From positions 1 to 36,414 of the forward strand of contig JASKKI010000019.1 in NCBI GenBank assembly GCA_030154225.1: DNA of 36,414 nt. The letters run 5' to 3'. The notes under the pieces are model-generated. The model saw nothing but the letters and a program-made list of their open reading frames with translations. It made no database searches and was not told the origin of the DNA. This DNA is from Clostridia bacterium. Lineage in GTDB: Bacteria > Bacillota > Peptococcia > Peptococcales > BICA1-8. Each line of letters begins with the position of its first letter. Position 1 is the first letter of the stretch. Below, in pieces: positions 1 through 36,414 of the stretch. A program made the position numbers and the translations under genes.

Positions 1-133
1 GGGATAATATATAATTCAACAAAAATGGAGGTAATCCCTGTAAAAATAAAGGTTATAATGCCTGAAATTTCAACATTTCAGGAGTTTAGCAACAATCTAA
101 AATATATAATTTGCGAAGGAGAGGTGCTTTAAG

Positions 134-496
134 ATGCAATTATATTTAGTTGGTGCCCTGATTTTTGCTGTGATTGTAGCACTTTTTGCAGTTCAAAATA
201 CTACTATGGTAGCTATAAGCTTTTTGTTTTGGGAGTTTAAAATTTCCCTGGTTTTAGTTATTTTAGGTGCTGCGGCTATTGGAGCATTATGTGTCTTTTT
301 AGTTGGGACATTTAAAAACTTTGGAGCATGGCGAAAACAAAAGGAGCTTGAAGGTAAAAATAAGCTTTTAAGTCAGAAGGTTGATGAGTTGGAATATAAA
401 TTAAAAGAAATCAAAGAGAAAGAAGAAACTCTGAATAATATTAATAATGAAAGTAACACCGGGGAGGAAGCAGTTCAAGCTACTAAGACTGAATAG
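134..496 (+). CDS. LapA-domain (DUF1049) membrane protein
   Basis: A 120-residue protein with two hydrophobic segments (about residues 3-24 and 38-60) separated by a short polar turn containing the VQN motif typical of LapA/DUF1049 proteins, followed by a charged Lys/Glu-rich coiled-coil tail (about 66-105). This is the usual layout of the family, which in E. coli (LapA, with LapB) controls lipopolysaccharide synthesis; Firmicutes lack LPS, so the role here is unknown. A GAGGTG ribosome binding site lies 7 bases before the ATG. The gene sits just upstream of recJ with a gap of about 30 bases, so the two are probably co-transcribed. The family call is firm and the function is not. Confidence 0.85.
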   Translation: MQLYLVGALIFAVIVALFAVQNTTMVAISFLFWEFKISLVLVILGAAAIGALCVFLVGTFKNFGAWRKQKELEGKNKLLSQKVDELEYKLKEIKEKEETLNNINNESNTGEEAVQATKTE

Positions 497-529
497 TAGC
501 TTGGCTGCTTTTTGATTGGAGGCATGGTT

Positions 530-3500
530 TTGACAAAGAAAAAAATATGGAATGTGCAAAAAATAAAAAGTGATTTACAAGAGCGATTAGTAGAAAAACT
601 TAACATTTCTCCTACTTTAGCCATACTCTTAATTAACAGGGGTTACCATGATGAAGAAGCTGCTTTAAACTTTTTATATCCCAGCTTAAAGGACCTAAGT
701 TCACCTTTTATTTTAAATAATGTTAGACAGGCTGTTGACAGGATAAAAAAAGCAATCAATAACCAGGAAAAAATTGTAGTTTACGGGGATTATGATGTAG
801 ACGGTATTACCAGTACAACCCTTTTAACAGAAGTACTAAGATCAATAGGGGCAGATGTCAATTATTATATACCGGATAGAATCGAAGAAGGATATGGCTT
901 AAATATTGATGCGTTAGAACAGCTATCTCAAAATGGTGTGCAATTAATTATTACCGTTGATTGTGGGATCAGTGCTAAAAATGAGGTTATTGTGGGTCAA
1001 AGTTTGGGACTGGAATTCATAATTACCGACCATCACCAACCCCCGGCAGAACTACCGCCTTGTATTGTTATAAATCCTGCTCTGGAACAAGAAAATGTAC
1101 CTTGGAAAGATTTAGCGGGTGTAGGAGTAGCATATAAATTAGCTCAAGGTTTATTAGAAACTTTTAGAGGACAGAAGGAAGGGCAAAAAGAAATTTTAAA
1201 TTATTTAGACCTTGCTGCACTGGGTACTATTGCAGATATTGTACCGTTGATGGGAGAAAACAGAATTATTGTTAAATATGGTTTAGAGCAAATAATTTCG
1301 GGAAATCGTTTAGGAATTAAAGCATTATGTAAAGCTGCTAATATTGATCTTACTAATATAACATCAACAGTGATCGGTTACTTTCTTGCTCCTCGTTTGA
1401 ATGCTTGTGGGCGTATTGGTGATGCAAATTTAGGGGTAAGATTACTTTTAACATCTAATGAAATAGAGGCCAGCCAAATTGCTCAAAAATTAAATAATGA
1501 AAACCAGAAAAGGCAGACTATTGAAAACAAAATTATCCGGGAAGCCATGGAAATGGTAGAGGAGCTGGATTTAAGTAAAGAGAAAGTAATTGTACTTACC
1601 TCCAAAGACTGGCACCAAGGTGTTATAGGTATTGTGGCTTCCCGTTTGGTTGAAAAATATTATCGTCCGACAATAATTTTAACTCTCCAAAATAATTTAT
1701 ATAAAGGTTCTGGTCGGAGTATCCCGGGATTTCATCTCTATCAAGCTCTCTCCCAATGCCATTATCTACTGGAAAATTACGGTGGTCATAGCCAGGCTGC
1801 CGGGTTAAGTTTACTAGAGGAAAATATTCCGGAATTTAAAAAAAGGATTAATATAATTGCCGATGCAAGCCTCTGTGAAAATGATTTTATACCAGCTTTA
1901 GATTTAGACGGGGAGATTAATTTAGAAACAGCTGATTTTACTCTACTAGAAGAAATAACTAAGCTAGAGCCTTTCGGGTGTGCTAATCCCGAGCCACTGT
2001 TAATTTATAGACAGGGTGAAGTTCAGGAATGTAGAGAAGTAGGAAATAATGGTGGTCATTTAAAATTAAAGATTAAAGCGGGAAGTTCCCAATGGGATGC
2101 TATAGGTTTTAATATGTCCAGTTATTTAGAAATGGCTGCGTCCCGGGAACCATTAGACCTTGCTTTTACTTTAGACAAAAACCACTGGAATGGAAAAACT
2201 AATTTACAATTAGTATTAAAAGATCTGAAACCTTCTACTGAATTGGATAATCCCAATGAACCTCTTAATTTTCTGGATCGACTTTTTTTTGAGGGCCCCC
2301 AATTTTTAGAGGAAGACGTTTATAAAGATATAAATAGTAAAGGTGCTTTTTATACCAAAGTTGTGGGAGTTACATATGAAAATCGCCAAGCCCTGATCAG
2401 GATGCTAAAAAAGGATGACAGCATAAATTTAGTGCGTGAACATGGAAATATTTATGATCCTAATGCCATAGCAGTATATGTAAAAGATGAGCAGATAGGC
2501 TACTTAAAAAAAGAGCTAGCCAAACACCTGGCCCAAAATATAGATAAAGGCATCAGGTATTGTGGATATATTGCTCAAATTACTGGAGGAGAAGCTAAAA
2601 ATCTTGGTGTTAATATCTATCTGAAAAAAGATGAAAAAAGTGATAAAGATAATTTTTTAAATTTAAAAATTTTAAGAAAAGAACTTTCATCTTTAAACAC
2701 TTCAGAACTTATGAATGTTATTAAAAAGGCAGTAATAGGAGACCATACTTATCGGTCCAAACAGGTTGAAACACTAGAATGTCTGGCTAATGGTTATAAT
2801 ACTTTAGGTATTTTAGGTACTGGTCGGGGTAAATCGGCAATATTTCAGACCTGGGCAGCTTTTTTAGCATTATCCCGTCGCAAAATAACTATTATTATCT
2901 ATCCCTTAAGATCTTTAGTTAATGACCAATTTATTTCGCTGAAAAATAAACTAGCTCCATTAGGACTAAATGTCTTTAAAGCCACTGGTTCTTTAGAACC
3001 GGAAGAAAGATTGGAGTTATTTACAAGTTTAGAAAGGGGAGATATTGATATAATCTTAACTACCCCGGAATTTTTGTATTATAACAAGCATAAATTTCAG
3101 GCATTAATAGATGTTCTCGGACTAGTTGTGATAGATGAATGCCACCATTTAGCATCTCGTAGACAGGGTTACAAACTTCTACCTCAAGTTTTAAAAGAGT
3201 TGAGTAATCCTCGGTTACTTCTGGTAACGGCAACTGCCGACGATAATATTAGCAAAGTTATTTTGGAAAAATTAAATATTGAAAAAATTGTTATTGATCC
3301 TCACGTCAGGGATAATTTAATTTTGATTGACGAACGTGGGTGTAATGATAAAATTGGATATATAAAAAAATTGTTAGACTCCGGAGAAAGAACAGTAGTA
3401 TATGTTAATAGTCGTAAAATAGCTTATAACCTGGCTAGAGACTTGCGCCGAGATATACCCTGGTCTAAAGATAAAATAGCATATTATCATGGTGGATTAA

Positions 3501-4150
3501 GTAGTGATGATCGCCAGGGTATTGAAGAGTTTTTTAGGCAAGGTTCTTTACAATTAATTATTACAACCAGTGCTTTTGGGGAAGGTATTGATATACCTGA
3601 TATAGAAAATGTTGTTTTATACCATCTTTGTTTTTCCAAAGAAGAATATAATCAATTAGCCGGCAGGGCGGGAAGAAATGGTGAAAAGGCAAAAATACAT
3701 TTGCTTTATGGAACTAAAGATAAAGAATTAAACCAGCTATTATTGGCAGGTACTTCCCCTGACCGGGAGCAGCTTGCAAAATTTTATTTATTACTTAAAA
3801 AATTGGCTAAGAAAAGTCATCCCATTACTTTTACTAATTCTCAACTGGCAGAATGGGCAAATATTTATAAAATTTCTGGGGTTCAGGATAAAAATATTAG
3901 TATTTGGCTAGGAATATTAGAAGAATTAGGAATAATAGAACGTGAAATAGAAGGAAATACCCGTAACATTTATATTGTGCCTAATCCTCCAAAAGTTAAC
4001 TTAGAGGATTCATTACGATACTTGGAAGGGATTGAAGAAAAGAATAATTTTGAGGAATATGTTGAACTAGCTTTTCAAAATACTTCCCAACCTTTATTAG
4101 AACTTATTAACAGGCCAATTTACCCAACTAAAATAGTTATTAATGACTAG
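530..4150 (+). CDS. recJ: RecJ exonuclease fused to HIRAN domain and RecQ-like helicase
   Basis: Encodes about 1206 residues, roughly twice the length of an ordinary RecJ. Residues 1-575 are RecJ, the 5'-3' single-strand DNA exonuclease: GDYDVDG near 86-92, a VDCG aspartate near 144, DHH near 167-169, DLAALGTIADIVPL near 227-240, and DHHA1 GGHSQAAG near 418-425, followed by the OB domain. Residues about 605-700 look like a HIRAN domain (VVGVTYENRQ, YDPNAIAV, IGYLKKELA). Residues about 735-1100 are a superfamily 2 helicase: GTGRGKS near 763, DECHH near 869, VTATA near 899, QLAGRAGRNG near 1042. A winged-helix-like tail follows, with no cysteines and therefore no RecQ zinc site. I chose TTG at 530 because GGAGG lies 7 bases upstream; ATG at 524 is only one base from it. 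The inferred role is combined unwinding and resection in recombinational repair. Confidence 0.93.
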   Translation: MTKKKIWNVQKIKSDLQERLVEKLNISPTLAILLINRGYHDEEAALNFLYPSLKDLSSPFILNNVRQAVDRIKKAINNQEKIVVYGDYDVDGITSTTLLTEVLRSIGADVNYYIPDRIEEGYGLNIDALEQLSQNGVQLIITVDCGISAKNEVIVGQSLGLEFIITDHHQPPAELPPCIVINPALEQENVPWKDLAGVGVAYKLAQGLLETFRGQKEGQKEILNYLDLAALGTIADIVPLMGENRIIVKYGLEQIISGNRLGIKALCKAANIDLTNITSTVIGYFLAPRLNACGRIGDANLGVRLLLTSNEIEASQIAQKLNNENQKRQTIENKIIREAMEMVEELDLSKEKVIVLTSKDWHQGVIGIVASRLVEKYYRPTIILTLQNNLYKGSGRSIPGFHLYQALSQCHYLLENYGGHSQAAGLSLLEENIPEFKKRINIIADASLCENDFIPALDLDGEINLETADFTLLEEITKLEPFGCANPEPLLIYRQGEVQECREVGNNGGHLKLKIKAGSSQWDAIGFNMSSYLEMAASREPLDLAFTLDKNHWNGKTNLQLVLKDLKPSTELDNPNEPLNFLDRLFFEGPQFLEEDVYKDINSKGAFYTKVVGVTYENRQALIRMLKKDDSINLVREHGNIYDPNAIAVYVKDEQIGYLKKELAKHLAQNIDKGIRYCGYIAQITGGEAKNLGVNIYLKKDEKSDKDNFLNLKILRKELSSLNTSELMNVIKKAVIGDHTYRSKQVETLECLANGYNTLGILGTGRGKSAIFQTWAAFLALSRRKITIIIYPLRSLVNDQFISLKNKLAPLGLNVFKATGSLEPEERLELFTSLERGDIDIILTTPEFLYYNKHKFQALIDVLGLVVIDECHHLASRRQGYKLLPQVLKELSNPRLLLVTATADDNISKVILEKLNIEKIVIDPHVRDNLILIDERGCNDKIGYIKKLLDSGERTVVYVNSRKIAYNLARDLRRDIPWSKDKIAYYHGGLSSDDRQGIEEFFRQGSLQLIITTSAFGEGIDIPDIENVVLYHLCFSKEEYNQLAGRAGRNGEKAKIHLLYGTKDKELNQLLLAGTSPDREQLAKFYLLLKKLAKKSHPITFTNSQLAEWANIYKISGVQDKNISIWLGILEELGIIEREIEGNTRNIYIVPNPPKVNLEDSLRYLEGIEEKNNFEEYVELAFQNTSQPLLELINRPIYPTKIVIND

Positions 4151-4218
4151 TTTTTTATCATAAATTTATTTGGATTATCAACTATTTCTATGAACTAACC
4201 TTAAAGGAGTTGGAATAA

Positions 4219-4731
4219 ATGGATTTAAAAAAATATATTAGAATTATTCCCGATTTTCCCAAAGAAGGTATTCGTTTTAAAGATATTACTCCTCTCTTAG
4301 GTGATGGTAAAGCTTTTAAACATGCAATAAATTTACTTGCAGAAAAGATAAAAGGTAAAGAAATAGATTTAATTGTTGGACCAGAAGCCCGTGGATTTGT
4401 TATAGGTGGTCCCTTAGCTTATAAACTTGAGTGTGGATTTGTACCAGTACGAAAAAAAGGTAAATTACCTGGAGAAACAGTTAATGCCACGTATGTATTG
4501 GAATATGGAAAAGATGCATTGGAAATTCACAAAGATGCTATCAAACCGGGACAAAAAGTATTTATAACAGATGATTTACTGGCAACCGGTGGTACTATGA
4601 AAACAACTATTGAATTGGTGGAGAGACTTGGTGGACAAGTGGTTGGTTTAGGATTTTTTATTGAACTAACATATTTAGAGGGACGCAATAGTTTAACAGG
4701 GTATGATGTAATCTCTTTATTAAAATATTAG
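4219..4731 (+). CDS. apt: Adenine phosphoribosyltransferase
   Basis: Cytosolic purine salvage enzyme that converts adenine and PRPP to AMP and pyrophosphate. At 170 residues it has the normal family length. The PRPP-binding signature [13 protein letters not shown] is at about residues 114-126, and the family segments [17 protein letters not shown] (about 11-27) and GPEARGF (54-60) are present. An AAAGGAG site precedes the ATG. It lies between recJ and rel, an order conserved in many Firmicutes, 68 bases after recJ and 19 bases before rel, with no terminator between, so it probably shares their transcript. Salvage of adenine next to the (p)ppGpp enzyme is a common pairing. No unusual residues seen. 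Confidence 0.97.
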
Positions 4732-4750
4732 GCCGGAAAGGAGGGTGAGT

Positions 4751-6943
4751 ATGTCCCTTGCGGAATTGACAGATAAACTCTTAATAATTAATCCTAAAGC
4801 TAATATTGAATTAATTAAAAAGGCTTATGACTTTGCACTCAAAGCTCATGAGGGACAGATACGTAATTCGGGAGAACCATATATCACCCATCCTTTAGCA
4901 GTAGCTACTATTTTGGCTAATTTGGGTTTAGATGATACAACTATTGCTGCTGGATTATTACATGATGTAGTGGAAGACACCAAAGTTCAACTAAATGAAA
5001 TTAAGGAAAAATTTGGTGAGGAAATAGCCTTATTAGTTGATGGAGTAACAAAGTTAAGTAGAATTGAATACTATTCCAAAGAAGAGAGACAGGTAGAAAA
5101 TTACCGAAAGATGTTTTTGGCTATGGCCAAGGATATACGGGTTATTCTTATCAAACTGGCAGATAGACTGCATAATATGCGTACCTTAAAGCATCAAAGC
5201 TTTTGGAAACAAAGGGAAATAGCCCAGGAGACTTTAGAAATCTTTGCTCCTTTAGCTAGCAGGTTGGGTATCTTTAAGTTTAAATGGGAACTGGAAGACC
5301 TTTCTTTCCGTTATTTAGAGCCGGACAATTATTATGACTTAGTGGAAAAAATTTCTATGAAGCGGAAGGAAAGGGAAGAATATATTAATGAGGTTATAGA
5401 AATATTGCAAAGAGAATTGGGTCAAGCCAATATCAAAGCTGATATCAGTGGTAGGCCTAAACATTTCTATAGTATTTATAATAAAATGGTCAAAAAGGAT
5501 AAAGATCTTAATGAGATATATGACCTTATTGCCGTTAGAATTATTGTGGATAGTGTAAAAGATTGTTATGGTACATTGGGTATTATTCATACCTTATGGA
5601 AACCAATTCCGGGGAGATTTAAGGACTATGTAGCCATGCCCAAGCCTAATATGTATCAATCCTTGCATACCACTGTAATCGGGCCGAGAGGAGAACCTTT
5701 TGAAATACAAATCAGAACATGGGATATGCATCGTACAGCAGAATATGGTATTGCTGCCCACTGGCTTTACAAGGAAAATTCTAAACAAAAAACCAAGTTT
5801 GATGAAACCTTTACCTGGATTAAACAAATTAGAGAATGGCAAAATGAGTTGCAAGATTCCAAAGAATTTGTGGAAACTTTGAAAATTGATTTATTTTCTG
5901 ATGTAGTATTTGTATTTTCTCCCAAAGGTGATGTGTTTGAATTACCTGCAGGTTCTACACCTATTGATTTTGCCTACCGGGTCCATACCGAAGTTGGTCA
6001 CCGGTGTATCGGTAGTAAAGTAAATAATAGAATTGTACCCCTGGATTATGAACTTAAAACAGGTGATATTGTTGAAATTTTAACATCAAAACAAGCTAAT
6101 GGTCCTAGCCGTGATTGGTTAAAAATTGTTAAAAGTTCCCAGGCTAAAAATAGGATAAGGCAATGGTTCAAACGTGAAAAAAGAGAAGAAAACTTGCTTA
6201 AAGGCCGGGAATTGTTAGAGAAGGAATTGCGTAAACATAGTTTAGAAATAAATTATTATACAAAATCGGAACGACTAAACCATATTGCCAAGAAGCTGGG
6301 CTTTAGTTCTGCTGATGATTTACTGGTAGGTATTGGTGATAGTGTTATTACTCCTTTACAAGTCGTATTTAGACTTAGAGAGGAATACGATAAGACCCAG
6401 AAAAGTGTTGTGGAAGAAAGTATTCAAACTTTACCCAAGGAACAGAAAAAAACCAGTGAACTGGGCAAGAGTTCTAAAGGGGTGCGGATTAAAGGTATAG
6501 GCGATGTTATGATTCGCTTTGCCCGCTGTTGCAACCCTTTACCTGGGGATAGGATTATCGGTTATATTACCAGAGGACGGGGGGTTTCCATCCACCGGGA
6601 AGACTGTCCCAATATTAAATTATATTTTGTAGAGGAGCATGAGCGTCTTGTGGAAGCGGCCTGGGATGAAACGGAAAAGTCCACCTTCCAAGTTGAAATT
6701 ATGATTACTGCCCTGGATAGAGCCAAACTTACTATGGATGTTATGAATATCTTGACTGATGCTAAAATCCATATTAATGCTATTAATGCCCGGGCTAGGC
6801 GCAATGGCAGTGCCATAATTGATTTAAAAATTGAAATAAATAATCTGGAACAATTGAATTCAATTATGGAAAAAATCAAGCGAGTAAAAGATATTGTAGA
6901 GGTGAGAAGGGTTACCCCTAGTAAAATAACAGGAGATAGGTGA
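4751..6943 (+). CDS. rel: Bifunctional (p)ppGpp synthetase/hydrolase Rel
   Basis: Long RelA/SpoT homologue of 730 residues that makes and degrades (p)ppGpp, the stringent-response alarmone. In order: the HD hydrolase domain, with H47, the HD pair at 71-72 and ED at 75-76; the synthetase domain, with [13 protein letters not shown] at 234-246 and an RFKD motif at 289-292, the form found in bifunctional Rel; the TGS domain (about 384-445); the conserved-cysteine region with CC at 593-594; and a C-terminal ACT domain (about 655-728). Both catalytic halves look intact. ATG at 4751 is preferred over GTG at 4745 because AGGAGG ends about 6 bases before it. The stop is 5 bases before dtd, consistent with translational coupling. 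Confidence 0.97.
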
Positions 6944-6948
6944 AAGCA

Positions 6949-7398
6949 ATGCGTGCTGTAATTCAAAGAGTCAATAATGCATCAGTAACAGTGAAAGAAC
7001 AACTGGTAGGCCAAATAAAGTCCGGTTTAGTAGTTTTTTTAGGTATAACTCATGATGATACAGAAGAGGATGCTAAGTACCTGGCAGAAAAAGTGTGTAA
7101 TTTAAGGATTTTTGAAGATGACAGTGGTAAACTTAATTTATCGGTCCTTGATAAAAAAGGTGAAATATTATCAGTTTCTCAGTTTACCCTTTACGGTGAC
7201 TGCCGAAAAGGAAGAAGGCCCAGTTTTACTGAAGCTGCCCACCCGGAAGTTGCAGAAAAACTTTATGATAAATTTAACCAATTGCTGAGGGATATGGGTA
7301 TAAATGTTGCTACAGGAGTTTTCCAGGCCTACATGCAGGTTAAGATCATAAATGATGGTCCTGTAACCATTCTTTTAGATAGTAAAAAAACATTTTAG
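6949..7398 (+). CDS. dtd: D-aminoacyl-tRNA deacylase
   Basis: Proofreading enzyme of 149 residues that hydrolyses D-amino acids, and glycine from mischarged tRNA-Ala, from tRNA. It carries the family motif SQFTLYGDC followed by RKGRRPSF near residues 76-93, and the C-terminal NDGPVT segment near 132-137 containing the Gly-Pro pair that forms the chiral proofreading site. ATG at 6949 gives the canonical MRAVIQRV start, with AGGTG 6 bases upstream overlapping the rel stop. The upstream GTG at 6940 would add three residues and is less likely. The rel-dtd pairing is widespread in Firmicutes. Confidence 0.96.
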
Positions 7399-7408
7399 GA
7401 GGTAGAAT

Positions 7409-8035
7409 ATGAAAATAAAAATATTAACAGTAGGTCCTATTGAAACAAATTGTTATATTGTTGTTTGTCCTCAGACAAAAGAGGCTGTTATCATTGATCC
7501 TGGTGATGAAGGGGGAAAAATTGTAGAAGCTATCAGCAGTTTAGATATTAATGTCAAGTATATAATTAATACCCATGGTCATCATGATCATATCCAGGCT
7601 AATAAAGAAGTAAAAGAGGCCACCAATGCGCAAATTTTAATTCATGCCAGTGATGCGCAAATGCTTACCAATCCATTAAAAAATTTATCCCATTATTTAG
7701 GACTAAAAACTACTGAACCTGCAGCTGATCGTCAGTTACAGGATGGAGACAGCATAGAATTTGGTAATATAGTTTTTAAAGTTCTTCATACTCCCGGACA
7801 TACTCCCGGTTGTATCTGTCTTTATAATGAAGCTGAAAAAATATGTTTTACAGGAGATACTTTATTTAATGGTTCTGTAGGTAGAACTGATTTACCCGGA
7901 GGTAATTATAAAACCTTGATGAATTCTTTACGTGAAAAATTAGTTAATTTACCTAATGATGTTGTTATCTATCCAGGTCATGGGCCTAAATCTACAATTA
8001 GAGAAGAAAAAGCTATTAATCCATTTTTAAAATAA
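7409..8035 (+). CDS. MBL-fold hydrolase, glyoxalase II-like
   Basis: A 208-residue cytosolic metallo-beta-lactamase-fold protein. The metal-binding motif THGHHDH is at 55-61; HTPGHTPG near 128-135 and FTGDTLF followed by GSVGRTDLPGG near 147-164 supply further ligands, and a late PGHGP follows. The architecture matches the YqgX/glyoxalase II-like hydroxyacylglutathione hydrolase subfamily, but low-GC anaerobes often lack glutathione, so the natural substrate is uncertain. An AGGAGG site precedes the ATG. It is 10 bases after dtd and 10 before hemZ, so it is likely in the same operon. Confidence 0.9.
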   Translation: MKIKILTVGPIETNCYIVVCPQTKEAVIIDPGDEGGKIVEAISSLDINVKYIINTHGHHDHIQANKEVKEATNAQILIHASDAQMLTNPLKNLSHYLGLKTTEPAADRQLQDGDSIEFGNIVFKVLHTPGHTPGCICLYNEAEKICFTGDTLFNGSVGRTDLPGGNYKTLMNSLREKLVNLPNDVVIYPGHGPKSTIREEKAINPFLK

Positions 8036-8045
8036 ACAGGATATC

Positions 8046-9491
8046 ATGAAAATAACACTTAGTCAAAATAGTAAGCAATATGCCTCTATTATTTTTGATG
8101 TAATTAGGATTTTCTTACCCCAATTGACCTGGCAGGAGCTTACAGGAGAAAGGGCTACTTCAGCGGAAGTATTAGATATTGCTGTAAAGGAAAAAGAAAT
8201 TGTAGTGAGTTTGAACATACAAAATAAAATAATACAACCAATAATTTCTACTGACAACAATGAATTAAGACGGATCATAAAGTTAGCAGTTTACAAGTTA
8301 TTTATACAGTTTTTAGGATATAAAGGTAGCCCATGGGGTATTCTTACCGGAATAAGACCAACGAAAATTGTTCATCGTTTGTGGGATGATGGATATAATG
8401 CTCGGCAAATCCAAGATATACTTGAAGATAAATTTCTACTCAATACTGAAAAAGCACAAAAACTTATTGATGTTACATCTATACAAAGGAAATACTTTTT
8501 AAGCACGGAACAGGCTCAAAGGTTGGTTAGTATTTATATAAGTATTCCCTTTTGTCCTACCAGATGTTATTATTGTTCTTTTCCTGCTTTTAGCCTAAAA
8601 AAGTGGGGTTCATATATTCCAAGTTATCTCGATAACTTAATTAATGAGATAAAAATGGTAGGACAAGCCTTACAACAGAAGGATATCAAAGTACAAACAA
8701 TTTATGTTGGTGGGGGAACCCCAACCTCTTTAGTTGCCCATGAATTAGAATTATTATTAAAAGCTATTTATAATTATTTATATTCTGGTGATACTGTCGA
8801 ATTTACAGTGGAAGCAGGTCGGCCTGATACTATTACTGAGGAAAAACTGGCTATTTTAAAAAATTTTCTTGTGAATAGAATTAGTATAAACCCCCAGACA
8901 ATGTGGGAATCTACCCTGGAAAAAATAGGGAGAAAACATTCTACACAGGATATTTTTGATAAAATACATTTGGCACGCAAAACTGGTTTTGACATAATAA
9001 ATATGGATTTAATCATTGGGCTTCCAGGGGAAAACTTAGAAAATCTTCAATATACTTTTAAAAAAGTAGATGTAGTTAAACCTGAAAATTTAACATTACA
9101 TACCTTGGCTTTTAAAAGAACAGCTAAGTTACAGCAAAATTCCCAGGCTGTTAAATCGCTCACTCCTGTGGAAGAAATGTTTGCTTTTGCTGAAAAATGG
9201 TGTTTTGAAAAAGGTTATCAGCCCTATTATTTATATCGCCAAAAACAGATATTAGCTAATTTAGAAAACGTGGGCTATAGTATGGGAGATAAACCATGTA
9301 TCTATAATATTCAAATGATAGAAGAAAGACAGACTATCTGGGGGTTAGGAGTTGGGTCGGGGTCAAAAATAGTTAATCCTGCTGATTGGACTTTAGTTAA
9401 TAAGTATAATCCCAAGGATTTAGTAGTATATAACCAGAGGATTAATGAAATTGTGCAAGCTAAAGTTGACAAAATACTTGGCCTTGGCTAG
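8046..9491 (+). CDS. hemZ: HemZ-like radical SAM coproporphyrinogen III oxidase
   Basis: A 481-residue radical SAM protein of the oxygen-independent coproporphyrinogen III oxidase/dehydrogenase family. The cluster motif CPTRCYYC puts C170, C174 and C177 on the [4Fe-4S] cluster; YVGGGTPT near 222-229 and NMDLIIGLPGE near 319-329 are the following family motifs. A long N-terminal extension of about 160 residues before the radical SAM core is typical of HemZ and absent from HemN. The first codon is an ATG 10 bases after the MBL gene, with only a weak AGGA upstream. The 3' end contains the promoter of the following T-box operon: the -10 element includes this gene's TAG stop codon. Confidence 0.9.
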   Translation: MKITLSQNSKQYASIIFDVIRIFLPQLTWQELTGERATSAEVLDIAVKEKEIVVSLNIQNKIIQPIISTDNNELRRIIKLAVYKLFIQFLGYKGSPWGILTGIRPTKIVHRLWDDGYNARQIQDILEDKFLLNTEKAQKLIDVTSIQRKYFLSTEQAQRLVSIYISIPFCPTRCYYCSFPAFSLKKWGSYIPSYLDNLINEIKMVGQALQQKDIKVQTIYVGGGTPTSLVAHELELLLKAIYNYLYSGDTVEFTVEAGRPDTITEEKLAILKNFLVNRISINPQTMWESTLEKIGRKHSTQDIFDKIHLARKTGFDIINMDLIIGLPGENLENLQYTFKKVDVVKPENLTLHTLAFKRTAKLQQNSQAVKSLTPVEEMFAFAEKWCFEKGYQPYYLYRQKQILANLENVGYSMGDKPCIYNIQMIEERQTIWGLGVGSGSKIVNPADWTLVNKYNPKDLVVYNQRINEIVQAKVDKILGLG

Positions 9492-9494
9492 AAT
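9466..9494 (+). promoter_or_regulatory. Sigma-A promoter of the hisS-aspS T-box operon
   Basis: TTGACA at 9466-9471, a 17-base spacer, and TAGAAT at 9489-9494. It lies inside the end of hemZ, and the TAG of the -10 hexamer is the hemZ stop codon. Predicted transcription starts near 9501. Confidence 0.75.
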
Positions 9495-9500
9495 ATTGTC

Positions 9501-9745
9501 AATAAAGGATAAAAACTATGAAAAGGCAAGTAGATAGGATGTTTTTTAACAGGGAGAAACTGCCGTGACTGAAAGCAGTTTTTAAAAAAACCTATTGAAA
9601 GAACACCTTGGAGTTGATACTTACGGCATCCGGGGCACCGTTAACTGCTAATAAGTGGGGCATAATTTTTAATATGCTCAAATTGGGTGGTACCGCGGGT
9701 TAGTCTCGTCCCAAAATTTTTTTGGAGTCGAGACTTTTTTATTTA
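9501..9745 (+). promoter_or_regulatory. T-box leader controlling hisS-aspS
   Basis: This gene-free stretch is a T-box riboswitch. Stem I pairs ATAGG and TTTTTTAA near 9535-9549 with TTAAAAAAA and CCTAT near 9582-9595, with an AGTAGAT element on the 5' side of the specifier loop. The 3' side of the loop reads GAACACCTT at 9601-9609, offering CAC (His, 9604-9606) or AAC (Asn, 9603-9605 shifted to 9602-9604 depending on register). The core T-box GGGTGGTACCGCGG is at 9685-9698, followed by the terminator hairpin at 9702-9740. Uncharged tRNA binding is expected to favour the antiterminator and allow synthetase expression. Confidence 0.93.
9702..9740 (+). terminator. T-box attenuator terminator before hisS
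   Basis: AGTCTCG at 9702-9708 pairs with CGAGACT at 9729-9735 and is followed by a T run. Its 5' arm directly follows the T-box core, so it competes with the antiterminator. Confidence 0.9.
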
Positions 9746-9806
9746 CCGAGATTTCGAATTTTTATAGTTTAGCTAAATTTATTTAGTAAAGGAGTGAGAA
9801 AATATA

Positions 9807-11078
9807 ATGTTAACTACTAGACCTCGGGGAACAAATGATATTTTACCGGGTGAGGTTGAAAAATGGCAGTATATAGAGGAAATTGCCAGGCAGGTCAGTG
9901 GCCAATTTGGTTATCATGAAATACGAACTCCTCTTTTTGAACATACTGAACTGTTTCTAAGGGGAGTAGGCGAAACTACTGATATAGTTGAAAAGGAAAT
10001 GTATTCCTTTGAAGATAGAGGTAAAAGAAATATAACCTTACGACCAGAAGGTACAGCTTCTACCGTTAGGGCTTTTTTGGAAAATAAACTTTATGCTAAT
10101 CCCCAACCTACAAAATTATTTTATATTGGGCCTATGTTTAGATATGACCGTCCGCAGGCAGGAAGGTACCGGCAATTTCATCAATTTGGCATAGAGGTAT
10201 TCGGTTCCCATCATCCCAGTGTTGATGCAGAAGTCATTGGATTGGCTTGTGAGTATTTAGAAAGATTAGGCTTAAATCAGTTAAAGGTCCATATTAATAC
10301 TGTGGGCTGTCCTAAGTGCCGGCCACAATATAGAGAAGCATTGATTAAATACTTTCAGGATAAAAAGGATATACTTTGCAAGACCTGTTTGGGTAGACTG
10401 GAAAAAAATCCTTTACGGATTCTGGATTGTAAAAATACTCAATGCCAGGAATTAAGTTTAAATGCTCCAACGATTCAAAATTCAACTTGTTCTGAATGTC
10501 AAATACATTTTCAACAAGTTCAAAACTACTTAGATTCTGTAGGAATTGAATATATTGTTAATCCTAAATTAGTAAGAGGGCTTGATTATTATACCCATAC
10601 AGCTTTTGAAATTCTGGTACAAGGAATTGGTGCCCAGAGTGCTATTTGCGGTGGAGGAAGATATAATGGCTTGATTGAACAATGTGGAGGGAAACCAACT
10701 CCGGGAATTGGTTTTGCAATGGGAATGGAAAGATTGTTACTAACCCTTGAATTACAAGGTATATCTCTCATTGCAAATTACAATAATCCTGAAATTTATA
10801 TTGCCACTGTTGGAGAAGAAACAGAGCAGTTGGCTTTTAGATTAGCTATGCAACTTAGAAAAAAAGGAATAAGTGTAGAAAAAGATTATTTAGATAAAAG
10901 TCTTAAAGCTCAAATGAAAACTGCTGACAGGTTAAATGTTAAATATACTCTTATTATAGGTGAAGAAGAATTTGAGAAAAATCAAGTTACTATTAGAAAT
11001 ATGGCTACTAGCCAGCAGAATAAAATTCCTATTTCTGACATTATTAGCTATATCGAAAGGAGTTTGCGTGGAAAATGA
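9807..11078 (+). CDS. hisS: Histidyl-tRNA synthetase
   Basis: Class II synthetase of 423 residues that charges tRNA-His. Visible: the N-terminal [10 protein letters not shown] (about 5-14), motif 2 region [19 protein letters not shown] (about 111-129), the histidine-specific [14 protein letters not shown] (about 254-267), motif 3 around [12 protein letters not shown] (about 301-312) and a C-terminal anticodon-binding domain. A Cys-rich stretch (about 167-231) in the insertion domain holds several CxxC pairs and could bind zinc. AAGGAG lies somewhat far (about 12 bases) from the ATG. The gene is preceded by its own T-box, and its last bases overlap aspS by 4 (ATGA). Confidence 0.98.
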
Positions 11079-12865
11079 TTAATAGTTTACAAAAGTTAAA
11101 ACGAACTCATAAGTGTAATGATGTACGACAAGATAATACAGGACAAGAAGTAGTGGTAACGGGATGGGTACAAAAAAGGCGTGACCATGGCGGCTTAATT
11201 TTTGTTGACTTACGTGACCGCTCGGGAGTAGTGCAAGTAGTTTTTAGCTCCGAAATTCAACGAGAAGCTTTTGAACTAGCCGAGAAAATACGCTCCGAAT
11301 ATGTTATTGCTGTTAAAGGAGAAGTGGTATTACGGCCGGAAGGAATGGTCAATCCCAATATTGCTACCGGTTACATAGATATTATGGCTAAAGAACTAGT
11401 TATTTTGAATAAAGCTAAAACGCCTCCCTTTTATATAGCAGATGACATTGATGTTGATGAAATGATAAGACTTAAATATAGATATTTAGATCTTAGGCGC
11501 CCGGAAATGCAAAAAAATATAATTCTTAGACATAAGACCATTAAAGCAATTCGTGATTTTTTAGATAAACACGATTTTTTAGAAATTGAAACTCCCATTT
11601 TAACTAAAAGTACCCCAGAGGGAGCTAGAGATTATTTAGTACCTAGCCGTGTTAACCCAGGTAAATTTTTTGCTTTACCCCAATCTCCCCAAATCTTTAA
11701 ACAATTATTAATGGTAGCTGGTATGGAGAAATATTTCCAAATTGCCCGTTGTTTCAGAGATGAAGATTTAAGAGCTGACCGGCAGCCGGAATTTACACAA
11801 CTGGATCTTGAAATGTCATTTATTAACCGTGATGATATCTTAGCCCTAATGGAAGAAATGATAGCTTATATTTTTAAAGTAACTTTAGATAAGGATATTA
11901 AAACACCATTTACTAGATTAACTTATAATGAAGCACTGGAGCGTTACGGTTCTGATAAGCCCGATTTACGGTTTGGTTTGGAATTAAAAGATATTACAGA
12001 AATTGTTAAAGGATGCCAGTTCAAAGTATTTACTCAAGTGGCTCAAAATGGTGGCAAGGTAAAAGGTATCAATGCAAAAGGTTGTGGAAACTATTCCCGT
12101 AAGGATATAGATGATTTAACCAAATTTGTTAGTATCTATGGAGCAAAAGGATTAGCCTATATCATAGTAACCGGTGAAGGTATTAAATCACCAATTGCCA
12201 AGTTCTTCAGTGAAGAAGAAATAAATAATATCCTTGCGAAACTTTCTGCTGAACCAGGAGACTTACTATTATTTGTAGCTGATAAACCGAAAATTGTTAA
12301 TGATAGTCTAGGTCATTTACGTCTAGAACTTGGTAAACGATTAAAATTAATAAATCCTGAAGAATTAAATTTCCTATGGGTTATAGATTTTCCTCTTTTA
12401 GAATGGGATGAAGAAGAAAAACGATTTTTTGCCATGCATCATCCATTTACATCTCCTGTAATAGAAGATATACCATTCATGGATAACCAACCGGATAAAA
12501 TTCGAGCCCAGGCCTATGATATGGTTCTAAATGGAATTGAGATTGGTGGAGGTAGTATCCGTATCTTCCAAAGGGAAATTCAAGAAAAAATGTTTAACTT
12601 GTTGGGATTAACCCCTGAAGAAGCAAAAGAAAAATTCGGTTTTTTACTAGATGCTTTTGAATATGGCACACCTCCCCATGGTGGAATTGCTTTTGGAATT
12701 GACCGGTTAGTCATGTTAATGGCTGGTAAAGATACCATACGAGATGTAATTCCTTTTCCTAAAACTCAGAGTGCAACTGATTTGATGACTGATGCACCGT
12801 CAGAGGTCGGCAGTAAACAGTTAAAGGAACTATCTATTAAACTGGATTTTATTAATAAAAAATAA
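11075..12865 (+). CDS. aspS: Aspartyl-tRNA synthetase, probably non-discriminating (Asp/Asn)
   Basis: Bacterial-type class II AspRS of 596 residues: N-terminal OB anticodon domain, catalytic domain with [18 protein letters not shown] (motif 2), GAD insertion domain, and GIDRLVML (motif 3). In the anticodon domain it carries RRDHGG with H38 and RPEG with G90. In Pseudomonas aeruginosa AspRS the corresponding His and Gly mark enzymes that also charge tRNA-Asn with aspartate, whereas E. coli has Leu and Asn there. I therefore infer a non-discriminating enzyme that would need the GatCAB amidotransferase, which is not in this window. The start overlaps the hisS stop by 4 bases, so it shares the hisS T-box. 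Confidence 0.97.
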
Positions 12866-12884
12866 TGATAAATCATGGGAAAAC

Positions 12885-12913
12885 TTGAAGACGACCGTTG
12901 TTTATGTTAACAT
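12885..12913 (+). promoter_or_regulatory. Promoter of 6S RNA
   Basis: TTGAAG at 12885-12890, a 17-base spacer, and TAACAT at 12908-12913, just after the aspS stop. Predicted start near 12920. Confidence 0.55.
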
Positions 12914-12919
12914 AATGTT

Positions 12920-13140
12920 AAGAAATAGATTAGAAACTCCCTACGATGTTCGTGGGGCTAAAAGGTAGTTTTGAGCCAACACTAACACATAGGGAGCTTA
13001 ACTCTGGTTGCGTAGTAAATGCCCGGTTTTGGGACTTATGAAACAATCAGGAGGGCACCCACCTGCGGGAGCAGGTTCAAAACTCCGGCACCACGGCATA
13101 TGTGGGGTGAATAAACGCAGTTAACTACTGCGTATTTTTT
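12920..13140 (+). ncRNA. ssrS: 6S RNA
   Basis: This gene-free interval holds a long rod-like RNA. The closing stem pairs CCCTAC (12939-12944) and CGTGG (12951-12955) with CCACG (13091-13095) and GTGGGG (13102-13107), separated by internal mismatches, with a large central region between. The position between aspS and the tcdA homologue is that of bsrA (6S-1 RNA) in Bacillus subtilis. A promoter precedes it and an intrinsic terminator ends it. 6S RNA mimics an open promoter and sequesters sigma-A RNA polymerase holoenzyme. The exact 5' end is approximate. Confidence 0.85.
13115..13140 (+). terminator. Intrinsic terminator of 6S RNA
   Basis: ACGCAGT at 13115-13121 pairs with ACTGCGT at 13127-13133 around a 5-base loop, followed by A and a run of T. 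Confidence 0.9.
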
Positions 13141-13196
13141 TTAGATGTTAAAAAAATAATTATAATGGTGTATTAAATTTTTGAGGTGTTAATAAA

Positions 13197-13919
13197 ATGT
13201 CTGAAAAGTTTAACAGGACCAAGCTTTTAATAGGGGAAGAAGGTTTTGAAATCTTAAAAAGCTTAAACATTGCCATTTTGGGTATTGGAGGAGTTGGTTC
13301 TTTTACTGCAGAAGCTTTAGGCAGAGCGGGGATAGGTAAACTCACCTTAATAGACCACGATATTGTTGACATTACAAATATAAACAGGCAGATTCATGCC
13401 CTAACTTCAACTGTGGGTCAGATTAAGGTAGAAATTATGAAAAAAAGATTAAAGGATATAAATCCCGAAGCCCAGATTACAGCAATTAGAGAATTTTGTA
13501 CTCCTGATAATATAAATGAACTTTTAAAGGAAGAATATGATTATATAGTGGATGCTATTGATAATGTTACAGGTAAACTTTCCATTATTGAATATGCTGT
13601 AAAAAAACAAATTCCTGTTATCTCCAGTATGGGAGCTGCCAACAAATTGAGTAATAAGAATTTTCAAGTTGTAGATATTAGTCAAACCAGGGTATGCCCT
13701 CTTGCTAAGGTAATTAGAAAGGAGTTAAGAGCTAGAGGAATAGATAAAGGGGTAAAAGTTGTTTATTCTCCAGATCCCATTATAAAACCTGATAAAATTA
13801 AACTGGAAAATAATTCAGGTAAAAGAGAGTTACCAGGTAGTATTTCCTTTGTTCCTCCAGTAGCAGGTTTAATAATGGCGGGAGAAGTTATTAATGATTT
13901 ATTACATAAAATTAATTGA
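13197..13919 (+). CDS. tcdA: tRNA threonylcarbamoyladenosine dehydratase (TcdA/YrvM)
   Basis: E1-like ThiF/MoeB-fold enzyme of 240 residues that uses ATP to cyclise t6A37 to ct6A37 in tRNAs reading ANN codons. The nucleotide-binding loop GIGGVGS is at 29-35, followed by LIDHDIVDITNINRQIHAL (about 52-70), the usual E1-like ATP/substrate segment, and VDAIDNVTGK (about 116-125). The late YSPDPI motif (about 189-194) is characteristic of TcdA rather than ThiF or MoeB. AGGTG precedes the ATG. Its place after aspS and 6S RNA matches Bacillus yrvM. The TGA stop overlaps the -35 element of the csoR promoter. Confidence 0.92.
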   Translation: MSEKFNRTKLLIGEEGFEILKSLNIAILGIGGVGSFTAEALGRAGIGKLTLIDHDIVDITNINRQIHALTSTVGQIKVEIMKKRLKDINPEAQITAIREFCTPDNINELLKEEYDYIVDAIDNVTGKLSIIEYAVKKQIPVISSMGAANKLSNKNFQVVDISQTRVCPLAKVIRKELRARGIDKGVKVVYSPDPIIKPDKIKLENNSGKRELPGSISFVPPVAGLIMAGEVINDLLHKIN

Positions 13920-13944
13920 CATACAATACCAAAATAGTTATAAT
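13916..13944 (+). promoter_or_regulatory. Consensus sigma-A promoter of csoR-trxA
   Basis: TTGACA at 13916-13921, exactly 17 bases, then TATAAT at 13939-13944: a perfect consensus. The -35 element overlaps the tcdA stop codon. Confidence 0.88.
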
Positions 13945-13953
13945 CAAATATAG

Positions 13954-13970
13954 ATACCCCTACTAGGTAT
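13954..13970 (+). promoter_or_regulatory. Candidate CsoR operator
   Basis: ATACC at 13954-13958 and GGTAT at 13966-13970 form an inverted repeat with a C/T-rich centre, resembling the G-C-tract pseudo-palindromes bound by CsoR-family repressors. It lies just after the predicted start site, where binding would block transcription. Assignment is by position and symmetry only. Confidence 0.5.
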
Positions 13971-13996
13971 ATTGGATATAAATTGGGGGAGATGCA

Positions 13997-14263
13997 ATGG
14001 TTAATGAAGAAAAACAAAATATATTAAAACGCTTGAGACGAATTGAAGGACAATTAAAAGGAATTCAAAGGATGATTGAAAGTGATGTTTGTTGTGTTGA
14101 TGTTCTTGTTCAGATAGCTGCGGTTAAAGCTGCTGTAAATAAAACTGGAACATTAATTTTTGAAAATCATGCTAAAGAATGCCTGAGTAATTCTCTGGAA
14201 TCCAAGTCTCAAGAGGATGTAGTCAAAGAACTTATGCAAGTTCTAACAAGTTTTATTAAATAA
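13997..14263 (+). CDS. csoR: CsoR-family metal-sensing transcriptional repressor
   Basis: An 88-residue all-helical repressor of the CsoR/RcnR (DUF156) family. The family core [17 protein letters not shown] (about 12-28) is present. The ligand set is C33, H58 and C62, with the spacing (25 and 4) of the copper-sensing C-H-C triad of CsoR; persulfide-sensing CstR has Asn in place of the His, so copper(I) is the favoured ligand. An extra cysteine, C32, lies beside C33. The gene follows a perfect promoter with an operator-like palindrome and is 16 bases before trxA, so it probably represses itself and trxA. No copper ATPase or chaperone gene is next to it. Confidence 0.88.
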
Positions 14264-14279
14264 TTTAGGAGGTTTTATT

Positions 14280-14603
14280 ATGTCCAATGTAGTTACTTTT
14301 ACTGATGCCAATTTCCAGCAGGAAGTATTACAATCAACTGAGCCGGTTTTAGTAGATTTTTGGGCTGCCTGGTGCGGACCATGTAAGATGATTGCTCCTG
14401 TTGTAGAAGAATTAGCCGGAGATTTTACCGGAAAAGCTAAAGTGGGAAAACTAAATGTTGATGAATATGGTAGAATTGCTCAACAATATGGTGTAATGAG
14501 TATTCCTACCTTAATTCTGTTCAAAAATGGTAAGGAAGCTGGTCGTGTTGTAGGTTTTCGCCCCAAGGCAGAACTAGCAAAAATTATTGAACAAGCGTTA
14601 TAA
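14280..14603 (+). CDS. trxA: Thioredoxin
   Basis: Classical 107-residue thioredoxin with active site WCGPC at about residues 31-35, the VDFWAAW strand before it and cis-proline segment SIPTL at about 75-79. It reduces protein disulfides in the cytosol. An AGGAGG site precedes the ATG, and the gene lies 16 bases after csoR with no promoter between, so both are expected to come from the csoR promoter. A strong terminator follows. Being controlled by a metal or thiol sensor would be an unusual arrangement for the main thioredoxin, so this may be a stress-dedicated copy. Confidence 0.97.
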
Positions 14604-14615
14604 ATAAAATATCTG

Positions 14616-14650
14616 TAGGAGCCGTAAAACGGCTCCTATTTTTAATTTTT
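14616..14650 (+). terminator. Intrinsic terminator of csoR-trxA
   Basis: TAGGAGCCG at 14616-14624 pairs with CGGCTCCTA at 14630-14638 around TAAAA, followed by a T-rich tail. Confidence 0.93.
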
Positions 14651-14667
14651 AGAAAGAAAATCTTTAA

Positions 14668-14781
14668 CAACAGATTATACAGAGATATTATAAACTAGCT
14701 AACGGACAGCAGTCACTTAAAAACCTACTTGCCGGTTTTTATGATAATAGGCAGGAATACGTAAAATACTTACCGAATTAA
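14668..14781 (+). pseudogene. Possible 3' remnant of an unidentified gene
   Basis: Between the trxA terminator and ltaA, one frame is open for 37 codons before a TAA at 14779-14781. It reads like protein (for example YYKLANGQQSLKNLLAGF) but has no start codon or ribosome binding site and is preceded by an in-frame stop. It may be the decayed end of a lost gene, or chance. I recognise no family. Confidence 0.25.
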
Positions 14782-14784
14782 AAT

Positions 14785-14813
14785 TTGACAAATTTTATTC
14801 TGAAAAGTTAATG
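14785..14813 (+). promoter_or_regulatory. Possible promoter of the threonine aldolase gene
   Basis: TTGACA at 14785-14790 with TTAATG 17 bases downstream. The -35 is perfect and the -10 poor. It lies after the trxA terminator and before ltaA, where a promoter is needed. Confidence 0.35.
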
Positions 14814-14859
14814 GATTTGCTGTGAATATTTAACCTTAGATATTGGAGGGAATCAAAAT

Positions 14860-15900
14860 ATGGGTAATATATTAGTCGATTTACGTAGTGATACTGTAAC
14901 CAAACCATGTCCTATTATGCGAGAATTAATGGCTAAAGCCGAAGTAGGTGATGATGTTTATGGTGAAGACCCTACAATAAATAAGTTAGAAGAATTGTCT
15001 GCTCGTAAATTAAATAAAGAAGCAGCGTTATTTGTAACCAGTGGAACCATGGGAAATCAAATCGCGGTTTTAACCCATACTTCCCGTGGTGACGAAATTA
15101 TTTTAGAGGCTAGCTCCCATATTTATGCTTTTGAAGTAGGTGGAATTGCCATGATGGCTGGGGTAATGCCTAATACTATTACAGGTAATAACGGAAAAAT
15201 CTCGCCTGATCAGTTGAGAAAAGCGATAAAACCGGAAAATATTCATTATCCCAAAGCTACTTTGTTGTGTTTGGAGAATACCAGTAATTTTGGGGGAGGT
15301 ACAGTTACTACCCTAGAAGAAATGGATGAATTAGCTAATATTGCCAAAGGAAATGGGCTTAAAGTTCATATTGATGGTGCAAGAATTTTTAATGCTGCAG
15401 TTTATTTAAATATACCTGTAAGTGATTTGGTAAAAAGTGCAGATTCAATAATGTTTTGTTTATCCAAAGGCTTAGGGGCTCCTGTAGGAAGCATGCTGGT
15501 AGGTAGTAAAGAATTTATTAATAAAGCAAGAAAATATCGCAAAATGTTAGGTGGAGGATTAAGACAGGCCGGTATTTTGGCAGCTGCCGGTATCTATGCC
15601 TTGGAAAACTTAGTTGAAAGACTACAGGAAGACCATAATCTTGCTGGTAAATTAGCTCGGGGTTTATCAGAAATACCTGGTATTAAGGTTAATATCGGTA
15701 CTGTGCAGACCAACATTGTCATGGCTGATTTAACAAAGTCAGACCTAGATGTAAATAATTTAGTTGAATTATTAAAACAAAAGGGTATATTAGTAAATAG
15801 TGTAAATGAGAAAAGGATCAGATTTGTAACCCACCGGGATATAAGTACAGAAAATATAGATTATACCCTGCAAGTTATTAAACAAATTTTAGTTTCTTAA
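14860..15900 (+). CDS. ltaE: Low-specificity L-threonine aldolase
   Basis: PLP enzyme of 346 residues that cleaves threonine or allo-threonine to glycine and acetaldehyde. The N-terminal DLRSDTVTKP (about 7-16), SGTMGNQ at 61-67 (cofactor phosphate contact), IDGARIFNAA (about 171-180) and the Schiff-base lysine K203 in CLSKGLGAPVG are all present. GGAGG lies upstream of the ATG at a slightly long spacing. It has its own upstream gap of about 250 bases and an upstream terminator, so it starts a new transcript. Its insertion between the tcdA region and rarA is not part of the usual Firmicute order. Confidence 0.94.
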   Translation: MGNILVDLRSDTVTKPCPIMRELMAKAEVGDDVYGEDPTINKLEELSARKLNKEAALFVTSGTMGNQIAVLTHTSRGDEIILEASSHIYAFEVGGIAMMAGVMPNTITGNNGKISPDQLRKAIKPENIHYPKATLLCLENTSNFGGGTVTTLEEMDELANIAKGNGLKVHIDGARIFNAAVYLNIPVSDLVKSADSIMFCLSKGLGAPVGSMLVGSKEFINKARKYRKMLGGGLRQAGILAAAGIYALENLVERLQEDHNLAGKLARGLSEIPGIKVNIGTVQTNIVMADLTKSDLDVNNLVELLKQKGILVNSVNEKRIRFVTHRDISTENIDYTLQVIKQILVS

Positions 15901-15907
15901 AGAATCT

Positions 15908-15931
15908 ATTAACTATACACCATTAACTATA
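15908..15931 (+). repeat. Degenerate heptad repeat tract upstream of rarA
   Basis: ATTAACTATA occurs at 15908-15917 and again at 15922-15931, a period of 14 (two heptads). It belongs with the tracts near 19394 and 26033. Confidence 0.5.
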
Positions 15932-15951
15932 AACTTTAAAAGGTGATTTTT

Positions 15952-17250
15952 GTGGATTTATTTACTTCTGTAAAAGAAGAACACATACAAAGAAATGCTC
16001 CTTTAGCTGACCGTATGCGACCCAAAACCTTGGATGAAATCATCGGACAAGATGAAATCCTGGCTCAGGGCAAGCTTTTAAGGCGGTCCATTGAGGCAGA
16101 TCGCTTAAATTCGTTAATTTTTTATGGACCTCCCGGTTGTGGAAAAACAACTATTGCCAGTGTAATTGCTAAAATTACCAGGGGCTATTTTTCTAAATTA
16201 AATGCGGTTACTTCAGGTGTACAGGACCTTAGAAAGCTTATTTTAGAAGCTGAAGAAAGATTAGGTATGTATCAACAGCATACAATAGTATTTATTGATG
16301 AAATTCACAGGTTTAATAAAAGTCAACAGGATGCTTTACTACCAGCAGTAGAAAAGGGAGTTATTATTTTGATTGGCGCTACTACGGAAAATCCTTATTT
16401 TAGTATTAATTCAGCTCTTTTATCAAGATCCTTATTATTTAAATTAAACCCCTTAACAGAAGATGATATAATACTCATATTGAAAAAAAGTATACGGGAT
16501 AATGAACGAGGCTTAGGAAATTATAACATTAATATTTCTCAAGAAGCTCTAAAGCATTTAGCCCGTTATGCCCAGGGTGATGCTCGAATTGCCTTAAATG
16601 GTCTGGAACTTGCTGTGGTTTCTACTCCACCGGATAATAAAGGTGTAAGGGTCATCGATTTAAAAACCGTGGAAGAATCTATTCAAAGACCTGCAATCAT
16701 GTATGACAAAACAGGTGACCAGCACTATGATGTTATATCTGCTTTCATAAAAAGTATGAGAGGTTCTGACCCCCATGCTACTTTACATTATTTAGCACGT
16801 ATGTTAGATGCAGGTGAAGACCCTAGGTTTATTGCCAGAAGAATAGTTGTTCATGCTGCAGAAGATGTGGGTCTAGCTGATCCGCAAGCTTTAGTTGTTG
16901 CCCAAAGTGCTGCCCAGGCAGTAGATTTTATCGGACTTCCTGAAGGGAGACTGATTTTGGCTGAAGCAGCTCTTTATATTGCTTTAGCTCCAAAAAGTAA
17001 TTCAGTATTAAAGGGGATAAATGAAGCATTAATGGATATCAAAAAAGGGAAAATTGGAACAGTACCAAAACACCTGAGAGATAATCATTACAAAGGGGCT
17101 AAAGAGCTAGGTCATGGAAATGAATATTTATATCCCCACGACTATCCGGATCATTTTGTAAAACAACATTATTTACCTGATATTTTAAAAGATAAAAAGT
17201 ATTATGTACCATCCCAGGAAGGGCAAGAAAATAAATACATAAAAAAATAA
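15952..17250 (+). CDS. rarA: RarA/MgsA replication-associated recombination ATPase
   Basis: AAA+ ATPase of 432 residues related to clamp-loader subunits and RuvB, acting at stalled replication forks. Walker A GPPGCGKTT is at 59-67 and Walker B FIDEIHRF with DE near 116-117; IGATTENPYF is sensor 1, and the C-terminal tetramerisation region contains RMLDAGEDPRFIARR. It is the homologue of Bacillus YrvN. I prefer GTG at 15952, because AAGGTGA lies 5 bases upstream; a GTG at 15943 would place the start inside that site. It occupies the same place as in Bacillus, between tcdA and the Rrf2 regulator. Confidence 0.95.
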   Translation: MDLFTSVKEEHIQRNAPLADRMRPKTLDEIIGQDEILAQGKLLRRSIEADRLNSLIFYGPPGCGKTTIASVIAKITRGYFSKLNAVTSGVQDLRKLILEAEERLGMYQQHTIVFIDEIHRFNKSQQDALLPAVEKGVIILIGATTENPYFSINSALLSRSLLFKLNPLTEDDIILILKKSIRDNERGLGNYNINISQEALKHLARYAQGDARIALNGLELAVVSTPPDNKGVRVIDLKTVEESIQRPAIMYDKTGDQHYDVISAFIKSMRGSDPHATLHYLARMLDAGEDPRFIARRIVVHAAEDVGLADPQALVVAQSAAQAVDFIGLPEGRLILAEAALYIALAPKSNSVLKGINEALMDIKKGKIGTVPKHLRDNHYKGAKELGHGNEYLYPHDYPDHFVKQHYLPDILKDKKYYVPSQEGQENKYIKK

Positions 17251-17297
17251 TTTTTGAAAATCATAAAAAACCAGAGTAAATTACTCGGAAATTTTAG

Positions 17298-17326
17298 TTG
17301 ACCTTGTAAACTTACTATGTTAATCT
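17298..17326 (+). promoter_or_regulatory. Promoter of iscR-iscS-iscU
   Basis: TTGACC at 17298-17303, a 17-base spacer, TAATCT at 17321-17326, in the gap between rarA and iscR. Confidence 0.62.
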
Positions 17327-17338
17327 AACAATAGAAAA

Positions 17339-17355
17339 CCTAGTGAAATACTAGG
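17339..17355 (+). promoter_or_regulatory. Candidate IscR operator
   Basis: CCTAGT at 17339-17344 and ACTAGG at 17350-17355 form a 6-base inverted repeat around GAAAT, just downstream of the predicted start site. Rrf2 regulators usually repress their own operon, which makes this a candidate autoregulatory site. No experimental consensus is matched. Confidence 0.4.
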
Positions 17356-17376
17356 GAATGAACTTGAGGTGATATT

Positions 17377-17823
17377 GTGAAATTGTCAACCAAAGGTCGA
17401 TATGGTGTCAAGGCAATGTTCGACTTAGCCCAAAATTATGGAAGTGGGCCCATTCCATTAAACAGTATTGCCCAGAGAAATAGCATTTCCGAACATTATT
17501 TAGAGCAATTGATTGCTGTTTTAAGGAAGGCCGGTTTAGTGAAAAGTGTAAGAGGTGCTCAAGGAGGGTATATTTTAAGTAAATCTCCTGAAGCAATTAC
17601 TATCGGTGATATTATCAGGGTTTTAGAAGGGCCCATTGCACCTGTTGATTGTGTAAGTGAAGAAGAACCAGAACCCTGTAACAATGCGGAATTTTGCGTG
17701 ACCCGCAGTATTTGGGCTCGAGTTCGGGATAGTGTTGCCGATGTATTAGATTCTATTACTTTAGCAGATATGCTGGAAGAAGAAAAAAAACGTAGAGATG
17801 AAAGTTATATGTATTATATCTAA
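17377..17823 (+). CDS. iscR: Rrf2-family Fe-S regulator (IscR-like)
   Basis: A 148-residue Rrf2 transcription factor. An N-terminal winged helix begins KLSTKGRYGVKAMFDLA, with the wing segment VRGAQGGYIL at about 57-66. Three cysteines, C92, C101 and C107, lie where IscR binds its Fe-S cluster; E. coli has C92, C98 and C104. That distinguishes it from CymR, which lacks them. Translation starts at GTG 17377 with a GAGGTGAT site upstream. It heads the iscS-iscU-mnmA group and presumably matches Fe-S assembly to demand. The wider Cys spacing (9 and 6) is slightly unusual. Confidence 0.88.
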   Translation: MKLSTKGRYGVKAMFDLAQNYGSGPIPLNSIAQRNSISEHYLEQLIAVLRKAGLVKSVRGAQGGYILSKSPEAITIGDIIRVLEGPIAPVDCVSEEEPEPCNNAEFCVTRSIWARVRDSVADVLDSITLADMLEEEKKRRDESYMYYI

Positions 17824-17839
17824 TAAGGAGTGATTATTA

Positions 17840-19048
17840 ATGCGTAGAGTTTATATGGACCATAGTGCTACTACCCCTGTTCGACCAGAAGTAGCACAGG
17901 TAGTTACCAAATATTTTACTGAGACTTTTGGTAATGCGTCCAGTGTTCATGCTTTCGGACGGGAAGCCAGAAAAGGCGTTGAGACTGCCCGGGAACAAAT
18001 TGCTAATTTAATCAAAGCTAAACCGGAAGAGATATTTTTTACCAGTGGCGGTACAGAGGCAGATAATATGGCTATAATTGGTACAGCCCTGGCTAATAAA
18101 GATAAAGGAAAACATATTATTACCACGCAAATTGAACACCATGCTGTTTTAGATACATGTAAATACTTAGAAAAACAAGGGTTTGAAGTTACTTATTTAC
18201 CTGTTGATGCCGAGGCTATGCTTGATATGGAAACCCTAAAAAAAGCTATTCGTAAGGATACAATTTTAATAACAATCATGCATGTGAATAATGAAGTAGG
18301 TACTATTTTACCAATAAAAGAAATAGGAGCTATTGCCAAAGAAAATAATATTCTATTTCATGTTGATGCTGTCCAGAGTTTTGGGAAATTACCAATTGAT
18401 GTTAATCAAATGAATATTGATATGCTTTCTGCTTCTGGTCATAAAATATATGCTCCGAAAGGTATTGGGTGTTTGTTTTTACGCAAAGGTACCAAACTTT
18501 CCCCTATCATGTTTGGTGGGGCCCAGGAACGGAAACGTCGTCCTGGAACAGAAAACGTACCGGGAATAGTTGGTTTTGGTCTAGCTGCTGAATTAGCCGG
18601 CAAAGAAATGGAAGAAGAGAATAAACGCTTAACAAAATTAAGAGACAAGCTTATTGATGGTATTTTAGAAAAAATTCCCGAATCCCAACTTAATGGCCAT
18701 CGAACCCAACGTTTGCCTGGAAATGTTAATGTAAGTTTACGTTATATTGAAGGAGAAAGCTTGTTATTAATGTTAGACTTGAAAGGCATTGCCGCCTCTA
18801 GTGGTTCGGCATGTACTTCAGGGTCTTTGGATCCTTCGCATGTTTTAATGGCTATGGGTATCTGTCATGAAATTGCCCATGGATCTTTACGGCTGACTTT
18901 AGGAAAAATTAATACTGAAGAAGATATTGATTATGTTTTAGAAGTTCTTCCGGAAATAGTTGAAAAATTAAGGGAGATGTCACCTCTTTATAATTCCATA
19001 AAATTAGAGAGAAGAGAGGAGTGTTCTAAATGTACACTGACAAAGTAA
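17840..19048 (+). CDS. iscS: Cysteine desulfurase IscS
   Basis: PLP enzyme of 402 residues that takes sulfur from cysteine and passes it as persulfide to IscU and, for tRNA thiolation, to MnmA. The PLP lysine is K202 (ASGHKIYAPKG) and the persulfide cysteine C325 in SSGSACTSGSL, on the long flexible loop of group I desulfurases. Cofactor contacts FTSGGTEADN (67-76) and FHVDAVQS (163-170) are present. AAGGAG precedes the ATG 16 bases after iscR. The C-terminus ends CSKCTLTK, an added CxxC, and the last 19 bases overlap iscU. Confidence 0.96.
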   Translation: MRRVYMDHSATTPVRPEVAQVVTKYFTETFGNASSVHAFGREARKGVETAREQIANLIKAKPEEIFFTSGGTEADNMAIIGTALANKDKGKHIITTQIEHHAVLDTCKYLEKQGFEVTYLPVDAEAMLDMETLKKAIRKDTILITIMHVNNEVGTILPIKEIGAIAKENNILFHVDAVQSFGKLPIDVNQMNIDMLSASGHKIYAPKGIGCLFLRKGTKLSPIMFGGAQERKRRPGTENVPGIVGFGLAAELAGKEMEEENKRLTKLRDKLIDGILEKIPESQLNGHRTQRLPGNVNVSLRYIEGESLLLMLDLKGIAASSGSACTSGSLDPSHVLMAMGICHEIAHGSLRLTLGKINTEEDIDYVLEVLPEIVEKLREMSPLYNSIKLERREECSKCTLTK

Positions 19049-19398
19049 TGGATCATTTTACAAACCCCAGGAATGTTGGTGAATTGGATAATGCTAATGG
19101 AATTGGTGAAGTAGGAAATGCTAAATGTGGGGACATTATGCGCATTTATTTAGATGTACAGGACAATATTATAAAAGATATAAAATTTAAAACTTTTGGC
19201 TGTGGTGCCGCTATTGCTACCAGTAGCATGGTTACAGAAATGGTAAAAGGAAAAAGTATAGATGAAGCTTTAAAAATAACTAATAAAGCTGTAGCGGAAG
19301 CATTAGGTGGTTTACCACCTGCCAAAATGCATTGTTCAAATCTTGCTGCTGATGCTTTACACAAGGCTATAGAAGATTATAAGAATAATAATAGTTAA
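19030..19398 (+). CDS. iscU: Fe-S cluster scaffold IscU
   Basis: A 122-residue scaffold on which Fe-S clusters are built from IscS-derived sulfur. The three ligand cysteines are C33 (in KCGD, with D35), C58 (FGCGAAIA) and C102 (MHCSNLAA), and LPPAKMH, the chaperone-recognition motif, is intact (about 95-101). The start overlaps the iscS end by 19 bases in another frame, so translation is coupled; GGAG lies 9 bases upstream. No hscA, hscB, iscA or ferredoxin gene follows, so the operon is a reduced ISC set. Confidence 0.96.
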   Translation: MYTDKVMDHFTNPRNVGELDNANGIGEVGNAKCGDIMRIYLDVQDNIIKDIKFKTFGCGAAIATSSMVTEMVKGKSIDEALKITNKAVAEALGGLPPAKMHCSNLAADALHKAIEDYKNNNS

Positions 19399-19470
19399 TA
19401 GTTCATTGTTAATAGGTATTAGACTCAGACCTAGACTAGTCACTAGCCTCTAGTCACTAGTCACTAACCT
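19394..19470 (+). repeat. Degenerate heptad repeat tract upstream of mnmA
   Basis: The stretch after iscU falls into 7-base units: GTTAATAG at 19394 and 19408 (period 14), then AGTCACTA at 19438, 19452 and 19459 (periods 14 and 7), with related CTAG-containing units between. No inverted ends or coding potential were seen. Confidence 0.6.
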
Positions 19471-19507
19471 GATGAGTTGACTATATTTGTAAGGGTTGGT
19501 GTATTTA

Positions 19508-20596
19508 ATGTCCAATAAAGGTACGGTAGTAGTTGGTATGAGCGGGGGTGTAGATAGCTCAGTTACTGCCTACTTATTAAAAGAACAAGGTTATAATGTT
19601 ATCGGAGTAACCATGCAAATCTGGCCTATAGATCAGGAAACTGAGAATGTGGGTGGTTGTTGTTCTCTTTCTGCTGTTAATGATGCTCGGAGGGTAGCGG
19701 ATAAATTGGATATCCCTTTTTATGTCATGAATTTTAGGGATTTATTTGAAATAGAAGTAATTGATTATTTTACCAGTGAGTACCTACAAGGTAGAACTCC
19801 TAATCCGTGTATTGCCTGTAATAAAAAAATAAAATTCGAGGGATTTTTAAATAAAGCCAGGGCATTAGGGGCAGATTTTATTGCTACAGGGCATTATGCT
19901 AAACTGTTTTATGATAAAAGTAGAAGTAGATATGTTTTAAAAAAAGCGGATGATAAAACAAAAGATCAAACATATGCCCTATACAACTTTACTCAAGAAC
20001 AAATGGCTTATACCCTTTTACCTTTAGGCAATTATACCAAGCCTCGAATAAGAAAAATTGCTGCTCAATTAGAACTAAGGGTAGCCAATAAACCTGATAG
20101 TCAGGAAATTTGTTTTGTTACTGATAATAATTATAAAAATTTTATTGAAAATAGAGTTGGTGTCCAAAAATTTAAACCAGGACCCATTATAGATACTAAA
20201 GGTAATGAAGTAGGGACTCATAAAGGTTTAGCCAATTATACTGTTGGTCAGCGAAAGGGTTTAGGATTAGCTTTGGGATATCCTGTCTATGTTGTTAGGA
20301 TAGATACTGAAAATAATGTATTGATTGTAGGTAGGGACGAAGAGGTATTCCAAAAAAATCTAATATCCGGTGAAAATAATTTCATTCTATTTGATGATTT
20401 ACAGGAAGAAATGGAAGTAGAAGCTAAAATACGTTATTCTGCCCATCCTGCTAAAGCAAAAATAAAGCCTTGGGAGAAAGGACAAATTTTAGTAGAATTT
20501 GAGGAGCCTCAGCGGGCAATTACACCCGGTCAGGCGGTAGTTTATTATCGAGGTGATTATGTTGTAGGCGGTGGGACAATAATGAAAGGTTTTTGA
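19508..20596 (+). CDS. mnmA: tRNA-specific 2-thiouridylase MnmA
   Basis: A 362-residue enzyme that adenylates and 2-thiolates U34 of Lys, Glu and Gln tRNAs, using sulfur from the desulfurase encoded just upstream. The PP-loop SGGVDSS is at 12-18, and the two catalytic cysteines are C101 in NPCIACN and C202 in SQEICFV. The ATG at 19508 gives the usual length; TTG 19496 and GTG 19499 are alternatives, and the AAGGG site sits about 12 bases away, which makes the exact start less certain. It follows iscU after a heptad repeat tract and ends at a strong terminator. Confidence 0.95.
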
Positions 20597-20628
20597 CATG
20601 CGCTTTGCGCATGTTTTCTTTTTTTTTG
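20596..20628 (+). terminator. Intrinsic terminator of mnmA
   Basis: ACATGCGC at 20596-20603 pairs with GCGCATGT at 20607-20614 with a 3-base loop, then a long T-rich run. The stem begins on the last base of the stop codon. Confidence 0.93.
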
Positions 20629-20665
20629 GCAATAATATAATACAACAGATAAAAGGAGGTTAGGA

Positions 20666-21133
20666 ATGCTTCGGAAAGCTTCTGATTTAATAAATTTACC
20701 CGTTATTAACCTAACCTCGGGAAGTCAGGTGGCTAAAGTCAAAGATCTTGTTTTAAATGCTGATGATGATTCTTTACTTGGTTTTATTTGTGATAACAAT
20801 ACGTATTTACCATTAAAAGCAATAAAAACCTTGGGAAAGGATGCGGTTGTTGTAGAGGTCGATAATATAGATGGAATCTTGGAACCATTTAAGACTCCCA
20901 TAAATGCTCCCCTTTTTTTACCCGAATATCTTATTGGAACACCTATTATAACCGAAAATGGTAAAAATATTGGTACAGTTGGGGATATTTTAATAGCAGA
21001 AGATACCTGTAAAATCGAAGGTTATGAGATATCAGATGGTTTATTAAAGGATTTGGTAGCGGGTAGAAGTATAATCTCTATTCCCCAGGTTATCACTTAT
21101 GGTGAAGATGCAGTTGTAATTAAAGAACAGTAA
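20666..21133 (+). CDS. Tandem PRC-barrel domain protein
   Basis: A 155-residue protein built of two similar beta-barrel halves, about 1-75 and 85-155. Each begins with a segment like LRKASDLINLPVI or LPEYLIGTPII followed by a Gly-rich turn and VKDLVL or VGDILI, the PRC-barrel pattern shared with RimM and YlmC/YmxH proteins. PRC barrels usually bind RNA-processing or photosynthetic partners, but the function here is unknown. An AAAGGAGG site precedes the ATG. It begins a cluster of three small genes ahead of the permease, after the mnmA terminator. Confidence 0.82.
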   Translation: MLRKASDLINLPVINLTSGSQVAKVKDLVLNADDDSLLGFICDNNTYLPLKAIKTLGKDAVVVEVDNIDGILEPFKTPINAPLFLPEYLIGTPIITENGKNIGTVGDILIAEDTCKIEGYEISDGLLKDLVAGRSIISIPQVITYGEDAVVIKEQ

Positions 21134-21147
21134 GGAGTGATGGAATT

Positions 21148-21330
21148 ATGCCAAATTGTCCAATTTGTAACAGTAGGGCAGTAGGTCGAGTGGGTACAGA
21201 TCAATTCTATTGCTGGGATTGTTTTGTAGAATACAGCAATATGGGTGACCAAGTACGTATTTATGATATAGCAGAGGATGGTTCTCTGGAAGAATTAGAG
21301 ATGGCTGATATAGATGCCTCTTTGATTTAG
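21148..21330 (+). CDS. Small zinc-ribbon protein of unknown function
   Basis: A 60-residue protein with CPIC (C4, C7) and CWDC (C22, C25), an arrangement that would bind one zinc ion as a compact ribbon, followed by an acidic C-terminal half rich in Glu and Asp. A good AAGGAG site precedes the ATG. It lies 14 bases after the PRC-barrel gene and close to the YtxH-like gene, so it is probably co-transcribed. I know it only as a conserved hypothetical; nucleic-acid or protein binding is a guess from the fold. Confidence 0.75.
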   Translation: MPNCPICNSRAVGRVGTDQFYCWDCFVEYSNMGDQVRIYDIAEDGSLEELEMADIDASLI

Positions 21331-21347
21331 GAAAGGAGGTGAAATAT

Positions 21348-21575
21348 GTGCGGCGTTTTTTTAACGGAATCTTGGTTGGGAGTTTAATAGGTGGAATGTT
21401 AGGTTTAATGCTTAATGGTAATATGAAGCCGCAGCAAAAAAAACTTTTAGGTAGAACAAAGAAATTTTCTGATAGAGCTACTAAAGTAGTGGGAGATGTT
21501 TCTAAAGAAGTAACTAAATTCATGAAGAGAAAAAAAGCAGCTAATGCTGCTTTTTTTAGCCTTAAAAAGGTATAA
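21348..21575 (+). CDS. YtxH-like small membrane protein
   Basis: About 75 residues: a Gly-rich hydrophobic segment near the N-terminus (GILVGSLIGGMLGLMLNG, about 6-23) and a basic, Lys-rich amphipathic tail, the pattern of YtxH-family general-stress proteins. GTG at 21348 is chosen because AGGAGGTGA ends 5 bases before it; GTG at 21339 lies within that site. The last codons encode a terminator hairpin (see 21531-21557), so the 3' end of the gene doubles as a transcription signal. Confidence 0.7.
   Translation: MRRFFNGILVGSLIGGMLGLMLNGNMKPQQKKLLGRTKKFSDRATKVVGDVSKEVTKFMKRKKAANAAFFSLKKV
21531..21557 (+). terminator. Terminator-like hairpin inside the end of the YtxH-like gene
   Basis: AAAAAAGCAGC at 21531-21541 pairs with GCTGCTTTTTT starting at 21546, around TAAT. 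The T run is within coding sequence, about 18 bases before the stop. Confidence 0.7.
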
Positions 21576-21631
21576 TTTTTCCAAAACCAAGTTTTCTTGA
21601 GATAAACCGGGATTGAAATGGGGTTTTTAAA

Positions 21632-22669
21632 ATGATAAAAAATGATAATAGTAAAATTGTGCGTGTTATCATCCTTACTATCCTGGCTATTTTATTTATC
21701 TATTTTCTTATTTTAATTTTTCCCATAACTACCCCCTTTTTTATTGCTTTTTTTTTGGCATATTTATTAGATCCTTTAGTTGATTTTTTTGAACAAAAAG
21801 GTATTGGAAGGACTTGGGGTATCTTAATTATCTATGTTACTCTGATTAGCTTGATCTCTGCAGGTATTTTTTATGGTTTACCAAAAATAATTACGGAACT
21901 TAACAAGTTTGCCGATACCATACCCATTTATGCCAAACAGGTGCAGGAATATATCAAAGCTTTTCAAAAAAATTACAGTAAAGTAAATATTCCTGAAAGT
22001 ATTAGGATAATTACTGATGATACTATTAAACAGGTAGAAAATTATCTTATTCAAATAGTTAGAAGTGTAGCCCAGGGTTTTGTTAATTTTTTTACTAAAA
22101 TATTTGATATTATTTTAGCTCCTATTTTAACATTTTATTTATTAAAAGATTTTGATGCAATTAAAGAATGGTTTTTAAACTTAATACCTGCTGCCCATCG
22201 CAAAGACCTGATGTATCTGGGCCAGCAAATGGATAGAGTTTTAAAAAGTTTTTTAAGAGGACATCTAATTGTAGCAGTATTAGTTGGAGGATTAACAGCT
22301 ATAGGTTTATCCCTGGTTGGTATGGAATTTGCCCTTGTCTTAGGCTTAGTTGCAGGAGTATTTAATATTATTCCTTATTTTGGTCCTTTATTTGGTATTA
22401 TACCGGCGGTTGCTTTGGCTTTACTCCAATCGAAAAAAATGGCTATCTATGTTTTTTTAATAATGGTAGGAATACAACAACTGGAAGGAAATATTATTTC
22501 CCCCAAAATACTTGGAAAAAGTATTGGCTTACACCCTTTAATGATTATCCTAGTATTATTAGCAGGAGGGCACATATTTGGTATTTTGGGAATGATTTTA
22601 GCCGTTCCATTCACAGGTATTCTAAAAGTGTTGATTGGTTTTATATTGAAGAAAACAATGGAGTTATGA
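21632..22669 (+). CDS. AI-2E family transporter/permease (PerM-like)
   Basis: A 345-residue polytopic membrane protein of the AI-2E/PerM family. Two hydrophobic segments open it (about 10-50), one follows near 62-82, then a soluble stretch (about 85-150) and a group of further segments to the end, giving about eight in all. The family motif around GPLFGIIPA and the loop ISPKILGKSIGLHP are clear. Substrates vary or are unknown; nothing here shows export of autoinducer-2. It stands directly upstream of alaS, as its Bacillus relative YrrI does. Confidence 0.88.
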   Translation: MIKNDNSKIVRVIILTILAILFIYFLILIFPITTPFFIAFFLAYLLDPLVDFFEQKGIGRTWGILIIYVTLISLISAGIFYGLPKIITELNKFADTIPIYAKQVQEYIKAFQKNYSKVNIPESIRIITDDTIKQVENYLIQIVRSVAQGFVNFFTKIFDIILAPILTFYLLKDFDAIKEWFLNLIPAAHRKDLMYLGQQMDRVLKSFLRGHLIVAVLVGGLTAIGLSLVGMEFALVLGLVAGVFNIIPYFGPLFGIIPAVALALLQSKKMAIYVFLIMVGIQQLEGNIISPKILGKSIGLHPLMIILVLLAGGHIFGILGMILAVPFTGILKVLIGFILKKTMEL

Positions 22670-22673
22670 TGGT

Positions 22674-22702
22674 TTGACAATTAAAAATTAACTTTGTATA
22701 AT
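22674..22702 (+). promoter_or_regulatory. Consensus promoter of alaS T-box transcript
   Basis: TTGACA at 22674-22679, a 17-base spacer and TATAAT at 22697-22702, a perfect consensus 5 bases after the permease stop. Confidence 0.88.
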
Positions 22703-22708
22703 TAAATC

Positions 22709-22961
22709 GTCAAATTACATAAATTAATTCTTTGAAGGATCAGATGAATTTAGTTTACGCCCCCAGAGAGGGAAGAATAGCTGGAATCTTCCTGGTATTG
22801 CTGAATTCAGGCCCATCCGGAGAATTCCGAGAAATTGGACGGTTTGCTACCGTTATCAAGCTAAGTCTAAAAAGGCTTACGAGGTGATCAGCAAATAGCT
22901 GATTAACAGGGTGGTACCGCGAGGTTCTCCTCGTCCCTGCATGGGACGGGGAGTTTTTTTC
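22709..22961 (+). promoter_or_regulatory. T-box leader controlling alaS
   Basis: The interval before alaS is a T-box riboswitch. Stem I closes by pairing GAATTTAG near 22746-22753 with CTGAATTC at 22801-22808; the codon at the specifier position reads GCT (22800-22802), followed by a purine, for alanine. The core motif GGGTGGTACCGC is at 22909-22920, followed directly by the terminator. Uncharged tRNA-Ala is expected to switch transcription on. Confidence 0.94.
22927..22960 (+). terminator. T-box attenuator terminator before alaS
   Basis: CTCCTCGTCCC at 22927-22937 pairs with GGGACGGGGAG at 22943-22953 (11 pairs with one G-T), followed by seven T. Confidence 0.92.
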
Positions 22962-22975
22962 TACATTTATTTTAG

Positions 22976-25633
<2,658 letters not shown>

Positions 25634-25736
25634 TAACTTTTTGGTTATACTTTAAAGGATATTTCGATTTTATAGAGAATAATTATATACTAAATATATT
25701 AAATAATGTAAATTAGATTACAAGGGAGTGATCTGG

Positions 25737-26000
25737 ATGTCTGTAGACCTAGATCGAACCATGTATTTTAAAATTAAAAATGATGAAGATATTCAAGCTA
25801 AAGATATTTTATTAAATGTTTATGAAGCTTTAAAAGAAAAAGGTTATAATCCTATTAATCAGATTGTTGGTTATTTACTTTCCGGTGATCCAGCATACAT
25901 TACTAGCTATAAAGATGCCCGTAATCTTATAAGAAAATTAGAACGGGATGAACTTTTGGAAGAGCTGGTTAAAAGCTACTTAAATACTGACCAATTTTAA
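25737..26000 (+). CDS. ireB: IreB family regulatory phosphoprotein
   Basis: An 87-residue protein of the UPF0297/IreB family. It matches DRTMYFKI, the central [19 protein letters not shown] (about 41-59) and a charged C-terminal helix. In Enterococcus, IreB is a substrate of the PASTA kinase IreK and affects cephalosporin resistance; the Bacillus homologue is YrzL. ATG at 25737 gives the family start; GTG at 25728 overlaps the GGGAG site. It follows alaS in the conserved order, but an aldo/keto reductase gene now separates it from ruvX. Confidence 0.93.
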
Positions 26001-26024
26001 AGCCCCGCCTTTAGGTGGGGCTTT
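25999..26024 (+). terminator. Strong hairpin after ireB
   Basis: AAAGCCCCGCC at 25999-26009 pairs with GGTGGGGCTTT at 26014-26024 around TTTA. The T tract is short, so termination may be partial. Confidence 0.65.
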
Positions 26025-26032
26025 AACTTGAA

Positions 26033-26060
26033 TTTACTAGCCACTAATAATTAGTTACTA
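26033..26060 (+). repeat. Degenerate heptad repeat tract upstream of the aldo/keto reductase
   Basis: Four consecutive 7-base units, TTTACTA, GCCACTA, ATAATTA and GTTACTA, share an ACTA-like end. Same type as the tracts near 15908 and 19394. Confidence 0.55.
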
Positions 26061-26080
26061 AACGGAACAGGTGAAGTATT

Positions 26081-27028
26081 ATGAAATATTATAATTTAGG
26101 AAATACAGATTTAAAGGTATCAAAGTTATGTTTTGGTGCTTTAACCATTGGTCCTTTACAAACAAATTTACCAGTTGAAGTAGGTTCGAAGGTGATAGAG
26201 CATGCAGTTAACCTGGGGGTTAATTTCATTGATACTGCAGAACTATACGATACTTATGAATATATAAAAAAGGCATTAAGAAATACTCAAAAGGACTTAA
26301 TTGTAGCAACCAAATCTTATAGTTATAATCGAGAATTAATGGCAAAAAGTCTGGAAAAAGCACGGAAGGAATTAGATAAAGATGTAATTGATATTTTCCT
26401 TTTACATGAACAGGAAAGTATACTAACAGTTAAGGGCCATTGGGATGCGGTAGAGTATTTAATGGACTCTAAAGCAAAAGGAATAGTAAAGGCCATTGGT
26501 TTATCAACACATACTATTAAGGGAGTAGAGGCAGCAATACAATTTCCGGAGCTGGAAATAATACACCCTATTGTTAACTACCAGGGATTGGGAATTTTGG
26601 ATGGAGACATCAATGAAATGCTGGCTTTACTAAAGAAAGCCAAAGAAATGGGTAAAGGAATATATGGTATGAAACCTATTGGAGGAGGAAATTTAATAGG
26701 AGATGTTAATAAAGCTTTAACCTGGGCTTTTAGTAGGCCAGAATTAGATGCAGTAGCCGTTGGTATGCAATCTTTTTCAGAAGTTAATATTAATATTGCC
26801 TTACTGGTAGGAAAAAATCCAGATTATGAAGATTTATTAACTGTTAAAAAGAAAAGAAGAACATTACATATAGAAAAATATTGTGAAGGTTGTGGTCAAT
26901 GTATAGACAAGTGTTTTCAAAATGCATTACAGTTAAGTAATGGACAGGTTCAAGTAAATAACGAAAAATGTTTATTTTGTGGTTATTGTGGAGCGGCCTG
27001 CCCCAATTTTGCAATTAAGATAATATAA
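26081..27028 (+). CDS. Aldo/keto reductase with C-terminal ferredoxin domain
   Basis: A 315-residue fusion. Residues 1-255 are an aldo/keto reductase barrel: LGNTDLKVSKLCFG start, NFIDTAELYDTY with the catalytic Asp and Tyr, a DIFLLHEQ strand and GMKPIGGG late in the barrel. The last 50 residues hold two four-cysteine clusters, CEGCGQCIDKC and CLFCGYCGAAC followed by P, enough for two [4Fe-4S] clusters. Such fusions are common in anaerobes and may exchange electrons with ferredoxin rather than only NAD(P)H. The substrate is unknown. It lies after a hairpin and a heptad tract, between ireB and ruvX, which are usually adjacent. Confidence 0.9.
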   Translation: MKYYNLGNTDLKVSKLCFGALTIGPLQTNLPVEVGSKVIEHAVNLGVNFIDTAELYDTYEYIKKALRNTQKDLIVATKSYSYNRELMAKSLEKARKELDKDVIDIFLLHEQESILTVKGHWDAVEYLMDSKAKGIVKAIGLSTHTIKGVEAAIQFPELEIIHPIVNYQGLGILDGDINEMLALLKKAKEMGKGIYGMKPIGGGNLIGDVNKALTWAFSRPELDAVAVGMQSFSEVNINIALLVGKNPDYEDLLTVKKKRRTLHIEKYCEGCGQCIDKCFQNALQLSNGQVQVNNEKCLFCGYCGAACPNFAIKII

Positions 27029-27147
27029 AAATTGAAATTAAATCTATAGCTCATAGATATTATGTAGAAAAATGATACAGTTATTATAGTAAGTAAGGAA
27101 TTATAAAGCAAAATCTTTCAAATAATTTCAGGGATGGTGTTTTTAAG

Positions 27148-27558
27148 ATGCGGGTAATGGCTTTAGATATTGGTGATAAACGGATTGGTATAGCTCTTAG
27201 TGATCCTTTAAAAATAACTGCGCAAGGCCTAACAACATTAAACCGGATAACTTTGGAAAAGGATATTGGATATATCTGTGACCTATTAAACCAGTATGAA
27301 GTTTCTGAATTGGTGGTTGGACTTCCTAAAAATATGAACGGTACAATAGGACCACAAGTGGAAAAAGTAAAAGAATTTGTAAATAGTTTGCTTCAAAAAA
27401 AACAGATAAAAGTAAGTTATGTGGATGAAAGGTTAAGTACTGTTACAGCGGAAAGAACCTTAATAGCAGGTGATTTGTCAAGAAAAAAACGTAAAAATTT
27501 TGTTGATAAACTAGCAGCTACCGTAATTTTACAAAGTTATTTAGACCGTGTTAAATAG
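27148..27558 (+). CDS. ruvX: Holliday junction resolvase-like RuvX (YqgF)
   Basis: A 136-residue RNase H-fold nuclease of the YqgF/RuvX family, proposed to act in Holliday junction resolution or 16S rRNA maturation. The signatures are MALDIGDKRIGIALSDP (about 4-20) with the first catalytic Asp, VVGLPKNMNG (about 57-66) and YVDERLSTVTAE (about 91-102). Its position before the DUF1292 gene is the standard Firmicute order. A GGGATGG site precedes the ATG. A T-rich run follows the stop but no clear hairpin. Confidence 0.95.
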   Translation: MRVMALDIGDKRIGIALSDPLKITAQGLTTLNRITLEKDIGYICDLLNQYEVSELVVGLPKNMNGTIGPQVEKVKEFVNSLLQKKQIKVSYVDERLSTVTAERTLIAGDLSRKKRKNFVDKLAATVILQSYLDRVK

Positions 27559-27594
27559 TATTTTTTTTGGATATAATGGTAAAGGGGAAAAAAG

Positions 27595-27623
27595 TTGACA
27601 AACCTTACCAATAGACGTTAAAA
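27595..27623 (+). promoter_or_regulatory. Promoter of the DUF1292 gene
   Basis: TTGACA at 27595-27600, 17 bases, TTAAAA at 27618-27623. The -35 is perfect and the -10 moderate. Confidence 0.5.
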
Positions 27624-27653
27624 TGGCAATAGTTTGAGAAAAGAGGTGTTTGA

Positions 27654-27959
27654 ATGGATAATAAAAAATGCTGTAATGACAATCATGAACACGAACATGA
27701 AGAAATAGGAATCGTTACTTTGGTTGATGAAGAAGGAAAGGAGCATGATTTTGCTTTTGTTGATTCAATAGAATTAGAAGGTGAACAATATGCAATCCTT
27801 TCCCCCATCGCAGAAGATGATGAGGAGTCTGATGAAGCGATTATTTTAAAAATCGGTAAGGACGAAAATGGCGACGATATTTTGTACGATATTGAAGATG
27901 ATGAAGAATGGGAAAAAGTTGCCGATGCCTGGCAGGAACTGATAGAATCGGAAGAATGA
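27654..27959 (+). CDS. DUF1292 (YrzB-like) protein
   Basis: A 101-residue, very acidic protein of the DUF1292 family (Bacillus YrzB), with unknown function. The conserved core is EGEQYAILSPI followed by acidic residues, then EAIILKI (about 45-68). The N-terminus, KKCCNDNHEHEHEE, carries two Cys and three His in 14 residues and could bind a metal. AGAGGTG precedes the ATG. It has its own promoter and terminator although it follows ruvX, and the alaS-ireB-ruvX-DUF1292 grouping is conserved in Firmicutes. Confidence 0.88.
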   Translation: MDNKKCCNDNHEHEHEEIGIVTLVDEEGKEHDFAFVDSIELEGEQYAILSPIAEDDEESDEAIILKIGKDENGDDILYDIEDDEEWEKVADAWQELIESEE

Positions 27960-27963
27960 GACA

Positions 27964-28003
27964 AAAACCACCAGTTTATACTTTAATACTGGTGGTTTTT
28001 TTG
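27964..28003 (+). terminator. Intrinsic terminator of the DUF1292 gene
   Basis: AAAACCACCAGT at 27964-27975 pairs with ACTGGTGGTTTT at 27988-27999, followed by more T. The hairpin is close to symmetrical. Confidence 0.9.
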
Positions 28004-28063
28004 TGCTTTTTTTATTTTATAAGAATATATTTTAATGTTAAGCAGATAAAATGGAGGATATTT

Positions 28064-29386
28064 ATGAAGAAAATAGTTATCTTCATTCTTTGCTTTTCTT
28101 TTATAATTCCATTTTTTTCTCCTCCAGAAAACCCCGTTTTTATCGACGGGGTTACCATCCATGGATATGATGTTTCTGGTTTAACAAAAGATCAGGCTAG
28201 GGAAAAACTTTCACCATATCTTAAGGAGATTTTAAAACAAGAAATAATTTTAACAGCCCCTGAAAATAAACAAATTTGGATAACGACATATCAAGATATG
28301 GGTATCAAACTAAATTTGGAAGAAGCAATAGATGAAGGGTTAGTTATTGGTAATAAAGGTTTTATTTTTAAACGCTGGTGGGAAATTATTAAGGTTAGAA
28401 AAGAAAAATATAATATTCCACTAAAAATAAAAATAGAAGATGAGATAGCTATCAAGGAAATAGAAAAACTAACAACAAGCTTGGTGAAAAAACCTAAAGA
28501 TGCAAAGTTAGTGATAACACCCGATAATAAAGTAACAATTAGACCAGATATTTCCGGTGTAGGCATTGATATTAACAGAATGATAAATAATTTAAAACAA
28601 AATATTAAATTACAAGGACCCATCAGTATAAAAGTATTGACGAGGGAGGTTAAAGCAAAAACCACCGCCCAAAGTCTTAAAGAATTAAAAATTGAATTTC
28701 TTCTCGGTCAATTTACTACGTGGTATAATCCCAGAAAAAAAAATCGTGCTGAAAATATTAGAAAAGCAGCCCAGGCTTTAGATAATTTTATGTTACCTCC
28801 CCAAAAGGAATTTTCGTTTAATGCTATTGTTGGTCCTAGAACAAAGGAGGCAGGCTATAATGAAGCACCTATCATTCTCAATAACAGATTTACTCAAGGG
28901 TTAGGGGGAGGTGTATGTCAGGTTTCTTCAACCCTCTATAATGTACTATTACGGGGGAATATTACGGTCACTGAACGACATCCCCATTCATTACCTGTTC
29001 ATTATGTACCAAAGGGTATGGACGCTGCAGTAGTTTACGGGTTTAAAGATTTAAAATTTATCAATAATACTAAGGGCTACATTTTAATTAAAACATATGT
29101 AGGTCAGGGATCACTTACCATTAAATTATTTGGGCCTAAAAAAGATGATAATGAAGTTGAATTGTTAAGTATTGTAGAAAAAACAATTTTGCCCAAAACA
29201 ATCGTGAAATCCAGGCCAGACTTATTAACAGGCCAGGTTATAGTTAAACAGCATGGAGAAGAAGGATATATTGTCAGGGTAGAAAGAATAATTAGAGACA
29301 AAAACAAGAATGTTTTGGTTCATGAACTGTTAACCAGGGATTATTATCCGCCGGTTGATAAAGTGATTTTTACCTCTTCGAATTAA
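28064..29386 (+). CDS. VanW family cell-envelope protein
   Basis: About 440 residues with a signal peptide or membrane anchor (1-19), a peptidoglycan-binding-like domain from VTIHGYDVSGLTKDQAREKL (about 30-50), then the VanW domain (about 210-345) with TTWYNP, FSFNAIVGPRT and the hallmark GGGVCQVSSTLYN (281-293). The C-terminal 75 residues are a G5-like beta-rich segment. VanW was named for its occurrence in some vancomycin resistance operons; its function is unproven and there is no resistance context here. ATG at 28064 is chosen because GGAGG lies 6 bases upstream; an earlier in-frame start at 27908 would run through the preceding terminator. Confidence 0.9.
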   Translation: MKKIVIFILCFSFIIPFFSPPENPVFIDGVTIHGYDVSGLTKDQAREKLSPYLKEILKQEIILTAPENKQIWITTYQDMGIKLNLEEAIDEGLVIGNKGFIFKRWWEIIKVRKEKYNIPLKIKIEDEIAIKEIEKLTTSLVKKPKDAKLVITPDNKVTIRPDISGVGIDINRMINNLKQNIKLQGPISIKVLTREVKAKTTAQSLKELKIEFLLGQFTTWYNPRKKNRAENIRKAAQALDNFMLPPQKEFSFNAIVGPRTKEAGYNEAPIILNNRFTQGLGGGVCQVSSTLYNVLLRGNITVTERHPHSLPVHYVPKGMDAAVVYGFKDLKFINNTKGYILIKTYVGQGSLTIKLFGPKKDDNEVELLSIVEKTILPKTIVKSRPDLLTGQVIVKQHGEEGYIVRVERIIRDKNKNVLVHELLTRDYYPPVDKVIFTSSN

Positions 29387-29413
29387 AGGGCGTTGAAAAG
29401 TAACGCCCTTTTT
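29385..29413 (+). terminator. Intrinsic terminator of the vanW-family gene
   Basis: AAAGGGCGTT at 29385-29394 pairs with AACGCCCTTT at 29402-29411, then more T. The stem begins inside the stop codon. Confidence 0.9.
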
Positions 29414-29659
29414 ACTTTAATTCCTTGGATTATCAAAATTATTTACGTATTTTAATATGAATATAGTTTTGGATTTTTCAAGTACCTTGTTTTCTATACT
29501 TTTGAATGCATATTATTAAATAATTTAATATAGGCAAGCTTTATTAGGTATGGAAGTACTTTAGAAACTTTTTAGTATTCGAAATGTATATTTGCTGAGC
29601 ATAGATTTTGTCGTTTTTATATAGTATAATTATTTATCATAAGAAAAAGGGGAGTAGTG

Positions 29660-30694
29660 ATGAATATCAATGCTCAGCGAATTACTAGTAAACCAAAAAG
29701 AATATTAGTCCTCCTAGCTACCCTTTTTTTATTGATTCTTTTAGTAGGGTTATTAATACTTAATAATCTATTTGGACCTTATAAACCTGGTAGTAAAGAA
29801 GAACAAGATATAATTATAAAACAAGGTTTTTCTACTTCGGCAATTGCCAAGATATTAGCAAATGAAAAAATAATCAAGAATCCCAAGCTTTTTCAATTAT
29901 ATGTTCGCTTGAATAAAATGGACAGTAAGCTAAAGGCCGGTGAATATACTTTAAGTCCGGGTATGTCTATGGAAGAAATCACGGACAAGCTTATAAAAGG
30001 TCAGGTTATTACTTATAAATTTACAATACCTGAGGGATATACCCTAAAACAAATTTGTCAGGTGCTTGTCAATAGAAAGCTTGTGGATGAAGAAGAATTT
30101 TGGCGCGTAGTTAGAGAAGAAACTTTTCCTGAATTTACTTTCCTGGAAGGTATTCCTAAAGACGAAAAACGCTTGGAAGGTTATTTATTTCCTGATACTT
30201 ATGTTATTCCAAAAGGTATATCAGCAAAAGGAATTATAGAGATGATGCTCGAGCGTTTCCAACAGGTATATGCTCAATTACCTCCCAATACTACCAATCT
30301 AAGTAAAAGGGAAGTAGTAATCCTTGCTTCTATGGTTGAATTAGAATCTTTAGTGGATAAGGATAGACCCTTGATTGCTTCTGTTTTTTTAAATAGGTTA
30401 AAAATAGGTATGAAGCTGGATAGTGATGCAACTTTACAGTATGTTTTTCCTGAAAGGAAAAGCAGGGTTTTATATAGTGATTTGGAAATTGATTCACCTT
30501 ATAATACTTACAGGAACAAAGGTTTACCACCTGGTCCTATTGGTAGTCCCGGTAAAGCCTCTTTAGAGGCAGTACATCAACCGGCTAAGACTAAATTTTT
30601 ATACTTTGTGGCAAGAAAAGATGGAAGTGGGGAACATGTATTTGCTAGAACACATGACCAACATATAGAAAACAAAAAAAAATTAGGCTATTAA
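29660..30694 (+). CDS. mltG: Endolytic transglycosylase MltG
   Basis: A 344-residue single-pass inner-membrane protein of the YceG/MltG family that cleaves nascent peptidoglycan glycan strands. A transmembrane helix covers about 15-35, a LysM-like segment about 45-115, and the catalytic domain includes EGYLFPDTY, LASMVELES with the likely catalytic E217, and DSPYNTYRNKGLPPGPI (about 279-295). ATG at 29660 has AAAGGGGAG 5 bases before it. The 270 bases upstream are AT-rich and hold no gene; a lone TATAAT-like box lies near 29625. The mltG-trmR-trhP order matches Bacillus yrrL-yrrM-yrrN/O. Confidence 0.95.
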   Translation: MNINAQRITSKPKRILVLLATLFLLILLVGLLILNNLFGPYKPGSKEEQDIIIKQGFSTSAIAKILANEKIIKNPKLFQLYVRLNKMDSKLKAGEYTLSPGMSMEEITDKLIKGQVITYKFTIPEGYTLKQICQVLVNRKLVDEEEFWRVVREETFPEFTFLEGIPKDEKRLEGYLFPDTYVIPKGISAKGIIEMMLERFQQVYAQLPPNTTNLSKREVVILASMVELESLVDKDRPLIASVFLNRLKIGMKLDSDATLQYVFPERKSRVLYSDLEIDSPYNTYRNKGLPPGPIGSPGKASLEAVHQPAKTKFLYFVARKDGSGEHVFARTHDQHIENKKKLGY

Positions 30695-30724
30695 TTTATC
30701 TTAATTTAGGTATAATATGGATAG

Positions 30725-30746
30725 GGGTGGCTAGGAGTCACCCTTT
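30725..30746 (+). other. Hairpin in the leader of trmR
   Basis: GGGTGGCT at 30725-30732 pairs with AGTCACCC at 30736-30743 (8 pairs, one G-T, 3-base loop) followed by TTTAATATTT. It lies after a TATAAT-like box near 30710. It could be a weak terminator for mltG or a leader element of trmR. Confidence 0.55.
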
Positions 30747-30779
30747 AATATTTATTAATTTTGAGTGGATGGTGTATTG

Positions 30780-31427
30780 ATGAAAGATGTTTTAGATAAC
30801 AACTTGCAGTTTTTTCTAAAATCATTATTACCGGAAAGGGATAAGTTATTAATTGAAATAGAAAAGTATGCACAAGAACATCATATTTCCATAGTTGAAC
30901 CAGAAGTGGGGCAACTGTTAAACCTTTTAGTTAATATTGTTAAACCAAAAAAAATTTTGGAAATAGGTACAGCTGTTGGCTATTCTACTATCTGGATGGC
31001 TAGAGGTATTGAATCAGATGCACGAATTACGACTATTGAATTGTTACCGAAAAGATTTGAAAAAGCTTTAGAAAATTTTAAAAAAGCAGCTGTTATTGAT
31101 AAAATTCAAGGGATAAATGGAGATGCTAAAGATGTAGTTTTTCAATTAGCGGATATCTATGATTTTATATTTTTAGATGCGGCCAAAGGTCAATACCCAG
31201 AGTTCCTTAATTTAACACACAGGCTCTTAAAACCAGGTGGTCTTTTAGTTGCCGATAATGTTTTATTAAATGGTTGGGTAGTAGATTTAAAATATCCGGA
31301 AAGACGTAAGAAAACCATGGTTTATCGGATGAGAAATTTTTTAGAAGACTTAAAAAATCAGGATGATTTTGTAAGTAGTATAATTCCACTGGGCGATGGA
31401 GTTGTCCTTATTTGGAAAAAAGGGTGA
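30780..31427 (+). CDS. trmR: tRNA 5-hydroxyuridine methyltransferase TrmR
   Basis: A 215-residue class I SAM-dependent O-methyltransferase. The glycine-rich SAM loop ILEIGTAVGYSTIWMA is about 59-74, FIFLDAAKGQY about 128-138 holds the metal-binding Asp, and LLVADNVLLNGWV about 155-167 is also family-typical. The Bacillus counterpart YrrM/TrmR methylates 5-hydroxyuridine at the tRNA wobble position, and the next gene here matches the hydroxylase, which supports the assignment over a generic catechol methyltransferase. ATG at 30780 is preferred over GTG at 30765, with GGATGGTG upstream. Only 5 bases separate it from trhP. Confidence 0.87.
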   Translation: MKDVLDNNLQFFLKSLLPERDKLLIEIEKYAQEHHISIVEPEVGQLLNLLVNIVKPKKILEIGTAVGYSTIWMARGIESDARITTIELLPKRFEKALENFKKAAVIDKIQGINGDAKDVVFQLADIYDFIFLDAAKGQYPEFLNLTHRLLKPGGLLVADNVLLNGWVVDLKYPERRKKTMVYRMRNFLEDLKNQDDFVSSIIPLGDGVVLIWKKG

Positions 31428-31432
31428 TAGAG

Positions 31433-32659
31433 ATGAAAAAACCAGAACTATTAGCTCCTGCAGGAAATCTGGAAAAACTAAAATTTGCTGTAATTTATGG
31501 GGCAGATGCAGTTTATCTAGGTGGAAAAAATTTTGGGCTAAGGGCTTTTGCAGGAAATTTTGAGCTGGACCAAATAAATGAAGGAGTTAAATTTGCCCAC
31601 CGTCATGGGGTTAAAGTATACATTACAGTAAATATTTTTCCCCATAATGAGGATTTAAAGGGCTTACCTCAGTATCTGGAGGAACTGCAGAAAATTAACG
31701 TTGATGCCATTATTTGTTCTGATCCGGGAGTAATTAAAATTGCTAAAGAAACCACACCTCTTTTACCTATTCATTTAAGTACCCAGGCTAATAATGTTAA
31801 CTGGGCCAGTGCTCAATTTTGGTCTGAACAGGGAGTCGAGAGAATAGTAATGGCCCGAGAGCTTTCCTTAGAAGAAATAATAGAGATTAAGAAAAGGGTA
31901 GCGGTAGAAATAGAAACTTTTATCCACGGGGCTATGTGTATTTCCTATTCAGGGCGTTGTTTATTAAGTAACTATATGGCTGATAGAGATGCCAATAGAG
32001 GTGAATGTGCCCAGGCTTGCCGGTGGAATTATAATTTAGTTGAAGAAAAAAGACCTGGTAAATATTACCCCATAATTGAAGATGAACGGGGAACCTATGT
32101 CTTTAATTCCCAGGACTTATGTTTATTTGAGCATATGAAATTACTTATAGATGCAGGTATTGATAGTTTTAAAATTGAAGGTAGGATGAAGAGTGTTTAT
32201 TATGTGGCTACTGTTGTTAGGGCCTATCGTAAAATAATTGATTATTATTTTTCTGAACAGAAACAACATTTTAATATTAATTACTGGCGGGAAGAATTGG
32301 AAAAAGTTAGTCACAGGCCATATACTACAGGATTTTACTTTGGCAAACCTGAGGACAGTGCTGCTACTTTGGAAAGCTCAAATTATATCAGACCATATGA
32401 TTTTGTAGGTGTTGTTCTTGATTATGAGGAGACTACAGGAATTGCTACAATTGAACAAAGGAATCGATTTCATATAGGGGAACGAATTGAATTTTTTGGT
32501 CCCCACGGCAACGATTTTAGCCAAGTTATTACGGAAATTGTCGATGAGGAAGGTAATTACTTAGAAACTGCTCCCCATCCTAGACAAATCTTAAAAATTC
32601 CTGTCAAACAAAGGGTATTTTCTTTTGATTTGCTAAGAAGGGAAAAAATTGATGAATAA
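31433..32659 (+). CDS. trhP: Peptidase U32 family tRNA hydroxylation protein TrhP
   Basis: A 408-residue protein of the U32 family. The signature stretch HGAMCISYSGRCLLSNYM (about 171-188) with nearby GECAQACRW supplies the conserved cysteines thought to carry an Fe-S cluster; PELLAPAGNLEKL opens the protein. E. coli YegQ and Bacillus YrrN/YrrO are TrhP proteins that use prephenate to make 5-hydroxyuridine at tRNA position 34, the substrate of TrmR. The start ATG at 31433 has AAGGGTGAT upstream. Bacillus has two adjacent copies, here there is one. It overlaps the DUF4911 gene by 8 bases. Confidence 0.87.
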   Translation: MKKPELLAPAGNLEKLKFAVIYGADAVYLGGKNFGLRAFAGNFELDQINEGVKFAHRHGVKVYITVNIFPHNEDLKGLPQYLEELQKINVDAIICSDPGVIKIAKETTPLLPIHLSTQANNVNWASAQFWSEQGVERIVMARELSLEEIIEIKKRVAVEIETFIHGAMCISYSGRCLLSNYMADRDANRGECAQACRWNYNLVEEKRPGKYYPIIEDERGTYVFNSQDLCLFEHMKLLIDAGIDSFKIEGRMKSVYYVATVVRAYRKIIDYYFSEQKQHFNINYWREELEKVSHRPYTTGFYFGKPEDSAATLESSNYIRPYDFVGVVLDYEETTGIATIEQRNRFHIGERIEFFGPHGNDFSQVITEIVDEEGNYLETAPHPRQILKIPVKQRVFSFDLLRREKIDE

Positions 32660-32858
32660 TGATTTAAAGTTGAAAATAGAAATAAATCCTTATGATATTG
32701 CCTTTTTTACTAAGATATTTGAAGGTTATGATGGCTTAGCCGTTGTTAGTACAATAAATCCTAAGGAAGGCTTAATAATATTAACGGTAACATCTGAGAC
32801 AAAAAATGATGTAATAGAAATTTTAAATAACTTTCCTAAAAAAATAAATTTTAAATAA
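32652..32858 (+). CDS. DUF4911 family small protein
   Basis: A 68-residue protein that fits DUF4911: an NPYDIAFFTKIFEGYDGLAV segment (about 11-30), a TINPKEGLIILTV turn-strand (about 33-45) and a C-terminal helix ending in NFPKKINFK. The fold looks like a small alpha/beta unit with no catalytic residues I can name. The start overlaps the end of trhP by 8 bases in another frame, which implies translational coupling and suggests a role alongside TrhP. A terminator follows. Confidence 0.75.
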   Translation: MNNDLKLKIEINPYDIAFFTKIFEGYDGLAVVSTINPKEGLIILTVTSETKNDVIEILNNFPKKINFK

Positions 32859-32877
32859 TAAATTTTCAGTAACTGAA

Positions 32878-32900
32878 ACGGGCCCTGCCCGTATTTTTTT
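32878..32900 (+). terminator. Intrinsic terminator after DUF4911 gene
   Basis: ACGGGC at 32878-32883 pairs with GCCCGT at 32887-32892 with a 3-base loop, followed by A and a run of T. This closes the trmR-trhP-DUF4911 unit. Confidence 0.9.
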
Positions 32901-32983
32901 ATTATGTATTTTTGTTTAGAATTCTTTAATCATGTGTATATTATTTTTTGTAAACATTATGAAGTACTAAGGAGGTTTGTAAT

Positions 32984-33145
32984 ATGGAAAAATGGGTTTG
33001 CACTGTTTGTGGTTATGTATATGATCCGCAAGTTGGTGATCCTGAAAATGGAGTAGAACCGGGAACTGCTTTTGAAGACATAAATGAGGATTGGGTCTGC
33101 CCTGATTGTGGTGTAGGAAAAGATATGTTTGAAAAGGAAGAATAA
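32984..33145 (+). CDS. Rubredoxin
   Basis: A 53-residue gene, short enough to be missed by length filters. It has the two CxxC knuckles C6-C9 (CTVC) and C39-C42 (CPDC), the exact canonical spacing, plus the aromatic residues W4, Y11, Y13 and W37 that pack around the single iron. AAGGAGG lies before the ATG. It is a one-electron carrier in oxygen and peroxide detoxification and is followed 26 bases later by rubrerythrin, its usual electron acceptor. Confidence 0.97.
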
Positions 33146-33171
33146 AAACAATTTAGGAGGAGTTGTTTTTC

Positions 33172-33708
33172 TTGAAAAATTTAAAAGGCACAAAAACAGA
33201 AAAAAATTTATGGGAATCTTTTGCCGGGGAATCTCAAGCCCGAAATAAATATACATATTGGGCTAGTGTTGCTAAAAAAGAAGGTTATGAACAAATAGCT
33301 GCTATTTTTTTAGATACTGCCGATAATGAAAAAGAACATGCTAAAAGAGCATTTAAATTTCTAAATGGTATAGGTACTACTACTGAAAATCTTGAAGCGG
33401 CAGCAAATGGAGAAAATTATGAATGGACCGATATGTATAAACGGATGGAAAAAGAAGCCAGGGAAGAAGGTTTTGAAGAAATAGCTGACTTTTTCCATGA
33501 AGTAGCTGAGGTTGAAGAAGAACATGAAAAAAGATATAGAGCCTTACTAGAAAATATCAAAAATGACCGTGTTTTTAAACGGGATGAAGAAGTGAAATGG
33601 CACTGCCGGAATTGTGGCTATATTCATACTGGTAAAGAAGCTCCTGAAGAATGCCCGGCTTGTGCTCACCCTAAAGCATTTTACGAATTATTAGCAGAAA
33701 ATTATTGA
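33172..33708 (+). CDS. rbr: Rubrerythrin
   Basis: A 178-residue peroxide-reducing di-iron protein. Residues E20, E53 and H56 match the classical di-iron ligands, and a second Glu set appears in EVEEEH. The C-terminal rubredoxin-like domain has CRNC and CPAC. It takes electrons from rubredoxin to reduce hydrogen peroxide to water. TTG at 33172 is chosen because the protein then begins [13 protein letters not shown], as in close relatives, and AGGAGGAG lies 9 bases upstream; TTG 33163 sits almost on that site. Confidence 0.96.
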
Positions 33709-33739
33709 AAATAAGCCCTTAAAATTAGGGCTTATTTTT
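33709..33739 (+). terminator. Intrinsic terminator of rubredoxin-rubrerythrin
   Basis: AAATAAGCCCT at 33709-33719 pairs with AGGGCTTATTT at 33727-33737 around a 7-base loop, then T. Confidence 0.9.
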
Positions 33740-33804
33740 AGTTTATATTAAAAAAAATTAGGTAAGTATATAGATTATCAGTCAAATTATTTTGGAGGGT
33801 AATC

Positions 33805-35472
33805 ATGCCCAAAAGACTAGTATTCTTAATAGTAATTTTTTCATTATTATTTCTAGGTATAACAAGCAAAGCTTTTTATGAACAAATAATTATGGGTCCT
33901 ACTTATGCCATTAAATCACTTGAAATAAGGACCAAACAGTTTCCTGCTGAAGAATATATCAGAGGAGATATTTTAGATCGAAATGGTATTTCCCTAACAG
34001 ATGCTGCTTTTAGGCCAACTATTATTTTATTTCCTAAACTTATTACCAATGTTGATAAGTTATTAGAAAAAATAAGAGCAGAAATACCTCAATTAAACAT
34101 AAATGCTAAAGAAATCAAACCCCAATATAGAAATGGAAAAAAAATATATCCAGAGCCTTTTATTATCAGGGTTGGAGAAGATAATGATATTTTAATAAAA
34201 ATAAGTTCTTGGAATGAACCGGGTCTAGTTGTCTTACCTTATAAAACAAGATATGGAAATAATTCTCTGGCTGTCCATTTAATTGGCTATATGGGTTATA
34301 AAAACCATTCCTATGAGCCTCAAGGTATGATGGGAATTGAAGCTAAATTTGAAGAGATTCTTAAAGGTGATCGGCCAGAAAAAATAATAACACCTATTAC
34401 TGATGCTCGTAACAATATCCTTGAAGGATTAGGCTATAGAATATTAGACCTGGGACGAGATGAACAAAGAAGTGATGTGATATTATCTATTGATAGCAGA
34501 ATACAGAAAATTGTAGAACAAGTAATGGATGAAAAGGGTATTATTAAAGGTGGAGTAGTAGTATTAGACATTGATAGTGGACAGATTTTAGCTGGTGCCA
34601 GTAGACCAATTTATGATCAAAATGATTTAGATAACACTATGGGATTTGATGACAATCAAGTGGAAAGGATTATTGACTATAAGGTTTATCCCGGTTCAAT
34701 ATTTAAAATTCTTACTGCAGTAGCGGCATTAGAAGAAGGTATAGTTACTCCTGAAACAAAGTTTTATTGCACAGGATCTTCTCCCGATTTTCGGGTTAAG
34801 TGTCCTAGGGCCCATGGTGAACTTACTTTTTCTGAAGCTATGGAACAATCCTGTAATGTGACATTTGTCCAGGTAGGACTGAGTTTGGGAAGGGAAAAAT
34901 TGGAAAAATATATTATTGAAAAGTTTGGAATCCATCCTATAAAAAATAAGTCATTAGATTCTCCTGAGGCAAGAGCTCACGGAATTATTGGACAAGTTAT
35001 TTTTGAAGTAAGTCCCCTGGAAATGGCTAATATAATTGCAACTGTGGCCCGTGATGGTTACCATCAGGAACTTTTAGACCCCTGGAAAACCCGTTTAGTG
35101 AAAGCAGTAAAAACTGGAGATAAGATTGAAAATTATGCTGAGATTCCTAAATACAGTCAATTATACAGCAAAAATACTGCCCAACAATTAAAAGCTATTT
35201 TAACTGCTACCAACCAACGGGGTTCAGGAAAAAAAGCCTGGATAGAAGGTTATGGTTCGGCAGGAAAAACCGGGACTCCACAAGTTAATGGTCTTGGTGA
35301 ATATATGGCTTGGTATACGGGATATGCTCCCCTTGATAAACCAAAATATGCAATAGCCGTTTTAATAGAAAAGATTGATGGTCTTAATGAAAGTGATCTC
35401 CAGGGTGGTACTCATGCCGGCCCGGTGTTTAAGGAGATAATAGAGCGGATTATAAAGTTAGAAGAGCGTTGA
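33805..35472 (+). CDS. Class B penicillin-binding protein (transpeptidase)
   Basis: A 555-residue membrane-anchored D,D-transpeptidase that crosslinks peptidoglycan. A signal anchor covers about 5-25, a PBP dimerisation domain about 45-210 (RGDILDRNG, then a QGMMGIE motif), and the transpeptidase domain has the SxxK serine S298 with K301 (PGSIFK), SCN at 349-351 and KTG at 488-490. There is no PASTA repeat, and the size is short for PBP2 or SpoVD. GGAGG lies before the ATG. It has no partner rodA or ftsW gene here. Elongation, division or sporulation use cannot be told from sequence. Confidence 0.93.
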   Translation: MPKRLVFLIVIFSLLFLGITSKAFYEQIIMGPTYAIKSLEIRTKQFPAEEYIRGDILDRNGISLTDAAFRPTIILFPKLITNVDKLLEKIRAEIPQLNINAKEIKPQYRNGKKIYPEPFIIRVGEDNDILIKISSWNEPGLVVLPYKTRYGNNSLAVHLIGYMGYKNHSYEPQGMMGIEAKFEEILKGDRPEKIITPITDARNNILEGLGYRILDLGRDEQRSDVILSIDSRIQKIVEQVMDEKGIIKGGVVVLDIDSGQILAGASRPIYDQNDLDNTMGFDDNQVERIIDYKVYPGSIFKILTAVAALEEGIVTPETKFYCTGSSPDFRVKCPRAHGELTFSEAMEQSCNVTFVQVGLSLGREKLEKYIIEKFGIHPIKNKSLDSPEARAHGIIGQVIFEVSPLEMANIIATVARDGYHQELLDPWKTRLVKAVKTGDKIENYAEIPKYSQLYSKNTAQQLKAILTATNQRGSGKKAWIEGYGSAGKTGTPQVNGLGEYMAWYTGYAPLDKPKYAIAVLIEKIDGLNESDLQGGTHAGPVFKEIIERIIKLEER

Positions 35473-35565
35473 AAAGCTTAATGTCAATTATTTGCATTAG
35501 CTCTAAATCTATAGCAAAGATTTAAAAATAATTGATTAAAAAAATCTAAATTTAAGTAACTACCC

Positions 35566-35594
35566 TTGACAAAACTTTTATTTTGTTTTATAAA
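35566..35594 (+). promoter_or_regulatory. Promoter of the FmdB-type gene
   Basis: TTGACA at 35566-35571, a 17-base spacer and TATAAA at 35589-35594. Confidence 0.68.
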
Positions 35595-35630
35595 AAACTT
35601 TGTGTAGACATACTAGTGGAGGTGAATAAA

Positions 35631-35855
35631 ATGCCTACCTATGATTACCGATGTGAGCAATGTGGAAAATTCCAAATTACACAAGGTATTAAAGAAGAAC
35701 CTTTAAAACAATGTCCAACATGTGGAAAACCAGTAAATAGGTTAATAGGAAAAAATGTTAATATTATCTTAAAAGGTTCTGGTTTCTATTCCACAGATAA
35801 TAGAAATAGTTCTTCAGAGAATAAGGCTGAAAGCAGTGAGAGTAAAGCCAGCTAA
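35631..35855 (+). CDS. FmdB-type zinc ribbon protein
   Basis: A 74-residue protein of the FmdB putative regulatory family. The zinc ribbon MPTYDYRCEQCGKF then CPTCGKP has CxxC pairs at about 8-11 and 28-31, followed by the NRLIGK and GSGFYST segments. The last 20 residues are low-complexity, rich in Ser, Glu and Asn. The ATG at 35631 has GGAGGTGA upstream; an earlier in-frame TTG lies over the promoter. It stands alone between a promoter and a terminator. The function is unknown. Confidence 0.85.
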   Translation: MPTYDYRCEQCGKFQITQGIKEEPLKQCPTCGKPVNRLIGKNVNIILKGSGFYSTDNRNSSSENKAESSESKAS

Positions 35856-35860
35856 TTTGA

Positions 35861-35890
35861 AAAGACGGGAAAATCCCGTCTTTTTATTTT
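35861..35890 (+). terminator. Intrinsic terminator of the FmdB-type gene
   Basis: AAAGACGGGA at 35861-35870 pairs with TCCCGTCTTT at 35874-35883 around AAA, then more T. Confidence 0.92.
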
Positions 35891-35916
35891 TTATCTATAA
35901 ATTATTTCAGGACATG

Positions 35917-35943
35917 CACAAATTCTAATCCGATACATATGAT
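35917..35943 (+). promoter_or_regulatory. Candidate sporulation (sigma-E/sigma-K) promoter of sigK
   Basis: CAC at 35917-35919 and CATATGAT at 35936-35943, 16 bases apart, resemble the -35 and -10 elements of sporulation sigma factors. No sigma-A promoter is evident here. Weak match, supported mainly by the gene it precedes. Confidence 0.3.
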
Positions 35944-35983
35944 TTACAATGAGTCATTATAATATTGGAGGTGGATTTTTTTT

Positions 35984-36414
35984 ATGTCAATAGATTATCT
36001 TACTACATTTACTGCCACCTTAATACGCAATATCCTCCTTTTAATATCATACATTACAAATAATGCCTTCCCTCAACCTTTATCCGAAGAAGATGAAAGT
36101 AAATATTTAGAGCTTTTTAGAAATGGAGATGAAGAAGCAAGAAATGTTTTGATTAAACACAACTTGCGCTTAGTTGCTCATATTACCAAAAAATTTGATG
36201 GTACCAATGAAGATACTGATGATTTAATATCTATTGGAACAATCGGTTTGATAAAGGGTATTAATACTTTTGATTCTGAAAAAGGAACCAAGTTGGCCAC
36301 CTATGCAGCTCGCTGTATTGAAAATGAGATTCTCATGCATTTAAGAGCTATTAAAAAGAATCGGGGTGAAGTATCACTATATGATCCTATCGGTGTGGAT
36401 AAAGAGGGAAATGA
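35984..36414 (+). CDS. sigK: Sporulation sigma factor SigK (3' end beyond window)
   Basis: Starts at an ATG with GGAGGTGG upstream and is still open when the window ends after 143 codons. It is the late mother-cell sigma factor of endospore formation. The N-terminal pro-sequence is visible, with a hydrophobic stretch at about 11-22 and the [13 protein letters not shown] boundary. By analogy with Bacillus, SpoIVFB would cut near S22-Y23. The sigma-70 region 2 follows: [43 protein letters not shown]. It then reads [10 protein letters not shown]. Region 4 lies outside. No insertion such as the skin element interrupts the visible part. Confidence 0.96.

Follow-up and report, generated by a model that had tools for sequence, protein, structure and literature searches.

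A gene for RecJ, HIRAN and a helicase in one chain

The window, by which we mean the whole stretch of 36,414 nucleotides that was analysed, carries on its forward strand a gene (positions 530 to 4150, stop codon included) in which a RecJ exonuclease, a HIRAN domain and a RecQ-like helicase follow one another in a single polypeptide. The open frame is uninterrupted and runs for 1212 codons from TTG 512 to its end at 4150. Judging from the sequence, TTG 530 is the likely start of the gene, giving a protein of 1206 aa; a ribosome-binding site, GGAGG, lies on the same strand at 518 to 522, 7 nt before it. Residues are numbered here from TTG 512, not 530. The three-part architecture had been proposed in a first-pass annotation, and a domain search with Pfam and NCBIfam bears it out; relatives of the protein have the same architecture.

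The RecJ core (608 to 2227) is complete, as had been claimed. Its DHH (770–1228, residues 87–239), DHHA1 (1580–1852, residues 357–447) and RecJ_OB (1904–2224, residues 465–571) domains all score above their Pfam cut-offs, and the NCBIfam equivalog model recJ (TIGR00644) matches with 602 bits against a cut-off of 396.9. When aligned with E. coli RecJ, the catalytic motifs GDYDVDG (DxDxDG), VDCG, DHH and GGH are all intact. The HIRAN domain follows at 2342 to 2623 (residues 611–704; 605–700 in the first-pass annotation), with 51 bits against the PF08797 cut-off of 24.7 (E 1.2e-13). It is well conserved across relatives of the fusion protein, and a profile of the fusion-family HIRAN finds the HLTF HIRAN structures at 1e-10; by eye only, HLTF Y93 corresponds to the tyrosine of IYDPNAI.

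The remainder of the protein is a superfamily 2 helicase, in which every main motif is intact, as the first-pass annotation had stated. RecA-like lobe 1 (2723 to 3289; Pfam DEAD, residues 750–915, above cut-off) holds motif Q, the Walker A motif GTGRGKS near 2816–2836, PLRSLVNDQ (motif Ia), DECHH (DExH) near 3134 and TATA (motif III), and lobe 2 (3293 to 3715; Pfam Helicase_C, residues 947–1057, above cut-off) holds YVNSR, TTSAFGEGID and QLAGRAGR as motifs IV, V and VI. A helical hairpin and winged helix (3737 to 4129) form the tail, which shares homology with the last part of PF10141 in ordinary Bacillota RecJ.

Likeness of the motor to RecQ

The RecQ family model recQ_fam (TIGR00614) gives the motor 168 bits, below the curated cut-off of 219.8, and covers model positions 4–352 only. 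The four zinc cysteines of the RecQ RQC region are absent, in agreement with the earlier reading: after motif VI the sequence passes straight into the helical hairpin and winged helix. An AlphaFold model of residues 600–1207 (pLDDT 89.4) has the RecQ catalytic core 1oyw as its top Foldseek match (E 2e-22), and the best match of the model of lobe 2 plus winged helix is the D2-Zn-WH part of human RecQ1. With low overall TM-scores (about 0.5 and 0.45), the likeness to RecQ is one of domains. As modelled, the fusion motor has RecQ-like lobes and a winged helix. Because the helicase falls below the RecQ family cut-off, its polarity could differ from that of RecQ.

Distribution and genomic context

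A full-length fusion is present in about two dozen of 60 relatives, at 36–61% identity. While a scan of genome contigs with the single sequence gave no match, an alignment-based scan detected the relatives. The pattern scan of 84,980 species genomes returned 190 relatives of the HIRAN-helicase half, and the 80 that were kept come from Peptococcaceae, Thermincola, Orenia, Anaerospora, Coriobacteriia, other Actinomycetota and one Eremiobacterota. The fusion is intact in at least 24 of 299 evenly sampled Bacillota genomes, a count that includes one locus (L047 of genome G024) added from the HMM dissection described below. To judge from these matches, the predicted three-domain order, whose spread the first-pass annotation had left open, is widespread in many Bacillota and also in Actinomycetota, where its distribution is drawn from named contigs of the pattern scan rather than from even sampling.

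Several variants of the gene were also seen. A standalone ORF of 657 aa (L196, G178:C1:749800-752800, at 516–2486) consists of HIRAN and an intact RecQ-like helicase, and its host genome G178 has a RecJ with a dead helicase (L197). In the Eremiobacterota contig (L129, 2331–4304) a HIRAN-helicase ORF has no RecJ in front, the gene directly before it being secF-like by eye. One genome that has a RecJ at L037 also has, at a contig edge, a second segment of RecJ OB, lobe 2 and winged helix (L062, G004:C29). In two open frames of 1550 and 1655 aa (L122 and L123) RecJ begins only at residue 350–457, which reflects either an N-terminal extension or an upstream frame without a stop.

In the source genome the fusion is the only RecJ, with no second recJ and no separate RecQ found above cut-off, and HIRAN occurs nowhere but in the fusion gene; AddA is present as a separate gene. 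Elsewhere in the window lie RarA/MgsA (15943–17247), an AAA+ ATPase and another fork-repair protein, and RuvX (27148–27555). A T-box leader that scores above the Rfam gathering threshold (9509–9716) lies upstream of hisS (9807), and a 6S RNA (12935–13112) has aspS on one side and a ThiF-family gene on the other.

Decay of the helicase in other RecJ proteins

HMM dissection of about 150 RecJ proteins revealed a series of forms. Some have an intact helicase with HIRAN, and others, in Collinsella, Eggerthellaceae and several Clostridia, have an intact helicase and no HIRAN. As HIRAN has been lost in several lineages whose helicase is intact, it is dispensable, and end binding is not essential: the domain is an aid to the enzyme, not a requirement. 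In a further form lobe 1 is recognisable but dead (L043, L044, L181, L183, L197 and L205), and in another HIRAN and lobe 1 are gone and only lobe 2 and the winged helix are left; the latter includes L037, L038, L041 and L042, four proteins of the same family or order as the window, and in L037 the arginine-finger motif is missing even from the lobe 2 that remains. Finally, ordinary RecJ proteins of about 800 aa show weak traces of the helicase. Walker A and DExH are kept in all 84 proteins of the intact class, and Walker A, DExH and motif VI in none of the 70 proteins of decay classes C–F. Taken together, RecJ proteins of other Bacillota cover all stages of the decay of the helicase.

The PF10141 tail of ordinary RecJ

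In profile-profile alignments, the tails of nine RecJ groups, Bacilli among them, match lobe 2 plus winged helix with probabilities of 96.1–99.9%, compared with 0.1–0.5% for reversed and column-shuffled controls. Pooled tail and helicase profiles align end to end (100%, E 4e-47), but since the pooled profile takes in two clear remnants, the test by groups is the stronger one. Furthermore, Pfam PF10141 itself gives two hits below its cut-off, one to the remnant L042 (9.6e-5) and one to the intact fusion L040, in its tail (1.3e-4). Searched against structures, the tail profile finds RecJ 8y30, a structure of Bacillota type (3e-15), and then RecQ lobe 2 (3e-7). It gave no match to 5f54 or 2zxo, and we claim no homology for the RecJ tails of Deinococcus and Thermus. 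The case for homology is carried by sequence profiles, 8y30 being absent from the best 50 Foldseek matches of the model of lobe 2 plus winged helix.

The PF10141 tails of the ordinary Bacillota RecJ proteins that were sampled thus appear to be worn-down versions of a helicase lobe 2 and winged helix. A domain that Pfam names without a function would be explained by homology, as a predicted dead motor lobe with its winged helix.

Evolutionary history

In a tree of the RecJ core, intact forms do not stand apart from decayed ones but alternate with them. Forcing all intact fusions into one clade is rejected (p-AU 8e-8), and at least five times intact and decayed forms stand together inside small starred branches, for example in the window family, in Orenia with L205 and in L171–L173 with L181. 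Distances in RecJ and in the helicase are correlated (r = 0.879), with none of 999 permutations reaching as high a value; the two halves of the fusion are co-inherited. Parsimony requires 13 changes when gains and losses are both allowed, whereas an ancestral fusion implies 27 losses. Support for the deep branches of this tree is weak, so the fusion may or may not date back to the common ancestor of Bacillota, and the scatter of intact forms could also be produced by horizontal transfer of whole fusion genes. We speculate, with belief and doubt evenly balanced, that much or all of Bacillota RecJ descends from a RecJ-HIRAN-RecQ-like fusion, and that the C-terminal domain of ordinary RecJ in the phylum, including that of the Bacillus type (PF10141), is a pseudo-helicase, retained for docking where the motor was repeatedly lost.

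Proposed function

RecJ digests single strands that have a 5' end, RecQ unwinds in the 3'-5' direction, and the two are classic separate partners in resection by the RecF pathway. Resection is carried out by RecJ and RecQ together (PMC4846377), and both are active at arrested forks (PMC3000357). We consider it moderately probable that the fusion is a coupled 5'-strand resection enzyme that acts at ends or stalled forks, an all-in-one solution to end processing whose decayed relatives would keep a non-enzymatic tail. The compact resection or fork-processing machine envisaged by the first-pass annotation fits the predicted anatomy of the fusion. The RecQ-like motor would move 3'-5' on the 3'-ended strand and unwind the duplex ahead; the displaced 5'-ended strand would be fed by the motor into the RecJ channel and consumed there while the motor runs on into the duplex. 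HIRAN, bound to a free 3' end or a branched junction, may load the enzyme, or set its orientation, where gaps, ends or stalled forks occur. We infer from homology the 5'-3' polarity of the RecJ exonuclease, the polarity of the helicase, the binding of 3' ends by HIRAN and the coupling of these activities.

After decay of the motor, lobe 2 and the winged helix (PF10141) would stay as a tail that might serve as a docking site for SSB or as structural support. Docking of SSB is a reasonable guess as to why they are retained, because in B. subtilis RecJ is co-purified with SSB and needs the SSB C-terminus for its localisation (PMC3000357), the winged helix of E. coli RecQ is apparently bound by the SSB tip (PMC7145534), and the SSB tip is also bound by the tail of Deinococcus RecJ (PMC4846377), a tail without detectable homology here. 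Given the homology, binding of SSB by the PF10141 remnant, in the manner of the RecQ winged helix, becomes a testable idea. In addition, a natural single chain would allow the coupling of helicase and nuclease to be studied in one purified protein. Bacterial HIRAN domains can be fused to phosphoesterases or nucleases, RecJ not being named among them (PMC4666394), and we found no paper in one open-access library that names RecJ and HIRAN together; an earlier mention elsewhere is possible.

The fusion might instead be a fork remodeller and not an end resectase: at a stalled fork HIRAN would capture the nascent 3' end, as in HLTF/Rad5, fork regression or unwinding would fall to the motor, and the nascent 5' strand would be trimmed by RecJ. 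The match of the fusion HIRAN to that of HLTF, which depends on the domain for fork remodelling (PMC4666394), speaks for this idea, as does the work of RecJ and RecQ at arrested forks (PMC3000357). However, the motor is RecQ-like rather than SWI2/SNF2-like and stays intact in lineages without HIRAN, and we regard a remodeller as possible but rather unlikely. It overlaps with the reading as a resection enzyme, and sequence cannot separate the two. The decay of the helicase raises the further idea that this half serves RecJ chiefly for docking, for instance of SSB, or as a structural module, with motor activity secondary and hence often lost. Within the family or order of the window, at least four relatives keep lobe 2 and the winged helix without HIRAN and lobe 1, and such decay is repeated, whether counted as 13 parsimony changes or as 27 losses from an ancestral fusion. 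However, Walker A and DExH are intact in the window protein and 83 others, which implies selection for ATPase activity in these proteins and makes a mainly structural role doubtful.

We also considered whether the fused motor is no more than a stand-in for a RecQ that was lost, as the lack of a separate RecQ above cut-off in the source genome might suggest. Yet of the intact-fusion genomes, which number at least 24, 14 also have a separate RecQ-family match (three of the 14 being very long RecQ-like ORFs, not ordinary RecQ), against about 93 of 275 others; the fused motor is therefore not simply a substitute for RecQ, and we hold replacement to be very improbable. Long ORFs of about 1605–1640 aa, in which only two RecQ lobes are matched, were seen in G021, G055, G121, G298 and others. 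An artefact of assembly or a chance joining of two genes, as well as a frameshift at about 2250–2350, had been named as ways in which the fusion might prove spurious. The same full-length ORF recurs in about two dozen independent genomes among the first 60 relatives and in many named contigs, across Bacillota and Actinomycetota, and the frame is uninterrupted, its full-length homologs being many and independent. We reject both, the artefact being so improbable as to be negligible.

Comparison with known systems

The fusion combines parts that occur in several known systems. With RecJ (TIGR00644), including Bacillota RecJ with PF10141, it shares the complete RecJ core, and the PF10141 tail is homologous to its lobe 2 and winged helix, whereas ordinary RecJ is without HIRAN, lobe 1 and the ATPase motifs. 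Like RecQ (TIGR00614), it has two RecA-like lobes and then a winged helix, and RecQ proteins are its best structure matches; unlike RecQ, its motor scores under the family cut-off, lacks the zinc cysteines and is placed behind RecJ and HIRAN. HLTF/Rad5 likewise has HIRAN adjoining a superfamily 2 motor, but in the fusion the motor is RecQ-like, the RING is absent and a RecJ nuclease is attached. AddAB/RecBCD also join a helicase to a nuclease for end processing, although their SF1 motors and PD-(D/E)XK nuclease are unrelated to those of the fusion. In WRN, too, a nuclease and a RecQ-type helicase share a single polypeptide, but the nuclease is a 3'-5' exonuclease unrelated to RecJ. The wider result is that the tail of ordinary Bacillota RecJ appears to be the remnant of a helicase.
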